A DNA stretch of 64,000 bases, from contig JALFZG010000062.1 in the NCBI GenBank assembly GCA_022784645.1, positions 1 through 64,000 on the forward strand. Reading direction: 5' to 3'. The DNA comes from Bacteroidales bacterium. GTDB lineage: Bacteria > Bacteroidota > Bacteroidia > Bacteroidales > Paludibacteraceae. Under the pieces are notes generated by a model, which saw only the letters and a list, made by a program, of their open reading frames with translations, was not told the DNA's origin and searched no databases. Below, piece by piece: positions 1 through 64,000 of the stretch (position 1 is its first letter; every line of letters begins with the position of its first letter). The position numbers were made by a program, and so were the translations under genes.

Positions 1-90
1 TATAAATATATATATAAAGGAGAGAATCTAATGAGGGTGGTACCCTTAATTTTTTTAACTGTAATACTGTAATCTGTAATATTTTGCTAT

Positions 91-336
91 TTATACCAAT
101 CCTAAATCGGCTTTAGCATTGGCCAGTTCGGTGAAGATCTCGTTGGCGAATGCGTGCGGATTGAAGTAGCGCGTGAGCTCTACCTTACGCATATACACCA
201 TCAGACGACCATCCGGCGTGAGGTTGATGTTCAGCCGTTTTTCCCACGCCGTTTCACAAGTCAGGGGACAACTGCCCCACAAGTCAGGGGACAACCCATT
301 GCCATGTGCGATTTTTGTAGTACCTTTGCACCGCAA
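91..336 (-). CDS. Doubtful small ORF, possibly a gene remnant
   Basis: This reading frame opens at a TTG and runs about 81 codons. The first 28 or so codons only translate a promoter and an 18-bp direct repeat that lie on the other strand, so they are unlikely to be coding. The last 50 codons (from about position 250 down) have a protein-like composition, with residues such as RLMVYMRKVELTRYF, and could be the 3' end of a lost gene. I do not recognise a family. It may equally be chance. Confidence 0.2.
   Translation of the reverse strand: MRCKGTTKIAHGNGLSPDLWGSCPLTCETAWEKRLNINLTPDGRLMVYMRKVELTRYFNPHAFANEIFTELANAKADLGLV
255..295 (+). repeat. Two direct copies of an 18-bp sequence upstream of a promoter
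   Basis: CACAAGTCAGGGGACAAC occurs at 255-272 and again, unchanged, at 278-295, a period of 23 bp. The second copy stops three bases before the TTG of the -33 box at 299. The position directly upstream of the promoter suggests an activator or repressor site, which is inference. Confidence 0.7.
299..328 (+). promoter_or_regulatory. Bacteroidota-type promoter of the 181-aa protein gene
   Basis: TTG at 299-301 and TACCTTTG at 321-328 are separated by 19 bp, matching the Bacteroidota -33/-7 consensus. It reads into an 11-bp repeat array and then the gene at 547, leaving an untranslated leader of roughly 210 nt. Confidence 0.75.
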
Positions 337-344
337 TTCAAAAT

Positions 345-388
345 CATCGCACGTTCATCGCACTCTCATCGCGTTACCATCGCACACA
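345..388 (+). repeat. Array A: four tandem 11-bp CATCGCA units
   Basis: The units are CATCGCACGTT, CATCGCACTCT, CATCGCGTTAC and CATCGCACACA, exactly 11 bp apart, lying in the transcribed leader about 16 bp after the -7 box. The same four units occur on the minus strand at 39844-39887, and a diverged set occurs at 49644-49687. Eleven bases is close to one helical turn and is not a multiple of three, which argues for a nucleic-acid binding site rather than coding sequence. Confidence 0.85.
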
Positions 389-414
389 CGGGCAGGTGTA
401 AACAACAAGCGAAC

Positions 415-444
415 ATGGTGTTTCCTGAAGATGCAAGTCGATAA
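415..444 (+). CDS. Possible 9-residue leader peptide (MVFPEDASR)
   Basis: ATG at 415 opens nine codons ending in TAA, 27 bp after array A. The second array at 39.8 kb is followed at the same place by a homologous short frame, MVFPADASRVLK. The conservation may only reflect duplicated DNA, and no clear ribosome binding site is visible. Function, if any, is unknown. Confidence 0.25.
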   Translation: MVFPEDASR

Positions 445-546
445 GGAATTGTCATTCTTTTTATTCACCCCTGCGAGGTTTATTCCTAACCCTCTCGTCC
501 CCGCGCCTCGCAGTTATCTATCAGGCGGACATGGAGGGAATTGATT

Positions 547-1092
547 ATGGGTATTGTTCATGGTAATTGGCTCACCGGCACGCACAGTGGCCGCGCCTGC
601 AGGCACGAGAATGTGTACACTCGCGTCAACAAAAAGACCGGGCAGTGCTACTCGGCTCAACTCTGTAACCCCAACCCCTATCGCAACGAGAAGCAGAAGA
701 AGGTCACCACCGCTTTCGCGGTTATCTCCGCAGCTATCTCTGCTTGGATCGCTACCGAGAAGGCGAAGTCCGCTCCGAGCGATGACTTCAAGAAGGTGAA
801 GCTCGCCTTCGACCGCCAGACTCGTTACTCCTCTCTCCGTGGTATGATGATGGCGAAGGGTATGTACAAGGTGGTTGATGGTGCGGTAGTGGTTGACCCC
901 AACGCCAACACCTCTTTCGCCACTGTCTCGGCATCCGTAAAGCTCCCTGATGACTCTGCTAACAGCGACAGCGCACCGGCAGCAGGTGGCAGCGGCAGCG
1001 ACAGCAGCGATAGCGCAACTTCGGGCTCGCAGACTGGCGGCTCTGACAGCGGCAGCGGCGGTAGCTCTGATGGCGACGGCGGATTCGAGTAA
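547..1092 (+). CDS. Conserved-type hypothetical protein with Ser/Gly/Asp-rich tail
   Basis: The protein has 181 residues. I chose ATG at 547, which follows GGAGGGA at 532-538; a TTG at 541 is in frame but less likely. Residues 1-135 form a basic, apparently folded region with GIVHGNWLTGTHSG near the start and a central helix around ISAAISAWIATEKAK. From about residue 136 to the end the chain is almost entirely Ser, Gly, Asp and Ala. There is no signal peptide or membrane segment. I have the impression of similar small proteins in other Bacteroidales accessory regions but cannot name a family. It sits inside a cassette bounded by 11-bp repeats upstream and 9-bp repeats downstream. Confidence 0.75.
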   Translation: MGIVHGNWLTGTHSGRACRHENVYTRVNKKTGQCYSAQLCNPNPYRNEKQKKVTTAFAVISAAISAWIATEKAKSAPSDDFKKVKLAFDRQTRYSSLRGMMMAKGMYKVVDGAVVVDPNANTSFATVSASVKLPDDSANSDSAPAAGGSGSDSSDSATSGSQTGGSDSGSGGSSDGDGGFE

Positions 1093-1290
1093 TCCGTATG
1101 CGCCAAGGCGCTTAAGCGCTAAAGAGCGGGCCAGAAGTCTGCGGTGTTCCAGGGGGAGCGGAGCGGCGGATGGAGGACGGAGATAATATCTCCTGCCAAC
1201 AAACAATACGAGAATCGCAGCAAGCTGCTGCGATATCACTACAAGCGCGCAGCGAAGCGAACGTTACAAACAGTGCAGTAACGTTTGCAA

Positions 1291-1335
1291 AACGTTACAA
1301 ACGTTACAAACGTTACACATTTTAGAGTAAGGATA
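1291..1335 (+). repeat. 9-bp CGTTACAAA repeat element, copy 1
   Basis: Three tandem units CGTTACAAA, CGTTACAAA and CGTTACACA are followed by TTTTAGAGTAAGGATA. Five more copies lie at 39.5-40.6 kb, in both orientations. This copy is downstream of the cassette gene and in the same orientation as array A. Confidence 0.85.
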
Positions 1336-1433
1336 TGGCGCTGCGCGCAGTTCCATTTGCGCTTTGCGCGTTCCAGACGCCTGCGGCTGTTCCAGATGAA
1401 AAATCTTCTTTCTTATTACCGCTAAACGATGAC

Positions 1434-1470
1434 AAAAAAGCGCTCCTTGTCATCACGACAGGGAGCGCTC
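1434..1470 (-). terminator. Intrinsic terminator of the sus-like operon
   Basis: Read on the minus strand, a 12-bp stem (1440-1451 with 1457-1468, one G-U pair, loop of five) is followed by a run of T at 1434-1439. It lies about 120 bp after the esterase stop codon, the last gene of the operon. Confidence 0.85.
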
Positions 1471-1588
1471 ATTGCCTTTCGGCTTATTTACTTTATTATT
1501 CCAAGAAACAGCTTTACAATGCAAAATCAAACTTCATCTACATTGTAAGCAAATTAGATGAATAACCAAAATCTATGTTAGTTATTTA

Positions 1589-3766
1589 CTACATTCGTTG
1601 CCCAAGAGCATTATAAAAACAACCGTTTTTCTCAATAATCAGCATTCCATTCTTCATTCGTTTTTGGGTAGAAACAGAATGGGTATTGCTAATGGATGTT
1701 TCGGCTGGACGGGTAATAATCTTCATGTTTACATTATCTATACCGAAAGATGGTGCTGAGGCGCAGTTGTCGCCAGATGAAACAGAGATCATCCAGCAAA
1801 GAAACAAATCCTTTCCAGCAGCCAAATTGCACGGCATACTACCACTAATAGTGGTCGTTTGAGCCGGAACAACGGCATAACCGGCCGTTGCAGATTCGGC
1901 CGCGTATAGCATCTTGAAATCATCACCTGCGCTGTTCCACACATAACCATTATTACTCCAATAGAGTTGGATAGTAAACCCCGCAGCATTGCTGCCTGAA
2001 CGGTATTTCTCGATATCGTACATCAGCTCAATGCCTACTATATCTTGAGCTGATTTGTTTTCTATATGTGCCATGAGATTGATGGTTCTCGTACCATTTG
2101 CAACGCCGGTAGTCATACCACCGATGGCTCGATCGGTAGAACCCGTAGCCCCAAGATTCCAAATACCATTGTAAGCATTGGAAGCCAAACTCTGACCACC
2201 GATATAGGTAGCAGTATCTACAGCCGCAGCATAACTACCAATCGTTCGTGGACCGGTTGTGTTGCGCTCTATTCGCCATCCTTCCGGAAGGATAGACCCT
2301 CTCTTTATACCCGTCTTGGCATCCTGAGAGGGGTCAACATCATCCCCTCCGAGGCTATCAAAATCCTGAAAATAAGTAGTGTCGGTTTCAGTGAAGACAA
2401 TAGCCGGAAAATCAACAGTCTGCGTAATGGCTTCTCCAGCATTTACAAGTGACTTATACACCACTCCATCATACATTGCTTCTACTTGATACGTTCCTGC
2501 GTTGAGAGCAGTGAGAATGCTATCGGTCATGGAGCCATTATCAGCAGAATAAGAGGCAGCCGTAAGCACTCCGGCGCTCATCCCATTCGTATCCAGTTGA
2601 TGAAGCGAAAAACGAATGGTATGTGCATGATTATCCACTACCTGCTCAAAATGCTGCCACGCATACGAAGCATACCCACGTATGACAGCGGCATCGGCAG
2701 CCGGCAAAGTACTTGGAGCCCAAGTGATGGTGATGGGATCAACGCCAAAAATCGTAGCATATTCCAAGCAGCAAGCGGCATACGTAGCTTTAGTGGTAGG
2801 ATGACGATCGTCTTTATACCATGTAGAGAGAATAGTAGCATCTTGCTCTGAGGCGTATTGATAACATGGCCCTACGGGACATAGCACCACGCCCAACTCT
2901 TGCGCCACTTGAAGATAATTCTGCAAGAAGATTTGGTTAAATTCAGCAAACGGATCGGTGTTATACGCCCAATTGATAGGAAGAATAATCACTACATTCG
3001 GATTGGGGCAATTTTCTCTGATATATTTCACCCAATCACAAACAGACTGACGAAAACCAGCGAAGTTCGTACGCGGTTTAGCAGTCTGCTCTTGGAGAAT
3101 GATATGCGTCCATGCTTCCGTTCGTACCAACATTCGCGCAGAAGGGGTGCCGGCATCGGTGAGTCCTTCGCCCTCATCATAGTGATATTGGAGCGATTTG
3201 CCCAAATTGGTATGGGCAGTCCATTGTGCCGTTTTGCCCATGGCCAGCGCCATCTGATTGAAGATATCATCTTGCCATTCTTGCTCATAATGAATCAGCG
3301 AGTTGTTCATAGAGAGCACTTTTATTTCCTCCGGTTGGCTAGTGAGCAACGTGGCACTTTGCGGCCAAAGGGCAATGCCGGCCAACTCAATAGGTGCATC
3401 TGGCGCTTTCTCGATTAGCACCGAGGGAATAGCAGGATTAAACGTTATCTTTTTACAGATTGTTGTTTCAGCCACAGTCAGATTGCTATTCGAACCCGAT
3501 ACGAGGGTGTAAGCCACTCCAGGGGTAACGAGCCCGCCATCGGCCGCCGCGCCGTAATTGCAAGCCGCTGACCAATTAGCATCGGCAATCTTAAATTGCC
3601 CCGTAAGGGTATAATTCTCTATGGTGTAAGTACCATCAGATTGTAGGGTCATTTCGTCAGCGGGAGCCGCCCCCCAACTGTTGTGTGCACCGCGTACAAA
3701 CACGCCTTGAGCCACTGCACCCAATGCAGACAGCAACCATGCACAAATAAATAATAGTTTCTTCAT
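1589..3766 (-). CDS. Secreted SGNH/GDSL-type esterase with starch-module-like N-terminus and sorting tail
   Basis: The protein has 725 residues with a signal peptide ending near residue 20 (LGAVAQ). Residues 21-118 resemble the beta-sandwich repeats of SusE/SusF-type binding proteins (GVFVRGAHNSWG at the start). Residues 148-345 look like a DUF4886-type SGNH hydrolase: Ser156 in LSMNNSL, HTNLG near 185, QEQ at 225-227, and Asp319 or Asp320 with His322 in DDRHPT. A second beta-rich region covers roughly 465-690. The last 25 residues (LIIEKNGCFYNALGQRM) resemble tails used for type IX secretion or surface attachment. It is the last gene of the starch-type operon, so removal of ester groups from the glucan or a co-occurring glycan is a reasonable inference; the substrate is not known. 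Confidence 0.75.
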   Translation of the reverse strand: MKKLLFICAWLLSALGAVAQGVFVRGAHNSWGAAPADEMTLQSDGTYTIENYTLTGQFKIADANWSAACNYGAAADGGLVTPGVAYTLVSGSNSNLTVAETTICKKITFNPAIPSVLIEKAPDAPIELAGIALWPQSATLLTSQPEEIKVLSMNNSLIHYEQEWQDDIFNQMALAMGKTAQWTAHTNLGKSLQYHYDEGEGLTDAGTPSARMLVRTEAWTHIILQEQTAKPRTNFAGFRQSVCDWVKYIRENCPNPNVVIILPINWAYNTDPFAEFNQIFLQNYLQVAQELGVVLCPVGPCYQYASEQDATILSTWYKDDRHPTTKATYAACCLEYATIFGVDPITITWAPSTLPAADAAVIRGYASYAWQHFEQVVDNHAHTIRFSLHQLDTNGMSAGVLTAASYSADNGSMTDSILTALNAGTYQVEAMYDGVVYKSLVNAGEAITQTVDFPAIVFTETDTTYFQDFDSLGGDDVDPSQDAKTGIKRGSILPEGWRIERNTTGPRTIGSYAAAVDTATYIGGQSLASNAYNGIWNLGATGSTDRAIGGMTTGVANGTRTINLMAHIENKSAQDIVGIELMYDIEKYRSGSNAAGFTIQLYWSNNGYVWNSAGDDFKMLYAAESATAGYAVVPAQTTTISGSMPCNLAAGKDLFLCWMISVSSGDNCASAPSFGIDNVNMKIITRPAETSISNTHSVSTQKRMKNGMLIIEKNGCFYNALGQRM

Positions 3767-3795
3767 ATTGGTATATTTTCTATTTATGGGAGAAG

Positions 3796-5130
3796 TTAGA
3801 GAGTCATATATACTTTATACTCATACGGCTGGAGGGGAAGCACTTTGGGCGTAAGGACGGAATCACCCGTGAGCGCATCGATGCAGTTATAACGTTGCCA
3901 AAGCATCGGGAGAGTTACTTCCTGATTCACACCTGATACATTTACCACCACCAGCGCTTTCTTTTCGCCTTGCGAAAACGTGAACATACCTACTCGTTCG
4001 GTGCTGAAATCCGTACGCGTTCCATAGCGCGCTTCGGCCGTGAGCTGGTAGGCTCGCATCAAACTACAATATGCTTCAAAAACGGCATTATCGCTCGCTG
4101 AAGCACTATCTTTGATAGACGGGAAAGAAAGCAGATGATGGTTGAAGAAATTGATTTGCCCCATCTCGCCTATCTCCTGTGAAGAATAAATCATCGGAAC
4201 GCCCTCGAGGAAAAACGTCAGACAGCTGGCAGCCAGTTCACCCTGCGCGGACACAAACCACCGCGAGGGCGCATTCTCACTGGCAGCATCATGACTGGTC
4301 ACGTTGCGCAAACGCTGCTTCCCTTCGGGGGTAGCGCTCATCTCGCGTTCGCTGGTCGCATAAAGCGCTTGTAAACTCTGCGAGTAGATTTTCTGTACAG
4401 CACCTAAGTAATCCCAACTGTAGAGCCAGTCGAAACCGCTACCATAGTAATCCACCTTACTCGTTTCTGCCAGCATCACCGCATTGGGTTTGACCGAACG
4501 GATAGCGCGGATAGCCTCTGCCCAATAATCAGCAGGAACACCATGCGCATAATCACAGCGAAAACCATCGATATCGGCTTCGCGCATCCAATAGAGGAGC
4601 GCCTCTGTCATGGCATCACGCACAGCCGGTTGCTCATAGTTGAGCGGCACCACATCTTTCCAGTTCACTTCATCGGCCACGGGCGAGGTGTACCATTCGG
4701 GGTGCTGCTCATACCAGGCGTTATCCCAAGCCGTATGGTTTGCAACCCAATCGAGAATAACGAGCATGCCATTCTCATGGCAGGTTTTAACGAGCGAACG
4801 CAAATCATCAATAGTGCCGAACGCAGGGTCAACTACGAAGTAATCTTTTACGCAGTAAGGCGAATTGACGGTCTTGACTGTTCCTCTCGGGTGAATAGGC
4901 ATCAACCATAGCACATTTACTTGCATGCGCCGAAGTGCGGGTACATAGTTTTCTATTGCCTGAAAAGCGTTGGTTTGCGCAAACAGTCGCTCGTTGCATT
5001 CATATACCACATAGGTATTGGCTTTATTGTAAAGGGTAGGCTCATCGCCTTCGATGGGTTTATCTTTCGGCTCGCAGGCAGAAAGCATACCCGATAAGCA
5101 ACAGGCGATCAGCAGAAACAGTTTTTTCAT
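3796..5130 (-). CDS. GH13 alpha-amylase family lipoprotein (SusG-like)
   Basis: This 444-residue protein carries a lipoprotein signal (LSGMLSAC, Cys19) and is expected on the cell surface. The barrel shows the GH13 signatures: DWVANH at 127-132, GFRCDYAHG with nucleophile Asp193, acid/base Glu222 in LAET, and the transition-state Asp281 in TSHDA. It should hydrolyse alpha-1,4 glucan bonds and supply oligosaccharides to the SusC/SusD pair encoded upstream. It is shorter than B. thetaiotaomicron SusG and shows no inserted CBM58-like domain. It lies 30 bp before the esterase gene and 76 bp after the binding-protein gene in the same operon. The family is certain; the exact product pattern is not. 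Confidence 0.93.
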   Translation of the reverse strand: MKKLFLLIACCLSGMLSACEPKDKPIEGDEPTLYNKANTYVVYECNERLFAQTNAFQAIENYVPALRRMQVNVLWLMPIHPRGTVKTVNSPYCVKDYFVVDPAFGTIDDLRSLVKTCHENGMLVILDWVANHTAWDNAWYEQHPEWYTSPVADEVNWKDVVPLNYEQPAVRDAMTEALLYWMREADIDGFRCDYAHGVPADYWAEAIRAIRSVKPNAVMLAETSKVDYYGSGFDWLYSWDYLGAVQKIYSQSLQALYATSEREMSATPEGKQRLRNVTSHDAASENAPSRWFVSAQGELAASCLTFFLEGVPMIYSSQEIGEMGQINFFNHHLLSFPSIKDSASASDNAVFEAYCSLMRAYQLTAEARYGTRTDFSTERVGMFTFSQGEKKALVVVNVSGVNQEVTLPMLWQRYNCIDALTGDSVLTPKVLPLQPYEYKVYMTL

Positions 5131-5206
5131 GATGAATAGTTTTGCCCCCTCTCGGAAAAGAGAGGGAGCTATTAATTATGGGGGGAGTTAGTAATAATCA
5201 GCAGAA

Positions 5207-6814
5207 TTATTTTTTACGAAGTCCCATCGGGGTAGGAACGAGTTCGGAAGTAGCCGTATCGGTAACGCTAAGATAATAGATGGTTTGCTGCGAAGTAGCC
5301 GTTAGGGCGATAGCATCGTATTGCTCTGTACCGAGATCACCGGCTTTGTTATTGATAATGAGGTTGAAATTATCACCTACTAAGCAGGGGATGGTATATG
5401 CATACATCTGTTGGCCAAAGAACATCACCTTCTGCCACTCACGGATATTGCTTCCAGGCCACCCGCCGAAGCACTCAAATGCGCCCCAAGCATATACTGA
5501 AAGAATCTGCTCGCCGGTAGCCAACGTCTCAGTAGCATCAATTATATAAAGCGTCAACATCGCAGAATCAGGCACCACCGGTTCAGGGTCTTCCGTATCA
5601 GAACCGCCTTCATTGCCGCCAGATGAACTACCGCCACCAAAATCATATGTATTGGGGTCGTCAATCTTAATGGCATCTTCTTTATTGCCCGTAGCGATAT
5701 AATAATGCTCAATACCATCAGCAAAAGTCACATTGGCATCGTTGGCTTGATTGCCTGCACCATTATCATTGAAAATCATGTTCTCATTTTTGCCATTATT
5801 GGCAGCACCCATGAGGAAATAATACCAATGCAAACCGGCAAAATCAAACTCGCCATCGGCAACCAGTCCGGGCCATCCAGCCGTCTCACCACCATCGCGA
5901 TCGAGGTTATTGACATCGCCCCACATGTAGAGTGTCATAGCGCCCCAACCGGCTTTGTCAGCTACGAACACGATATCCTGTCCGTCGTGGGCAATCGTTG
6001 GGAACTTCTCCACAGTAGGCCCGCTCCAATCGCCTTCACCAATTGCCACTTCTTTCAGTGCCATATTCACGGTGATGACATACGTGCCTTTGGCGATGGT
6101 TACACAGGGCTCGCCTTCGTTTACGAGCGTCACTACGCTGCCTTCTACGAGCAGATCGTTAGCAGCACCACCCCAGCGGTTAGCGTTGAAATCCGCCCAT
6201 TCACCTTTAGCGGTAGAGAATGCAAAATAGGAGGTCTCTTCCGTAAAAGTCAATTCAGCGCGGAAGATATCCGTACCCACCATCTCCAACTCTATCGGTG
6301 CAGCAGGATCCCAACTGCTACCCTCAATATTGCCGGTGACGTAGAGGTGTTCGTATTCGCCCGGGACGATGGGCTCATCTTCACCCTCCAAACCGGCCCA
6401 GCGGCTCAACGTAAGGATGTAGCGTTCACCCACTTTCGCATCCAGCGTACGCAAGTCGCTGCCGCGAAGCACTTCATAGCCCTGCTTCATGTTGAAGAAA
6501 CGGAATCCGTCAGCAAGCGTCTTGCCCCCTACGAAATCTTCGGGGAAGAGGTAAATACCGAATTTAATATTCGTTTCCTCATGCTTGACAAGCATGTTGT
6601 TTGCGCTGATTTTGTTATCGCAGAAATCGCCTACTACATATATCTCGTCCGTAGGTGAGGTGCTCGATGGTACGACTACCTCAAGGAGGATGGCATTCGC
6701 CCTTGTTTCAAAGTGAATGTTCTCATATTCAAACACCAACTCTTCCTGTTTGCATCCCATGAAGAACACCGGGAGCATCATCAATATGCTAAATAATATC
6801 TTTTTCATAATCAA
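5207..6814 (-). CDS. SusE/SusF-like surface starch-binding lipoprotein
   Basis: The protein has 535 residues with lipobox FFMGC (Cys21, or Cys19 from the second Met). An N-terminal Ig-like region covers about 30-140, followed by SusE/F-type sandwiches. Two CBM26-like segments each combine an aromatic MTLYMWG or LSVYAWG strand with a GWPG turn, near residues 285-375 and 430-520. A Gly/Ser/Glu-rich linker around 395-415 (GGGSSSGGNEGG) separates them. It most likely holds starch at the cell surface next to SusD and takes no part in catalysis. It starts 6 bp after the SusD stop, typical of susD-susE spacing. Whether it is closer to SusE or SusF cannot be decided here. Confidence 0.87.
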   Translation of the reverse strand: MIMKKILFSILMMLPVFFMGCKQEELVFEYENIHFETRANAILLEVVVPSSTSPTDEIYVVGDFCDNKISANNMLVKHEETNIKFGIYLFPEDFVGGKTLADGFRFFNMKQGYEVLRGSDLRTLDAKVGERYILTLSRWAGLEGEDEPIVPGEYEHLYVTGNIEGSSWDPAAPIELEMVGTDIFRAELTFTEETSYFAFSTAKGEWADFNANRWGGAANDLLVEGSVVTLVNEGEPCVTIAKGTYVITVNMALKEVAIGEGDWSGPTVEKFPTIAHDGQDIVFVADKAGWGAMTLYMWGDVNNLDRDGGETAGWPGLVADGEFDFAGLHWYYFLMGAANNGKNENMIFNDNGAGNQANDANVTFADGIEHYYIATGNKEDAIKIDDPNTYDFGGGSSSGGNEGGSDTEDPEPVVPDSAMLTLYIIDATETLATGEQILSVYAWGAFECFGGWPGSNIREWQKVMFFGQQMYAYTIPCLVGDNFNLIINNKAGDLGTEQYDAIALTATSQQTIYYLSVTDTATSELVPTPMGLRKK

Positions 6815-6820
6815 CAGGAT

Positions 6821-8680
6821 TTAATAATTAGGATTTTGTACAAGTCCGGGGTTAACACCCAAAGCCGACTGCGGAAGCGGATACCATTCGTATTTGCGCG
6901 AACGCGCAGCGGGGAATGTCTCGCCCGAATCGTCTTTGGCGCGGCCGAAGAACCACCATTGTCCTTGTGTAAACTTATCGAAGCGACGGAGGTCCGTCCT
7001 GCGTCGGCGACCTTCGCTCAAGAACTCCAATCCCCACTGATGAAGCATCCATTCTTCATCGGTCCAACTTGCACCCACTTCATCCGTAGCCGCTCCAGAG
7101 AAATAGCGATTGCGAACTTCGTTGACAGCCGCACGAGGGCTCGTACCATCTATACGCATCTTGCATTCTGCCAACGTATAAACGACCTCAGCCCAACGGA
7201 ATTCAACCTCCGAAATAGACTGATAATCAATGCCCGTTTCCACCGGATACATGGGGTACTTCATTAAGCGGTAACCAGAGTTGGTTTGACCCCAACGCGG
7301 ACCTTCTACCACTTCTACCGGATGGGCTACATCGCTGCTGGTGCCACCAAACTGCCCCACCTGATCCACATATACCAGCGGTTGACCATCGCGGTCAGCA
7401 TCAGCAGGCACCGATTCGCCAGCTCGGTGATCCTTACCATCGGCCGCATCAGCAGCTGCCACGTCCGTGCGATACGTCATCGCACCTTTTAGGAAGATAC
7501 CACCATTCCATACGCCTCCCTCTGGGAATGCATAACTCTGCTTACGCATATCGCCATCTTCAAAACGAGCATATACCGCACCGAGTTTATCGCCATAGGG
7601 GGCACTCAAGAAGCAGCGTGGATCATCGGAATTATACGCCGTGCCGTCAGCATTCACCTGCGGCGAACCAGCCAAGTCCTTACCATTGTTATCATACGAA
7701 GGCGCCAAGCACACGCAATTCCAACCCGACTGATTGGTGGCATATACGTTGGTGATGTCCTTATAGGTATAAGGCAGACCGGGGCAGTTACGCATCCAGC
7801 CAGTATTGAGTTGACCATTGGCTTCTGCAAACGCAAACACTACCTCTGGGCAGTTTTCGTTACCTATTTGGAAAATCTCGCGGTAATCACTTACGATGCT
7901 ATATGTGCCATACGTGCCGTTGAGCAGTTCCTGGGCAAGTGCAGCGCACTCCTCATAGTGTTTTTCGCCAATGAACACCTCTGCATTGAGGAGCATGCGC
8001 ATTTTCAGCATACGGTTCATTGCAGGGTTCACGCGGTTAGCACCATTATTCTCAAGATTCGGAAGAGCAGCATCCAACTCGCTGCAGATGAAGTCATACA
8101 TGATCTTGCAACCCTCGTTAAAATCTTCAGAAACGGAGCCCGGCACATCGGTCGTAACCTCAATGTTCAGCGGCAAAGCACCGCCCCAGAGTTCATAATT
8201 ATTATAGTAAGCCCAAGCGCGAAGCGTTTGCACTTCGGCAATATAGGATTGTATTTTTTCTTGGGAAATGCCAATCTTCTCTGGATCAAGTTGCTCCAAG
8301 TCGTAAATGAGCTGATTGCAATACGCGATTGTCTCCCAAGCTACGCCCCATGCTTGATCCACAATCTTAGCTTCGGAAGTCCAGGTGTGAGAAGAAAGAA
8401 CGAATTTCAAACCTTCATCCCAACCCCATAATCCTGCGTTCCATGTGCGCCATGCTATTTGGTCAGCAGAGAACTCCTGCAAATAATAAAAGTATTCGCA
8501 GAAACCATACGCAGCACGACTGTAAATAGCCGCTACAGCACCACGTATGCTCGTTTCGTTTTGATAATAGACCGACGCATCGATGTTGGAGTAGTTTTTC
8601 TCCGTCAAGTCGCAGCCGGACATGGTCAGCAGCCCGAAGGCCATTGCCAATATATAAATAGTCTTTTTCATTGTTGTCAA
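6821..8680 (-). CDS. susD: SusD/RagB family nutrient-binding lipoprotein
   Basis: A 619-residue protein with lipoprotein signal LLTMSGC (Cys23). The N-terminal helices (SIRGAVAAIYSRAAYGF, VQTLRAWAYYNNYELWGGALPL) and the C-terminal WxxE-type segment (VRNRYFSGAATDEVGASW followed by MLHQWGLEFLSEGRRRRTDLRRF) are diagnostic of SusD/RagB. It forms the lid over the SusC transporter and captures oligosaccharide. It starts 10 bp after the SusC stop. The gene symbol rests on family and locus context; the binding specificity for starch is inferred from the GH13 and CBM26-like neighbours. Confidence 0.93.
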   Translation of the reverse strand: MTTMKKTIYILAMAFGLLTMSGCDLTEKNYSNIDASVYYQNETSIRGAVAAIYSRAAYGFCEYFYYLQEFSADQIAWRTWNAGLWGWDEGLKFVLSSHTWTSEAKIVDQAWGVAWETIAYCNQLIYDLEQLDPEKIGISQEKIQSYIAEVQTLRAWAYYNNYELWGGALPLNIEVTTDVPGSVSEDFNEGCKIMYDFICSELDAALPNLENNGANRVNPAMNRMLKMRMLLNAEVFIGEKHYEECAALAQELLNGTYGTYSIVSDYREIFQIGNENCPEVVFAFAEANGQLNTGWMRNCPGLPYTYKDITNVYATNQSGWNCVCLAPSYDNNGKDLAGSPQVNADGTAYNSDDPRCFLSAPYGDKLGAVYARFEDGDMRKQSYAFPEGGVWNGGIFLKGAMTYRTDVAAADAADGKDHRAGESVPADADRDGQPLVYVDQVGQFGGTSSDVAHPVEVVEGPRWGQTNSGYRLMKYPMYPVETGIDYQSISEVEFRWAEVVYTLAECKMRIDGTSPRAAVNEVRNRYFSGAATDEVGASWTDEEWMLHQWGLEFLSEGRRRRTDLRRFDKFTQGQWWFFGRAKDDSGETFPAARSRKYEWYPLPQSALGVNPGLVQNPNY

Positions 8681-8690
8681 ACGTTATGGT

Positions 8691-11687
8691 TTACTTTAGA
8701 TTAAGGGTAATACCAAGTGAGAGTTGCGTAGCAGTAGGATACGCACTTCCGCTATCTACGCCCGGAGTGATGCCGGTAGATGGAACGATAGATGGATCAT
8801 TTCCGCTATAGCCCGTGAGCGTACAGATATTCTTAGCCGTCAGGTACAGACGAAGATTCTGAAAATACTTTGCCTGCTTAGCAGTAAAGTTGTATCCAAT
8901 GGTGATATTATCAAGTTTGAAATAATCACCGCGCTCAAGGAAATAATCGCTGAAAACGCCACCGGATGCGCCCGTCACTTCTTCTTTGGTGTAAGCTGTG
9001 CGCAATACGTTGTCCGTACCGCAGCTAATCAAGCCCATACCATAGCGGCGCTGGTTGTAGATAACGTAATCAAACGCGCCACGCCACATCATAGAGAAGT
9101 CCCAACCTTTGTAGCGCCAACTATTGTTCCAACTGAGGAAATGTTGCGGAGCACCATTGCCGATATACTGCTTCCAATTCAAGTCAGCTTTTGACGCAAC
9201 CACCGGCTCGCCCGGGATGGTGTAATTGCCATCAGCATCTTGGGTGTAACTGCGCACCATCAAGTCGCCTTTCTCGTTTACGCCAGCATACTCATATCCG
9301 TAAAATTGGCCTACATAACCGCCTTCTACCACGCGGAAGAGATACTCATTGGAGCCCACACCACCTTTGTTGTAGAGCTCAAGATAGTCGGCTTTATAGA
9401 GGTCGTTTGACAATTTGGTTAGCTTGGTGCGGCCATACGAATAGTTGATGCCCATGTTCCATGTGAAATCCTTCGTTTTGAAGATATCGCCATTGATTAC
9501 AACCTCCACGCCCTGGTTGGAAGTAGAACCTACGTTTACGAGAATCTTATCCTTGGCAAATGGTGGCTTCGGGGCCGTATAATTATACAAAAGGTCTTTT
9601 GATTGGCGGTTGTAATACTCTACACTACCACGCAGGCGACCCCAAAAAGAGAAGTCAATTCCTACGTTGAAAACGATGTTTTTCTCCCATTTCAAGTCGG
9701 GGTTAACGTTGTCAGTAGGTGCATAACCTATTATCCATTCACCATCCATCCAATACGACCCATTCGTGCCGTAAAGCGCCATAGCTTTGTAAGAATCAAA
9801 ATCTGCGCGACCGGTTACACCATACGAGATACGCGGTTTCAATTCGTCCACAGCCGACTTGGCGGACTTCATAAAATCGCAACCCATCAAGTCCCATGCG
9901 ATAGATCCTGAACCGAAATTACCCCATTTGTTGTTAACACCGAATTTCGTGCTACCCTCTCTTCTGTAGCTGGCTGAGAGGAAGAGCATGTCGCGCCAGC
10001 TATAGTTCACGCGGCCGAACATACCAATCAGCGTGCTCTCGCTGCGGCTGCTGCCCATCGAGGCGTGCTTGTCGGCTGACGTGAGATACGACCCCGAACC
10101 GATATTATACCACAACGTCTCGTCATACGCAAAATCGTTGTTGCTCATATTGGTGTGGTCATTGATATTGCGCTCCCAACTGTAACCCACAACCAGTTTC
10201 AAGGCATGGTCAGAAAGTGTGAAATTATAGTTGGCCAACCATTCTACGCGATGCGTCTGATAGCGGTCGTAATTAATGCTTGCGCGTCCCTTATAGCTAC
10301 CCCAATAACTCTCGTTGGACTTGCTCGAAGCATAAGTAGTAGAGCTCAAATCGTTATATTGGAGAGCATAGTTGATGTTCGTAGAAACATTATGATGCTC
10401 ATTGTGCCATATATTATACTTAAGGTCAGCATTTCCGAGCAGGTACATACGCTTACCCTCGCTCTTGACCTCCTTGAGCACAGTGATGGGGTTAGTAGCG
10501 CCCGTCACGTTGGTTGGCTGATAATACGAGCCGTCTTCGTTTTTCACCGGCATGGTGGGGTTGATGTTCAGCGCATTATCAATCTGTCCATCGTTGCCCC
10601 AAGTCTCGTTGACTCTACGGCCGCTCAGACTACCGGAGAGAATGAGGTGGTCACCCACAAATTTCTGCTCTGCAGCAAAACGCGCACCATATTCTCGTCG
10701 AGCACTGATGATATCAAGACCCTTGGCATCTTTGTAGTTAAACGAAGCCGAATAGTAGCCAGATTTTGTCGATCCATTGATGGCTACGTATTGGTTAACG
10801 TCATAAGTAGCGGGCTTAACCATTAGGCTGTACCAATCCGTTTCGTAACCATAATCGATACCTCTGCGGCTGCGGCGGAACTCATCAGCAGTGAGCGTCT
10901 GCGGACGCGCATTGGCAACGTTGGCTGCTACGTAAGAATCGTAGGTCACAGTGAAATGGCTGTCGCCTGCTTTTCCTTTCTTAGTGGTAACGAGAATAAC
11001 ACCATTCGCACCACGCGTACCATAGATAGCTGCGGAACCAGCATCTTTCAATACGGTAATCGACTCGATATCCTGAGCCGCAATATTACGGATATCGCCA
11101 CCTGCAATACCATCAATTACAATCAGTGGGGTGTTGCTGGCGGTAAGTGAACCGGCACCGCGAATCTGCAAATCGGAACTGCTGTTCGGATTAGCTGCAG
11201 CTGTGGTAGCCACATTTAAACCGGCTACTTTGCCGTTGAGCATCTCCATGGCGTTATTCATCGCACCCATGTTGAAGTCTTCAGCATTCACTTGTACGAT
11301 GGAGGAAGACACCTCTTTCTTGGAGAGACTGCCATAACCTACCACCACCATTTCTTGCAACTGGATGCCTGCATCGCTCATCACGACATTAATGACCGAC
11401 TTGCCGCTTACAGCAATCGTCTGCGTCTCATAGCCTACATAGCTGAATTCAAGTTGCGCATCAGACTGAACGTTCTGAAGCATGTACTGTCCATCGTAGT
11501 CTGTGACGGTTCCGGATGTACTGCCCACTACTCGTACAGCGGCACCGATAAGCGGCTCGCCCTGTGGATCAGTCACATTACCGCTTACGGTCAGGTTCTG
11601 AGCCCAACCGGCTTCTGCAGTGAAGGTCATCAGGAGCGTAATAAGACTCGAGATGAGCCACTGAGAAAAAGATTTGAACTGTTTCAT
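8691..11687 (-). CDS. susC: SusC/RagA family TonB-dependent outer-membrane transporter
   Basis: A 998-residue protein with a signal peptide ending near WAQ (about residue 30), a carboxypeptidase-regulatory-like domain at about 32-105 (VSGNVTDPQGEPLIGAAVRV), the SusC segment EMVVVGYG, a TonB plug (about 115-235, IESITVLKDAGSAAIYGTRG) and a 22-strand-type barrel ending in LSLGITLNLK. It imports oligosaccharides across the outer membrane using TonB energy. It is the first gene of the operon, behind its own promoter at 11763-11794, and follows a SusR-like regulator gene on the same strand. Confidence 0.95.
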   Translation of the reverse strand: MKQFKSFSQWLISSLITLLMTFTAEAGWAQNLTVSGNVTDPQGEPLIGAAVRVVGSTSGTVTDYDGQYMLQNVQSDAQLEFSYVGYETQTIAVSGKSVINVVMSDAGIQLQEMVVVGYGSLSKKEVSSSIVQVNAEDFNMGAMNNAMEMLNGKVAGLNVATTAAANPNSSSDLQIRGAGSLTASNTPLIVIDGIAGGDIRNIAAQDIESITVLKDAGSAAIYGTRGANGVILVTTKKGKAGDSHFTVTYDSYVAANVANARPQTLTADEFRRSRRGIDYGYETDWYSLMVKPATYDVNQYVAINGSTKSGYYSASFNYKDAKGLDIISARREYGARFAAEQKFVGDHLILSGSLSGRRVNETWGNDGQIDNALNINPTMPVKNEDGSYYQPTNVTGATNPITVLKEVKSEGKRMYLLGNADLKYNIWHNEHHNVSTNINYALQYNDLSSTTYASSKSNESYWGSYKGRASINYDRYQTHRVEWLANYNFTLSDHALKLVVGYSWERNINDHTNMSNNDFAYDETLWYNIGSGSYLTSADKHASMGSSRSESTLIGMFGRVNYSWRDMLFLSASYRREGSTKFGVNNKWGNFGSGSIAWDLMGCDFMKSAKSAVDELKPRISYGVTGRADFDSYKAMALYGTNGSYWMDGEWIIGYAPTDNVNPDLKWEKNIVFNVGIDFSFWGRLRGSVEYYNRQSKDLLYNYTAPKPPFAKDKILVNVGSTSNQGVEVVINGDIFKTKDFTWNMGINYSYGRTKLTKLSNDLYKADYLELYNKGGVGSNEYLFRVVEGGYVGQFYGYEYAGVNEKGDLMVRSYTQDADGNYTIPGEPVVASKADLNWKQYIGNGAPQHFLSWNNSWRYKGWDFSMMWRGAFDYVIYNQRRYGMGLISCGTDNVLRTAYTKEEVTGASGGVFSDYFLERGDYFKLDNITIGYNFTAKQAKYFQNLRLYLTAKNICTLTGYSGNDPSIVPSTGITPGVDSGSAYPTATQLSLGITLNLK

Positions 11688-11762
11688 GTGAAGTGTTTTT
11701 TTGGTAAATTACTATTTGGGATTATGTTTGATTTTCATGGGAAATGGAAATCCGATTCGCTG

Positions 11763-11794
11763 CAAAATTACTCACAATTTCGCATATACGCAAA
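11763..11794 (-). promoter_or_regulatory. Promoter of the susC-led operon
   Basis: On the minus strand TTTG (11791-11794) and TAATTTTG (11763-11770) are 20 bp apart. The start codon of SusC is at 11687, giving a leader of about 70 nt. Confidence 0.8.
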
Positions 11795-11843
11795 TAATCA
11801 CGAGCGCAATATAGAAAATATTTATGCGCAAAAAATAGTTTAT

Positions 11844-11904
11844 TACTGAAAATCAACGATTTATACCAATCAAATGAATAAAAAAATATAGAAAATTTTC
11901 AGTA
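11844..11904. promoter_or_regulatory. Inverted repeat upstream of the susC promoter, possible regulator site
   Basis: TACTGAAAAT at 11844-11853 is mirrored by ATTTTCAGTA at 11895-11904, with 41 bp between. The surrounding 11820-11990 is very AT-rich and carries no gene. Its place upstream of -33 and next to the SusR-like gene suggests an activator site, but it could be chance in AT-rich DNA. Confidence 0.35.
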
Positions 11905-11995
11905 GAGTATAAATTTAAGTATGTCTATATTATATCAGTAAATGATATGAAAGTATAATAATGATGAGGTTATTCTGTAGGATAACTAAGACATG

Positions 11996-13630
11996 CTAAT
12001 CCTTATAGCTGGATATCTGCATGACTGCTTCCATGAAGCAATCGTTGCTTAAATCCGAGCGGTTTTTGATTTTCGTCTTATAGGTGTAGATGGTATTTAC
12101 GCTATAATCCAAAATCTGCGCAATCACCTCGTTGTGGGTGATGCCCAAGCGCATGAGGGCGAAGATGCGCAAGTCCGTATTCAGCAGCTCCCCCTCTTTG
12201 AGCACAATCTGCTCGTTTTCGCGTAGGAGCTGATTAAACTGGCTGACGAAGTTCGGGAAAATCTTCAGAAACATCTCATCAAAGCGCTTATCGAACTCCT
12301 CGCGCTTGCGGTGCACATCCATACTCTTGGGGATGTTCAACCAGTCCTCGCTCTTATGCTGCGCTGCTTGCTTACGTACAAACTGCTGAAGGCGGTCCAT
12401 ATCGTTGATATAATCCGACTGCCAACTAAGCAGATTGCCCAGATACTCTTCTTTGATGCGATTGGCTTCCTTCAGGTTTTGGTTGGTTTGACTGATGATC
12501 TCTCGCGCTTGCTGAAGCTTATGATTGCGCTGACGCAGCAGTCGCAAGATGCATAAGCATATTACCAAAAGCACTACAATCACCACCGCTAATGCAATGA
12601 TCTTCTTATGTTGCGTCTCCAGCTGATGCGCATTCTCCTGCTCGATGATGGGCAGAATCTGCGAGATCTCCACCTGCCGGTGGCGCGCATTATAGAAGAT
12701 AGCATCGTCTTGCGCAGCTCTAATACACAGTGCCGCATCGCGCAGGTTGCCGTTATGATGTAGGATCTCGGCCACATTGCGCATGGCAATGGCTTCTTTT
12801 GTGCTGCTCTCGATATCCTTAATGGCCGCCATGATATTATAGCGTAGCTGCTCATCTAGACGACCTAACTGAAGTTGGAGAAAAGCGATAGTAGAATATA
12901 CGACAGCCAAATCATGATTAGTAATACGACTGTCTTCTATAGCAATCTGAAACCGCTTGATGGCGCGGTCATAGGCGCTCTCATGCAAATCCAACAATGC
13001 CAACGCATTCCAATAATAGAGTGTATCTTCTTGAGTATAATAAGTCAGAGCTTCGCGCATCAAGTCATTGCCGCGTTCGTTATAATGATGAGTTAAGCCT
13101 ATCTGGTCGTATGATGCCAAATCATACATCAGTCGGGCAAACGTGATGCAATAATCGGCTTTCACCCGCACCGACACCCCAGTCGTATCCATGTCTTCAA
13201 ACAAGTCCACGCCTTCTGTGAAAAGACCGGCACTCAGATAGCAGAACCCCTGCTGCACCTGCGCATCTACAATCTTATCCTTATCGCCCAAACGGACTGC
13301 CTCCGCTTGCAGTTGCTCTACGCACGCGTATGCGCGGTCAAAATTATATGACTTGTATTCATCAAAAAGATCACGCAACACGCCATAGCGGTCATAGCTT
13401 GTGAGGAGTTCCGATTCAAGTATAGCAATGCGATGCTCTTTTTCTTGGTCAAATTGGGATTTGCGCTCGATATAAGTTTTCAGCAATGCAACCTCATCCT
13501 CTTCATCATACAGCGCTCTGCGCTTGCAACCAGCAAACATGCTGCTCACAATGCACAGACAAACAAGCAGCCTTATCGGCAGCAATATGTGCTTCATTGC
13601 CCCCATTCGACGGAGTATATTATTGTCCAT
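11996..13630 (-). CDS. SusR-like membrane-spanning transcriptional regulator (DUF6377 type)
   Basis: The protein has 544 residues. Residues 1-35 hold a hydrophobic export signal ending in MFAGC; residues 60-330 are tetratricopeptide-like helices; one membrane helix lies near 345-365 (IIALAVVIVVLLVICLCIL); a coiled segment follows; the C-terminus (about 470-540) has a LuxR-like helix-turn-helix, with LRIFALMRLGITHNEVIAQ and SVNTIYTYKTKIKNRS. This arrangement matches regulators that sense maltooligosaccharide in the periplasm and activate sus genes. It lies directly upstream of susC on the same strand but is separated by 308 bp with its own promoter. Starts at 13630 (MDNNIL) or 13597 (MKHILL) are both possible. 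Confidence 0.82.
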   Translation of the reverse strand: MDNNILRRMGAMKHILLPIRLLVCLCIVSSMFAGCKRRALYDEEDEVALLKTYIERKSQFDQEKEHRIAILESELLTSYDRYGVLRDLFDEYKSYNFDRAYACVEQLQAEAVRLGDKDKIVDAQVQQGFCYLSAGLFTEGVDLFEDMDTTGVSVRVKADYCITFARLMYDLASYDQIGLTHHYNERGNDLMREALTYYTQEDTLYYWNALALLDLHESAYDRAIKRFQIAIEDSRITNHDLAVVYSTIAFLQLQLGRLDEQLRYNIMAAIKDIESSTKEAIAMRNVAEILHHNGNLRDAALCIRAAQDDAIFYNARHRQVEISQILPIIEQENAHQLETQHKKIIALAVVIVVLLVICLCILRLLRQRNHKLQQAREIISQTNQNLKEANRIKEEYLGNLLSWQSDYINDMDRLQQFVRKQAAQHKSEDWLNIPKSMDVHRKREEFDKRFDEMFLKIFPNFVSQFNQLLRENEQIVLKEGELLNTDLRIFALMRLGITHNEVIAQILDYSVNTIYTYKTKIKNRSDLSNDCFMEAVMQISSYKD

Positions 13631-13670
13631 ATTTGCATGACTTATTCTTAGCGCTGTCTTTTCGCCCTGT

Positions 13671-13678
13671 CAAAGATA
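13671..13678 (-). promoter_or_regulatory. -7 box (TATCTTTG) of the SusR-like gene
   Basis: TATCTTTG on the minus strand lies 40 bp before the start codon. A -33 TTG at the expected distance is not clear. Confidence 0.5.
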
Positions 13679-13731
13679 CGAAGATTTTTTTGGATATTTG
13701 TCTCAAAAGTGGCGTAATTATTTCAGCTACT

Positions 13732-14487
13732 TCAATACAAATCAGAGAGTTTCAAATTCTCGCGGAGATTATGCGAGTATGTAACGCGATAATAGGTGTT
13801 TTTTCCTGATACGTGTTCTGCCATCGTACACGAAACCGATTCTACCTCCTTACCACTCAGCAATCCGGAAATCTCTGTAAGAGAAATATCTGCTTTATAA
13901 GCCATTTCACTGATGGACGATATCGACTCGGGATCTAATTCATAAAGCGCCAACTGAAACGATTTATTATCGTTTTCCATTGCCGCATACACTTGGTCTT
14001 TAATCGACTCCGGGATATAGTCGCCAAACATTTCAAACATCGAGCGGATAGTCTCCATCATCGAACCCATCATATAATAAGTAGTGTCAGCACCCCGTGC
14101 TATCGATCCTGCCCAAAGCGAGTAATCAGTAAGTGCATCGTTTTCAACGTACTTACTCCATACGCGCTCGGTAACTATAGCATCCGTTCGCGTCTTATGA
14201 TCCTTGCCCAACTCTACTGCCGTAACTTCACCTTCCGTAAGGGTTAAAGTAATGAACGCCGTAAGACGAGAATCTTTTACGTACATATTCTTTTCGGTAT
14301 CGTCAGCTTTTAAATCTGCAGCTTTCAGCACATTAACGGCAGCAGCTTCTTTCATTCCAAGCACACTCTCTGCCAATGCTAACATATCCGAACTATCGGC
14401 TTCAATCTTCTCCGGATCATCCGGTTGGCAGCTGCAGAGCATCACCATCGGCAGCAAAGCTGCCATCAACAAATAACGTAGTTTCAT
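13732..14487 (-). CDS. Lipoprotein of unknown function
   Basis: A 251-residue protein with a clear lipoprotein signal (VMLCSC, Cys20). The mature part is mixed alpha/beta without recognised motifs; it is acidic near the N-terminus and ends in YYRVTYSHNLRENLKLSDLY. It follows parC on the same strand with a 33-bp gap, so it may be co-transcribed with it. I do not recognise a family and assign no function. Confidence 0.75.
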   Translation of the reverse strand: MKLRYLLMAALLPMVMLCSCQPDDPEKIEADSSDMLALAESVLGMKEAAAVNVLKAADLKADDTEKNMYVKDSRLTAFITLTLTEGEVTAVELGKDHKTRTDAIVTERVWSKYVENDALTDYSLWAGSIARGADTTYYMMGSMMETIRSMFEMFGDYIPESIKDQVYAAMENDNKSFQLALYELDPESISSISEMAYKADISLTEISGLLSGKEVESVSCTMAEHVSGKNTYYRVTYSHNLRENLKLSDLY

Positions 14488-14520
14488 ATTGTCCTATTTT
14501 TAGGTTGATGTATTGATTAA

Positions 14521-17292
14521 TTAAAAGAGCGACATCTGACCATCCGGCTCCGACGCCAGCGGTTTACTGTCATCCGGCATGGTAGCTTCTATTGTAAATG
14601 CTACACCATCGTCAATCGTCTCAGCAGTAGCGGCAGCTGCAGCTTCCGGAGTATCAGCGGGCGCCTCTGAAGGAATGGCGTTTTCGGGGGTAGATTCAGC
14701 CGATTCAAGAGGCTCTGCTGACGGATTTTCATCAATAGGTTCCTCTTCTGGCACCTCCGGTTCGGGAGTGATGTCCTCTAATTGCTTCACGTCAAAAGTA
14801 GTGACACGTTTACCACGAGCCGTAACGCCCTTTACTGCAATAAACTCCTCCATCAAGAGCGTAAGCGGTTCGCGTGCTTCATCCGTGAAGACGACTCTGA
14901 AACAAGCCTCGCTTCTGTCAGACAGCAGCTCAATGCGCGAATTGGGGTTATCGCCCAACATATTCTGCACCTTAATGAAAGCATTCATCTGGAATCGCTT
15001 TCCATAGAAATACTTCTGATCGGCATCCCAGAGCAGAAGCGACCACACCTTCTCAGGGTCATACTTCTCAATGATGCGGATATTATCTTCAAAGTGAGCC
15101 GTAAGATCAAACGAAGTAAGGAAGAAATCGCCGTTCTTCATCACTACGAGCACCTGATCCTCGCTCTGGAACTCACCTAAATATTTTCCTTGGCCATCGT
15201 AGTTGATGCGCAAGATATCAGGGTCGAACCAAACCTGCCTGCCGCCTAACGTACTGACACCTTTAGAGCGGAGCGTCACGCTCTTGATATCATATTTTGA
15301 GAATACATTGCCTCTTGCACTGCGGCTCTTGATAGCCAATTCAGAGAAGTCCATCGTAAAATCTGGCTTCTTCACATGCGGAGCCGGCTTCAGTAATACG
15401 CGCACTTTCTCCGCCTCACCATTTTTATTGGCGCTGAAATATACCACTCTGCTGCCTGCTTTACCTGCCGTAAGATCGTATTCTTTATCGCGGGAAATAC
15501 CCGTTACGAAAAAACGTTTCCAATAGTAAATTCCACCCTTTCCATCGCGATAAACAACGTTGTAAATCGTGCGCTCATCGGCCTTCTTAAAGATGTCGAT
15601 ATGCAAAATATTAGAACCTACAAACAATTTATCGGCTACTTTTACAATCTTATATTTACCATCTTTATAGAATATTATAATATCATCGATATCCGAGCAG
15701 TCGAAAAGATATTCGTCTTTCTTAAGACCCGTACCAATAAAACCATCTGCACGGTTGATATAGAGTTTCTCGTTGGCTTCTACTACCGTTTTTACGTTGA
15801 TGGCTGCAAAATTACGCACCTCCGTGCGGCGGGGGTATTTATCGCCATACTTCTCTTTCAGATGTTCAAACCATTTGATGGTATAGTCAGTCAGATGCGC
15901 AAGATCGTATTTCGTTTGCTCAATTTTCTTCTTGAGGTCACGCATCAGCTCGTCGGCTTTCTTGGAATCGAACTTCGTAATGCGAATCATGCGAATCTCA
16001 AAGAGTTTTTCGATATCCTCTTTGCGCACTTCTCTTACGAGTTTAGCTTTATAGGGCTCCAGCGCATTATCCACAAACGCAATCAGTTTCTCCTTGTTGG
16101 GGGCCTGCTCATACCCTTCTTCCTTATAAATGCGTTTCTCAATAAAGATACGCTCTAGCGAGGTGAAGAAATACTGCTCTTCTAGTTCGGCTTTCTGAAT
16201 CTCTAGTTCCCATTTCAGGAGTTCGCGCGTGTGGTCAGTAGATAGGCGAAGGAGATTGCTGACCGAGGTGAAGATCGGCGTTTTATCTTGGATAACGCAG
16301 CAGTTGGGTGAAATGGAGAGCTCGCAATCCGTAAAGGCATAGAGGGCATCAATCGTCTTATCCGAACTGGCGCCAGGCTGAAGGGTGATTACGATATCCG
16401 CATTAGCGGCAGTAAGGTCCTCTACTTTCTTTACCTTGATCTTTCCCTTTTGATTGGCTTTCAAGATGGAGTCAATCAGTTTGGGCACTGTAGTGCCATA
16501 AGGAATCTCAGTAATCTCGAGTGTACGTTGATCTATTTTGGATATTTTTGCACGTATCTTCACCATGCCCCCTCGTTCGCCATCGTTGTATTTGGATACG
16601 TCAATCGATCCACCTGTTACGAAATCTGGGAAGAGTTGAAATGGCTCGCCTTTAAGATAAGCCAGTGAGGCGTCACATAGTTCGCAAAAATTATGAGGGA
16701 GCACCTTGGAATTTAAGCCTACGGCGATACCCTCAACCCCTTGTGCGAGTAAAAGCGGGAACTTCACGGGTAGGTTAACCGGCTCGTTTTTGCGGCCATC
16801 ATAGGATTTCATCCAATGGGTAGTCTTCGAGTTGAAGACCGTTTCGAGGGCAAATTTTGATAATCTAGCCTCGATATAACGGGGAGCTGCCGCACCATCA
16901 CCTGTAAGAATATTGCCCCAGTTACCTTGCGTATCAATGAGGAGGTCTTTCTGCCCAAGCTGCACAAGTGCATCGCCTATACTGGCATCACCATGCGGGT
17001 GATACTGCATCGTCTGTCCTACTAAGTTAGCAACCTTATTAAGCTTACCATCGTCAACGCACTTCATCGCATGCAGAATGCGTCGTTGTACCGGCTTCAA
17101 TCCATCGTAGATAGAAGGCACAGCACGCTCAAGGATTACGTATGACGCGTAATCCAAAAACCAATCTTGATACATACCCGTAAGGTGGATACGCATCGAA
17201 TCGTTTTGCGAATTGCTTGTTGGCTTATAGTTACTATGAGCAACCTCAGAAGAAAGCTCCTCTTCCGGGGTCAACTCGTCAGGTTCGTGCAT
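14521..17292 (-). CDS. parC: DNA topoisomerase IV subunit A (type IIA, ParC)
   Basis: A 923-residue protein. The winged-helix and tower region (about 35-480) contains the breakage-reunion motif GDGAAAPRYIE with catalytic Tyr139; VQRRILHAM and YHPHGDASIGDAL precede it. A beta-pinwheel follows, but the GyrA box (QRRGGKG) is absent, which favours ParC over GyrA. After about residue 830 comes a Pro/Glu/Ala-rich disordered tail of roughly 90 residues ending in DGQMSLF, which resembles a sliding-clamp-binding pentapeptide. With ParE, encoded elsewhere, it decatenates chromosomes. The start at 17292 is accepted because the catalytic domain begins near residue 33. Confidence 0.93.
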   Translation of the reverse strand: MHEPDELTPEEELSSEVAHSNYKPTSNSQNDSMRIHLTGMYQDWFLDYASYVILERAVPSIYDGLKPVQRRILHAMKCVDDGKLNKVANLVGQTMQYHPHGDASIGDALVQLGQKDLLIDTQGNWGNILTGDGAAAPRYIEARLSKFALETVFNSKTTHWMKSYDGRKNEPVNLPVKFPLLLAQGVEGIAVGLNSKVLPHNFCELCDASLAYLKGEPFQLFPDFVTGGSIDVSKYNDGERGGMVKIRAKISKIDQRTLEITEIPYGTTVPKLIDSILKANQKGKIKVKKVEDLTAANADIVITLQPGASSDKTIDALYAFTDCELSISPNCCVIQDKTPIFTSVSNLLRLSTDHTRELLKWELEIQKAELEEQYFFTSLERIFIEKRIYKEEGYEQAPNKEKLIAFVDNALEPYKAKLVREVRKEDIEKLFEIRMIRITKFDSKKADELMRDLKKKIEQTKYDLAHLTDYTIKWFEHLKEKYGDKYPRRTEVRNFAAINVKTVVEANEKLYINRADGFIGTGLKKDEYLFDCSDIDDIIIFYKDGKYKIVKVADKLFVGSNILHIDIFKKADERTIYNVVYRDGKGGIYYWKRFFVTGISRDKEYDLTAGKAGSRVVYFSANKNGEAEKVRVLLKPAPHVKKPDFTMDFSELAIKSRSARGNVFSKYDIKSVTLRSKGVSTLGGRQVWFDPDILRINYDGQGKYLGEFQSEDQVLVVMKNGDFFLTSFDLTAHFEDNIRIIEKYDPEKVWSLLLWDADQKYFYGKRFQMNAFIKVQNMLGDNPNSRIELLSDRSEACFRVVFTDEAREPLTLLMEEFIAVKGVTARGKRVTTFDVKQLEDITPEPEVPEEEPIDENPSAEPLESAESTPENAIPSEAPADTPEAAAAATAETIDDGVAFTIEATMPDDSKPLASEPDGQMSLF

Positions 17293-17312
17293 GAAAGGCC
17301 TCCGCTACTGAA

Positions 17313-17480
17313 TTATTGAATAAACTTATTGATTACGATATAACCGAGCAAACCTACGAGCTCAAGCGCCACAGCAGCTACGAGCAAAGCGTTGGTAGGA
17401 TTAGCAAAGAAATAAACAGCAAGGCAGATTACGCCTGCAAGCACAAACATTGCGCCAAGGTATTGAAGAAAAGTTTTCAT
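17313..17480 (-). CDS. Small two-helix membrane protein
   Basis: From ATG at 17480 this gives 55 residues with two hydrophobic helices (about 5-25 and 31-50) and a short basic end (INKFIQ). A longer frame opens at 17567, but it would run through the promoter at 17525-17555, so the internal start is preferred. Small membrane proteins like this are common in Bacteroidales; I know no function. It lies 20 bp before parC and may be co-transcribed. Confidence 0.7.
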   Translation of the reverse strand: MKTFLQYLGAMFVLAGVICLAVYFFANPTNALLVAAVALELVGLLGYIVINKFIQ

Positions 17481-17524
17481 TATAATGAATAATTTAATGG
17501 TATGCGACTTAATGAAATCGGCTG

Positions 17525-17555
17525 CAAAGTTAGCACTTTTTTTTGATATTTGCAA
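17525..17555 (-). promoter_or_regulatory. Promoter of the small membrane protein gene
   Basis: On the minus strand TTG (17553-17555) and TAACTTTG (17525-17532) are 20 bp apart; the chosen start codon follows 45 bp later. Confidence 0.8.
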
Positions 17556-17641
17556 GAAAAAACGCACACTACCCCGATTTTTTGGTTTCTAAACGCCCCT
17601 TTGAGGGCAAAAAAACGGCAAAAAGCGGATTCTCGCATGGC

Positions 17642-18625
17642 TTATATGCAGTTCGTACACATGCTGATGGAAGCGCGATGGCGGATAAGACGCTGGCGAA
17701 ACCGCTGAGCAGCACCTCCGTGCATAATATCTTCGAGCGAGCTGCTTGCGAGGCTGCCAAGAGGGAAGCGGTGGTCTTTATCAAAGCAGCAGGGGAGAAC
17801 AGTGCCATCGGTGGTTATCACGCATCCGCTCCAAAGGCGGTAGCAGCGGTTATGAAGCTTCTTCTTTAAGCGGAAAGAGCCATCGGTATTGCGCTTGTAT
17901 CGCGAGTAGCGACCGTCGTCTGGCATATCTGGGTTTCCTTGCTTAAAATCGTAGAATTGCGCCGTTTTCATCGATATTTTGTCAGCTCCTAACTGGCGGT
18001 ATTTCTCCCTAAAAAGCGGCCATTCATGCTGGTTGGATTTCAAGTACAGACACTGCATTTCGATCTCCGGTCCATACCCTTTCTGCTGCTTGCAATCAGC
18101 AAGTGCACGCATACCGGCAAGAGCGTGAGCTAAGCTACCTCCTACTCGGTAATGCGAGTAGGTAGGCTCGGTCAGTCCGTCAATCGATACGATGATGCGG
18201 TCGAGCCCCGAATCAACCAATGCTTCCGCAACGGCCGGCGTAAGCAGCTGGGCATTAGTAGAAAGCATCGTAAAGAACTTGAGTTGATGCGCATAGCGGA
18301 TCATCTTTGGTAGGTCAGGATGTAGCAGCGGCTCGCCTTGAAAATGAAAAATTACGGTATGTGCAAAAGGGGCGGCTTCGTTGAGCGCCCGCATCCATAT
18401 CGCTTCGGGGATGAGCGCATGCTCCTCTGGTTGAGTGGCGCGCATTCCTACCGGGCAGTGCGGACAATGGAGCATGCAGTAGTTGGCCGGTTCGATGGCG
18501 ATAAACGTAGGCATGTGCGTATAACGAACCCAACCAAAGTAGCTCAGCAAATAATTCAGGCGACTGCACAGTTCATTGGTCAGCCGCCTGAAAGTGATAT
18601 ATTTAATGAATGCGAGCGCGCGCAT
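17642..18625 (-). CDS. Radical SAM protein with SPASM-like C-terminus
   Basis: A 327-residue protein. Cys50, Cys54 and Cys57 in NYCMLHCPHC bind the SAM-cleaving [4Fe-4S] cluster. FQGEPLLHPDLPKMI and STNAQLL are the usual partial-barrel motifs. The C-terminal region has Cys in LHNRCYRLWSGCVITTDG, PCCFDKDH and CTNC, consistent with an auxiliary cluster, and the chain stops just after CTNCI. Such proteins modify peptides or act in cofactor and tRNA chemistry; the substrate is unknown and no precursor peptide gene is adjacent. It is the last gene of a run with rpiB, a thioredoxin-fold lipoprotein and marC. Confidence 0.85.
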   Translation of the reverse strand: MRALAFIKYITFRRLTNELCSRLNYLLSYFGWVRYTHMPTFIAIEPANYCMLHCPHCPVGMRATQPEEHALIPEAIWMRALNEAAPFAHTVIFHFQGEPLLHPDLPKMIRYAHQLKFFTMLSTNAQLLTPAVAEALVDSGLDRIIVSIDGLTEPTYSHYRVGGSLAHALAGMRALADCKQQKGYGPEIEMQCLYLKSNQHEWPLFREKYRQLGADKISMKTAQFYDFKQGNPDMPDDGRYSRYKRNTDGSFRLKKKLHNRCYRLWSGCVITTDGTVLPCCFDKDHRFPLGSLASSSLEDIMHGGAAQRFRQRLIRHRASISMCTNCI

Positions 18626-18641
18626 GAGTGCAGCAATACGC

Positions 18642-19091
18642 TTAATGGAGCGCTATTTTCTGAACACGACGTTCGTGTCTGCCGCCCTCGAAATCTGTGC
18701 GGAAGAAAGCCTCCGTAATCTTGAGCGCCAGCTCCTCAGAGATAAACCGTGCAGGAAGCGCAAGGATATTGGCATTGTTGTGCTGACGAGCCAGCTCAGC
18801 GAGGGGCACATCCCAGCAGAGGGCTGCTCTTACGCCTTGATGTTTATTGGCGGTCATGCTGATACCATTGCCCGTGCCGCAAAGGATAACGCCGAAGTCG
18901 GCTTCCGCATTCTCCACTGCGTTTGCACACGGATGTGCAAAATCCGGATAATCGCAGCTCTCTGAAGAGTAGCAACCAAAGTCACGTACGTCTGCTCCCT
19001 GTGCCTCAAGCCATGCTTTCAGCTGGAGTTTGAGCGTATAGCCAGCATGGTCGCTGGCCATAGCTATTTTCATTTCAGATAAGGATTTCAT
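18642..19091 (-). CDS. rpiB: Ribose-5-phosphate isomerase B
   Basis: The protein is 149 residues from 19091, but the conserved start MKIAMASDHAG at 19073 (143 residues) is the more usual one. SDHAG, the Asp/Tyr patch YPDFAHP, and the active-site Cys in ILCGTGNGISMTANK are diagnostic of RpiB/LacAB isomerases. It interconverts ribose 5-phosphate and ribulose 5-phosphate in the pentose phosphate pathway. It lies 16 bp before the radical SAM gene and 12 bp after the thioredoxin-fold gene. Confidence 0.93.
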   Translation of the reverse strand: MKSLSEMKIAMASDHAGYTLKLQLKAWLEAQGADVRDFGCYSSESCDYPDFAHPCANAVENAEADFGVILCGTGNGISMTANKHQGVRAALCWDVPLAELARQHNNANILALPARFISEELALKITEAFFRTDFEGGRHERRVQKIALH

Positions 19092-19103
19092 GTGTTTATG
19101 GAA

Positions 19104-20159
19104 TTAGAGAATTGATTCAATACCTTCGTTTATTTTACCAAAACCGATATATCTACCTACAACTTCGCCTTGGCGATTGATTAGGAACATAGTCGGAATC
19201 GTCTGAACATTGTAAATGCGATAAACGGGATCGGCAAGGCCGTTTTGCGAACGCACTTTCACCCACGGCAATTCGCGCACTTGATCTTCCCAAATCAAGC
19301 GGTTCTGGTCTGGATACACTTGATAGATTTCAAGCCCCTTAGCATGATAGGTGTTATAGCGGTCACGCAAGGAGAAGATATAGTCGCTGAAATCGTCGAT
19401 GTCAATAGAGCAAAAGTCTAGCAGAATCACCTTCCCTCGGAGAGAAGAAAGTGCGATGGAATCAGCGTTTTCGTTAGGTAACTTGATGTCAAGAAACGCA
19501 TTTTCGTTAGCCTCAATAAAAGCGGCAACCGCCTCATTGTTGGCTCTCACTCGGTCGTCCGTAAGTTGGTTTACCACCTGACGGCAAAGCACTTTCGTGC
19601 GCTCGCAATCTGGACGCCATACCTGCCAGCTGGTAGCTACTGCTCGATAATATTTGAGATCCTCTTTGTTGGTAAGGGAGAATACCGGTTGACCATTCTT
19701 ATACTGCATCACAGCATAATAGGCTACGATAGAGAGCGGGTCAGCAAGAATCACGTCAGTAGCAAGTGCTTTATGCTCCTCCAGCGAATGGTCACGCAGC
19801 GAACGACGCAAATTCAAGATGGCTTCAGACTTGGGCGAGTCGGTGAACTCAGCATCAAGCACATTCTTCAAATCAGCCTTTACGCCAATCGTTTCTACGG
19901 AATCAACTGCCAGCAAGATGGTGCTCGCGCCAGAGCGCAAACGATACAAGTCTGGGTACTCCGGACGCTCTGCCTTAAAGCAGAACGAGCCACCTTTAGA
20001 GAGACTTGCAGAATCCAATAACTCTACATTCGTAACACCTACATGCTCCAAATACACCATCGCCTCCGGATTCCCCGTAAGCGTGCCTTCTACTTGGAAT
20101 TTCTTACTACATGCTGACAGCAGCACTGCGCTTATCAGCAGCAAATACAACTTTTTCAT
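19104..20159 (-). CDS. TlpA/DUF4369-type thioredoxin-fold lipoprotein lacking the CXXC motif
   Basis: From ATG at 20159 it has 351 residues with lipobox VLLSAC. The N-terminal part (about 20-110) resembles DUF4369, and the C-terminal 150 residues have a thioredoxin fold (LRGKVILLDF, later QTIPTMFLINRQGEVVGRY with the cis-Pro). Where TlpA proteins carry WCxxC the sequence reads LDFCSIDIDDFSDY: one Cys, and no CXXC. It is therefore unlikely to be a disulfide oxidoreductase and may bind a partner. A start at 20186 is possible but would put nine residues before the signal peptide. Confidence 0.8.
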   Translation of the reverse strand: MKKLYLLLISAVLLSACSKKFQVEGTLTGNPEAMVYLEHVGVTNVELLDSASLSKGGSFCFKAERPEYPDLYRLRSGASTILLAVDSVETIGVKADLKNVLDAEFTDSPKSEAILNLRRSLRDHSLEEHKALATDVILADPLSIVAYYAVMQYKNGQPVFSLTNKEDLKYYRAVATSWQVWRPDCERTKVLCRQVVNQLTDDRVRANNEAVAAFIEANENAFLDIKLPNENADSIALSSLRGKVILLDFCSIDIDDFSDYIFSLRDRYNTYHAKGLEIYQVYPDQNRLIWEDQVRELPWVKVRSQNGLADPVYRIYNVQTIPTMFLINRQGEVVGRYIGFGKINEGIESIL

Positions 20160-20228
20160 ACTTTCAATGATGAGCACACGCGGCACTCCATTTTTATTTT
20201 TATTAATGTTTCTTCGATTGTTAGAGTA

Positions 20229-20837
20229 TTATTGCGTAATAGAGAAGAGCTGCACCATCGTTTGCAGATTCTCTACAAAAATCTTTATGGATATAGCCAG
20301 CAGGATGAGTCCGAAGAACTTTCGGAGCAGGTAGATTCCAGCCTCACCGAGTACTTTCCGAATACCATTGGTAGCATAGAGCACCAAGAATACGCAAAGA
20401 ATATTCAGCGTAAGCGCAGTGAGCAGATTCACTGTAGCATACTCCGAGCGGATGGTCAGCAATGCGGTAAACACACCCGGACCTGCATACAGCGGAAAGG
20501 CAAGCGGCACGATGGAAGACATCCCTTTCGGGCCGTTGTTCTTAAAAATCTCAATATCGAGCAGCATCTCCAGCGCCATAAAAAACAGCAGAATTGAACC
20601 CGCCACAGCAAATGAAGAGATATCTACTCCAAAGAAATTCAATATAAAATCACCTGCAAAAAAGAATGCTAACATAAGCGCATACGAAATCAGCGTGATT
20701 TTCCAAGCGCTGATTTTTACCCCTTTAGCAGCGATCGTTTGCACAATGGGCACACTTCCGAGCGGGTCAATAATTGCAAAAAGCACCATAAAGGCACTAC
20801 CTATCTGAACCAAATCAAAAGACATCATTTCAATCAT
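20229..20837 (-). CDS. MarC family integral membrane protein
   Basis: 202 residues with six predicted membrane helices and the family signatures AIIDPLGSVPI near residue 25 and PLAFPLYAGPGVFTALL near 113. MarC/YhgN/UPF0056 proteins are widespread and their substrate is not established. The start may be MIEMMSF (20837) or MSFDLVQ (20825). It heads the marC-thioredoxin-rpiB-radical SAM run, divergent from efp. Confidence 0.88.
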   Translation of the reverse strand: MIEMMSFDLVQIGSAFMVLFAIIDPLGSVPIVQTIAAKGVKISAWKITLISYALMLAFFFAGDFILNFFGVDISSFAVAGSILLFFMALEMLLDIEIFKNNGPKGMSSIVPLAFPLYAGPGVFTALLTIRSEYATVNLLTALTLNILCVFLVLYATNGIRKVLGEAGIYLLRKFFGLILLAISIKIFVENLQTMVQLFSITQ

Positions 20838-20894
20838 AATATGAGTTTTGAGGTGCGCTATCGTCCATAAAATGCATTAAAATAGCGCATAAAC

Positions 20895-20925
20895 TTGCAT
20901 AATTCAAAAAAAAGCAGTAATTTTG
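20895..20925 (+). promoter_or_regulatory. Promoter of efp
   Basis: TTG at 20895-20897 and TAATTTTG at 20918-20925, 20 bp apart. The start codon lies at 20977, giving a leader of about 45 nt. Confidence 0.85.
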
Positions 20926-20976
20926 CGGCCGATTTGCAAATCACATCACAACAATTATTTAAAGTATACTTTATTT

Positions 20977-21540
20977 ATGATCAACGCACAAGACGTTAAA
21001 AACGGAACCTGTTTTCGCGAAAACGGCCGTTTGTATTTTGTAATTGAGTTTCTTCACGTAAAGCCGGGAAAGGGCAACACCTTTATGCGCGTTAAGTACA
21101 AAGATGTAGTTGATGGTCGCGTATTGGAGAAGCGTTTCAACATTGGTGAGAAGCTCGAGGATGTGCGCGTAGAGCGTCGTCCGTTCCAGTACCTCTACCA
21201 GGAGGGTGAAGATTACATCTTCATGAACAACGAGACCTTTGAGCAGATTCCTATTGCTCACGACCTCATTAATGGTGTTGACTTCTTGAAGGAAGGTATG
21301 ACTGTTGACGTAGCAATCGACTCTTCTACCGATACCGTATTGATGGCAGACCTACCTACAAAGGTAGAACTGATGGTTCAGTACACCGAGCCTGGTTTGA
21401 AAGGCGATACCGCTACCAACACCTTAAAGCCTGCAACACTTGAGACCGGTGCTGAGGTGCGAGTTCCGCTCTTCATCAACGAAGGCGAGATCATCCGCAT
21501 CGATACCCGCGACGGCAGTTACTGCGAGCGCGTTAAGTAA
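20977..21540 (+). CDS. efp: Translation elongation factor P
   Basis: 187 residues from [10 protein letters not shown]. Domain I loop reads [10 protein letters not shown], so the position modified by lysylation in other bacteria is Lys32 here. The C-terminal motif GSYCERVK is typical (usually ...YxxRA/V). It rescues ribosomes stalled on polyproline. An upstream in-frame Met at 20923 overlaps the promoter and is rejected. Single-gene unit with its own terminator. Confidence 0.96.
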
Positions 21541-21562
21541 TAATCCGGCAACTTTACTTTAT

Positions 21563-21592
21563 AATCCCCTCTCCACGGAGAGGGGATTTTTG
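21563..21592 (+). terminator. Terminator of efp
   Basis: CCCCTCTCC at 21566-21574 pairs with GGAGAGGGG at 21577-21585, followed by ATTTTTG. Flanking AAT/ATT lets it act in both directions, so it may also end the minus-strand operon finishing at 21594. Confidence 0.9.
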
Positions 21593-21593
21593 T

Positions 21594-22472
21594 TTATTGC
21601 ACTTGATATCTGCGTACGGAATGAAGTTGATGCGTAATATCGCCCACCTTATATAGAGCGTTGTTTTCGCTAGAGAGGATGCCCTCTGCTGTAATCTTCT
21701 CCACTTTTACTCTACCCGAGCAGTGAATAATGGTGCCGTTTCCGATAAGAATACCAACATGGGTAATCTTGCCATCACCGTGATCGAAGAAAGCCAAATC
21801 ACATCCACGCGTAAGCTTCATATCTTCGGAGGTAAGCCCTACGTTGATTTCTCCTTTCTGCGCACCGATAATAAGTTCGCCTTGCGCAGCTTGCTCTGAA
21901 GCGTTGCGCGGAAGCGGCTTGCCCATCATAGAGAAAATGAGTTGTGAGAAGCCCGAGCAGTCCATACCAAGGACCGTTTTTCCGCCCCAAAGATACGGCA
22001 CATTGAGGAAGAAGCGGGAGAGAATCATCATCGAGTCGCGGTTGAGCGCCATCGGCTTGGAAAGCACCATCATCGGATCGATGGTGAACGGAACTCCGAA
22101 CACTTCAAAATGCGCAATATTCTGATTTTGAGAATCTACCTTATAATTACACAGGCGCGTGCCCGCGGTAAGCGGGATGGTCGTTTGATTATTTTGACTC
22201 ACAGCAAAAGCCATCGGCATGCGTACAAAAGCCGTACTCATATCCATCAAACTCTGATACGAGTCGAATTCTGAATCCGTCATGAGCGTAATCATCTTGG
22301 CATCTACATAGCCTGCCTGTCCGTCAAAATCGTTTCTAACAGCAGCCCAACGACCCTCAATTCCGATGATATCGCAAGTCTCACCAAACAATAGTTGAGT
22401 CGTCATCTCTGCCGATTCTGCGGCTTGTGCACGAACTGGCAACACACTATAAAGAACAATTCCTTTTTGCAT
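21594..22472 (-). CDS. NlpC/P60 cell-wall endopeptidase with SH3-like N-terminus
   Basis: 292 residues. Residues 1-65 resemble a bacterial SH3 domain, and the C-terminal domain has the NlpC/P60 triad: Cys172 in GMDCSGF, His238 in ITHVGI and His250 in IIHCSG. It is expected to cut gamma-D-Glu-diaminopimelate bonds in peptidoglycan stem peptides. I see no clear signal peptide from this start, so export is uncertain. It is the last gene of the mreB-mreC-M13 run, which fits a cell-wall role. Confidence 0.88.
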   Translation of the reverse strand: MQKGIVLYSVLPVRAQAAESAEMTTQLLFGETCDIIGIEGRWAAVRNDFDGQAGYVDAKMITLMTDSEFDSYQSLMDMSTAFVRMPMAFAVSQNNQTTIPLTAGTRLCNYKVDSQNQNIAHFEVFGVPFTIDPMMVLSKPMALNRDSMMILSRFFLNVPYLWGGKTVLGMDCSGFSQLIFSMMGKPLPRNASEQAAQGELIIGAQKGEINVGLTSEDMKLTRGCDLAFFDHGDGKITHVGILIGNGTIIHCSGRVKVEKITAEGILSSENNALYKVGDITHQLHSVRRYQVQ

Positions 22473-22492
22473 AACTGTTAATTATCGTTTTA

Positions 22493-24496
22493 TTACCATA
22501 CTTTTACGCGGTTTTCTGGCGCGAGATACATCTTGTTTTCTGGTGTTACTCCCCAAGCCTCATACCATTCATCGATATGCGGAAGAGCTCCGTTTACTCG
22601 CCATTCACCGAGCGAATGCGGATCGCTCTTCGTCTGCGAACGCATCTGCTCTTCGCGTATGTTTTGTGCCCAAAGGTTAGCATATGCAAGGAAGAAGCGC
22701 TGCTCCGGCGTAAAACCTTCTTCGGTCTCAAGAGGGTGCTCTGCCATCACGTTGCGGAAAGCTTGGTAAGCAATCGTCAAACCACCATGGTCTGCAATAT
22801 TTTCACCAAGAGTGAGACTGCCATTAGCGTGCAAGCCTGGCAATACCTCGATTTGATCGAAGAAATCGGTCATCACTTTGGTGCGAGCATCAAAATTTTG
22901 CTTATCGGCCTCCGTCCACCAGTTGATAAGGTTTCCATCTTTATCAAACTGGCAACCCTGATCATCGAATCCATGGGTCATCTCATGACCAATAACTACG
23001 CCGATAGCGCCATAGTTGAACGCATCATCAGCTTGCATATCGAAGAACGGATATTGGAGAATTCCAGCAGGGAAGCAGATTTCGTTTGACGAAGGATTGT
23101 AATATGCATTCACCGTCTGCGGCGTCATGTACCACTGCGCTTTATCTACGGGCTTATCCAAGAAGCTGAGGCTATAAGCCTGCTCAAACTCAGCTGCGCG
23201 GAGGATATTGGCATAATAGAAATCCTGACCAAGAATATCCAAGGCCGTATAGTCACGCCATTTGTCAGGATAACCAACCTTTACGACAAACGCCTCGAGC
23301 TTCTCGTGAGCCCGCTTCTTCGTTTCTTCGCTCATCCAATCCTGCAAGTCAATGCGTTCGCCTAGGGCTTTCTGCAAATTCGCCACGAGCTGTAGCATAC
23401 GCTGCTTGTTTTCTTCCGGAAAATACTTCTCTACATACATCTGTCCAACAGCCTCTCCAAGGGTAGAATTTACGATACCTACCGCACGTTTCCAAAGCGG
23501 ACTGGGTTCCTCTTTACCAGAGAGTGTTTTGCCATAGAAATCGAAGTTTTCGTTGTATATCTCGGTAGTGAGATAAGAAGCCGAACCATCTATCACCTGC
23601 CATACGAAATATGTGCGGAGATCCTCTATTGGCTCCTCTGCTATCATCTTGGATGCTTCTTGGAGATGGGCAATCTGGCCTACAGAAATACTGTCAGTGG
23701 AGATTTTTAGTCCGGTAAAGAATGCATCCCAATTGACTTCAGGAGTGAGAGCCTTGAGGTCAGCAATCGACATCTTATTATAATTAGCCAATGGGTTACG
23801 AAGCTCCACATTGCTCTTTGCTGCTCCAGCCAAACGCGTCTCCAATCGGAGTACGGTAGCAGCCTTGGCTGATACATCGGTATAGCCGAAGAGCGCAAAC
23901 ATTTTGGCGATATGCTGCTCATACGCATTCCTGATGCGGAGTGTCTCTTCATCCTGATCAAAATAATACTCTTTCTCACCCAAGCCAAAACCACCTTGAT
24001 ACGTCTTAAGAATATTCATTGAGGAGTTCATCTCATCCGCATCAACATACATAGCCCACATGCCGCACTGCATACTGCGACCGAGGAATGCGCTGAGTTC
24101 CTCACGCTCTAAACCTTCGATTTCATCGAGGAAAGCGCGTACGGGTTCAATGCCCTGTTGATCGCGCGTAAGCGTGTCCATTGCTTGATTATAGAGGTCG
24201 GCAATCTTCTGTCTGATAGATCCCTGCTCATGTTTGTTGGCTGCTATACTGCCAATGAGTTCGTTGAGTTGCTTGCGATTTTCTTCAGCTACTACATCAA
24301 AACTACCATAGCGACTGTATTCTGCCGTAAGCGGATTGGCTTTCATCCATCCACCACATGCGTAGTGATAGAAATCATCCTGCGCCACTACGGTTGTGTC
24401 AAGGTTCTGCAGGCTGATTCCAATTGTTTGTTTTTTACTGGTGCATCCCATAATTGATAATGCCATTGATAATAATACAACGTGTTTGGTTTTCAT
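22493..24496 (-). CDS. M13 family zinc metallopeptidase lipoprotein (PepO/neprilysin-like)
   Basis: 667 residues with lipobox SIMGC (Cys18). The zinc site is VIGHEMTHGF with the third ligand in LGENIADHGG, and NAYYNPSSNEICFPAGIL is the usual substrate-binding strand. The C-terminus ends in VKVW, where neprilysins have CxxW, so the terminal Cys is replaced. It cleaves oligopeptides, probably in the periplasm. It sits between mreC and the NlpC/P60 gene in a minus-strand operon, where mreD would normally be found. Confidence 0.93.
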   Translation of the reverse strand: MKTKHVVLLSMALSIMGCTSKKQTIGISLQNLDTTVVAQDDFYHYACGGWMKANPLTAEYSRYGSFDVVAEENRKQLNELIGSIAANKHEQGSIRQKIADLYNQAMDTLTRDQQGIEPVRAFLDEIEGLEREELSAFLGRSMQCGMWAMYVDADEMNSSMNILKTYQGGFGLGEKEYYFDQDEETLRIRNAYEQHIAKMFALFGYTDVSAKAATVLRLETRLAGAAKSNVELRNPLANYNKMSIADLKALTPEVNWDAFFTGLKISTDSISVGQIAHLQEASKMIAEEPIEDLRTYFVWQVIDGSASYLTTEIYNENFDFYGKTLSGKEEPSPLWKRAVGIVNSTLGEAVGQMYVEKYFPEENKQRMLQLVANLQKALGERIDLQDWMSEETKKRAHEKLEAFVVKVGYPDKWRDYTALDILGQDFYYANILRAAEFEQAYSLSFLDKPVDKAQWYMTPQTVNAYYNPSSNEICFPAGILQYPFFDMQADDAFNYGAIGVVIGHEMTHGFDDQGCQFDKDGNLINWWTEADKQNFDARTKVMTDFFDQIEVLPGLHANGSLTLGENIADHGGLTIAYQAFRNVMAEHPLETEEGFTPEQRFFLAYANLWAQNIREEQMRSQTKSDPHSLGEWRVNGALPHIDEWYEAWGVTPENKMYLAPENRVKVW

Positions 24497-24521
24497 AATG
24501 AAAATATTAATAGTGCTTTGG

Positions 24522-25367
24522 TTATCTGTTCTCTAGATTATTCTGCTCGCGCATAGCGTCGTTAGCCACCACCTGAACATACCCTATCGAGCGAAAATCC
24601 GTTGCGTATCTTACTCGGATTCGGTAATACGCATCGGAGTCTTTCAATACCGCTTCATCTACCATTCCTACCATCAACCCACCAGGAAAAGCAGGTGTTA
24701 GGCCAGAAGTGATGATGGTATCGCCCACATGTACGTTGGCATGACGAGCAATATTGATGAGTTGCCCATATCGAGGGTCCACCCCATTCCAAACGAGCGG
24801 GCCATACGTTTCGTCGTTTTTAAACCGACAACTGAGTTGCATTTGATCGTTGATAAGCGGCATAACGAGAGAAAACCGCTCGGATACTGCGCAGATTAAC
24901 CCTACTACGCCATGCTGATCCACTACGCCCATATCTTCTTCGATGCCATCCCTGCGGCCTTTATTAAGCGTAAAGCAATTATGCCGTTTGCCCGACTCGA
25001 TATTGATCACCTTAGCTGGAATATAGCGCATTGCCTTATGTGCATATCGATATGGGTTGCAATCAGGATACAGGCGGGAACTGTCGTTTTCTACATAAGG
25101 TTCGAGTTGATTCTCAAGCTCCTGAATACGTGCTAATAATCGCGCATTTTCTTCGATAAGAGCGACATTTTCTGCACCCAGATGCATGTATGATGTTACA
25201 GCATCGGATGCTTTATACAGTTCACCACTTACAAGATTGGCAGAAGAAACATACGCACTGCGTGGATAGCTGCTAAACGTGAACAATAGTACAAGCGCAG
25301 CAATTTCAAGCAGCCCGAAGAGCAGGAAATTGCTGTACTTAATAATGAATTGCAGAAGGTTCCGCAT
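24522..25367 (-). CDS. mreC: Rod shape-determining protein MreC
   Basis: 281 residues with one N-terminal membrane helix (about 12-33), a coiled coil near 60-93 (ENARLLARIQELENQL) and two beta-barrel halves with GVVGLICAV and ITSGLTPAFPGGLMVG. It links cytoplasmic MreB filaments to the elongation enzymes. It starts 17 bp after mreB. No mreD follows. Confidence 0.92.
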   Translation of the reverse strand: MRNLLQFIIKYSNFLLFGLLEIAALVLLFTFSSYPRSAYVSSANLVSGELYKASDAVTSYMHLGAENVALIEENARLLARIQELENQLEPYVENDSSRLYPDCNPYRYAHKAMRYIPAKVINIESGKRHNCFTLNKGRRDGIEEDMGVVDQHGVVGLICAVSERFSLVMPLINDQMQLSCRFKNDETYGPLVWNGVDPRYGQLINIARHANVHVGDTIITSGLTPAFPGGLMVGMVDEAVLKDSDAYYRIRVRYATDFRSIGYVQVVANDAMREQNNLENR

Positions 25368-25384
25368 AGGTTACCAATGCTGCG

Positions 25385-26404
25385 TTATCGGATTAGGAAG
25401 TTGAAGTTATTGACGTTCTTCAGCGCAATGCCCGTGCCGCGCGCAACGCAATGCAATGGATCTTCAGCAACGTGGAACTGAATCTGAATCTTGTCAGTAA
25501 GTCGCTTAGCCAATCCGTGGAGTAACGCACCACCACCCGCAAGGAAGATACCTTTCTTTACGATATCTGCATAGAGCTCCGGTGGCGTCTGCTCAAGTGC
25601 TTGAAGTACAGCATTCTCGATTTTGGCTACCGACTTCTCAAGGCAATGCGCAATTTCTTGATAACTTACGGGCACAGTCATCGGAAGCGCCGTTACCTTA
25701 TTCGGACCTACTACAACGAAATCTTCAGGCGGATTATCAAGTTCCGGAAGTGCTGAACCTACCTGCATCTTGATGCGTTCGGCCGTAGGCTCATCAATAC
25801 GCAGGTTATGCATGCGGCCCATAAATTCAATGATATCTGCGTTGAAATCATCACCTGCAATCTTGATGGACTTATTCGAAACGATACCACCGAGGGAGAT
25901 TACGGCAATCTCCGTAGTACCACCGCCGATATCTACCACCATGCAGCCTTCAGCTGCTTCTACGTCGATTCCCATACCAATAGCAGCAGCCATCGGCTCG
26001 AAAATCATATATACATCCCTACCACCAGCGTGCTCCGACGAGTCACGAACGGCACGAATCTCTACTTCCGTAGAAGATGAAGGAATGCCCACCACCATAC
26101 GGAGCTGAGGGCTGAACAGTTTGCTCTGACGAGGAATAAGCTTAATCATACCGCGAATCATCATCTCGCAGGCATAGAAGTCGGCAATCACACCATCCTT
26201 AAGCGGACGCACTGTGCGAACCATGTTTCCACCACGGCCAATCATCTGCTGTGCCTTTCGGCCTACAGCTACCATCTTGTTGTCAGCCATACTGATGGCT
26301 ACAACCGACGGCTCATCTACCACTATCTTGTCGTTGCACGTAATGATGGTGTTAGCTGTACCGAGGTCAATGGCAATTTCTTGAGTAAAAGAGAATAAAC
26401 CCAT
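25385..26404 (-). CDS. mreB: Rod shape-determining protein MreB
   Basis: 339 residues of the actin fold: DLGTANTIIT phosphate-1 loop, VVDIGGGTTEIAVISLGG phosphate-2 loop and LAGGGALLHGL adenosine motif. It forms membrane-bound filaments that direct lateral wall synthesis. First gene of the operon; promoter at 26503-26534. Confidence 0.96.
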   Translation of the reverse strand: MGLFSFTQEIAIDLGTANTIITCNDKIVVDEPSVVAISMADNKMVAVGRKAQQMIGRGGNMVRTVRPLKDGVIADFYACEMMIRGMIKLIPRQSKLFSPQLRMVVGIPSSSTEVEIRAVRDSSEHAGGRDVYMIFEPMAAAIGMGIDVEAAEGCMVVDIGGGTTEIAVISLGGIVSNKSIKIAGDDFNADIIEFMGRMHNLRIDEPTAERIKMQVGSALPELDNPPEDFVVVGPNKVTALPMTVPVSYQEIAHCLEKSVAKIENAVLQALEQTPPELYADIVKKGIFLAGGGALLHGLAKRLTDKIQIQFHVAEDPLHCVARGTGIALKNVNNFNFLIR

Positions 26405-26502
26405 GCTACAGTTTAGTTAATTTATATTGTACAATATTAATAGTTGTCTTTCTTAAAAAGGTAAATTGCCTAAGGAAAAATGCAAACTTACCAATTTGGG
26501 TG

Positions 26503-26534
26503 CAAAGGTACGAAAAAAAAATGGATTACGCAAA
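26503..26534 (-). promoter_or_regulatory. Promoter of the mreB operon
   Basis: TTTG (26531-26534) and TACCTTTG (26503-26510) on the minus strand, 20 bp apart, about 100 bp upstream of mreB. Confidence 0.8.
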
Positions 26535-26870
26535 CAGTCAGGATTATTTTTTTCAAAAAATAACTTTTGGTCATTTTCGCAGGCTTGGAAAGACATGCAG
26601 ATAATGTCACACAAATACGGCTACAGAATAGATAAAATCGTCTAAAATCCTCGATTTCATCGGTATCATTAAAGATGCATGATAAGAAATAGCTACGTAA
26701 TAGATATATATGCAGCATCGAATCAGCAAAAAAAGGCGCAAGCAGCAATATGGTATAGCAGAAGAACGGCATTGACGCCTGCTATTTTTGTCAAAACTCA
26801 ATAAAAGTGTACGAATTATTAACTATTATAACAATAAACGTAAAAAAACGCTTTTTTTTTGCACAAATAT
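26535..26870. other. AT-rich divergent intergenic region, no gene seen
   Basis: Between the mreB promoter and the plus-strand promoter at 26871-26901 there is no frame with convincing composition. Homopolymer A and T runs are frequent. I see no repeat or site worth naming in it. Confidence 0.5.
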
Positions 26871-26901
26871 TTTGGTATATCAAAAAAAAGCAGTACCTTT
26901 G
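26871..26901 (+). promoter_or_regulatory. Promoter of small RNA candidate A
   Basis: TTTG at 26871-26874 and TACCTTTG at 26894-26901, with 19 bp between, a strong match. Transcription should begin near 26907. Confidence 0.8.
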
Positions 26902-26905
26902 CATC

Positions 26906-26978
26906 GTCCTAATAAAGGACTGAATTAATAGTGTTAGTAGTAAGGAATATCCGTCGAGATGACGGGTATTCTTTTTTT
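26906..26978 (+). ncRNA. Small RNA candidate A (about 72 nt, own promoter and terminator)
   Basis: The predicted RNA opens with hairpin GUCCU-AAUAA-AGGAC (26906-26920), continues through a single-stranded stretch with GUGUUAGUAGUAAGG, and ends with an 11-bp terminator stem (26945-26955 with 26961-26971, loop GAGAU) and seven U. The loop and its closing GUC/GAC are the same as in candidate B at 30.3 kb. It may be a free small RNA, or an attenuated leader of the NadR-like gene that starts 80 bp further on. Confidence 0.6.
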
Positions 26979-27056
26979 CATTCGATTCAAAATTGAAATA
27001 ACCTCTTTTTTCATGATATATCCCTCATTTTCACTATACAAACAATCAATCATCTT

Positions 27057-27998
27057 ATGAAAATCGGAATCTGCATTGGTTTGCGCCAAGAGCTTCTTCG
27101 CGGTGATATGGATTTAATAATGCAAGCCAAGAAGCAATGCGACTGCTGCATTGTAGCGTCTGAGCAAGAGCAGTTGCATCACCTGAAGAAACTACTCGGA
27201 TATGACCCTATTATACGATTCGTGTCGATAGCAGAGAATGCCAATTCTCTAACGGCTGCTTCCATTGCATTCATTGAGCAGACCGCCAAACAAATTTCAG
27301 AAGAGGCTACTTTAGTGTGGTACATACGGCCAGAATGGGTAAGTCTGCTGGAAGGAAAAACGGTGATTATCGGTGGTGAGGATATGACTCCGTTTAATAG
27401 AGTAGCGGAAAAACGAAGTTGTTGTCACCGCATATTGATTACGGGTTGGGCATCAGAAGGCAAAACAACGCTTGCCCGCGATCTTGCTACCTATTTCCAA
27501 ATTCCATATATTCCAGAAGCCGCACGCGTATATATGGAGGAACATAGGTTGAAAGACGAAGAACTTACCGAAGAAGATTTTTTGGCGTTTATCCGGTTGC
27601 AAAACGAGTTGACCGATGCCACTCACGATAGCGTAATAATATCAGATACCGATAATATCACAACCTTAGCCTATACTATTTCATATGCTAGCGACCCTAG
27701 CGTAAGGGCTATTTCTGCCGATTCAATCGAAAAAATCAAACGAGAAATGCAGATATATGATTGGAAGAAAATCTATGTACTGCCACCCAAGAATACGTAT
27801 GTGAATGATGGCTTGCGGTATATGAAGCAAGCCGATTTGGAGGTGCGTAACAAAAATTTCAACTTGCTGATTCAACTGATAGAGTCGTATGGATTCCGAG
27901 ATAAAATTACCTACCTAAGAGGTGATTTTTGGGAAAACTTCGTAAGTGTAAAGCAGGATATTCTGCAGCATTTGAGCAACAACGAAGCAAACTATTAA
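27057..27998 (+). CDS. NadR-like protein: degenerate nucleotidyltransferase domain plus P-loop kinase domain
   Basis: 313 residues. Residues 123-300 form a NadR-type AAA kinase: Walker A GWASEGKTT (130-138), PEAARVYME, and DTDNITTLAY, as in ribosylnicotinamide kinases. Residues 1-110 align in style with an NMN adenylyltransferase (MDLIMQAKKQCDCCIVAS), but the expected GxFxPxHxGH motif reads GICIGLRQELLRGD, lacking both His. Adenylyl transfer is therefore probably lost and the kinase retained. Start at 27057 follows candidate RNA A; the gene is convergent with the lysozyme gene, 26 bp between stop codons. Confidence 0.82.
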   Translation: MKIGICIGLRQELLRGDMDLIMQAKKQCDCCIVASEQEQLHHLKKLLGYDPIIRFVSIAENANSLTAASIAFIEQTAKQISEEATLVWYIRPEWVSLLEGKTVIIGGEDMTPFNRVAEKRSCCHRILITGWASEGKTTLARDLATYFQIPYIPEAARVYMEEHRLKDEELTEEDFLAFIRLQNELTDATHDSVIISDTDNITTLAYTISYASDPSVRAISADSIEKIKREMQIYDWKKIYVLPPKNTYVNDGLRYMKQADLEVRNKNFNLLIQLIESYGFRDKITYLRGDFWENFVSVKQDILQHLSNNEANY

Positions 27999-28024
27999 CT
28001 AATGCGAAATGCATGTTGCTTAGA

Positions 28025-29245
28025 TTATGGATGCAGCAGAAGGGAGGTAATATCGAGATCGCGATGGAATTTATTCATATCCACACGTCCTTTAATTCCG
28101 TTGATTCGTCCATGATCGGAGTATTGCCAAATAGAAGCATGCCCTTTTCCGTCAGTAACAGGAGCACGATCTTCTCGATAAAGTGCTAACATGAGCGTCT
28201 CCTGCCAAAAAGCGGAAGCCAACCACCTATTATAAAAAATCTGATAAGAATACAAAACGGGACGGTATCCGAATTTTGCCTCACAAGCATCCAAAAAAAT
28301 GCTTACTTGCCGCTGCAGTTGCTCTTTGCTCCACCCTGTATTGCGCTCCACATCAAGCATCGGACGCAAGTCCATTTCTTCTTCGCGGTAAAGCTTGCAA
28401 AACCAGCGAAACTGCTCCTCGGCTGAACATTTGGTCGTAAAGAAATGATATACACCCACTCGGATACCTGCTGCACGCGCTTTGCGGATATTCTCGCGAC
28501 ACCGATCATCTGCCAAAGAATTACCCTGGCTGATTTTAATATATGCATAGTGGATGCCGGAATCATATACTTTCTTCCAATCAATTTCGCCTTGCCAATG
28601 TGACACATCTATCATATCCGGCACCGAGTTGCTATCCTCAAAATAGCGGTGACGGGGATAATGCCTGCGAATATCATCCATCGATTTTTCTGCCATTCGG
28701 ATATGTGGGAAGCTGTCTTCTTTGGCCGTACGAACAGTATGGTATCGATTAAACTGCTCCGATAAAGGCTGATCATGAGGCATACATAGGGCTGGCGATT
28801 GCCCGAAGTAAGAGCGGCAACTATCTAGACACCGCTGCAAGCTATCCGTATGATACGATTCTGGGAGAACGAGCAGCGGAATCATATCGGCAGAATCGCT
28901 GATGGCAAACGTGCGCAATTGCTGGTATTGCTCGCTCACTGTCCGGTTGGAATCAAACATTGTCCAAAAACCCACTTTCAATCCACCTTGGCGCGCTTCA
29001 GAGATACACTCGTAATACATAGAATCCAGCACCGAAGAATCCTGCGGGGCCTCATACCAAATAATGTTAACTCCCAAACTGTCAGCCAGCGGTAGCCAAT
29101 CCCTATCATCTAAGGGCGATAAAACGGCATGTACCTCATCTGCTTTTACATTCGGAAAAACGGCCCCAGATAGTAAACATATAGCAAGCAGCAATTGGCG
29201 AATACGGGAGCTAAATTCATTAATTATTCTCGTTTTCATCGGCAA
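28025..29245 (-). CDS. Secreted GH25 lysozyme-type muramidase with extra N-terminal region
   Basis: 406 residues with a signal peptide to about residue 36 (FPNVKA). The GH25 domain occupies about 208-402: Asp213 in DVSHWQG, IKISQG, GVYHFF, and Asp298/Glu300 in MLDVE. Residues 37-205 look like a second, incomplete barrel of the same kind without catalytic residues. It should hydrolyse the beta-1,4 bond after N-acetylmuramic acid. Its start overlaps the end of the upstream hydrolase gene by 26 bp, suggesting translational coupling. Confidence 0.88.
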   Translation of the reverse strand: MPMKTRIINEFSSRIRQLLLAICLLSGAVFPNVKADEVHAVLSPLDDRDWLPLADSLGVNIIWYEAPQDSSVLDSMYYECISEARQGGLKVGFWTMFDSNRTVSEQYQQLRTFAISDSADMIPLLVLPESYHTDSLQRCLDSCRSYFGQSPALCMPHDQPLSEQFNRYHTVRTAKEDSFPHIRMAEKSMDDIRRHYPRHRYFEDSNSVPDMIDVSHWQGEIDWKKVYDSGIHYAYIKISQGNSLADDRCRENIRKARAAGIRVGVYHFFTTKCSAEEQFRWFCKLYREEEMDLRPMLDVERNTGWSKEQLQRQVSIFLDACEAKFGYRPVLYSYQIFYNRWLASAFWQETLMLALYREDRAPVTDGKGHASIWQYSDHGRINGIKGRVDMNKFHRDLDITSLLLHP

Positions 29246-30218
29246 ATTTGATTAATAACTCGAGTGATTCGCAGGTAAAACGATGCGGAGCATCCAGCAT
29301 CTTGGTTTGGAGCTTAGCTTGCGGTTGCTTTTTTCGGATTACGGTAATGGCTTCTTCTACCGATGCTAAAGGAAAGAGCGGATCGCTGGCGCCATAAAGC
29401 AGCATAAAAGGACGGTCTGCAGCCCCAGCTGCAATCTCTGGATAATCGAGCGTATCGAGCATAGGCGTGTACATAGAGTAAGCACTGGGATTGGGCAATG
29501 GGCCACCGTGAGCTTCGAGGGTCGTCATCCAATTTGCGGCAAAGCACCAAGCAACAGCTTGCTCATAAGCTGCCAACATCCATGCGCGATAAGCTCCCAT
29601 AGAGAAACCTGCCGCTCCAATCTTATTCGGGTTCACTTCCTCTCTTGATTGCAACCAATGGAAAGCAACTTTATCATCGTGCAGAATCGTGCAGAACCAA
29701 TGCTGCCCTGTGGCATTTAGATGAGTCTGATAGAATGCAGGCTGCATGACTTTGAGCATCTTATTAAGTATTTTGAGCGAATCGAGCCCTACATGCATAT
29801 CGCCAACGGGTGCTCTACGGCTACCCCAATAGAGCGCATCGGGTACGAGCACTGCATAGCCATGCGCAGCAAGCGAATCGGCCACATACGCTCCTGCATA
29901 GCATTTATTCACCCAATAGTCGGCCTGCATCCATACAGACGAGTCAGCATCTTGTAGTGGCTTCACCATTTTCTCTTTGCCTATAGTGAACCACGCCCCA
30001 TGATCGTGCAGCAGAAGTACTGCCGAACAGCCTCCTTCCGGAACGGAGTCGGGCACCAACCAATAAGCGGCCATGCTATCGGTGGCAGATAAAGGAATAT
30101 ACACTTCGCTGACGCGATAACCATCGCGCTGCTCGTAATGCTCGATTTGTACTTGCTGTTGACTGCAAGACACGAGCAAAAATATACAAAAATTTACTAT
30201 AAATGTCTGCTTTTTCAT
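29220..30218 (-). CDS. Alpha/beta-hydrolase lipoprotein, dienelactone-hydrolase type
   Basis: From ATG at 30218 the protein has 332 residues with lipobox FLLVSC (Cys18). The triad is visible as Ser206 in GFSMG, Asp279 in YGASDPLFP and His312 in DAPHRF; the oxyanion strand is VLLLHDHG. Substrate unknown; the lysozyme partner hints at envelope-related ester cleavage, which is inference. A longer frame from 30290 crosses the promoter and a terminator and is rejected. The -7 box at 30227-30234 leaves only a few bases of leader. Confidence 0.83.
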   Translation of the reverse strand: MKKQTFIVNFCIFLLVSCSQQQVQIEHYEQRDGYRVSEVYIPLSATDSMAAYWLVPDSVPEGGCSAVLLLHDHGAWFTIGKEKMVKPLQDADSSVWMQADYWVNKCYAGAYVADSLAAHGYAVLVPDALYWGSRRAPVGDMHVGLDSLKILNKMLKVMQPAFYQTHLNATGQHWFCTILHDDKVAFHWLQSREEVNPNKIGAAGFSMGAYRAWMLAAYEQAVAWCFAANWMTTLEAHGGPLPNPSAYSMYTPMLDTLDYPEIAAGAADRPFMLLYGASDPLFPLASVEEAITVIRKKQPQAKLQTKMLDAPHRFTCESLELLIKFADENENN

Positions 30219-30226
30219 TCCGGCTG

Positions 30227-30234
30227 CAAAGGTA
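30227..30234 (-). promoter_or_regulatory. -7 box (TACCTTTG) of the hydrolase-lysozyme operon
   Basis: TACCTTTG on the minus strand ends 8 bp before the ATG at 30218, so the transcript would begin nearly at the start codon. Confidence 0.6.
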
Positions 30235-30255
30235 CAAAAAAAATCCGAAATATGC

Positions 30256-30326
30256 AAAAAAAAAGAAAGGATGTCATCTCGACATCCCAATCTTTACTTA
30301 ACCTTAAATCTAATACCATGAAAAAC
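30256..30326 (-). ncRNA. Small RNA candidate B (about 70 nt), paralogous to candidate A
   Basis: Its own promoter lies at 30333-30364. The RNA runs through an unstructured AU-rich part (UUAGAUUUAAGGUUAAGUAAAG) into the terminator stem GGAUGUC-GAGAU-GACAUCC (30269-30287) and a U-rich tail. The stem-loop shares the core GUCGAGAUGAC with candidate A, and both begin after TTTGCATCGT. It sits immediately upstream of the hydrolase promoter on the same strand. Confidence 0.6.
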
Positions 30327-30332
30327 ACGATG

Positions 30333-30364
30333 CAAAATTACTGCTTTTCTGCAATACCACCAAA
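30333..30364 (-). promoter_or_regulatory. Promoter of small RNA candidate B
   Basis: TTTG (30361-30364) and TAATTTTG (30333-30340) on the minus strand with a 20-bp spacer. Confidence 0.8.
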
Positions 30365-30509
30365 TATTTTTCGGAAAAAAACATCAAAATACACTAATTT
30401 TCATCATTTTGCTATTTATAGATTGCAAAATACACCTGTTTTTACGTTTTTGGGTATAAAAACAAGATGTTTCAATATTGGCTGTAAATCCTCCAAAGGG
30501 CCAAATAAA

Positions 30510-31430
30510 TCACATTTCCAGACGCTGCTTCATCGCATCTGCATTGGCTCGAGAGACGGGGATTCGTTTGTCCGAACCAAATAAATCCAGCTCATACGTG
30601 CCGGCTGAGCGCACAGAAAGACTTCTGACAAAATTCAAATTCACAATAAACGCGCGATGGCATTGTACAAGACACTCCGTCTGCTGCAATTGTTCGCGCA
30701 ATTGCTTGAGCGTGATGCGCAAGGTTGCATGCAGTGTATTACCATCCTCAATATACGCAATATCGGCGTAATTGGACATACTCTCTATATAAATAATATC
30801 GTTAGGAACAACTTCCAGATATGCATTCTGTGAATTGCCTTGAATCGTGATGGGATGTCGTTGTTCTTCGGCTGTCGTTTCAGGAGCGGCATCTGCTATT
30901 TGCTGCTGACGCGCTTCGAGCAAGGCATTGATAGCACGCACATCTACCAATTCCTCCTGCAGACGGCTGGTGCGGAATCGATAGTATTGCCAAATCATGA
31001 TGAATACGCCGATAGTGGAAACCCAAAAGCACATCATAAAGAAGTAATAGAGCGTAAAATGGCCTTGTTCATTGAGCCACGCGTAAGTCAGCGGATAATG
31101 CTGATACCACATATTAAACGTGCAAAGCACAGCTGAAAGAAGTGGCGTAAAAATGGCATAGTGCACTATCATATTGAGGATAAACAACTTTGAGGTTTGG
31201 TTGTTCATCAGTTTGCGCCTAAGCGGGAAGAAGGACTGGATGAAATACACAATGAGTGTGCAGATAAACACACACAAGCCTTCGCCCAAAATAAAGAGCA
31301 TACGCCCCTCCACTTCGTCAATATTAAAGGGCTGAAACAAGGCAAGCACCACCACAGCAGCCACTGCAATATAGAATGAGTCTTTCACATTCGTGCCCCA
31401 ATTTTCTTTTCTCTGATTTATATCTTCCAT
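30510..31430 (-). CDS. Membrane-anchored LytTR family transcriptional regulator
   Basis: 306 residues. Four hydrophobic helices fill about 18-150, a coiled linker follows (RLQEELVDVRAINALLEARQ near 165-185), and residues 200-305 form a LytTR DNA-binding domain (IIYIESMSNYADI, LKQLREQL, QCHRAFIVNL, IPVSR). There is no receiver domain, so the membrane part is the probable sensor. It is divergent from the outer-membrane barrel gene at 31642, whose control it may exert. Confidence 0.88.
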   Translation of the reverse strand: MEDINQRKENWGTNVKDSFYIAVAAVVVLALFQPFNIDEVEGRMLFILGEGLCVFICTLIVYFIQSFFPLRRKLMNNQTSKLFILNMIVHYAIFTPLLSAVLCTFNMWYQHYPLTYAWLNEQGHFTLYYFFMMCFWVSTIGVFIMIWQYYRFRTSRLQEELVDVRAINALLEARQQQIADAAPETTAEEQRHPITIQGNSQNAYLEVVPNDIIYIESMSNYADIAYIEDGNTLHATLRITLKQLREQLQQTECLVQCHRAFIVNLNFVRSLSVRSAGTYELDLFGSDKRIPVSRANADAMKQRLEM

Positions 31431-31450
31431 AATTGATAAATTTCAGTTTG

Positions 31451-31458
31451 CAAAAGTA
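31451..31458 (-). promoter_or_regulatory. -7 box (TACTTTTG) of the LytTR gene
   Basis: TACTTTTG on the minus strand with a TTG about 20 bp upstream (near 31479); the start codon follows about 20 bp later. Confidence 0.7.
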
Positions 31459-31584
31459 CTGCTTTTTTTTGGAATACGCAAGCAAAACAGCTGAAAATAT
31501 ACGCTTTGGGACGGATGGACAAGAATAGGGATAAACGGCATATTCAACCAACTGTCACTATACCCTACCATGTATCCCCAAGGC

Positions 31585-31615
31585 TTGCAGGAATAAAATA
31601 AAGGTTATAATTTTG
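31585..31615 (+). promoter_or_regulatory. Promoter of the outer-membrane barrel gene
   Basis: TTG (31585-31587) and TAATTTTG (31608-31615) with a 20-bp spacer; start codon at 31642. Confidence 0.8.
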
Positions 31616-31641
31616 CGGCGTCAAACAAAACGCGAAAGAAA

Positions 31642-33873
31642 ATGAAACACCTCAACACAACCGCAAAAATGGGAAACATCTTCTCCATTTTCGCCTCCAA
31701 TGCGCTCCTTGTTATCTTATTCTGTCTAATAAGCTATGGCGCACAAGCGCAAGAAATCGATAGTCTGCTACTCCGGCAGATGGATTCTATCCAACAGCTT
31801 TTTCAAATAGAGGAAATCACGGTAAAAGCGAGCCTTCCGAAAACGCGCATGAAAGGCGATGCTATCTGTACGCGCGTAGCTGGCAGCGTATTGGAGCAGG
31901 CAGGAACGGCAGAAGACGTGCTCTCTAAAGTGCCAGGAATCGTCGTCAAGCAAGGACAGATAGAGGTGCTCGGAAAGGGTACACCTATATATTATATTAA
32001 TGGACGCAAAGTGGAGGATCCGATCGAGTTGGAGCGCTTGCAAAGTACGGAGATCAAAGAAGTGGAAGTAATTCGTACGCCGGGAGCACAATATAATGCC
32101 GACGCAAATGCGATTGTAAAGATTCGTACCGTAAAACGCGAGGGCGAAGGTTGGGGCTTGCTTGCAAGTATCAACGATGCCTATTGTCCGCGCTATTCCA
32201 ACAATCAGTTAGGCGGACAAATCAACATCAATTATCGGTTCAAAAACCTCGATTTCATCGGAGGAATTGCAGCATCAGACCATCGGTTGAACCGCTTCGT
32301 AGCCAAGAACACGCAGGAGATGTATAATCCCGGAAAGGCATTTATTCAATCGGCAGAACAAGTGTATAAGCAGCACTTTACGAGCATGAATTACCATTTG
32401 GGAATCGATTGGCAAATCAGAGAGAACCACTCGGCGGGTGTCCGGATGGAGCGTCAAGACAACCTCATCGGACATTCGGATCTCTATTTGAGCGATACGG
32501 TGATGCTGAATGGACAAGCGAGCGACTTGCTTGAGAGCCGCAGCATCACGACGTCTGATGGCTTGAACAGTTGGCTCGCACAAGCTTACTACTCGGGCAA
32601 GATTCATCAGCTGGAGTTCAACCTCAATCTGGATTATTACCACACGCACCAGCGCGAGCAAGCGGTCACGGACGAGATCTCGACTGCAGACAACCGCAGC
32701 GTAGAGACCAGCAGCCGCGCAGATGGCAATATGTATGCGGGCAAACTCGTAATAGCCTACCCCTCCAAAATCAGCATCTTGCATGCGGGCGCAGAAGTAT
32801 CGCTGCTGATGCGGCATAATCAGTATCGCGCCATCGGCAGCCCCATTCCGGCCGATACCTCGCGCATACGCGATAATATATATGGTGTGTTTGCGGATTA
32901 TGGCTTCAATATTCCCAAAGCGGGTGTGCTGAACGTTGGTATTAGGTATGAATGTACGGATTTTCGTTCGCGCAGCCTGCAAAAGGAGGTAAAACGACTG
33001 ATGCACAACGTGTACCCCTCGGCTTCTTTCTGTACGCGCATCGGACAAGTGGAAAGCTCGCTTTCGTATGCCGTAAAAACGTATCGACCCAACTACAGGG
33101 CTCTGCGCAGCAGCATCGAATACACCAATCGCTATATGCTCACCAGCGGCAATCCAAACCTGAAGAACGAGATTAATCATCAGGCTGCCATCCAAGCCCG
33201 GTGGCGTTTTCTCTCGGGCGTGATGACTTATGAATACAAGAAAAACGGCATCTTCGATTGGGCCTTTTCGTATGATAACAACGACCAGATCATGATGTAT
33301 TGGGTGAATCTTGAGGAGCCCATCCATCGCTTGAGCGCCTTCATCAACGCCAGCCCCACCATCGGTGTATGGCACATGAACTACACCGTAGGCGTACAAA
33401 AGCAATGGCTGAAAATGGAGATGGAGGATTGCCGCGAATCAAATGGTAAACGGATTATTCGCTACAATAAACCGATGTGGATATTCAACGCGAACAACGC
33501 TTTCGTCTTCCCTACGCGCACAAAAAAGCACGGCCCTTGGGTGGTAGAAATCAATAGCGAACTCTTCTCTGCTGCACATTGGGGAAATGCCGAATTGATG
33601 GGGTGTAACTGGAACCTGAGCGTGGTGCTGCAGAAGACATGGTTGAAAAACGATGCCTTATCCGTAAGGCTGAAAGTAAACGATATCTTCCATACCGCCT
33701 ATCAGAAAGTCAAATTGGATATGGGAAATATCATCTTCACGCAAACTCCTATGCACGGCGAGCAGCGCTCGGTGTATGATCCGCAGACCATCAGCGTGAG
33801 CGTGCGCTACCGACTGAATTACATGAAGAAGGAGCATAACGGCGCCGGCAGAGAAACCAGAGGAAGACTGTGA
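31642..33873 (+). CDS. TonB-dependent-receptor-like outer-membrane beta-barrel protein
   Basis: 743 residues with a signal peptide to about residue 36 (YGAQAQ). A TonB plug follows (IEEITVKASLPKTRMKGDAI, VLSKVPGIVVKQGQIEVLGKG, YYINGRKV, EVEVIRTPGAQY), then a large barrel ending in ISVSVRYRLNYMKK plus a short basic tail (EHNGAGRETRGRL). It matches the outer membrane beta-barrel family that lacks the usual carboxypeptidase-like N-domain. Cargo unknown. Divergent to the LytTR gene. Confidence 0.87.
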   Translation: MKHLNTTAKMGNIFSIFASNALLVILFCLISYGAQAQEIDSLLLRQMDSIQQLFQIEEITVKASLPKTRMKGDAICTRVAGSVLEQAGTAEDVLSKVPGIVVKQGQIEVLGKGTPIYYINGRKVEDPIELERLQSTEIKEVEVIRTPGAQYNADANAIVKIRTVKREGEGWGLLASINDAYCPRYSNNQLGGQININYRFKNLDFIGGIAASDHRLNRFVAKNTQEMYNPGKAFIQSAEQVYKQHFTSMNYHLGIDWQIRENHSAGVRMERQDNLIGHSDLYLSDTVMLNGQASDLLESRSITTSDGLNSWLAQAYYSGKIHQLEFNLNLDYYHTHQREQAVTDEISTADNRSVETSSRADGNMYAGKLVIAYPSKISILHAGAEVSLLMRHNQYRAIGSPIPADTSRIRDNIYGVFADYGFNIPKAGVLNVGIRYECTDFRSRSLQKEVKRLMHNVYPSASFCTRIGQVESSLSYAVKTYRPNYRALRSSIEYTNRYMLTSGNPNLKNEINHQAAIQARWRFLSGVMTYEYKKNGIFDWAFSYDNNDQIMMYWVNLEEPIHRLSAFINASPTIGVWHMNYTVGVQKQWLKMEMEDCRESNGKRIIRYNKPMWIFNANNAFVFPTRTKKHGPWVVEINSELFSAAHWGNAELMGCNWNLSVVLQKTWLKNDALSVRLKVNDIFHTAYQKVKLDMGNIIFTQTPMHGEQRSVYDPQTISVSVRYRLNYMKKEHNGAGRETRGRL

Positions 33874-33908
33874 GGTGAAAGATGGAAACGATTACAACCC
33901 ACCATATA

Positions 33909-33950
33909 CAACAATCCCGCAGCTTCACAGCTTGCGGGATTGTTGCATGT
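33909..33950. terminator. Long hairpin after the barrel gene
   Basis: CAACAATCCCGC at 33909-33920 and GCGGGATTGTTG at the other arm, with an inner AGCT/AGCT pair and a TCAC loop, make a stem of about 16 bp. The plus-strand side is followed by CATGTACG rather than a T-run, so termination is plausible but not textbook. Confidence 0.55.
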
Positions 33951-33959
33951 ACGATATGT

Positions 33960-34068
33960 ACAAGTAGTTAGTAGTAATTTGTAGTAATGTCTTTCGACAA
34001 TTCTAATAGTGTGTAGTAGTAAAGAATCAGTAGTAGTAATATCTTATTTCTAAGACGCTGCAAAATTA
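33960..34068 (-). ncRNA. Possible minus-strand RNA with repeated UUACUAC motifs
   Basis: A -7 box TAATTTTG (34061-34068, no clear -33) would transcribe leftwards through UUACUACUACUG, UUACUACUACAC, UUACUACAAA and UUACUACUAAC, then reach the hairpin at 33909-33950. The last motif is the exact complement of GUUAGUAGUAA in small RNA candidate A. No protein frame fits. Existence of this RNA is speculative. The rest of 33874-34278 holds only the hairpins and AT-rich DNA. Confidence 0.3.
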
Positions 34069-34214
34069 CTGCTTTTTCGCGAAGTATAAGTCCTATAGAA
34101 ACAATTCTTATTCTTTTTCGCGCAAATGGATGGCAGTTTGTTTTGGAATTTTATTATATTTTTTGCGAAATATAAACAGATTTCTTGTAAAAACGTAAAT
34201 AGATTGTGGAAATA

Positions 34215-34256
34215 TGTTAAAAAACCGCCCAATCGGGATGATTCGGCGGTTTTTGA
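34215..34256 (-). terminator. Terminator of the CoA transferase gene
   Basis: AAAACCGCC (34221-34229) pairs with GGCGGTTTT (34245-34253); on the minus strand the stem is followed by TTTTTTAA. Confidence 0.85.
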
Positions 34257-34278
34257 TATTTTTTTGTGCAAAAAGAAA

Positions 34279-35784
34279 TCAACGCTTATAATTTTCCCAT
34301 TTGGTGTTGCGCATGTCGCCTGATTTGAGGAATTCCTCGTGCATAGCCAATGCGCAAGAGAGGGTGTGAGGCGTATGAGCGGTCTTACTCATTTCGAGAT
34401 ACTCGCGCAGCATCGGACGATACTCGGGATCTACGCAATTGTCGATAATCTCGTGAGCGCGCTGAATCGGGCTCTTGCCGCGGAGGTCAGCGATACCATG
34501 CTCGGTGATGATCACCTTAACAGAGTGCTCAGAGTGATCCAAGTGAGAAACCATTGGAACGAAAGCGGAGATGGCGCCACCCTTAGCGGTAGAAGGCGTG
34601 GTGTAAATAGAGATATAGGCATTGCGCGTAAAGTCGCCGCTACCACCGATACCATTCATCATCTTCGTGCCGCAAACATGGGTCGAGTTGATGTTGCCGA
34701 AAATATCAGCCTCAAGGGCAGTATTGATGGTGATTAAGCCCATACGACGAGCAAGCTCAGGGTTGTTGGAGATTTCCTGCGGACGAAGCACAATTTTATC
34801 TTTGAAGAAATCCATATGGTCGATGATATCCTGAAGCTTATCCGAACCGATGGTGAGCGAGCAACCGGAAGCAAACTTGATGCGGCCCTCTTTCATCAGT
34901 CCGATAACGGAATCCTGAATCACCTCGGTGTACATCTCAAAAGCAGGGATATGCTTATTCTCGCCGAGTGCACCCAAAACGGCATTGGCTACATTACCCA
35001 CACCAGACTGAATAGGCAGGAAAGAAGCCGGAATACGACCTTCTTTCATCTCGTTCTCTAGGAAAGCAGCTACGTTAGCGCCAATCTTAGCCGTAGTCTC
35101 ATCGAGCGGAGTAAACTTACCAACCTCATTGGGGCGATTCGTGCGCACAACAGCCACCAACTTCTCAGCGGGGATGGTCACACAATCAGAGCCAATGCGG
35201 TCAGAGGGCTTATATACGGGGATCTCGCGACGCTGTGGCGGGTCAGCAGGCTCGTAGATATCGTGCATGCCACGCATCGAAGCGGGCATAGCCTCGTTGA
35301 GCTCTACGATGACCTTATCAGCCAAACGGCAGAACGTAGGTACATTACCTACACCTGCGGTTAATACAATCTCCACTTTGCCGTCTTTCTCTACGAGGTC
35401 GCATGCCTCAACAATAGCAAAATCAGGCTTGGGAAGGAACCCGTAACGCAAGTCTTGCGCCAATTCAGAGAGGTGCATGTCGAAGTAATGTGCGCCTTGG
35501 GCATTGAGCTCCGTACGGAGGTCTTTATTGCCCTGATATGGCGTACGGAATGCGATAGCATGTGCGCGAGCCAATGCACCATCGCACGAGTCACCGGTAG
35601 AAGCGCCAGTGTACACACCAATCTTAAAAGGTTTGCCTTCAGCGTGGAGTGCTTCGGCCTTGTGAGCAATAGCAGTAGGAACATCTTTAGGAGCACCTGC
35701 CGGAGTAAAACCACCCATGCCGCAGATTGCACCGTCGAAAACCAATGCGGCAGCCTCATCGGCTGTCATAAATGGAAATGCCAT
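34279..35784 (-). CDS. Acetyl-CoA hydrolase/transferase family protein (succinate or acetate CoA transferase)
   Basis: 501 residues, class I CoA transferase with two Rossmann-like halves. ICGMGGFTPAGAPKDVP opens the first; the second has PIQSGVGNVANAVL and FEMYTEVIQDSVIGL, where the Glu is the likely covalent CoA ligand, and GGSGDFTRNAY near 390. The family exchanges CoA between acetate, propionate and succinate. In a fermenting Bacteroidales a succinate/propionate or acetate role fits. Start MAFPFMTADEA at 35784 is the only suitable one. A hairpin (35853-35871) lies in the upstream gap. Confidence 0.9.
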   Translation of the reverse strand: MAFPFMTADEAAALVFDGAICGMGGFTPAGAPKDVPTAIAHKAEALHAEGKPFKIGVYTGASTGDSCDGALARAHAIAFRTPYQGNKDLRTELNAQGAHYFDMHLSELAQDLRYGFLPKPDFAIVEACDLVEKDGKVEIVLTAGVGNVPTFCRLADKVIVELNEAMPASMRGMHDIYEPADPPQRREIPVYKPSDRIGSDCVTIPAEKLVAVVRTNRPNEVGKFTPLDETTAKIGANVAAFLENEMKEGRIPASFLPIQSGVGNVANAVLGALGENKHIPAFEMYTEVIQDSVIGLMKEGRIKFASGCSLTIGSDKLQDIIDHMDFFKDKIVLRPQEISNNPELARRMGLITINTALEADIFGNINSTHVCGTKMMNGIGGSGDFTRNAYISIYTTPSTAKGGAISAFVPMVSHLDHSEHSVKVIITEHGIADLRGKSPIQRAHEIIDNCVDPEYRPMLREYLEMSKTAHTPHTLSCALAMHEEFLKSGDMRNTKWENYKR

Positions 35785-35880
35785 GATACTTAGAAATTAG
35801 GAGAAACGCATGCCAAAAGCATGAGAATCAAAAAATTAGTGAATAATGAGGCGGGTTCGGAAAAGGAACCCATATTGAAA

Positions 35881-35906
35881 ATCCCCACCCCGGTGGGGGC
35901 GGGGAT
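35881..35906 (-). terminator. Terminator of fba
   Basis: A GC-rich near-palindrome (ATCCCC ... GGGGAT with CCACC/GGTGG inside) is followed on the minus strand by a T-rich run; it lies 20 bp after the aldolase stop. Confidence 0.75.
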
Positions 35907-35926
35907 ATGGTTAATAGCAAACGAAC

Positions 35927-36928
35927 TTACTCAGCCTTACCATCAGAACCGAGCACGTTGATAATCTTATGCTTGTAGAGCTCAATCATCATATCGCGAG
36001 CAGGACCGCAGTACTTGCGGGGATCGAACTCACCCGGCTTCTCTGCAAACACCTTGCGCACAGCAGCGGTGAAAGCCAGACGCGAGTCAGAGTCGATATT
36101 AATCTTGCAAACAGCGCTCTTAGCTGCTTTGCGGAGTTGCTCCTCGGGGATACCTACAGCGTCAGGCAACTTGCCACCGTTGGCGTTGATGATATCTACA
36201 TACTCCTGAGGAACGGACGAAGAGCCGTGGAGAACAATGGGGAAACCAGGGAGTTTCTCCATGATAGCATCGAGAACGTCGAATGCCAATGGGGGCGGAA
36301 CGAGGCGGCCAGTCTTGGGGTCAACGGTGCACTGCTCGCGGGTGAACTTATAAGCACCGTGAGAAGTACCGATAGAGATAGCGAGCGAGTCGCAACCGGT
36401 GCGGGTAGCGAAATCAACCACCTCTTCCGGCTTGGTGTAATGGCTCTCTGCTGCACTTACTTCGTCTTCTACACCAGCGAGTACACCGAGCTCTGCCTCT
36501 ACCGTTACGTCGAACTGATGAGCATATTCAACCACTTTCTTAGTGAGGGCGATGTTCTCCTCATAAGGCAGGTGCGAACCATCAATCATTACCGAAGAGA
36601 AGCCGAAATCAACGCAGCTCTTGCAGGTCTCGAAGCTATCACCATGATCCAAGTGAAGCACAATCTGCGGATGCTCCCAACCGAGCTCCTTAGCATACTC
36701 TACTGCACCCTGAGCCATGTAGCGGAGCAGGGTCTGGTTAGCATACTGGCGAGCACCCTTAGATACCTGAAGGATAACAGGGCTCTTGGTAGCAGCAGAA
36801 GCCGTGATGATTGCCTGGAGCTGCTCCATGTTGTTGAAATTGAAGGCCGGAATAGCATAGCCGCCCTTGATTGCCTTTGCAAACATCTCACGAGTGTTTA
36901 CAAGACCGAGTTCTTTAAAACTTACCAT
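35927..36928 (-). CDS. fba: Class II fructose-bisphosphate aldolase
   Basis: 333 residues with HLDHGDSFETCKSCVDFGFSS near 92 (zinc ligand and catalytic Asp), VEAELGVLAGVED, and the zinc His in SIGTSHGAYKF and VLHGSSSVP. Splits fructose 1,6-bisphosphate into dihydroxyacetone phosphate and glyceraldehyde 3-phosphate. Single-gene unit with promoter near 37013. Confidence 0.95.
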   Translation of the reverse strand: MVSFKELGLVNTREMFAKAIKGGYAIPAFNFNNMEQLQAIITASAATKSPVILQVSKGARQYANQTLLRYMAQGAVEYAKELGWEHPQIVLHLDHGDSFETCKSCVDFGFSSVMIDGSHLPYEENIALTKKVVEYAHQFDVTVEAELGVLAGVEDEVSAAESHYTKPEEVVDFATRTGCDSLAISIGTSHGAYKFTREQCTVDPKTGRLVPPPLAFDVLDAIMEKLPGFPIVLHGSSSVPQEYVDIINANGGKLPDAVGIPEEQLRKAAKSAVCKINIDSDSRLAFTAAVRKVFAEKPGEFDPRKYCGPARDMMIELYKHKIINVLGSDGKAE

Positions 36929-37012
36929 TTTTTACCTATTTTTAAAACGATTAATACGTGCGTTTAAAGACTGCGGAGGATATAAATGAGACCGCCCCAC
37001 AGTTTTGCGCTG

Positions 37013-37020
37013 CAAAATTA
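37013..37020 (-). promoter_or_regulatory. -7 box (TAATTTTG) of fba
   Basis: TAATTTTG on the minus strand, with TTTTG 18 bp upstream; leader of about 80 nt. Confidence 0.65.
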
Positions 37021-37110
37021 CACTTTTTTTTTGATATTTCAAAATTTCCAGTGCGGATTTGGGGGTAAAAGTTGAATATGTTACATTCAGTTTACAATTT
37101 TTCGTAAAGA

Positions 37111-37142
37111 TTTGCATATGTCAGAAAAAAACACTAACTTTG
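37111..37142 (+). promoter_or_regulatory. Promoter of the acetylxylan-esterase-like gene
   Basis: TTTG (37111-37114) and TAACTTTG (37135-37142) with a 20-bp spacer; start codon at 37196. Confidence 0.8.
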
Positions 37143-37195
37143 CACGCAAAGTTTTTCGGTTCGCAGAAAAAAGTAAAAAATTAAATTAAAACGAT

Positions 37196-38566
37196 ATGAA
37201 ACGCATTCTTTCATTATTTCTAATTTTCGTGAGCACATTGGCGCTCGCACAACGCACCAACACCCGCGGATACGTTACTATCGAACTCACGCCCGACCAT
37301 GCGGATTGGACGTATAAAACAGGCGAAAACGTGCAGATTCAAGTTACACCCAAGCTGCATTATATGCCTATGTCCAATGCGCAGGTGCATTATACATGGG
37401 GGCCGGAGATTCGTCCGGCAGAGGAGGAGAAAGACCTTTCTGTGGGCAAGAGCGGCAGCATCAGTCTGAAACTGCGCGGTTCGAAAGTGCCGGGATTTAA
37501 GAAACTGACGGTCACAACCGAATACGATGGTACCAAATATACCAACACCATCAATATCGCCTTTTCGCCCGACCGTATTGAGCCCACGGCCGTGATGCCC
37601 AACGATTTCCTTGAGTTTTGGAATAGCGAGATCAAACGGGCTCGCAAAACAGCTCTTGAGCCGCTCTTCACGCTCCATCCCGAGCGTTGCACCGGTACAT
37701 ATGATGTGTATGAAGTGCGTTTTCAGAACACTAAAAAAGGCGAATACCTCTATGGCGCACTCTGTACGCCCAAAGGCGTCAACCCTGCAGATACGGCCGC
37801 TACGCGCAAATACCCCGTGATGATTATCTGGCCGGGAGCCGGAGTGAAGCCGCATCCGGGCTTGCCTGATTATTTCCTCGAAAAGGGCATTATGACCCTC
37901 GAGATGGGTATTCACGGTATCCCCGTAATGGAGCGCCAAGAGTGGTACACAGCCCTCGGGCAGTCTGCATTGGCGGGCTACCCGAATTTCGGCATGGACG
38001 ACCGCAGCACCTATTACTACAAGAAAGTGTTTACCGGCACGGTCCGCACGGTGGATATGCTCTGCGAGATGGCATGCGTAGATACGGCTCGTATCGCGTG
38101 CTTCGGCGGCAGTCAGGGCGGTGCGCTCAGCATCGTGCATGCGGCTCTGGATAAACGAATCCAGTGTACTGCCGTAGCCTATCCTGCCATGTGCGAACTG
38201 GCGGGCGAATATCGCGGAAGAGTGGGAGGATGGCCCCATTTTTGGACTGGCGGAAAACCTGATTATAAGCAACTTATGAAGAAGGATGGCTATCGTAGTG
38301 CCACCGCTTTTGAATCGATTCAGGAGCAACGTGTACAGACGCTCGACTATTACGATGTAGTCAATTTCGCCCGTCTCATCACCTGCCCTGTTTGGTTCCA
38401 GATTGGCTTCAACGACCATGTATGTTGCCCCACCAGCACCTTCTGTGCATACAACGTACTGACAGCCGAGAAGGAGCTTTTTACTCCCCTTGATTGCGGC
38501 CATTGGCAATATCCGGAGCACCGCCAAAAGCGCGCAAATTGGCTCATTGAGCACCTTTTGAAATAA
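37196..38566 (+). CDS. Secreted acetylxylan esterase-like protein (AXE1/CE7 fold)
   Basis: 456 residues with a signal peptide (LALAQ, cut near 19). Residues 25-125 form a beta domain; the alpha/beta-hydrolase domain has Ser306 in GGSQGG, Asp407 in GFNDHVC and His436 in CGHWQYP, the CE7 triad. It should remove acetyl groups from sugars or oligosaccharides in the periplasm. It is followed 30 bp later by the zeta-toxin-like gene, to which no functional link is evident. Confidence 0.88.
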   Translation: MKRILSLFLIFVSTLALAQRTNTRGYVTIELTPDHADWTYKTGENVQIQVTPKLHYMPMSNAQVHYTWGPEIRPAEEEKDLSVGKSGSISLKLRGSKVPGFKKLTVTTEYDGTKYTNTINIAFSPDRIEPTAVMPNDFLEFWNSEIKRARKTALEPLFTLHPERCTGTYDVYEVRFQNTKKGEYLYGALCTPKGVNPADTAATRKYPVMIIWPGAGVKPHPGLPDYFLEKGIMTLEMGIHGIPVMERQEWYTALGQSALAGYPNFGMDDRSTYYYKKVFTGTVRTVDMLCEMACVDTARIACFGGSQGGALSIVHAALDKRIQCTAVAYPAMCELAGEYRGRVGGWPHFWTGGKPDYKQLMKKDGYRSATAFESIQEQRVQTLDYYDVVNFARLITCPVWFQIGFNDHVCCPTSTFCAYNVLTAEKELFTPLDCGHWQYPEHRQKRANWLIEHLLK

Positions 38567-38596
38567 CGATATTTACCATCAAAAAACACAATAACT

Positions 38597-39406
38597 ATGG
38601 CAGAATTCAATGCAGCGCCGCAAGACCGATTGGCTATCAACGATAGCACGCTGCGGCTTAAAGACCTCGACAATCTCCCGCTCGATGAGTTTTTCACCGC
38701 TTTGGGACCATGTTACGAAGAGGTGGAACGCACCAACGAAGAGGTGCTCGAAGATTATTTTACCCACGTTGAAACCACTCATATCTCCACGCAAGATGTG
38801 GAGCGCGAAGCTGTGGATGGCCAGCGGCCTACGCTCGTGATTATGGCCGGTCCGAACGGAGCGGGAAAGACCACTATCATGACGCGGTTGGCTAAATGCG
38901 GATGGCTCAAAGGGATGGTGTATCAGAATCAGGATTTCATTGCGCAGAATCTCTTTGGCGGTTGGAACAACGATGATGCCATCAAGAAGTCGGAGGTGTA
39001 TTGCTATGACCAACGTGAGTCGTGTCTGCGCGAGAAGAAATCCATCGCGTTTGAAACGGTCAGCGGATTGAGCAAACTCGATTTTATTCGTCGCGCCAAA
39101 GCAGCAGGCTATCACGTGATCTATATCTTCGTATGCACCTATTCGCCTACTGTACACGCTTCGCGTGTAGCTATCCGTGTAATGAAGGGCGGTCACAGCA
39201 TCGCGATACCCACCATCATCAGCCGATATATGGAGTCGTTGCTCAACAGCCGTGCGCTCACCCGCATCGCCGACCACGCGTATATCTTCGACAACTCCGA
39301 GCACAACAAGATGGCCAAACTTATCTTAGAGTTTGAAAACGGCAACCTTACCAAGCAGTATGTTGACCATCTTCCTCGATGGGCAATGACCATCCTCGAA
39401 CAGTAA
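38597..39406 (+). CDS. Zeta-toxin-like P-loop kinase with 75-residue N-terminal extension
   Basis: 269 residues. Residues 78-250 carry zeta/AAA kinase motifs: Walker A AGPNGAGKTT (84-93), YQNQDFIAQN, AFETVSG, and RVMKGGHSIAIP with the Arg-rich lid. Zeta toxins phosphorylate UDP-N-acetylglucosamine or small nucleotides. The first 75 residues are acidic and helical (NLPLDEFFTALGPCYEEVERTNEEVLEDYF) and are not part of the kinase. No separate antitoxin gene is next to it. Either the N-terminal part restrains the kinase or this is a non-toxic housekeeping kinase. Confidence 0.8.
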   Translation: MAEFNAAPQDRLAINDSTLRLKDLDNLPLDEFFTALGPCYEEVERTNEEVLEDYFTHVETTHISTQDVEREAVDGQRPTLVIMAGPNGAGKTTIMTRLAKCGWLKGMVYQNQDFIAQNLFGGWNNDDAIKKSEVYCYDQRESCLREKKSIAFETVSGLSKLDFIRRAKAAGYHVIYIFVCTYSPTVHASRVAIRVMKGGHSIAIPTIISRYMESLLNSRALTRIADHAYIFDNSEHNKMAKLILEFENGNLTKQYVDHLPRWAMTILEQ

Positions 39407-39435
39407 GTACATTTCCAAATAACGGAAAAAGGTAG

Positions 39436-39467
39436 AAATCCCATCACGAAAAACGATGGGATTTTTC
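39436..39467 (+). terminator. Terminator of the zeta-like gene
   Basis: AAATCCCATC (39436-39445) pairs with GATGGGATTT (39455-39464), ending in TTTTTC. Confidence 0.9.
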
Positions 39468-39506
39468 TATATAAATTTGTTTTTTCCTGAAAAACATAGA
39501 CAACCA

Positions 39507-39560
39507 TACTCTAAAATGTGTAACGTTTGTAACGTTTGTAACGTTTTGACGTGTATGTCA
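39507..39560 (-). repeat. 9-bp CGTTACAAA element, copy 2
   Basis: On the minus strand TGACATACACGTCAAAA leads into three CGTTACAAA-type units and CATTTTAGAGTA. It is nearly identical to copy 5 at 40491-40554 but inverted, about 1 kb away. Confidence 0.85.
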
Positions 39561-39590
39561 ATAAAGAACAAAATAGACAGGTTGTTTTTT

Positions 39591-39743
39591 TAAGAACAAA
39601 ATTTTACAAAATTTTACAAAATTACTCGTTATATTCAAAAAAAATCTTGTTTAATCTTGAATAATCTTGTTTTTTAAAAGAACAAAATTTCTCAAAATTT
39701 TTCAAAATTATTTCTCGTAACCAAAATTAATCTTGTTTAATAG
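39591..39743. repeat. AT-rich 10-bp repeats in two larger units
   Basis: AAGAACAAAATTTTACAAAA with further ACAAAATTTT units opens the first unit (39591-39676); AAGAACAAAATTTCTCAAAA opens the second (about 39677-39743). Both continue into several ATCTTGTTTAAT-like motifs. The inner period is 10 bp. Confidence 0.6.
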
Positions 39744-39778
39744 GGCGTAGCCCGTTGAATAATAGAGCTTGCTCGTTG

Positions 39779-39817
39779 TTATTTTAAAACTCGACTTGCA
39801 TCTGCAGGAAACACCAT
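39779..39817 (-). CDS. Possible leader peptide after array B (MVFPADASRVLK)
   Basis: Counterpart of the short frame at 415-444, with Glu to Ala and a longer end. Evidence of translation is lacking. Confidence 0.2.
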   Translation of the reverse strand: MVFPADASRVLK

Positions 39818-39843
39818 GTGCGCTTGTTGACTACTCGTGTACG

Positions 39844-39887
39844 TGTGTGCGATGGTAACGCGATGAGAGTGCGATGAACGTGCGATG
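39844..39887 (-). repeat. Array B: four tandem 11-bp CATCGCA units
   Basis: Read on the minus strand, the four units are identical in sequence and order to array A at 345-388. The flank (CAACAAGCG, ACATGGTGTTTCCTG, AGATGCAAGTCGA) is also shared. No gene follows downstream on the minus strand before the AT-rich repeats. Confidence 0.85.
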
Positions 39888-39950
39888 CGTCTCCGTTGGG
39901 GCCCCCAGAGTGCTATGCTCGAATGGGGAGAGGAGGAGATGCGGAGCGCT

Positions 39951-39977
39951 TAAAGTCTCTGACCCGGGAAGAGACTT
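39951..39977 (-). repeat. Hairpin between promoter and array B
   Basis: AAGTCTCT and AGAGACTT arms with loop GACCCGGGA. It lies in a stretch of about 120 bp that has no counterpart in array A. Confidence 0.5.
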
Positions 39978-40009
39978 TCGTTAGCGAAGCCATCTCCGAC
40001 GATTGCGGT

Positions 40010-40020
40010 GCAAAATTACT
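40010..40020 (-). promoter_or_regulatory. -7 box in front of array B
   Basis: TAATTTTGCACCGCAAT on the minus strand matches TACCTTTGCACCGCAAT in front of array A, so the promoter belongs to the duplicated unit. Confidence 0.6.
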
Positions 40021-40155
40021 GCTAAAAATTGGATAAAAAAAAGGTAAAATGCACGAAATCCGAAAAAAATGCAATTAACTCTGTAAAAATACAGAGGAGT
40101 TGCATATTTACAAATATTTCGTGTTGTATTTTATGTCAGAACGTATTAGCATATT

Positions 40156-40200
40156 TGTCAAAACATTACAAACGTTACAAACGTTACACATTTTTGAGTC
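40156..40200 (+). repeat. 9-bp CGTTACAAA element, copy 3
   Basis: TGTCAAAACATTACAAA, then CGTTACAAA and CGTTACACA, and TTTTTGAGTC. Confidence 0.8.
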
Positions 40201-40368
40201 TCAGGCACGTGTGCGCATATAGTATAATATAATACTCCCCCCCTAAGAAATAACCCCCCAAATTTATCATTTAAACACATGGGAAAATGGCATATAAAAT
40301 ACCGAAAAGTAGGGAGTAAAGTGGTAAAAAGTAGGGGGTAATGGCTGAAAAAAGCATAGTTGATGATT

Positions 40369-40417
40369 CCTTACTCTCAAATGTGTAATGTTTGTAACGC
40401 TTGTAACGCTTCGTCAA
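40369..40417 (-). repeat. 9-bp CGTTACAAA element, copy 4
   Basis: Minus-strand, diverged units (CGTTACAAG, CGTTACAAA, CATTACACA) then TTTGAGAGTAAGG. Confidence 0.75.
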
Positions 40418-40483
40418 TTTTTTTAGGAAACCGTCTACTTTCTTAGGAAAAATAGTATTAACCTGTCTACTTTTTTTAGGAAA
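40412..40483 (-). repeat. Three direct copies of TTTCCTAAGAAAGTAGACG-type motif
   Basis: Plus-strand units at 40412-40430, 40432-40450 and 40465-40483 share the core ttTTAGGAAA preceded by GTCTACTT or GTCAATTT. Spacing is 20 and 33 bp. They lie between copies 4 and 5 of the 9-bp element. Confidence 0.65.
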
Positions 40484-40490
40484 AGACAAT

Positions 40491-40554
40491 GTTTTGACAT
40501 ACACGTCAAAACGTTACAAACGTTACAAACGTTACACATTTTAGAGTAAGGATA
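40491..40554 (+). repeat. 9-bp CGTTACAAA element, copy 5
   Basis: GTTTTGACATACACGTCAAAAC (a 7-bp inverted repeat around ATACAC) precedes three units and TTTTAGAGTAAGGATA, which matches copy 1 at 1291-1335. Confidence 0.85.
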
Positions 40555-40605
40555 ACGTTACAAACAGGGAACGGAGTGAGCGTTACACTTTTTAGAGTAA
40601 GGGTA
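40554..40605 (+). repeat. 9-bp element, degenerate copy 6
   Basis: AACGTTACAAA, a 15-bp insert, CGTTACACTTTTTAGAGTAAGGGTACCC. It abuts copy 5. Confidence 0.65.
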
Positions 40606-40640
40606 CCCTGATTTTTACTCGAGATGCGCGTTGATTCAAC

Positions 40641-40668
40641 AAAAAAGAGCATCCGATGCTGGATGCCC
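40641..40668 (-). terminator. Terminator of the phoH operon
   Basis: GGGCATCC and GGATGCTC on the minus strand (40661-40668, 40647-40654) followed by TTTTTT. Confidence 0.85.
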
Positions 40669-40692
40669 TTTATAGAAATAGGATGGTTGCGG

Positions 40693-41628
40693 TTATTCGC
40701 CTTTGCCGTAAGCTTTTACGATGCGCTCTACAAGCGGATGCCTTACGATATCTTTTTCGGAGAAATGAATAAACGAGATGCCCGGGATTTCGCGGAGCAC
40801 GTTGCAGGCATCGATGAGGCCGCTACGCTGCGAATGAGGCAGGTCGATCTGCGTAAGGTCGCCTGTGATGATCATCTTGGAGCCCATGCCCAAGCGGGTG
40901 AGGAACATCTTAATCTGCGGCACAGTGGTGTTTTGCGCCTCATCGAGGATAACAACGGCATCGGAAAGCGTTCGGCCGCGCATGAAAGCCAAGGGCGCAA
41001 TCTGAATAACGCCTTTCTCCATATATTCTTGCAGTTTGGCTTGAGGAATCATATCCTCCAGCGCATCATAAAGCGGCTGCAGATAGGGGTCGATTTTCTC
41101 CTTCATATCCCCGGGCAGAAAGCCTAATTTCTCGCCGGCTTCTACGGCAGGACGCGAGAGGATGATCTTACGTACTTCCTTATTTTTGAGCGCTCTCACG
41201 GCTAAAGCAATAGCTACGTACGTCTTTCCCGAACCGGCCGGACCGATAGCAAAAAGCAGGTCGTTTTTCTCATAATCGCGAAGCAACTTCTGCTGGTTGT
41301 TTGTGCGCGCAAGGATAGACTTGCCGTTCACCCCATGCAGAATCAGGTTATCGTGTTTGAACACCTGCGGCTCGGCTCCCTTAATAAGGTCAAGGATAAT
41401 CTCCTCAGAGAGCATATTGTGCTCTATGCAGAAGCGTTCGGCTTTCCGCATATCGTCTTCAAAACGCTGCATCTCTTCGTCGGATCCGCTCATTTTTACG
41501 GTATAACCACGCGCCACCACACGCACTTGCGGGTGCATGTTCTTCAAGCAGAGGATATTCTGATTATTCACCCCGTAAAAGGTGCGGGTATCAAGATTAT
41601 CGGAGAGTTCGATTATTTTTTCTGACAT
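40693..41628 (-). CDS. PhoH family ATPase
   Basis: From MSEKIIELSDN at 41628 it has 311 residues. Walker A GPAGSGKTY and Walker B VVILDEAQN lie in a PhoH domain preceded by a small N-terminal RNA-binding-like region (NLILHGVNGKSILARTNNQQ). Bacterial PhoH/YbeZ proteins act with YbeY in rRNA processing and may be RNA helicases. A longer frame upstream runs through the preceding gene and is rejected. Its start overlaps the nuclease gene by 16 bp. Confidence 0.92.
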   Translation of the reverse strand: MSEKIIELSDNLDTRTFYGVNNQNILCLKNMHPQVRVVARGYTVKMSGSDEEMQRFEDDMRKAERFCIEHNMLSEEIILDLIKGAEPQVFKHDNLILHGVNGKSILARTNNQQKLLRDYEKNDLLFAIGPAGSGKTYVAIALAVRALKNKEVRKIILSRPAVEAGEKLGFLPGDMKEKIDPYLQPLYDALEDMIPQAKLQEYMEKGVIQIAPLAFMRGRTLSDAVVILDEAQNTTVPQIKMFLTRLGMGSKMIITGDLTQIDLPHSQRSGLIDACNVLREIPGISFIHFSEKDIVRHPLVERIVKAYGKGE

Positions 41629-42041
41629 AGTTGCTGATAAGTGGGGAGCGCTTCGAGACGTGTGTAGCCCGTTGGGGCAACAAGGCAAGCCGTATGTTCG
41701 CGTCCGTTGCTCAAAATGAAATAGTCCACACAAAGGCGGCGGTTATAGACACTAACCTGGTCAAACACTTTCTGCGTAAGGCTGACGGTAGGGGCTTTAA
41801 ACTCAATGATGCAAACGGGTTGCAGCTGACCATCATATACGATAGCATCGCATCGCTTCTGCAGCTCGGCCACTGCAATGGAAGCCTCTACTGCAATGCG
41901 CTCTTGAGGATACCCTTGCGCCACCAAAGCGTGAAGGAAATTTTGCCGAACCCACTCTTCCGGCGTAAGGCGCACGAATTTGCGGCGCCAAACGCAGAAG
42001 ACGTAGTCTTTGCCATCTATTTGCCTGATATTCAGCATCAA
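41613..42041 (-). CDS. Stand-alone HsdR N-terminal-like nuclease (PD-(D/E)XK)
   Basis: 142 residues. Asp65 in CDAIVYD and Glu80-Phe-Lys82 in IIEFKAPT form the D...ExK core, with a Gln further on (LTQKVFDQ). This is the type I restriction HsdR N-terminal fold but with no helicase or methylase genes nearby, so it is not a restriction enzyme on this evidence. It lies 2 bp after glnS and overlaps phoH, in a translation and RNA operon. Confidence 0.85.
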   Translation of the reverse strand: MMLNIRQIDGKDYVFCVWRRKFVRLTPEEWVRQNFLHALVAQGYPQERIAVEASIAVAELQKRCDAIVYDGQLQPVCIIEFKAPTVSLTQKVFDQVSVYNRRLCVDYFILSNGREHTACLVAPTGYTRLEALPTYQQLCQKK

Positions 42042-42043
42042 GA

Positions 42044-43744
42044 TTATTTCTTTTGCCAGTTGTCTTTGAGCGAAGCTGTGCGGTTAAACACAAGCTTCTC
42101 GGCGGTGGTGTCGGGGTCGGTAACGAAATATCCCTGCTTCAAGAACTGGTAATGATGCTGCTCGGCAATGCCATCGTGGTAAACGGGCTCGTGCATCTCC
42201 TTGCGGAGAGCGCTCTCCACTTTGCAGTTGACAATCTTGAGGCTGTCGGGATTCAGGAGGTCACGGAAATCGCCTTCCTCTGCCGAGGGGTTCTCTACGG
42301 CGAAGAGGCGGTCGTAAAGGCGTGCCTCAGCATCGACAGCCGACTTACATTCTACCCAGTTGATGGTTGCTTTGGTCTTTCTATTACCACCTTCCGTACC
42401 GGACTTAGAGGTGAGATCCACCGTGGCATGCACGGTAGTGATGCGTCCGTCAGCATCCTTTTCACATCCGGTAGCCTGGATGATATAAGCGTTCTTCAAG
42501 CGCACCTCGCGACCCATCGGGCTAAGGCGGAAGAAGTTCTTATCCCCCTCCTCTTGGAAGTCTGCACGTTCGATCCAAAGCTCCTTGGCAAACGGCAACT
42601 CGCGTGTGCCAAGCTCCTCATGGCCATCGATATTCGGAGCGATGATCGTTTCTTCACCCTCATAATTATCCAGCACCAAGCGGATGGGGTCGAAGATGGC
42701 ACATACGCGCGGAGCCTGCTCTTTCTGGTCTTCGCGGATGGCGTTTTCGAGCCAGGTGTAATCAATCATACCCTCTACCTTGGTGTAGCCGATGGTGTCA
42801 ATGAACTTACGGATGGCCGAAGGGGTATAACCGCGACGGCGCAAGCCGCAAACGGTCGGCATACGGGGGTCGTCCCAACCTCTGACGAGGCCTTCCTTCA
42901 CGAGCTGCAGCATCTTGCGCTTGGACATCACGGTGTAGGTAATATTCAGGCGGTTGAACTCATACTGATGCGGACGGCTGTTGGCGGGTGTGCCCCAGTC
43001 TTCGTTGGTGCTCACCTTGAGCATCTCATCGATGAAATAGTCGTAGAGCGGACGATGAACGGTAAACTCCAATGTGCAGATCGAGTGGGTGACTCCCTCA
43101 AAATAATCTGACTGACCATGTGCAAAATCATACATCGGATACACGTTCCATCTGCGGCCAGTGCGGTGGTGCGGATGGGTGGTGATGATGCGGTACATAA
43201 TCGGGTCGCGGAAATGCATATTGGGGTTAGCCATATCAATCTTAGCGCGGAGAATCATCTTACCGTCAGGAATCTCGCCGTTTTGCATCTGCTGAAACAG
43301 GCGGAGGTTTTCCTCAATCGGACGATCGCGATAGGGAGAGTTAACACCCGGTTCGGTAGGCGTTCCTTTCTGTGCAGCAATCTCTTCAGCCGTCTGCTCA
43401 TCAACGTAAGCCTTACCTGCTTTGATCATGCGGATAGCCAGTTCGTAGAGCTGCTCGAAGTAGTCAGAAGCATAGAAAATCTCTCCCCATTTGAAGCCCA
43501 ACCACTTGATATCGTTGGTGATGCTATCTACATACTCGGTATCCTCTTTCACCGGATTGGTATCGTCAAAGCGGAGGTTGCAAACGCCATTGTACTTCTC
43601 AGCGATGCCGAAATCCATACAGATGGCTTTAACGTGACCAATGTGGAGGTAGCCATTCGGTTCGGGCGGAAAACGCGTCTGTATTCTGCCGTCATTTACA
43701 CCTTCCTGCAAGTCTTTTTCTACGATTTCTTCAATGAAATTCAT
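42044..43744 (-). CDS. glnS: Glutaminyl-tRNA synthetase
   Basis: 566 residues with HIGH at 34-37 (PNGYLHIGHVKA) and KMSKS-type VMSKRKM near 270, and the GlnRS-specific VTHSICTLEF stretch. The C-terminal beta-barrels are present. Charges tRNA-Gln directly, so the organism does not depend only on GatCAB for glutamine. First gene of the glnS-nuclease-phoH run; no clear promoter seen in the 100-bp gap upstream. Confidence 0.96.
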   Translation of the reverse strand: MNFIEEIVEKDLQEGVNDGRIQTRFPPEPNGYLHIGHVKAICMDFGIAEKYNGVCNLRFDDTNPVKEDTEYVDSITNDIKWLGFKWGEIFYASDYFEQLYELAIRMIKAGKAYVDEQTAEEIAAQKGTPTEPGVNSPYRDRPIEENLRLFQQMQNGEIPDGKMILRAKIDMANPNMHFRDPIMYRIITTHPHHRTGRRWNVYPMYDFAHGQSDYFEGVTHSICTLEFTVHRPLYDYFIDEMLKVSTNEDWGTPANSRPHQYEFNRLNITYTVMSKRKMLQLVKEGLVRGWDDPRMPTVCGLRRRGYTPSAIRKFIDTIGYTKVEGMIDYTWLENAIREDQKEQAPRVCAIFDPIRLVLDNYEGEETIIAPNIDGHEELGTRELPFAKELWIERADFQEEGDKNFFRLSPMGREVRLKNAYIIQATGCEKDADGRITTVHATVDLTSKSGTEGGNRKTKATINWVECKSAVDAEARLYDRLFAVENPSAEEGDFRDLLNPDSLKIVNCKVESALRKEMHEPVYHDGIAEQHHYQFLKQGYFVTDPDTTAEKLVFNRTASLKDNWQKK

Positions 43745-43845
43745 ACGCGTAAATTTTTAATTTATACCAAAAAATAAAACGATTTTTCAATTACAATACC
43801 CCAAAATCTTGTTGCTTAGATTATGGATTTTCTAGCAATAGAGGC

Positions 43846-44622
43846 TTAGAGCGCACCTCTTACGATTCCTCTCGGGCTGTTTTTTACGAAGTTCAGAATC
43901 AAGTCTCGCTCGGGACTTACGGGCAGGTCTTGTTCAATACGCTCCAGTGCTTGCGATACGTTGTAGAGCGGGCTGTAGAGGATGCGATAGGTATCTTGGA
44001 TGGCCCCAATCTGCTCCTTGGTGAACCCGCGTCGGTTGAGCCCCACAGAGTTGATGCCGCAATACTGCATCGGTTCGCGCGCTGCAATGCAGAAGGGCGG
44101 GACGTCTTTCGTTACCTTGGTGCCGCCTTGAAGCATGATATGTGCACCAAGATGAGTGAACTGATGAACGAGACTGCCACCGCCGAGGATGGCATAATCA
44201 TCCACCTCCACTTCGCCAGCCAGCTGAACGGCATTGCTCATGATGATATGGTCGTGGAGAATGCAGTCGTGCGCTACATGGCAATAAGCCATGATCAAGC
44301 AGTCGTTGCCTACCACGGTCTTACCCTTGGAGGCCGTACCGCGGTGTACGGTAGCGCATTCGCGGATGACAGTACGATCACCGATGATGGCCAAGGTCTC
44401 TTCACCCTTGAACTTCAAGTCTTGCGGAATAGCGCCCACCACCGCAGAAGGGAAGACCTTGCAGTCGGCACCAATGCGTGCGCCCCACATTACGGAGGCG
44501 TTGGCCATCACTTCTGTGCGAGGGCCGATTTCTACGTTGTCTTCGATATATGCAAACGGCCCTATCACGGCCGTCTCATGGATTTTCGCGCCCGGATGGA
44601 CGCATGCGAGAGGATGAATCAT
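43846..44622 (-). CDS. lpxA: UDP-N-acetylglucosamine acyltransferase
   Basis: 258 residues of left-handed hexapeptide repeats (IGPFAYIEDNVEIGP and on), catalytic His in MAYCHVAHDC, and the C-terminal helical cap (FCIAAREPMQYCGINSVGLN). First step of lipid A synthesis. Located 40 bp after lpxC. Confidence 0.95.
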   Translation of the reverse strand: MIHPLACVHPGAKIHETAVIGPFAYIEDNVEIGPRTEVMANASVMWGARIGADCKVFPSAVVGAIPQDLKFKGEETLAIIGDRTVIRECATVHRGTASKGKTVVGNDCLIMAYCHVAHDCILHDHIIMSNAVQLAGEVEVDDYAILGGGSLVHQFTHLGAHIMLQGGTKVTKDVPPFCIAAREPMQYCGINSVGLNRRGFTKEQIGAIQDTYRILYSPLYNVSQALERIEQDLPVSPERDLILNFVKNSPRGIVRGAL

Positions 44623-44662
44623 ATTGTCAGGTTTTATGGGGAGTTAATAATTATGGTTTTTA

Positions 44663-45562
44663 TTAGACCGAATACATTTCGGTAAGTTTCTTTACGCATT
44701 CTGTGTTGCCGCCATGGCCGGGTTTGCAGGCTCGAACCTTACCTCTTATGCGGCATCCGAGCAACGCAAAATCTCCGATCAAATCGAGCAATTTGTGGCG
44801 TGCGGGCTCGTTTTCGAAATGGAGTGGCGAGAGATAACCGAGCTTACTGGCGTTCTGCCTTGGCTGGCCAAGCATATCGGTGAGCAGATTCATCTGATCT
44901 TGCGGAATGGGTTGCTCATAAATCACGAGCGCATTGTCCAAATCGCCACCTTTGATGAGTCCGCGCGAGAGCAAGTAAGTCAGTTCCCTCACAAAGCAAA
45001 ACGTGCGGGCATAACTCACTTCTGCCGCATAATCGCTCAGGTGATTGAGCTCTGCCAACTGGTCGTGGAGCAGCTTGCCGGGGAAGGCAATCTCCACCTC
45101 AAACTGCGGCTCATCGGCCGGCTCAAGGCGGTAGGAGCTTCCGCTTGCCGCCTGATATTCAATGGTGCGGTCAATCACGAGCTCAGGTGCTTCTGCTTCT
45201 TGCTCTTGGATGCCGGCTTGGAGGATGGCATCTACAAACGGCTTGGCACTACCATCCAAAATAGGCATCTCGGGAGCATCCAGCTCGATCTCGCAGTTGG
45301 TGATGCCGAGGGCATACAATGCTGAGAGCGCGTGCTCGATTGTGGATACTTTCCATTCTCCGGCAGAGAGAACAGTGCCACGCTCGGTGGCGCTCACGTA
45401 TTGAGCCAAAGCGCGATAGGCAGGTTGCCCCGGCAGATCCACTCTGCGAATCAGCAGGCCGGTATCTTCGGCTGCGGGCTTGAAGACTGCGCGGATCATC
45501 AGTCCGGTATGCAGCCCTTTGCCGCTCAGTTCAAAAGAGGTTCGTATCGTCTGTTGTTTCAT
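44663..45562 (-). CDS. lpxC: UDP-3-O-acyl-N-acetylglucosamine deacetylase, without the FabZ domain
   Basis: 299 residues. Zinc ligands His77 (STIEHALSAL), His256 and Asp260 (RHKLLDLIGD) and the catalytic His283 (KPGHGGN) are present, so the deacetylase is complete. In most Bacteroidota lpxC is fused to fabZ, giving about 460 residues; here the chain ends at the LpxC boundary (KKLTEMYSV) and only 40 bp separate it from lpxA, so the FabZ half is cleanly absent. Confidence 0.93.
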   Translation of the reverse strand: MKQQTIRTSFELSGKGLHTGLMIRAVFKPAAEDTGLLIRRVDLPGQPAYRALAQYVSATERGTVLSAGEWKVSTIEHALSALYALGITNCEIELDAPEMPILDGSAKPFVDAILQAGIQEQEAEAPELVIDRTIEYQAASGSSYRLEPADEPQFEVEIAFPGKLLHDQLAELNHLSDYAAEVSYARTFCFVRELTYLLSRGLIKGGDLDNALVIYEQPIPQDQMNLLTDMLGQPRQNASKLGYLSPLHFENEPARHKLLDLIGDFALLGCRIRGKVRACKPGHGGNTECVKKLTEMYSV

Positions 45563-45620
45563 TTGCTGTTGTTTGAGGAGGGTTATTGTTTGTTTTGGGG
45601 ATATGCTTATTTGTGGAGTG

Positions 45621-45686
45621 TTGTGGACTCATTGAGGAGGCTTTGTGGACTCATTGAGGAGGCATTGTGGACTCATTGAGGAGAGT
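45621..45686. repeat. 22-bp tandem repeat, three copies, between lpxD and lpxC
   Basis: TTGTGGACTCATTGAGGAGG plus two bases, starting at 45621, 45643 and 45665, exact period 22. It lies in the 130-bp gap upstream of lpxC. The period is not a multiple of three and no frame is maintained. Confidence 0.9.
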
Positions 45687-45692
45687 TTGGGG

Positions 45693-46709
45693 CTATTGCT
45701 TATTGAGTTTATAAACGATGCGTTGCATCTCCGGAAGGTTCTTAAAAACGCTTACCGATCGCCGCCATACGGCTGCATCAATAGCAGGGGTGCCCATATA
45801 GGTGCCGGCCTTACGCACGTTGCCGGCGATACCCGATTGGGCGCCGAAAATGCAGTCGTCTGTTATCTGGATATGTCCGGCTACGCCCACTTGTCCGGCT
45901 AAGATACAGCGGCTGCCGATGGTCGTACTACCGGCCACACCCACTTGTGCGCACATCAATGTTCGCTCGCCCACCTGCACGTTGTGCCCGAGCTGAACGA
46001 GGTTGTCAATCTTCGTGTTGTTGCCCACCGTGGTGCTACCCATCATAGCCCGATCGATGCAACTGTTAGCGCCTATCTCGATGTCATCGCCAATCACTAC
46101 ATTGCCAATCTGCGGCACTTTTTTCAGTTCACCAGTGGCATCGGGTTCAAACCCAAAACCATCGGCACCAATCACGGCTCCGCTATGGATGATACAGCGT
46201 TGGCCGATTACTGTGTTGTAATATATTTTTACACCGGCATATAACGTGGTAAAATCGCCAATTTTCACGTTTTCATCGATAAAAGTCTGCGGATAAATCT
46301 GCGCTCCGCGGCCGATTACCGCACCCTTTCCGATATACGCAAACGCCCCTACATAAGCATCCTCAGGAATCGTTACTCCCTCCGCGATAAAGCACGGTTG
46401 CTCGATGCCTTTTTTCTTGGGTTGCATCATCTGCTGCACCACTTGCAGGAGTTGAGCCATAGCACCTCGGGCGTTGTCCACGAGGATAAGCGTGGCGCGC
46501 GTTTGACCATCAAAGGGGATGCTGCGGCTCATCAATACGATACTCGCTTCCGTTTCGCTCAAGAAGGGCAGGAACTTCTCATCGCCGAGGAAGCAGAGCG
46601 TGCCTGCTTTTCCCGCCTCAATAGGCGATACGTCGCTCACCGCTGCTTCCGGATTGCCAATCACCGTGCCACCGGTTAATGCTGCTATTTGTTGTGCTGA
46701 AAACGTCAT
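45693..46709 (-). CDS. lpxD: UDP-3-O-acylglucosamine N-acyltransferase
   Basis: 338 residues: N-terminal uridine-binding domain (to about 100), then hexapeptide repeats with catalytic His in NLVQLGHNVQVG, and a C-terminal helix (FKNLPEMQRIVYKLNKQ). Third enzyme of lipid A synthesis. It lies just after the HD hydrolase (1 bp) and before lpxC. Confidence 0.95.
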   Translation of the reverse strand: MTFSAQQIAALTGGTVIGNPEAAVSDVSPIEAGKAGTLCFLGDEKFLPFLSETEASIVLMSRSIPFDGQTRATLILVDNARGAMAQLLQVVQQMMQPKKKGIEQPCFIAEGVTIPEDAYVGAFAYIGKGAVIGRGAQIYPQTFIDENVKIGDFTTLYAGVKIYYNTVIGQRCIIHSGAVIGADGFGFEPDATGELKKVPQIGNVVIGDDIEIGANSCIDRAMMGSTTVGNNTKIDNLVQLGHNVQVGERTLMCAQVGVAGSTTIGSRCILAGQVGVAGHIQITDDCIFGAQSGIAGNVRKAGTYMGTPAIDAAVWRRSVSVFKNLPEMQRIVYKLNKQ

Positions 46710-46710
46710 A

Positions 46711-47970
46711 TCAAATCTTGTAATAGTATAAATAATCGTGGTGAACTTGCCGAGTGAGTGCCGTCAGATTCCACATATCGGAGGCATCCGCGATATTGCG
46801 AATCGTGCCATCGGCATAGAGCAAATCGATGGCATCATCTTTGTCAGAATAAGCCCTACTGCTGATGGAGTGGCTGCAGAAGAAATAATCCGCATCCTGC
46901 TCGGCAATGCCAAAATGGATAGCATACTCTTTCCGCAAACGCATGCGCTCTTCGTCAGATAGCGGCTGCTGCAATTCGCGACTCTTGAAGAGTTGGCGGT
47001 TGGTATAAGCTCTGCTGAGGGTGGATAGAATCACGTCATCGGATTGCTCCCACACTTTCATCGCGCTGTGAATATCCGTGTCGTCGAGGAGCGCGTATTG
47101 CTTCAGCGCCTCAGAGCCCAACTGAAAATCCTCTCTTTTGACGCGATTATAGAGGAAAAAGCGCAATGCCGGTGTGCCGAAAATATCCTCTCCCTGCATG
47201 GCCAACGTCTTGGCTCTGCGGAGGATGTTGATAAGCACCTGCTCGGCTGCCACCGATGTTTTATGCAGATACACTTGCCAATACATCAACCGCCTTGCAA
47301 CGATAAATTTTTCCACACTGTAGATGCCTTTGGCATCGAGCACAAGACGGTCGGATGCCACGTTGAGCATTTTCAGAATGCGTTGCGAAGGGATGCTGCC
47401 TTCTGTTACCCCGCAAAAAAACGAATCTCGGCAGAGGTAATCCATTCGATCAACATCGAGCTGGCTGGAGATGAGCTGATGGAGGAAATGGCGCGGATAC
47501 TCATCGCAGAAGATGGCAATGGCTTCGTCTAATGGGCGCTCCACCTCACCTTGCAAGGTCATCTGCTTGCTGCCGGTGAGATCATGATTGATCTGCTGCA
47601 TCATCAGGAGCGAGATATCTTCATGAGAAATGCCATTGACGAGGGTATTCTCCAACACATGCGAAAACGGCCCATGCCCTACATCGTGAAGCAGGATAGC
47701 CGCCATCGATGCTATCTCCTCGCTCTCTGACACCGCTATCCCTTTCTCGCGGAGGTTATGGATAGCTTCATGCATTAGATGCATGGCCCCGAGACTATGG
47801 TTGAGCCGCGTATGAACGGCCCCAGGATACACCATATTGCTCACACCAAGCTGCTTGATGCGGCTCAGGCGCTGCATATACGGATGTTGGAGAATATCGT
47901 AGAGCAAATCGCTTTGGATACGGATAAACCCAAACACGGGGTCATTGATTATTTTCTTCTTACTTGGCAT
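46711..47970 (-). CDS. HD-domain phosphohydrolase
   Basis: 419 residues with an HD domain: HTRLNHSLG (about 53), HDVGHGPFSHV (about 95) and QLDVDRMDYL (about 168). Related to dGTPase-like hydrolases; in Bacteroidota this gene regularly precedes lpxD. The natural substrate is not known to me. Promoter -7 box at 48015-48022. Confidence 0.88.
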   Translation of the reverse strand: MPSKKKIINDPVFGFIRIQSDLLYDILQHPYMQRLSRIKQLGVSNMVYPGAVHTRLNHSLGAMHLMHEAIHNLREKGIAVSESEEIASMAAILLHDVGHGPFSHVLENTLVNGISHEDISLLMMQQINHDLTGSKQMTLQGEVERPLDEAIAIFCDEYPRHFLHQLISSQLDVDRMDYLCRDSFFCGVTEGSIPSQRILKMLNVASDRLVLDAKGIYSVEKFIVARRLMYWQVYLHKTSVAAEQVLINILRRAKTLAMQGEDIFGTPALRFFLYNRVKREDFQLGSEALKQYALLDDTDIHSAMKVWEQSDDVILSTLSRAYTNRQLFKSRELQQPLSDEERMRLRKEYAIHFGIAEQDADYFFCSHSISSRAYSDKDDAIDLLYADGTIRNIADASDMWNLTALTRQVHHDYLYYYKI

Positions 47971-48014
47971 GTATTGCGAGGTTGCTCAGCTTTGCTGAGA
48001 ATAATATTAGGCTG

Positions 48015-48022
48015 CAAAAGTA
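48015..48022 (-). promoter_or_regulatory. -7 box (TACTTTTG) of the HD-lpxD-lpxC-lpxA operon
   Basis: TACTTTTG on the minus strand, about 45 bp before the start codon. Confidence 0.65.
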
Positions 48023-48097
48023 CTACATTTTCCTGACATTACCAAATTTTTCGGATAAAAACGCTGAAAACCATCAAAAATGGCGCGTATAGGACAT

Positions 48098-48129
48098 AAA
48101 AAAGGACCTCTCCCTATTAGGAAAGGCCC
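48098..48129 (-). terminator. Terminator of rpoD
   Basis: A 10-bp stem (48104-48113 with 48120-48129, two G-U pairs) and six T on the minus strand, 30 bp after the stop. Confidence 0.88.
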
Positions 48130-48158
48130 TGTAAAAAGATAAAGACGTATGTAATAAA

Positions 48159-49019
48159 TCAGCCGAGGTACGTCTTCAGTACCCTGCTTCGGCTGCTGCT
48201 CTTAAGCCTGCGGATGGCCTTCTCCTTAATTTGGCGCACGCGCTCGCGCGTAAGATGAAACTCTTCGCCAATCTCCTCAAGCGTCTTCTCCGGCACACCA
48301 ATACCGAAGAACTTACGGATAATATCCGCTTCTCTTGGGGTAAGGGTAGCGAGTGCACGGTCAATCTCTCTGGAGAGGGACTCATTGATCAGTCCGCGGT
48401 CTGCAATCGGCGAATCGTCGTTGGGCATCACATCGAGCAGGGAGTTATCTTCGCCTTCTACGAATGGTGCATCCACACTTACGTGTCGGCCCGACATCTT
48501 CAGCGTATCGGCTACTTTATCTACGTCCAATCCAAGTTCGTTGGCCAGTTCTTCTGCGGATGGCTTGCGTTCGTGTTCTTGTTCGAAACGAGAGAACGCC
48601 TTGTTAATTTTGTTGAGCGAACCAACTTGGTTGAGCGGCAGACGTACGATACGACTCTGCTCTGCGAGCGCCTGAAGGATACTCTGGCGAATCCACCATA
48701 CGGCATAGGAGATAAACTTAAAACCTCTCGTTTCATCGAATTTCTCAGCGGCTTTAATAAGGCCTAAGTTGCCTTCGTTGATAAGGTCCGGAAGGCTAAG
48801 GCCTTGGTTTTGATACTGTTTTGCCACGGAAACCACGAAACGTAAGTTGGCTCTGGTCAGTTTCTCCAATGCGGCTTTGTCGCCATTTCTGATTCGGCCA
48901 GCCAATTCTACTTCTTCTTCCACCGAGATGAGTTCCTCTCTACCAATCTCCTGAAGGTACTTGTCGAGCGAGGCACTCTCGCGGTTGGTGATAGACTTTG
49001 TAATCTTTAGCTGTCTCAT
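48159..49019 (-). CDS. rpoD: Primary RNA polymerase sigma factor
   Basis: 286 residues, short as in other Bacteroidota. Region 1.2 ([16 protein letters not shown]), region 2 ([31 protein letters not shown]), region 3 and region 4.2 ([19 protein letters not shown]) are intact; the long region 1.1 of other phyla is missing. It is the factor that reads the TAnnTTTG promoters seen throughout. Confidence 0.96.
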
Positions 49020-49083
49020 AGTTTATATAAAAAAATACGTGTTTCAGGTATATGGACACAATACCCGAAACTAAAAATCGCTG

Positions 49084-49091
49084 CAAAATTA
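49084..49091 (-). promoter_or_regulatory. -7 box (TAATTTTG) of rpoD
   Basis: TAATTTTG on the minus strand, 65 bp before the rpoD start. Confidence 0.65.
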
Positions 49092-49131
49092 CTACTTTTT
49101 TTTAAAATCAGCAAATCTTTCGTCAAAAAAA

Positions 49132-49163
49132 TTTGGATAAATAAAAAAAATGTTGTACTTTTG
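49132..49163 (+). promoter_or_regulatory. Promoter of the structured leader and tRNA-Arg
   Basis: TTTG near 49132-49135 and TACTTTTG at 49156-49163, spacer 20. The transcript would start about 170 nt before the tRNA. Confidence 0.75.
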
Positions 49164-49169
49164 CACCGG

Positions 49170-49339
49170 ATTATGGCCATTAGTGTAATAAATGTTATAA
49201 AATCTCCTTTCGGAGGGCACATTTTTATTACAAGAATTGTGCCATGTAGCAGCTTGACATACTGCTGTCAGTAATGGCGGTTCAGCACAGCATCAGCGAT
49301 AATGCAATCGTGCGAATGTCATTTGTTATGAAAATCCAT
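49170..49339 (+). ncRNA. Candidate three-way-junction RNA in front of tRNA-Arg
   Basis: GCCATTA (49176-49182) pairs with TAATGGC (49272-49278). Inside are GTAATAAATGT/ACATTTTTATTAC (49185-49195 with 49219-49231, two bases bulged, apical CTCC-TTTC-GGAG) and AGCAG/CTGCT (49248-49252 with 49262-49266). GGCAC (49216-49220) can instead pair with GTGCC (49239-49243), which would break the first inner stem. No protein frame is likely. I do not recognise an Rfam family. Confidence 0.45.
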
Positions 49340-49413
49340 GGTCTGGTAGCTCAGCTGGATAGAGCAACAGCCTTCTAAGCTGTGGGTCTCGGGTTCGAAT
49401 CCCGACCGGATCA
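49340..49413 (+). tRNA. tRNA-Arg (anticodon TCT)
   Basis: 74 nt cloverleaf: acceptor GGTCTGG/CCGGATC, D-stem GCTC/GAGC, anticodon arm ACAGC-CTTCTAA-GCTGT, T-arm TCGGG-TTCGAAT-CCCGA, discriminator A. CCA is not encoded. It reads AGA and AGG codons. Confidence 0.95.
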
Positions 49414-49618
49414 CAAGGAAAAGCAACCGGCGCATCGGAAAAATTTATTTTTCCAGTGCAAAGGTTGCTTTTACTTGTTAGACTGCAGCCCGCAGGGCAA
49501 GGGATAATAAAATAATCCCGACCGGATCACAAGGAAAAGCAACCGGCGCATCGGAAAAATTTATTTTTCCAGTGCAAAGGTTGCTTTTACTTGTTAGATA
49601 GCAGCCCGCAGGGCAAGG
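49398..49618 (+). repeat. 116-bp tandem duplication starting inside tRNA-Arg
   Basis: Copy 1 (49398-49513) begins in the T-arm of the tRNA (AATCCCGACCGGATCAC) and includes its terminator; copy 2 (49514-49618) repeats this with a small change (GACTG to GATAG) and then diverges. The duplicated tRNA 3' end is the usual sign of an attachment site. No integrase gene is nearby. Confidence 0.85.
49419..49475 (+). terminator. Terminator of tRNA-Arg, present twice
   Basis: AAAAGCAACC (49419-49428) pairs with GGTTGCTTTT (49463-49472); an inner stem GGAAAAA/TTTTTCC closes a TTTA loop. The second copy is at about 49535-49591. Confidence 0.8.
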
Positions 49619-49643
49619 ACCTTTTGTGGTGTTACTCAGTATT

Positions 49644-49687
49644 CATCGCACGACCATCGTACAGTCATCGCACGTTCATCGCACACA
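49644..49687 (+). repeat. Array C: four 11-bp CATCGCA units
   Basis: Units CATCGCACGAC, CATCGTACAGT, CATCGCACGTT and CATCGCACACA. The last is the same as in arrays A and B; the others differ only in the three spacer bases and one core base. About 70 bp later a small gene starts. Confidence 0.85.
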
Positions 49688-49758
49688 AAAACACGTACGA
49701 ACTACGTGTTCTGCTTGTGAAAACAACGTGCAAGCACAACAACTACGTGCGAGGAAAA

Positions 49759-49935
49759 ATGAGCGTTCGAAAAACAAGTGAGATTATTATGTTAATACCT
49801 TTATTAGTGGGAGCCACTATAATATATATATATAAGGAGTGTAGTATAAGGTGTGGCATAAAGCAACAAGGTGCGGGTTACCCCACACCTCACAACGTGC
49901 TGCATTGGGATAAAGATACACCTTTGCAGCATTAA
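49759..49935 (+). CDS. Small membrane protein downstream of array C
   Basis: 58 residues from ATG at 49759, preceded by GAGGAAAA. One hydrophobic segment (IIMLIPLLVGATIIYIYK, about 9-26) and a Cys/His-containing polar end (VLHWDKDTPLQH). I know no family. The first 30 bases of the window (TATAAATATATATATAAAGGAG) resemble the 3' part of its membrane segment, so another copy may end at the left edge. Confidence 0.45.
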   Translation: MSVRKTSEIIMLIPLLVGATIIYIYKECSIRCGIKQQGAGYPTPHNVLHWDKDTPLQH

Positions 49936-50113
49936 AATATTGCTGAATTTGGAGATTTTTTGGTTTGCGAAAAGCAAAGGGACAAGCAAAAAGAACTTTC
50001 AGCAAAGAGCAAATGGGATGCCGCGAATCACCTCAAATCGTCGTTTTAACGAAAAAGTCTTTTTTACCGCTGCAAAATTACTGCTTTTTTTTCAATTGAA
50101 CAAAAAAAAAAAT

Positions 50114-50127
50114 ATGTTATATAACAT
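50114..50127. promoter_or_regulatory. 14-bp perfect palindrome ATGTTATATAACAT
   Basis: Centred about 70 bp upstream of the -7 box of the second SusC gene. A dimeric regulator site is possible. Confidence 0.4.
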
Positions 50128-50187
50128 GTTTTCGGGAAAAATGCATTTTTTTTGATAAAAATGTATGGTAGTATGGAAAAAAAAGTG

Positions 50188-50195
50188 TAACTTTG
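50188..50195 (+). promoter_or_regulatory. -7 box (TAACTTTG) of the second susC/susD pair
   Basis: TAACTTTG, with a poor -33 match at the expected distance, which suggests activator dependence. Leader of about 75 nt. Confidence 0.65.
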
Positions 50196-50276
50196 CACCG
50201 CGAAATACCATGGGGTATCCCGCGAAATACTCATTTATGGTAGGAAACAAATGTTTAACCAATTACATATTCAGGT

Positions 50277-53200
50277 ATGAAAACACGCAAAGCAGTAGAT
50301 TTCCTCAGAGGAACTCTATTCGTGTCAGCTACTTTGGTAGCCTTGACACTGGGCAGCGGCATTGCTATGGCAGCCCCGGCTGACAACACCACCCAGGCCA
50401 CGAATACGGTTAGTGGTGTGGTACGTGACGCAAATGGTGAGGCAATCATCGGTGCGAATGTCATTGAAAAAGGAACAAGCAACGGTACGATTACCGACTT
50501 TGATGGCAAGTTCACCCTCGTCACAGAAAAGAATGCGACCCTCGTAATATCTTACGTAGGCATGAAAGAGAAAGAGGTTCGCGCATCAAAAAACATGATT
50601 ATCAACCTTCAGGAGGATGCTGAGGTCCTCGATGAACTCGTAGTCGTAGGTTACGGCGTTCAGAAGAAGGCAAACCTCACGGGTGCAGTAAGCTCCGTAG
50701 ATGTTTCCAAGACGCTTGAGAGCAAGTCTCAGGCTAACGTAACGAAAGCCCTTCAGGGTGCCGTTCCGGGTTTGACAATTACTCAAACCAATGGTGACAT
50801 CAACGAAGATGCAAAGATTGAGATTCGTGGTATTGGTTCTATCAATGGTAGCTCTCGTCCTCTCTACGTAATCGACGGTGTACCTATGGAGCAAACGGAT
50901 AACTTCAACCCGTTGGCTTCTTTGAATGCCAATGATATCGAGTCAATTTCGGTATTGAAGGATGCATCCTCCACTTCTATTTACGGTACGAAAGCTGCTT
51001 TCGGTGTAGTACTTATTACTACTAAGACGGCTAAGAACCAGGACAAGTGCAAAGTAACCTATTCTGACAACTTCGGTTGGAGTCAGGCTACTGTTCTTCC
51101 TGAGTACCCGAACGTAATGGAACAAATCAAGGGTATGGCAGAAGCAAACAACCGCGTTGGTGATGCTAATGAGCTCTTCGGTATGTATTTTGACTCGCCT
51201 GAGTTTATCGGCATGGTACAAAAATGGCAGGATAAGTATGGTGAGAATTATAAGAAAGGTTATGAGCCCATGATTTGGGGTGTGGACTACGACGAACTTG
51301 GCTACTATGCTAACTACGATGTAGCAGGTATCATGTTCAACAAGGCAGCTCCATCTCAGCAGCACAATCTCTCCGTACAGGGCAACGCTGGTAAGACGCA
51401 GTACTACATGGCTCTCGGGTACGACCAGGAGCAGGGCTTGATTAACTTCAATCCTGACAAACTGAAACGCTATAATGCTACTGTTAACCTGAGCACTCAG
51501 GCAAACGAATGGCTTGAGGTTGGTGCTCGCTTCAACTACAGCGACAAGCAGTACAAGTCTGTTTATATGCGCTCGGGTACGTATCAGTATCTCTGGCGTT
51601 GGGGTTCGTTCTTCGGTCCTTACGGATATTTCGAGGGTGAAGACGGCAAGACCTACGATGGCCGTAATATGATTGGCTATCGTAATCAAGGTGGTGATCT
51701 TACTCGCCGCACTATGAACATGCGTGCTGGTGGTTTCTTCAAGATCGACTTCCTACCGTCTTCTATCAAGAACCACAAGTTCACCTTCAATGGTGACTAC
51801 ACCTTCATTAAGAGCGACACCCGCTATAAAGGCGTAGGTCTTCCTGCTACGATTTACAACACTTGGTCTGTAAATCCGTCACTTGCAACCCTTTCTACCA
51901 CTACCTTCGTAGAAACGGATAATTCTCAGAGTTATTCGCATATTGCCAATGCTTATTTCAATTACAACGGCAACTTTGCCAAGAACCACAATTTGAACGT
52001 AATGGTGGGTGGTAATATGGATAAGTATAATTATGAATATCTCTACTACGAGCGCCACGCTATCATGGATAACAATCTTCCTGAGTTGTCTCTCTGCGAC
52101 GAGGATTATGACTACACCCATTTGAAGGTTCATTCCGGTTCACTCGGTTTCTTCGCTCGTGTAAACTACGACTATAAGGGTATCTACCTGCTCGAGTTGA
52201 ATGGCCGTTGGGATGCTTCTTCTAAGTTCCCCGCAGCTGATCAGTGGGGCTTCTTCCCATCGTTCTCTGTAGGTTATCGTCTGTCTGAAGAGGCTTACTT
52301 CGAGAAAGCTCGCGAGTATGTAAGCAACTTGAAGATTCGTGCATCATATGGTACGATTGGTAACCAGGATATCGGTACGAACATGTTTATCGCTACTATG
52401 ACGAAGCAGGGCACTTCAGTAAATTGGCTTGGTACCGGTTCTTCTAAGTACGATACGTTCTCTGATCCGAAACTCGTTTCCAGCTCACTCACTTGGGAGA
52501 CCATCGCAACTACGAACGTAGGTCTCGACCTCGGCTTCCTCCAGAACACGCTCAACGTAAGCTTCGACTGGTTCCAGCGCGAGAACAAGAATATGATTGC
52601 CCCGGGCAAGGCTCTTCCTTCCGTTATTGGTGCAACCTCGGCTTACGAGAATGCCGGCTCAATGCGCACTCGCGGTTGGGAACTTACCATCGATTGGCGT
52701 GACACCTTCGGAGATTGGACTGTATATGCTACCGCTAACCTCGCTGACTACAAGACCATTATTACTCAATGGGATAGCCAGAATCTTCTCAACCAAAACT
52801 ACACTGGTAAGGAATATGGTGAAATCTGGGGCTTTGAGACCGATCGTTATTTCACCAAAGAAGACTTCGTATATGACGACCAAGGCGTTGTGACTGGTTA
52901 TGCAAATGGTATCGCCAGCCAAAAGAGCCTTGAGAGTGGTAAGTTCGTTTATGGCGTAGGTGACGTCAAGTTTGTTGATCAGAATGGTGATGGTGTTATT
53001 GACGCTGGTGATGGTACTCCCGAAAATCATGGCGACCTTATCAAGATTGGTAATACCACTCCGCGCTTCAACTATTCTCTCCGTGCCGGCTTTGATTACA
53101 ACATCAATAAGGGTAAGGGCGGTAACCTCGACTTCGACCTCTACTTCCAGGGTGTAGGTAAGCGTGATATGTGGACTCAGTCTGCATTCGTAATGCCGTT

Positions 53201-53648
53201 CATGCGTGGCGTTGATGCTCTCTATGCTAATCAGCTCTCGTATGTAACGAGTGAGCAAATCGCAAACAACACCGTTGATCAAAACGCTAAGTACCCTGCT
53301 ATGATGGGTGGCGGTGCTGGTCAAGGTACCATCTCTTCTTCGGTTCTCGGTCTTGGCCGCTATAACTTCTATCCTCAGACCAAGTATCTCGTTAATATGG
53401 CTTACCTTCGTCTGAAGAACATCACTCTCGGTTATACCCTCCCGCGCGAGGCTACTCGTAAGGCAACTATCGAGAAGATTCGTGTTTATGCATCTATTAA
53501 CAATGTATTCGATCTCGTAAATCACACCCGTCAGTTTGGGCTTGATCCGGAAATCAACACCGGTGTTGGTTCGTATGCTAATGGCGTATTCGGTCGTACC
53601 GAACCTATTACCCGTACCTATTCTTTCGGTATCCAGGTTGAGTTCTAA
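50277..53648 (+). CDS. SusC/RagA family TonB-dependent transporter (second locus)
   Basis: 1123 residues: signal peptide (GSGIAMAAP, cut near 32-34), carboxypeptidase-like domain at about 43-118 (VSGVVRDANGEAIIGANVIE), DELVVVGYGVQKKANLTGAV, plug to about 240 (IESISVLKDASSTSIYGTKA), then a barrel ending in YSFGIQVEF. Codons are unusually uniform (many GGT, GCT, CGT, TCT), as in highly expressed genes, and unlike the first susC. No hydrolase or regulator gene accompanies it, so the substrate cannot be inferred. Confidence 0.94.
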   Translation: MKTRKAVDFLRGTLFVSATLVALTLGSGIAMAAPADNTTQATNTVSGVVRDANGEAIIGANVIEKGTSNGTITDFDGKFTLVTEKNATLVISYVGMKEKEVRASKNMIINLQEDAEVLDELVVVGYGVQKKANLTGAVSSVDVSKTLESKSQANVTKALQGAVPGLTITQTNGDINEDAKIEIRGIGSINGSSRPLYVIDGVPMEQTDNFNPLASLNANDIESISVLKDASSTSIYGTKAAFGVVLITTKTAKNQDKCKVTYSDNFGWSQATVLPEYPNVMEQIKGMAEANNRVGDANELFGMYFDSPEFIGMVQKWQDKYGENYKKGYEPMIWGVDYDELGYYANYDVAGIMFNKAAPSQQHNLSVQGNAGKTQYYMALGYDQEQGLINFNPDKLKRYNATVNLSTQANEWLEVGARFNYSDKQYKSVYMRSGTYQYLWRWGSFFGPYGYFEGEDGKTYDGRNMIGYRNQGGDLTRRTMNMRAGGFFKIDFLPSSIKNHKFTFNGDYTFIKSDTRYKGVGLPATIYNTWSVNPSLATLSTTTFVETDNSQSYSHIANAYFNYNGNFAKNHNLNVMVGGNMDKYNYEYLYYERHAIMDNNLPELSLCDEDYDYTHLKVHSGSLGFFARVNYDYKGIYLLELNGRWDASSKFPAADQWGFFPSFSVGYRLSEEAYFEKAREYVSNLKIRASYGTIGNQDIGTNMFIATMTKQGTSVNWLGTGSSKYDTFSDPKLVSSSLTWETIATTNVGLDLGFLQNTLNVSFDWFQRENKNMIAPGKALPSVIGATSAYENAGSMRTRGWELTIDWRDTFGDWTVYATANLADYKTIITQWDSQNLLNQNYTGKEYGEIWGFETDRYFTKEDFVYDDQGVVTGYANGIASQKSLESGKFVYGVGDVKFVDQNGDGVIDAGDGTPENHGDLIKIGNTTPRFNYSLRAGFDYNINKGKGGNLDFDLYFQGVGKRDMWTQSAFVMPFMRGVDALYANQLSYVTSEQIANNTVDQNAKYPAMMGGGAGQGTISSSVLGLGRYNFYPQTKYLVNMAYLRLKNITLGYTLPREATRKATIEKIRVYASINNVFDLVNHTRQFGLDPEINTGVGSYANGVFGRTEPITRTYSFGIQVEF

Positions 53649-53698
53649 TTCCTGAAAGGATGATATCAAATGCATTAATTTTTTAAATGAAGACAATT

Positions 53699-55378
53699 AT
53701 GAAAAAGATAGCATTATTTTCGGCAGTAGCTACTCTTGCTTTGGCAAGCTGCTCTGTACTGGATAATAAGCCTGAGACTGAGTTCTCCAAAGACAACTAC
53801 TTCACCAGTGAGAAGAACGTAGAGCTTTATGCACAGAAGTTCTACGATGAGTTCTCGGGCTACGGAAATGGCGGCACCTATGGTAACTTCTATTTCAACT
53901 CGCTCAACGACGACCAAGCTCAGCGTGGTACGACTATTTGGACCTTTACGAGTGTTACCGCAACCAATAGTGTTTGGAACAACTGTTATTCGAGTATTCG
54001 CCAAGCAAATATTCTTATCGATAAAATTCCAACTATTGACGCTATGGACAATGCTTCCAAAGCGCATTGGATGGGTGTCGCTCGTTTGTATCGCGGTTAT
54101 CAGCACTATAAACTCGTTCGTGCATTCGGCGATTGCTATTGGGTTAATCGCGAGATTGATGAGAACGATGCAGACATCGTATATGGCAAGCGTACGGATC
54201 GCGATCTCGTGATGGATAGCGTACTTGCAGATATGCAATTTGCTGTAGAAAATATCAAAGAGTCTGCTGAGCGCACCGAGTTTAACAAAGCTGTTGCTCA
54301 GGCTATGCTTTCAGAGGTAGCTCTTTACGAAGGTACGTTCTGCAAATATCGTTCGGCTCAAGATGGTCAGAAACCGGCAGATGAAGCTCGTGCAAAGAAG
54401 TATCTTGAGGTTTGCGCAAAGGTGAGCAAGGATATTATGGATAATGCCAACTACGAGCTTAATACCGACTTCCGCGCTAACTTCAACTCTCTTGACTTGG
54501 CTGGCAATAAAGAGATGATTCTTTATAAGCATTATGTTTATGGCGTACTTGCACATGGTACCATCGACTATACCTGTGGTTCTACTCCGGTTATGGGTAT
54601 GACCAAAGACGCGTTCAATTCGTATCTTGGAATCGACGGAAAGCCTTGTGCTCCTGGTACGGATAAGGGTACCGCAATCACCATTTTAGCTGCTGATGGC
54701 AAGTGCGATGTAGATCATCAAGTAGTTGATATTTCTGCTGTTCTTGCAGCTCGCGACCCGCGTCTGTCGGCTCAGGTGGATCCTATCGTACACTTTGTTA
54801 ACCATGGTTACGCTCGTTATGGTGGTGCTGAATCTACTTCTACTACCGGCTATGGCGTATTGTTGTTTGATAACGATGCTATTCCTACTGTTGACCGTCA
54901 GTCTATTGGTACGAACGCCACCGATGCTCCGATCTACTGGCTCTCTTATATTATGCTGAACTATGCAGAGGCACAAGCTGAACTTGGCAATAATTCTGAG
55001 GCTAAGGATGCTATTGATGCCATCCGCACACAGCATGCAGGTATGCCGAGCGTAGATGTTACCATAGCTGCAGCCGGTACGACTCTTCTCCAAGAGGTTC
55101 GCCGTGAGCGCCGTGTAGAAATGATGTATTGCCAGAACGATCGCTATTGGTCGCTCATCCGTTGGCATCAGCTCGATAAGCTCGATACCAGAAATAACCC
55201 CGATATCTATTTGGGTGCTTATGCAGCTGGCTTAGACGGCGTTGAGGTAAATGCTGAAGGCTATATTGATACTCGCAATGGCATCGATCGTGTTTACGAT
55301 AAGAAGTATTATCTTTTCCCGATTCCTACCAACGAGATTGCCCTCAATCCTGAGATTGGTCAGAACCATGGTTGGTAA
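53699..55378 (+). CDS. SusD/RagB family lipoprotein (second locus)
   Basis: 559 residues from ATG at 53699 (53687 is an alternative). Lipobox TLALASC. SusD signatures include WNNCYSSIRQANILIDKIP, RLYRGYQHYKLVRAFGDCYW and a C-terminal LQEVRRERRVEMMYC...RYWSLIRWHQLDKLD. Partner of the SusC gene 50 bp upstream, same codon bias. The RagB/SusD lid function is established for the family; cargo unknown. Confidence 0.93.
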   Translation: MKKIALFSAVATLALASCSVLDNKPETEFSKDNYFTSEKNVELYAQKFYDEFSGYGNGGTYGNFYFNSLNDDQAQRGTTIWTFTSVTATNSVWNNCYSSIRQANILIDKIPTIDAMDNASKAHWMGVARLYRGYQHYKLVRAFGDCYWVNREIDENDADIVYGKRTDRDLVMDSVLADMQFAVENIKESAERTEFNKAVAQAMLSEVALYEGTFCKYRSAQDGQKPADEARAKKYLEVCAKVSKDIMDNANYELNTDFRANFNSLDLAGNKEMILYKHYVYGVLAHGTIDYTCGSTPVMGMTKDAFNSYLGIDGKPCAPGTDKGTAITILAADGKCDVDHQVVDISAVLAARDPRLSAQVDPIVHFVNHGYARYGGAESTSTTGYGVLLFDNDAIPTVDRQSIGTNATDAPIYWLSYIMLNYAEAQAELGNNSEAKDAIDAIRTQHAGMPSVDVTIAAAGTTLLQEVRRERRVEMMYCQNDRYWSLIRWHQLDKLDTRNNPDIYLGAYAAGLDGVEVNAEGYIDTRNGIDRVYDKKYYLFPIPTNEIALNPEIGQNHGW

Positions 55379-55409
55379 TCCACAAAATGCTTAATCCACA
55401 AAATGCTTA
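55377..55409 (+). repeat. 16-bp tandem duplication after the second susD
   Basis: ATCCACAAAATGCTTA occurs twice in direct succession straight after the stop codon. Probably replication slippage. Confidence 0.75.
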
Positions 55410-55420
55410 ATTGCATATCC

Positions 55421-55452
55421 AAAGAGCATCCCGTGAGGGGTGCTCTTTTTTC
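55421..55452 (+). terminator. Terminator of the second susC/susD pair
   Basis: AAAGAGCATCCC and GGGGTGCTCTTT arms around GTGA, followed by T6. Confidence 0.92.
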
Positions 55453-55707
55453 ATCTATACGCCAGAAAAGTAATTTAGTAGGTGTTGTTTTTGATAGTAC
55501 GGTTGCAGAACGGTTGCAGAACCGACTTCACCCGAATAAACCAACATGCCAAAATCAGTTATCGCTATTGTTGTGATTTTTTGGAATTTTAGCATACGTA
55601 ATAACGAACATTCTGAAAGCAAAGCGCAACAGTTTTGCGTTGAAACAAATAGCGAAGCGAGCGCATTTTTGAGTAAGCAGATGTGTGGGGGAGAGGGTGA
55701 TAGAGCA
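55453..55707. other. Intergenic, nothing recognised
   Basis: Between the susD terminator and the tRNA terminator. Short frames have no protein-like features. ACGGTTGCAGAACGGTTGCAGAAC at 55500 is a small direct repeat. Confidence 0.4.
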
Positions 55708-55738
55708 CAAAAAAAGCTTCGAGCCGAAGCACGAAGCT
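55708..55738 (-). terminator. Terminator of tRNA-fMet
   Basis: AGCTTCG and CGAAGCT arms on the minus strand, then TTTTTTTG. Confidence 0.85.
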
Positions 55739-55744
55739 GTAATT

Positions 55745-55819
<75 letters not shown>

Positions 55820-55884
55820 ATATAATCTTTCTGACTGACGAGCTCATGCAAAGCACGATAGGCGGCTAATCACGAAAGCGATTG

Positions 55885-55892
55885 CAAAGGTA
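55885..55892 (-). promoter_or_regulatory. -7 box (TACCTTTG) of tRNA-fMet
   Basis: On the minus strand, 65 bp upstream of the mature 5' end. Confidence 0.65.
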
Positions 55893-56107
55893 CTGCTTTT
55901 TTTTGAATGTACCAAATTTTTTAGGCAAAAAAGCCGATTTTTACGTGGAAAATCCAAAATCTGCCATTCATAGATAGCAAAATAGGCGTTATTTGTTGCT
56001 TGATTTTACAGAGAAGAGTTGTCCTTTCCTAAAGTTCAGGCTGGACAAATTATATGCTTCCGTCAGGATTTTTGGGATTGACGATTGTGGATGTTGACCC
56101 TTAACGC

Positions 56108-57538
56108 CTATCCGACAGAGCCTTCCAAGCTAACTTGCAGTAATTTCTGTGCCTCTACAGCAAACTCCATCGGCAGCTTATTGAGCACCTCTTTGGCATA
56201 GCCGTTTACAATCAATCCAACAGCATCTTCCATCCCGATACCGCGTTGCTGACAGTAGAAAAGCTGATCCTCTGATATCTTCGAGGTTGTAGCTTCGTGC
56301 TCTACCGTAGCCGTAGGGTTACTGATCTGCATATCTGGGAAAGTGTGCGCTCCACACGTGCTGCCCAGCAGCAGCGAGTCACATTGCGAATAGTTGCGAG
56401 CATTCTCCGCATTCGGTAGCACCTTCACCAATCCGCGGTAGGAGTTCTCGCTCTTGCCTGCAGAGATACCTTTACTGATTATGCGCGAACGCGTGTTCCT
56501 GCCCATGTGAATCATCTTGGTGCCCGTATCAGCTTGCTGATAGTTGTTGGTTACCGCTACTGAATAAAACTCCGCACTCGAGTTATCGCCCTTCAGAATG
56601 CAAGATGGGTACTTCCATGTGATGGCCGAACCCGTCTCAACTTGCGTCCAAGACAGACGTGCATTTTCGTGGCAGAGACCGCGTTTAGTAACGAAATTAT
56701 AAATACCACCCTTGCCCTCTTTATCGCCCGGATACCAGTTTTGTACAGTAGAGTACTTAACTTCCGCATCCTTCATCACTACGATCTCTACGATAGCGGC
56801 ATGCAGCTGATTCTCATCACGCATCGGTGCTGTACAGCCCTCCAAATAGGAGAGATAGCCACCCTCATCGCATACCAGCAACGTGCGTTCAAACTGACCC
56901 GTATTCGATGCGTTGATACGGAAATAAGTGGATAGCTCCATCGGGCAACGAACGCCCTTAGGGATATAAACAAACGAGCCATCGGAGAACACAGCCGAAT
57001 TCAAGGCTGCATAGAAATTATCAGCGGGCGGCACCACCGATCCCAAATACAGTTTTACCAAATCCGGATGCTCTTTTACTGCTTCTGAAATGGAGCAGAA
57101 AATGATGCCCTTCTCTCGGAGTGTCTCGCGGAAAGTGGTTTTTACTGAAACGGAATCTATCACGGCATCAACCGCCATTCCGGCCAAAGCTGCTCGTTCC
57201 TCAAGCGGGATACCAAGTTTATCGAAGGTCTTCATCAGTTCCGGATCAATCTCTTTTTTCTCCTCATCGGTATGCGTCTTAGGAGCTGCATAATAAGATA
57301 TCGCTTGAAAATCAATCTCGGGAATACGCAAATGTGCCCACGTAGGCAACTTCATTTGCGTCCATCTTCGATATGCTTTTAGGCGAAACTCAAGCAGCCA
57401 ATCGGGCTCACCTTTTTTCTTAGAAATCAGGCGCACCACATCTTCATTCAGCCCGCGCGGAATGATGTCCGTATCGATATCGGTAGTAAAACCGTATTCG
57501 TATTCTTTAGAAGTAATATCGTTTATCAGATTATCCAT
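56108..57538 (-). CDS. sufB: Fe-S cluster assembly scaffold SufB
   Basis: 476 residues. Conserved SufB blocks are visible: [55 protein letters not shown], and Cys in [20 protein letters not shown] near the C-terminus. It builds [4Fe-4S] clusters with SufC and SufD. Those genes, normally adjacent, are not downstream: the next feature is tRNA-fMet. It is flanked by tRNA genes on both sides. Confidence 0.95.
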
Positions 57539-57546
57539 AGGGGTAT

Positions 57547-57570
57547 CAAAAAAGCCGCCATTAGGCGGCT
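57547..57570 (-). terminator. Terminator of tRNA-Cys
   Basis: AGCCGCC (57553-57559) and GGCGGCT (57564-57570) around TAAT, followed by T6 on the minus strand, ending just before the sufB start. Confidence 0.88.
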
Positions 57571-57576
57571 CACATG

Positions 57577-57648
57577 AGGTACCTTGCGGAGTCGAACCGC
57601 ACTGACCGGTTTTGCAGACCGGGGACTAAACCGCTCATCCAAGGTACC
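57577..57648 (-). tRNA. tRNA-Cys (anticodon GCA)
   Basis: 72 nt: acceptor GGTACCT/AGGTACC, anticodon arm CCGGT-CTGCAAA-ACCGG, T-arm TGCGG-TTCGACT-CCGCA, discriminator U73 as expected for Cys. CCA is not encoded. Promoter box TACCTTTG at 57681-57688. Confidence 0.94.
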
Positions 57649-57680
57649 ATTGGCTCGGATATCAGTCCGTAAAGCGGGTG

Positions 57681-57688
57681 CAAAGGTA
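57681..57688 (-). promoter_or_regulatory. -7 box (TACCTTTG) of tRNA-Cys
   Basis: On the minus strand, 33 bp upstream of the tRNA. Confidence 0.65.
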
Positions 57689-57792
57689 ATGCTTTTTTTT
57701 GGATTGACCAAATTTTTAGAAGAAAAAACGCATTTTTTATGCAAATAGTGCCTTTTTATATGCTTTTCTTTCTTATTCGATACTCCATTTCG

Positions 57793-59013
57793 CTATTCCA
57801 CCCACAGAACAAGCCCCTTCAGATACTCCCCTTCCGGGTGGTATATATTCACCGGATGATCCTGCGGTTGGGTTAGCTGATGGAGGATGCGCACCTTCCT
57901 CCCCGACATAGCCGCTGCGGAGAACACGGCCAAGCGAAACATCTCCTTGTCGATAGCCTGCGAGCAGGAGAAGGTAAAGAGGATGCCTCCTTTACGAATC
58001 TGCTGAAAGGCTTTGGCGTTGAGTCGCTTATAGCCTTGGAGCGCGTTCTTGATGGCACCACGATGCTTGGCAAAAGCCGGTGGGTCAAGGATAATGAGGT
58101 CGTATTGATTTTTATTGTTTTCCAAGAAATGAAATGCATCGTCCACTATGGCCGTATGATTGGTGCAGTCAGGAAAATTGCGGGCCACGTTTTGCCTTAC
58201 CAACTCGATGGCTTTCTCGGAGCAATCTACCGAATCGACTTTGTGTGCTCCTCCGCGGAGGGCATACACCGAAAATCCACCCGTGTAGCAAAACATATTC
58301 AGCACATCCTTACCGGCAGCATAACGCTCTAGCAGGGCGCGGTTCTCGCGTTGGTCCACAAAGAACCCCGTTTTCTGCCCCCTTAGCCAATCTATGCCAA
58401 ATAGCAAACCGTTTTCCGTACCAATACACGAGGTGGGGCCGCCAAAGAGATATTTGTCGCGTTTCTCCTCCTCGGGGATGGGAGCTTTAAAGGGCAAGGT
58501 ACCTTCGGATTTATAATACACGTTCTTCACCTGCTCCACAACTTGCATCACGGCTTCAGCCACCTGCATGCGGCTCTTATGCATACCTACCGAATGGGCT
58601 TGAATAACAGCCGTATCATCGTAAATATCCACTATTAGTCCTGGAAGAAAATCACCCTCGCCATGGATGAGACGGTAGGTGTTGTTTTGCAAAGAATCAT
58701 TACTGCTAAGGCGCACCAAATTCAGTTTATTCCGCACCTCGTAAGCGGCACGAATGCGTTGCTCCCAAAAGTCTTCCGGCAAACAATCCGAATTAAATTC
58801 TAGGATTCTTACAGCGATGCTGCCTATTTGCCAATGACCAACGCCGAGCACCGCATCATCAGCACTTTTCACCACTACCAGTTCGCCCTCCTCAATCGTA
58901 TCGTAGGGGTAATCTTTTTCGAGTACGATCTTACGGATTGCACCGGAGAACACCCACGGATGAAACCGCAGGAGCGACTCTTCTTTATGTTTATGAAGGA
59001 TAATTTCGTTCAT
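57793..59013 (-). CDS. RlmI-like rRNA cytosine-C5 methyltransferase
   Basis: 406 residues: N-terminal PUA-like domain (RFHPWVFSGAIRKI to about 75), then an EEHEE-like domain and a Rossmann SAM domain with VLNMFCYTGGFSVYAL, DLIILDPPAFAK (motif IV) and FTFSCSQ (motif VI Cys). This matches RlmI/YccW, which methylates 23S rRNA. It lies downstream of the DUF5063 and exonuclease genes on the same strand. Confidence 0.9.
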   Translation of the reverse strand: MNEIILHKHKEESLLRFHPWVFSGAIRKIVLEKDYPYDTIEEGELVVVKSADDAVLGVGHWQIGSIAVRILEFNSDCLPEDFWEQRIRAAYEVRNKLNLVRLSSNDSLQNNTYRLIHGEGDFLPGLIVDIYDDTAVIQAHSVGMHKSRMQVAEAVMQVVEQVKNVYYKSEGTLPFKAPIPEEEKRDKYLFGGPTSCIGTENGLLFGIDWLRGQKTGFFVDQRENRALLERYAAGKDVLNMFCYTGGFSVYALRGGAHKVDSVDCSEKAIELVRQNVARNFPDCTNHTAIVDDAFHFLENNKNQYDLIILDPPAFAKHRGAIKNALQGYKRLNAKAFQQIRKGGILFTFSCSQAIDKEMFRLAVFSAAAMSGRKVRILHQLTQPQDHPVNIYHPEGEYLKGLVLWVE

Positions 59014-59056
59014 TTTTTTGCCCTTTTTCGAGCCAATTAGATTTCGGCTTCACTCA

Positions 59057-59767
59057 CTATTTCTGGTCTTCTTTAGCAGCCTCAGCCGCCGCCTGACGAG
59101 CAGCCAAAACGGCCATCTGGTGCTCGTGCTGCTTCTTCAGGTCATCGATCCGGAGTTGCTCTGCCTCGGCCTTGGGCAACTTCTTCGTCTGTATCAATTC
59201 GTTGTAAATTAGTAAGGTAGCCCACGCATCCGTAGATGCATAGCGCGCCTGTTCAGGAGTCAGCACCATGTTTTCCCAATTCGTAAGTTGCTGACTCTTA
59301 GATATTTTTTTACCAAAAATTATGGCGAAAATCTTCTGTAATCCGAGGTCGAGAATACCATATTCGCCTACCAACTTCTGCACATCGATGCAGTTTCCGG
59401 GCGTAAACGGACGTCGATGCTGCAATCCAGCAAGGTCATCCTTAAAAGCCAAACCGATTTTCTTAATGTTCTTATTAGCAAAGAAATCCGCAAGTTCCTG
59501 CGGCAAACCAATTTGATTGAGCTGAAAGAGGTAACAACGCTCCTCGGTAGCAATCTGCACAAGCGCCACAGGGTAGTGCTGCCCACGACGAAACGACGGA
59601 CGCGTCTCCGTATCTACTCCTACAATGGTCTGCTGATTGAGCCAACCCACAGCTTCCGGCACTTGCTCTATAGTGTTGATTACATACGTCTCGCCCTCGA
59701 AAGCCACGAGCGGCATCCAATGCACCAAATCCTTGGAAATACGATGGGGAAAATGGTTTTCTTTCAT
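59057..59767 (-). CDS. RNase D/WRN-type 3'-5' exonuclease
   Basis: 236 residues. DEDDy residues: Asp52 and Glu54 in GVDTET, Asp110 or Asp111 in AFKDDLAG, Tyr176 and Asp180 in ARYASTDAW. No HRDC domain; instead a charged coiled tail (about 200-236, QMAVLAARQAAAEAAKEDQK). Stand-alone exonucleases of this size occur across Bacteroidota beside DUF5063 genes, as here (6-bp gap). Confidence 0.9.
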   Translation of the reverse strand: MKENHFPHRISKDLVHWMPLVAFEGETYVINTIEQVPEAVGWLNQQTIVGVDTETRPSFRRGQHYPVALVQIATEERCYLFQLNQIGLPQELADFFANKNIKKIGLAFKDDLAGLQHRRPFTPGNCIDVQKLVGEYGILDLGLQKIFAIIFGKKISKSQQLTNWENMVLTPEQARYASTDAWATLLIYNELIQTKKLPKAEAEQLRIDDLKKQHEHQMAVLAARQAAAEAAKEDQK

Positions 59768-59773
59768 ATCAGA

Positions 59774-60313
59774 TTAGTCTTCGCTATTACTAAACTCCGG
59801 ATCATTGCGGAGCACATCCATCGCCCGCAACACACTCAGCAGTTTCTGTCCCCAATGCATCTCAAACGCTTCCAAACAAGCTAAGATGGCATCGTTCATC
59901 ACGGCCGTCTCCTGCGTTCGATAATTGGCGGCAAGGTCAAAGAGCTCCTGATAGATATCGGCCAATTGCTCTGAGATAAAACGCGTCTCGGATACATCGC
60001 CATAACGCCCCTCTTCCACCGGCACTTCAAGATAGGTGTCGTCAGATCCAAGCAACGCGGCAACTGTACCTCTCACCACTTCGTATTGATCCTCCGTGCA
60101 GAAGGTCTCCACATAATCGTCAAGCTCCTGATCGGGCTTGTCCAGCAGACGCGCTTTCAAATACAGCATCGGCAGAAGGCAAGTGAGTTTCTCCACTGCT
60201 TCCACCTTGTCTTCTTCCGCAATTTTTTCGAGAAAACCGCATACTTGCACGCTTACGGTCAGGAAGTCAATGACATCCTGACGATATACGAAATGCTGGG
60301 GTAAACTGTTCAT
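59774..60313 (-). CDS. DUF5063 family protein
   Basis: 179 residues, all-helical and acidic, no signal peptide. VDFLTVSVQVCGFLEK-type start and LLPMLYLKARLL in the middle fit DUF5063. Function unknown; the constant pairing with the exonuclease suggests a shared nucleic-acid process. First gene of the run; -7 box TACCTTTG at 60343-60350. Confidence 0.82.
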   Translation of the reverse strand: MNSLPQHFVYRQDVIDFLTVSVQVCGFLEKIAEEDKVEAVEKLTCLLPMLYLKARLLDKPDQELDDYVETFCTEDQYEVVRGTVAALLGSDDTYLEVPVEEGRYGDVSETRFISEQLADIYQELFDLAANYRTQETAVMNDAILACLEAFEMHWGQKLLSVLRAMDVLRNDPEFSNSED

Positions 60314-60342
60314 TTTAAGTGTTTTTTTGTAGAAATCGACTG

Positions 60343-60350
60343 CAAAGGTA
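60343..60350 (-). promoter_or_regulatory. -7 box (TACCTTTG) of the DUF5063-exonuclease-rlmI run
   Basis: On the minus strand, 30 bp before the start codon. Confidence 0.65.
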
Positions 60351-60403
60351 CGAAATTTTATCGAAATATCAAAAAAAGTTTTTCAAATTTGGAATAATTT
60401 TTG

Positions 60404-60411
60404 TAACTTTG
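60404..60411 (+). promoter_or_regulatory. -7 box (TAACTTTG) of the coiled-coil protein gene
   Basis: TAACTTTG 40 bp before ATG 60451; -33 not clear. Confidence 0.6.
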
Positions 60412-60450
60412 CGGCAAAATTCTTGTTTTTGTTTAAAATCCTATATCACA

Positions 60451-61161
60451 ATGAAAAAATTTTACATGCTCATAGCCTCTTTTCTGATGGCATTTTCAGT
60501 AGCCGCTCAAGAAGCAGGTGAAGGCCTTCAATCGGTCGGCGTAAGCACCACGTATCAATACCTCACGCCACTGGATATAACCATCTGTTCGTTCAATCTC
60601 GAGCAACTTCGCGACTCGTATGAAAAAGACGAAAACTACGCTGCGGTGCTCGCTACTATTCAATCTCGTTTAAAAGAAGAAAAATCAGCCATCATGGCAA
60701 TGCAGAAAACGCTTAAGACCGAGCGATTGCTTTACGATGCCCAGATGGAACTTTACAAAGGGCGCCAAGCCCTTTCTGCCTACCTCGATAAGCAAATGGA
60801 AGCTACTATCAAGAAGATTAACGAGCTTATCCTTCAGATGGATAAGCAGAGCCAAATCTTGAGCACGCTCGATAATTCCGATGAGGCTATTACTACGCAT
60901 CGGGCTTTGTTTGAGCAAACAAGAAAAGAACTTCTCGATGCTATCAAGCAAAGTCAGCAGATTAAGCAGCAAAACGGTACCACTTCATCGGAAACGCTCA
61001 ATCAAGAGTTTAACCGACTCAACAGTTTCCTAATCGAACTCTCCGATAAGGAAACCCGACTCAACAGCCTTTTGAATCAAAACAAGGCTAATATGGAAAT
61101 TATCAATTCTACCCTTAAATCCACAGAAGCGGCTATCAAGGCCGCTGCTAAGGGAAAATAA
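60451..61161 (+). CDS. Secreted coiled-coil protein of unknown function
   Basis: 236 residues from ATG at 60451, signal peptide to about 20 (FSVAAQ). Residues 50-230 are almost wholly helical with Gln/Lys/Glu heptads (IKKINELILQMDKQSQIL, LIELSDKETRLNSLLNQNKA). No family recognised. An earlier in-frame start at 60319 crosses the promoter and is rejected. It precedes upp by 10 bp. Confidence 0.78.
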   Translation: MKKFYMLIASFLMAFSVAAQEAGEGLQSVGVSTTYQYLTPLDITICSFNLEQLRDSYEKDENYAAVLATIQSRLKEEKSAIMAMQKTLKTERLLYDAQMELYKGRQALSAYLDKQMEATIKKINELILQMDKQSQILSTLDNSDEAITTHRALFEQTRKELLDAIKQSQQIKQQNGTTSSETLNQEFNRLNSFLIELSDKETRLNSLLNQNKANMEIINSTLKSTEAAIKAAAKGK

Positions 61162-61171
61162 TCATATCCGC

Positions 61172-61828
61172 ATGAAAGTCATCCATTTATCCGAGACCAA
61201 CAATGTCATCAATCAGTTCCTTAAAGAACTCCGCAGCGTAAGTATCCAAGGCGACTCCATGCGTTTCCGCCGGAACATCGAACGTATTGGTGAGATTATG
61301 GCGTATGAGATTAGTAAGGAGCTCGATTATGCTCCTGAAACCATTCAAACTCCCCTGGCTTCCTGTACTCTTCACGTGCCGCAAGATCAGATTGTACTCG
61401 GCACTATCCTGCGTGCTGGCATGCCTCTCCATGATGGACTCTTCCATTATTTTGACAAGGCTGAAAACGCGTTTATCTCTGCCTATCGCCGATACACCAA
61501 CGAGCAGCATACGGACCTTGAGATTGTGGTAGAATACATGGCTTCGCCCGATTTGAACGGCAAAACGCTCATTTTGCCCGACCCCATGCTCGCTACAGGT
61601 GGTTCGATGGAGCTCACCTATCAAGCGCTCCTGAAAAACGGCAAGCCGCGCAAGCTCTTCCTCGCATCGGTGATTGCCAGCCAAGAGGCGGTCGAATACT
61701 TGCAAAAAACCATGCCTGAAGACGCAATCCTTTGGGTGGCAGCCATTGATCCTGTGCTCAACGAACATAAATATATTGTACCGGGATTGGGCGATGCCGG
61801 TGACCTTTGTTTTGGAGAAAAAATGTGA
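61172..61828 (+). CDS. upp: Uracil phosphoribosyltransferase
   Basis: 218 residues with the PRPP loop LPDPMLATGGSM and the C-terminal uracil-binding YIVPGLGDAGDLCFG. Converts uracil and PRPP to UMP in pyrimidine salvage. Its stop overlaps the GTG start of the next gene. Confidence 0.95.
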   Translation: MKVIHLSETNNVINQFLKELRSVSIQGDSMRFRRNIERIGEIMAYEISKELDYAPETIQTPLASCTLHVPQDQIVLGTILRAGMPLHDGLFHYFDKAENAFISAYRRYTNEQHTDLEIVVEYMASPDLNGKTLILPDPMLATGGSMELTYQALLKNGKPRKLFLASVIASQEAVEYLQKTMPEDAILWVAAIDPVLNEHKYIVPGLGDAGDLCFGEKM

Positions 61829-62214
61829 AACGATTTTTTCAAACATATTGGTTGTCACTTCTCGTAGCCGCAGCAATTCTCTACCTCTCGTTGGCTACCG
61901 GCCGAGGGCTTGCCAAGCTCCCGCCTATACCTCTTTTTGAGAATGCCGATAAACTAATGCATTTTATGATGTATATGTGCCTCAGTTGCGTGATTACGTT
62001 CAACCAGCGTATGAGCGGCAAAGCTCTCCTTCTCACGGCCTTCACGGCTATTGCAATATCAGTAGCCTATGGCGGTGTGATTGAACTCGTGCAGCCATTC
62101 TTCCCGCCCCGTACCTGTGACTTGCTCGATTTCATTGCCGATTCAGCAGGTGCCATCGTAGGATTTGTCATTACCGATATCATATGGATACAAGCGCACT
62201 CGCATATCAGATAG
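61825..62214 (+). CDS. VanZ-like family membrane protein
   Basis: 129 residues if started at GTG 61825, which overlaps the upp stop by 4 bp; a TTG at 61807 is in frame but less likely. Four hydrophobic helices with FENADKLMHFMMYMCLS and YGGVIELVQPFFPPR...LLDFIADSAGA, the VanZ-like pattern. Role unknown outside teicoplanin-resistance relatives. Overlaps dprA by 31 bp. Confidence 0.85.
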   Translation: MKRFFQTYWLSLLVAAAILYLSLATGRGLAKLPPIPLFENADKLMHFMMYMCLSCVITFNQRMSGKALLLTAFTAIAISVAYGGVIELVQPFFPPRTCDLLDFIADSAGAIVGFVITDIIWIQAHSHIR

Positions 62215-63302
62215 CCTTACCCCTGCTTCCCGAAGTGGGACTGCAGCGGACGAAGCAAATCGTACAGCACTTCGGCTCTGCCGAGGCGTTTTTCCGTGCG
62301 GATAGAGCTTATATTCTCTCTCACACGCACCTGAGCGCGAGCGCTGTAGATAGGATTATGTGCGCACGCGAAGAAGCGCTCAATCGAGCCAATGAAGAGA
62401 TTGCGTTTGTGCAGAAACATGCTATCCAAACGTATTGGTTTGAAGACGAGTCATACCCTGAGCTCTTGAGGGAGGTGCCTGATGCCCCCTCTCTCCTCTT
62501 CTGCAAGGGCAATATCCGCTTCACTCGCCACATGCTCTCTATCGTAGGTACCCGCAACCCCACCGACCGAGGCAAGCAACTCTGCGAGCAACTCGTACGC
62601 GATTTGGCGGCTCGAGTACCCGACCTTACTATCGTGAGCGGACTTGCTTTCGGGATAGACGTATGTGCTCACAAAGCGGCTCTTGAAAACGGGCTCCAAA
62701 CCATTGCCGTTCCGGCTCACGGACTCGATCGAATTTACCCTGTTCAGCATCGGAATATAGCTATTCAGATTCTCCAAAACGGTGGTATCCTCACCGAATA
62801 TATGAGTAAGACGGAGCCAGAGAAAGCTCATTTCGTAGCCCGCAATCGCATCGTAGCCGGACTGACGGAAGCCACCGTTGTTATCGAGTCAAAAAGCCGC
62901 GGCGGCAGTTTGATTACCGCCCGCCTTGCCATGGATTACAGTCGTGATGTCTTTGCCTTCCCAGGACGGCCATCAGACGTTTGGTCGGCAGGATGCAATG
63001 ATCTCATCCGAAACAATGCCGCTATGCTCATCAATAATGCTGACGATCTGATTGAGGCGCTCAATTGGGGCAGCAAGCCACAACCCGTTCAGACCTCTCT
63101 CGATGCGGCTCTCTTTGCCGAACTCACCCCCGATGAACAGCTACTGATGGATTGCCTCCGTCAAAACGAAGATGGCATTCACGTGAATACTCTCTGTGAA
63201 AATCTCCAAACACCCTACTCAGAGGTGTCGGCTATGCTCTTCTCGCTCGAGCTGAAAGGGCTCGTTCGTCCCTTACCGGGAGGACGTTATCGAAACGCAT
63301 AA
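62184..63302 (+). CDS. dprA: DNA processing protein DprA
   Basis: 372 residues: N-terminal helical region, then the Rossmann-like DprA domain with SIVGTRNPTDRG, IVSGLAFGIDVCAHKAAL and PGRPSDVWSAGCNDLIR, and a C-terminal winged-helix-like part (from about 315). Loads RecA on incoming single strands during transformation; in Bacteroidota the natural role is less clear. Third gene of a tightly overlapping upp-vanZ-dprA set. Confidence 0.94.
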   Translation: MDTSALAYQIALPLLPEVGLQRTKQIVQHFGSAEAFFRADRAYILSHTHLSASAVDRIMCAREEALNRANEEIAFVQKHAIQTYWFEDESYPELLREVPDAPSLLFCKGNIRFTRHMLSIVGTRNPTDRGKQLCEQLVRDLAARVPDLTIVSGLAFGIDVCAHKAALENGLQTIAVPAHGLDRIYPVQHRNIAIQILQNGGILTEYMSKTEPEKAHFVARNRIVAGLTEATVVIESKSRGGSLITARLAMDYSRDVFAFPGRPSDVWSAGCNDLIRNNAAMLINNADDLIEALNWGSKPQPVQTSLDAALFAELTPDEQLLMDCLRQNEDGIHVNTLCENLQTPYSEVSAMLFSLELKGLVRPLPGGRYRNA

Positions 63303-63321
63303 TTATTTAAATACAAACTAT

Positions 63322-64000
63322 ATGAACATTCATTTTATCGCTATCGGCGGCGCAGCCATGCACAATCTGGCTTTGGCCGTTGCCTCAAAAAAAGGCTATC
63401 ACGTAACTGGCTCTGACGACGAGATTTTCGATCCCGCCAAGTCTAATCTGGCAGCAGCCGGTCTTCTTCCAGAGGAAATAGGTTGGCATCCGGAAAAGAT
63501 TACCAAGGACCTCGATGCCGTTATCCTTGGTATGCACGCCCGCAAAGACAACCCCGAGTTGCTTCGCGCCAAAGAGCTTGGCCTCAAGATTTACTCTTTC
63601 CCTGAGTATCTCTATGAGCAAACCAAAGACAAAACGCGTATCGTGATTGGTGGCAGCCATGGCAAGACCACGACAACCTCCATGGTGCTCTTCGTGATGC
63701 ATAAGCTCGGTATCGAAGCCGACTATATGGTAGGTGCGCAGATTGAAGGATTCGAACGGATGGTGCGCCTCTCGGATACTGCTAAGTATGCCGTTTTTGA
63801 GGGCGATGAATACCTTACCTCGGCCCTTGACCCACGTAGTAAATTCCACCTCTACCACCCCAATATCGCTATCCTCACCGGCATAGCCTGGGATCATATC
63901 AACGTGTTCCCCACCTTCGAGCAATATGTAGATACCTTCCGCACTTATGTATCCCTCATTGAGCCCAACGGACATTTTATCTATTATCAGAACGATGAGA
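63322..64000 (+). CDS. mpl: Mur ligase of the Mpl/MurC type, 3' end beyond the window
   Basis: 226 codons are visible and the frame is open at the right edge. IAIGGAAMHNLALAVASKKG is the N-terminal UDP-sugar motif, GGSHGKTTTTSMVL the ATP loop, and FEGDEYLTSALDPRSKFHLY with ILTGIAWDHINVFPT the central Mur ligase region. Such Bacteroidota proteins attach a recycled tripeptide (Mpl) or L-Ala (MurC) to UDP-MurNAc; the sequence here fits the Mpl-like branch, which I cannot prove from the fragment. Confidence 0.85.
   Translation, partial: MNIHFIAIGGAAMHNLALAVASKKGYHVTGSDDEIFDPAKSNLAAAGLLPEEIGWHPEKITKDLDAVILGMHARKDNPELLRAKELGLKIYSFPEYLYEQTKDKTRIVIGGSHGKTTTTSMVLFVMHKLGIEADYMVGAQIEGFERMVRLSDTAKYAVFEGDEYLTSALDPRSKFHLYHPNIAILTGIAWDHINVFPTFEQYVDTFRTYVSLIEPNGHFIYYQNDE

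Follow-up and report, generated by a model that had tools for sequence, protein, structure and literature searches.

The locus examined here, a 64,000-nt stretch of DNA from a member of the Bacteroidales (the window, below), raises the question of whether two short intergenic elements, A and B, are diverged copies of one small RNA (sRNA) or separate RNAs, and what each of them would pair with. The first-pass annotation described A (positions 26906 to 26978, forward strand) and B (30256 to 30326, reverse strand) as paralogs with a common scaffold and different seeds. Both elements are indeed found at these places, are about 70 nt each, and very probably represent small-RNA genes; the ends of B are better placed at 30255 and 30328. 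Each is preceded by a Bacteroidota-type promoter (TTTG ... TAnnTTTG), with TTTGCATCGT directly before the RNA start, and each ends in a terminator with the apex GTCGAGATGAC. The promoter of A (26871 to 26901, forward strand) consists of TTTG at 26871-26874 and TACCTTTG at 26894-26901 and is 93% identical to that of its orthologue in another genome (G256, locus L079); that of B, as read in the sequence, includes TTTG and TAATTTTG (30333 to 30364, reverse strand). A folds far better than its shuffled versions (z = -4.7), and the fold of B is less marked (z = -1.6). Further copies with the same promoter-RNA-terminator layout are found for both A and B, each of which forms a multicopy family.

Element B is a member of the Rfam family RF04319 (BTncRNA_FopS), with a score of 78.9 bits against the gathering cut-off of 56, and lies in the same place in L079. 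The source genome has five FopS copies over the cut-off. The first-pass annotation also placed this hairpin in other intergenic regions of Bacteroidales; this fits FopS, the family of B, members of which occur in 136 of 150 genomes from the same taxonomic family. The 5' end of B is identical to positions 1-31 of the RF04319 consensus and unpaired in the predicted fold, with the segment from 30308 to 30328 (reverse strand) matching the published seed R1' (PMC11697453). That paper places the FopS seed at the conserved 5' end and describes repression of susC-like mRNAs by FopS in B. thetaiotaomicron, antagonised by RbpB. This does not agree with the earlier view of the middle part of B as its seed. 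The hairpin predicted at 30268 to 30288 (reverse strand), with its apex at 30273-30283, is the terminator. B is an ordinary FopS sRNA whose 5' seed would pair with translation start regions. A search of the sampled genome sequence with the FopS seed, allowing up to 3 mismatches, matched only the FopS genes themselves, and a simple motif scan of the sampled stretches, which cover part of the genome, recognised no RRM protein.

Assignment of A to the same family was rejected: it scores 16.3 bits against the cut-off of 56, has no R1' seed, and starts with a hairpin, GUCCU...AGGAC. Common descent of A and B followed by divergence of their seeds would account for the shared promoter type, the shared TTTGCATCGT, and the terminator apex GUCGAGAUGAC, but it is highly improbable, as the two RNAs have nothing in common between promoter and terminator, the score of A in the FopS model is about 16 bits, and the 5' hairpin of A, which shows covariation, is absent from FopS. 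The shared apex also ends an mRNA. The window contains three copies of GTCGNGATGAC, where 0.11 would be expected, and the third (1449-1459, reverse strand, GTCGTGATGAC) belongs to the terminator behind a gene that codes for protein (ORF 1589-3766), detected by a hairpin scan at 1438 to 1472 on the reverse strand. Apices of the CG-NGA-TG type are present in 4 of the approximately 13 best T-tailed hairpins of the window. Copies of the promoter stretch of A are found across the genus, including before tRNA genes. Because such apices also end protein-coding transcripts and the promoter type is common, the "shared scaffold" is generic, and a scaffold specific to A and B was rejected. In the 2.29-Mb genome, GTCGAGATGAC has exactly 4 occurrences, in A and three FopS copies; genus-wide, GTCGNGATGAC is about twice as frequent as the reversed control, and most of the sampled non-FopS matches look coding. 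In this genome, a shared terminator apex is no evidence of sRNA kinship. A and B are unrelated small RNAs, the former in a previously unlisted family and the latter known; in place of a diverged seed on a common scaffold, A has its own likely seed, the unpaired core UAGUGUUAGUAG.

Two further elements carry the same apex. A hairpin between convergent genes (window positions 34220-34254) has the CG-NGA-TG apex and could terminate transcription in both directions. In congeners, a third sRNA-like element consists of a promoter, ACCAATCTTTTTTGTACCTTAAATAAACAGACTAATACC, and then a terminator with the GTCGNGATGAC apex (L013, 1501-1660; L027, 1501-1640; L040, 1501-1650; L106, around 1500); it has no convincing match in Rfam.

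The A family has no match in an Rfam search. A second copy in the source genome (contig C6) was found by BLAST with the promoter and body of A and is 81% identical over 70 bases. The copy in L079, located through a search with the neighbouring nadR-like protein, has 71 of 73 bases identical and the same gene order. Identity is 97% inside the RNA and 59% and 55% in the upstream and downstream flanks, respectively; this pattern and the covariance-model matches in three species support the gene. Among 300 genomes, matches above 40 bits are found only in the source genome (G000, 2 copies), G256 (2 copies), and G332 (5 copies), with one further copy in G332 at 29 bits; a minority of the weaker matches (27-38 bits) were inspected. 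A promoter-plus-core pattern identifies clear members in the same three among 358 genomes of the taxonomic family, the other matches being judged by the matched string only. About ten members are thus known, from three congeneric species, at least one of which is represented by a metagenome-assembled genome.

At its 5' end, A contains the hairpin GUCCU-AAUAA-AGGAC (26906 to 26920), all five pairs of which are changed on both sides among the ten members. This is followed by the unpaired UAGUGUUAGUAG (26929 to 26940), the proposed seed, identical in 9 of the 10 members and interrupted only by a two-base insertion in the copy on contig C57 of G332. The terminator stem-loop (26942 to 26974, apex GUCGAGAUGAC at 26953-26963) has a covarying stem. 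In the alignment of the ten members, which was fitted to the structure, 15 of 18 pairs are changed on both sides, and 94.9% of the cells are paired, compared with 42-58% for slid partners; most of the 5' hairpins are also recovered when the members are folded independently. An intrinsic terminator and a promoter of its own accompany every clear copy, with the C57 copy having no visible promoter. On sequence criteria, the A family is a previously unlisted, clade-restricted, multicopy sRNA family distinct from FopS. Transcription of A would start at a promoter of its own and stop at the intrinsic terminator, and the small 5' hairpin would cap the RNA. This leaves exposed the core UUAAUAGUGUUAGUAG, which most likely base-pairs in trans.

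A role in cis would make A a 5' leader or attenuator of the nadR-like gene at 27057-27998, which starts 79 nt downstream on the same strand, an arrangement also seen in G256; the second A copy likewise lies upstream of a gene that shares its strand. This role is very doubtful, since the genes that adjoin A-family members are unrelated and vary in relative orientation, and neither position nor strand relative to any one kind of downstream gene is conserved in the family. The G332 copy beside a nadR-like gene lies on the opposite strand, and the nadR-like gene is present in none of the 60 congeners examined. Its product (window 27057-27998) is an AAA_28 protein that scores below the NadR cut-off; given this score and the absence from 60 congeners, it is probably an accessory gene.

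A scan for clustered short complements of the A core detected a putative partner RNA at about 33909 to 34057 on the reverse strand, 7 kb from A. It is preceded by the promoter box TAATTTTG (34061 to 34068, reverse strand), which lies in a stretch (34058-34090) identical in G256, and contains a 5' hairpin, UCUUAGAAAUAAGA, several complementary sites, and a terminator-like hairpin in the predicted fold (33909 to 33945, reverse strand). The main site, UUUACUACUACACACUAUUA (34004 to 34023, reverse strand), differs from the perfect complement by at most 3 edits, with a predicted duplex energy of -18.9 to -20.3 kcal/mol; the second, UUACUACUAACUACU (33963 to 33977, reverse strand), is predicted to pair with A at -15.4 kcal/mol. 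The partner RNA is 97% identical in G256, in the same place, and upstream of its promoter, the segment 34091-34215 is 94% identical to G256, which is unusually conserved for non-coding DNA. G332 encodes three relatives of the partner RNA on its contig C90, in a stretch syntenic with the window; one lies near an acetyl-CoA hydrolase gene, as in the window, and another near mreB, where A lies in the window. Neither the partner RNA nor its G332 relatives have a match in an Rfam search. These RNAs carry from four to about twelve complementary sites each, which are mostly unpaired in the prediction (0.68-0.88, compared with 0.35-0.58 elsewhere). The presence of several predicted accessible sites for the A core is consistent with a sponge or decoy.

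Duplex energy alone is not decisive: for 12 of 30 shuffled cores, the window offers a site as good as the best single site of the real core, which is not significant, and edit distance was therefore used as the test. The 20-nt core complement, with up to 3 edits, has 10 non-self matches in a 1.44-Mb sample, two stretches of which were included because of the targets, whereas each of 40 shuffled patterns had between 0 and 5. Of the ten matches, nine fall in the multi-site RNAs or in the leader of one gene, on contig C90 of the source genome; the remaining one is a G332 site with a promoter on one side and an ATG on the other. One of the G332 sites is a perfect complement but for a single inserted base. 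Cluster counts of 7-mers were not clearly better than those of shuffled patterns, and in a weak control, 370 kb of other loci, matches were seen only in loci selected for the core itself.

The ACUACUA/ACACUAUUA repeats of the partner RNA and of the leader might instead bind a protein, making the partner RNA a CsrB-like decoy to which the A family would be unrelated or a competitor. Many short unpaired repeats between hairpins do resemble protein-titrating RNAs, but this interpretation is rather unlikely: the agreement of the longer sites with the complement of the A core extends over 17-20 nt, beyond what a short protein-binding motif needs, and the distribution of the close matches, 9 of 10 in the multi-site RNAs or the C90 leader, also speaks against it.

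The C90 leader belongs to a gene for a 219-aa exported protein. In the whole source genome, CTACTAACACTA with at most 1 mismatch matches only the antisense of the two A copies and this leader, which was thus selected by the same search that found it. The pattern is rare there, with 3 places versus 22 for the reversed pattern, and this rarity may be explained by codon and stop-codon composition. The leader has three sites, with predicted energies of -18.3, -15.6, and -12.3 kcal/mol, the last of which ends at most a few bases away from the AUG. When the selected middle site is set aside, the pairing of the upstream and downstream parts still exceeds that of 98% of their shuffles (of 2000 each, 15 and 21, respectively, were as good). 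All three sites are kept in the leader of the G256 orthologue (protein 81% identical), where the substitutions in the middle site give G-U pairs; in G256, however, conservation extends over the entire leader and the entire partner RNA, so that conservation of the sites there is not independent. A ranking of G256 start regions missed this leader, probably because another ORF start had been called, and it was then measured directly. No orthologue of the gene was seen in the sampled ~35% of G332.

Other candidate leaders were noticed in the two related genomes. On contig C10 of G332 (L214, about 300-620), a promoter is followed by GAATATTC and then ACTACTGACTAACACTCTTAATG, upstream of a gene for a secreted protein whose Por-secretion tail is weak; this stretch is possibly a second target leader. 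In G256, a leader with TACTAACACTATT lies upstream of a gene MAYKYETRIDNEDG (L188, 12640-12891) and might be a further target.

The reading we favour, at a probability of about one half, is that the A family is a multicopy sRNA that pairs with the leaders of surface-protein mRNAs and is titrated by a multi-site decoy, with B being an ordinary FopS. The core of A would pair with the leaders of mRNAs for exported or surface proteins, blocking translation initiation, and the separately transcribed partner RNA (window 34057-33909) would titrate the A-family sRNAs. What the computation shows is the anatomy of these RNAs, their copy number, covariation, and conservation, and the complementarity. The roles could also be reversed, the partner RNA being either the active regulator or a transcript of the leader type, with the A family as the decoy that controls it. 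Complementarity is symmetric and does not set the direction of control, which, like transcription, pairing in the cell, and repression, we infer. Such a reversal is quite unlikely, however, as A RNAs have one site each and partner RNAs many, which is how regulators and decoys are usually built, and a leader with the same sites exists. The broader proposal, of an RNA circuit with three components in an uncultured clade of Bacteroidales, in which the core of the multicopy, single-site sRNAs would read both one or more dedicated multi-site decoys and the leaders of genes for exported surface proteins, is more tentative and falls somewhat short of even odds. In such a circuit, the number of decoy sites would evolve per species (from about 4 to 12), and leaders would carry up to three. 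Few trans-acting sRNAs have been characterised in Bacteroidota, and if the circuit is real, this phylum possesses networks of sRNA, decoy, and target that are made up of multicopy RNAs. With the sequences in hand, gel shift and reporter assays could test it directly. No dedicated sRNA decoy was noticed in the parts consulted of two papers on B. thetaiotaomicron (PMC11697453 and PMC7366714).

Among the known systems, FopS (RF04319; PMC11697453) agrees with B, a member of that family, in its five copies, conserved 5' seed, and one terminator hairpin. Features common to FopS and the A family are the multiple copies, the length of about 70 nt, and the putative promoters of their own; the A family differs by the lack of the FopS seed, the extra covarying 5' hairpin, an unrelated core, and its presence in three species only. 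GibS (RF04182), as described in PMC7366714, likewise combines a single-stranded pairing region with a Rho-independent terminator and acts in trans at translation starts; however, A has no match in the Rfam search, and B scores 40 bits against a cut-off of 115 for GibS. Multicopy sRNA families include LhrC of Listeria and Qrr of Vibrio, as cited in PMC11697453. These share with the A family several near-redundant copies and one exposed core but come from other phyla and have other sequences, and for A a dedicated multi-site partner RNA is proposed. Bacterial sRNA sponges, such as SroC and AgvB, are separate RNAs with sites that pair with an sRNA seed. The partner RNA is similar to these in being a separate RNA with sites complementary to the seed of an sRNA, whereas its 4-12 degenerate putative sites and its own predicted promoter and terminator set it apart.
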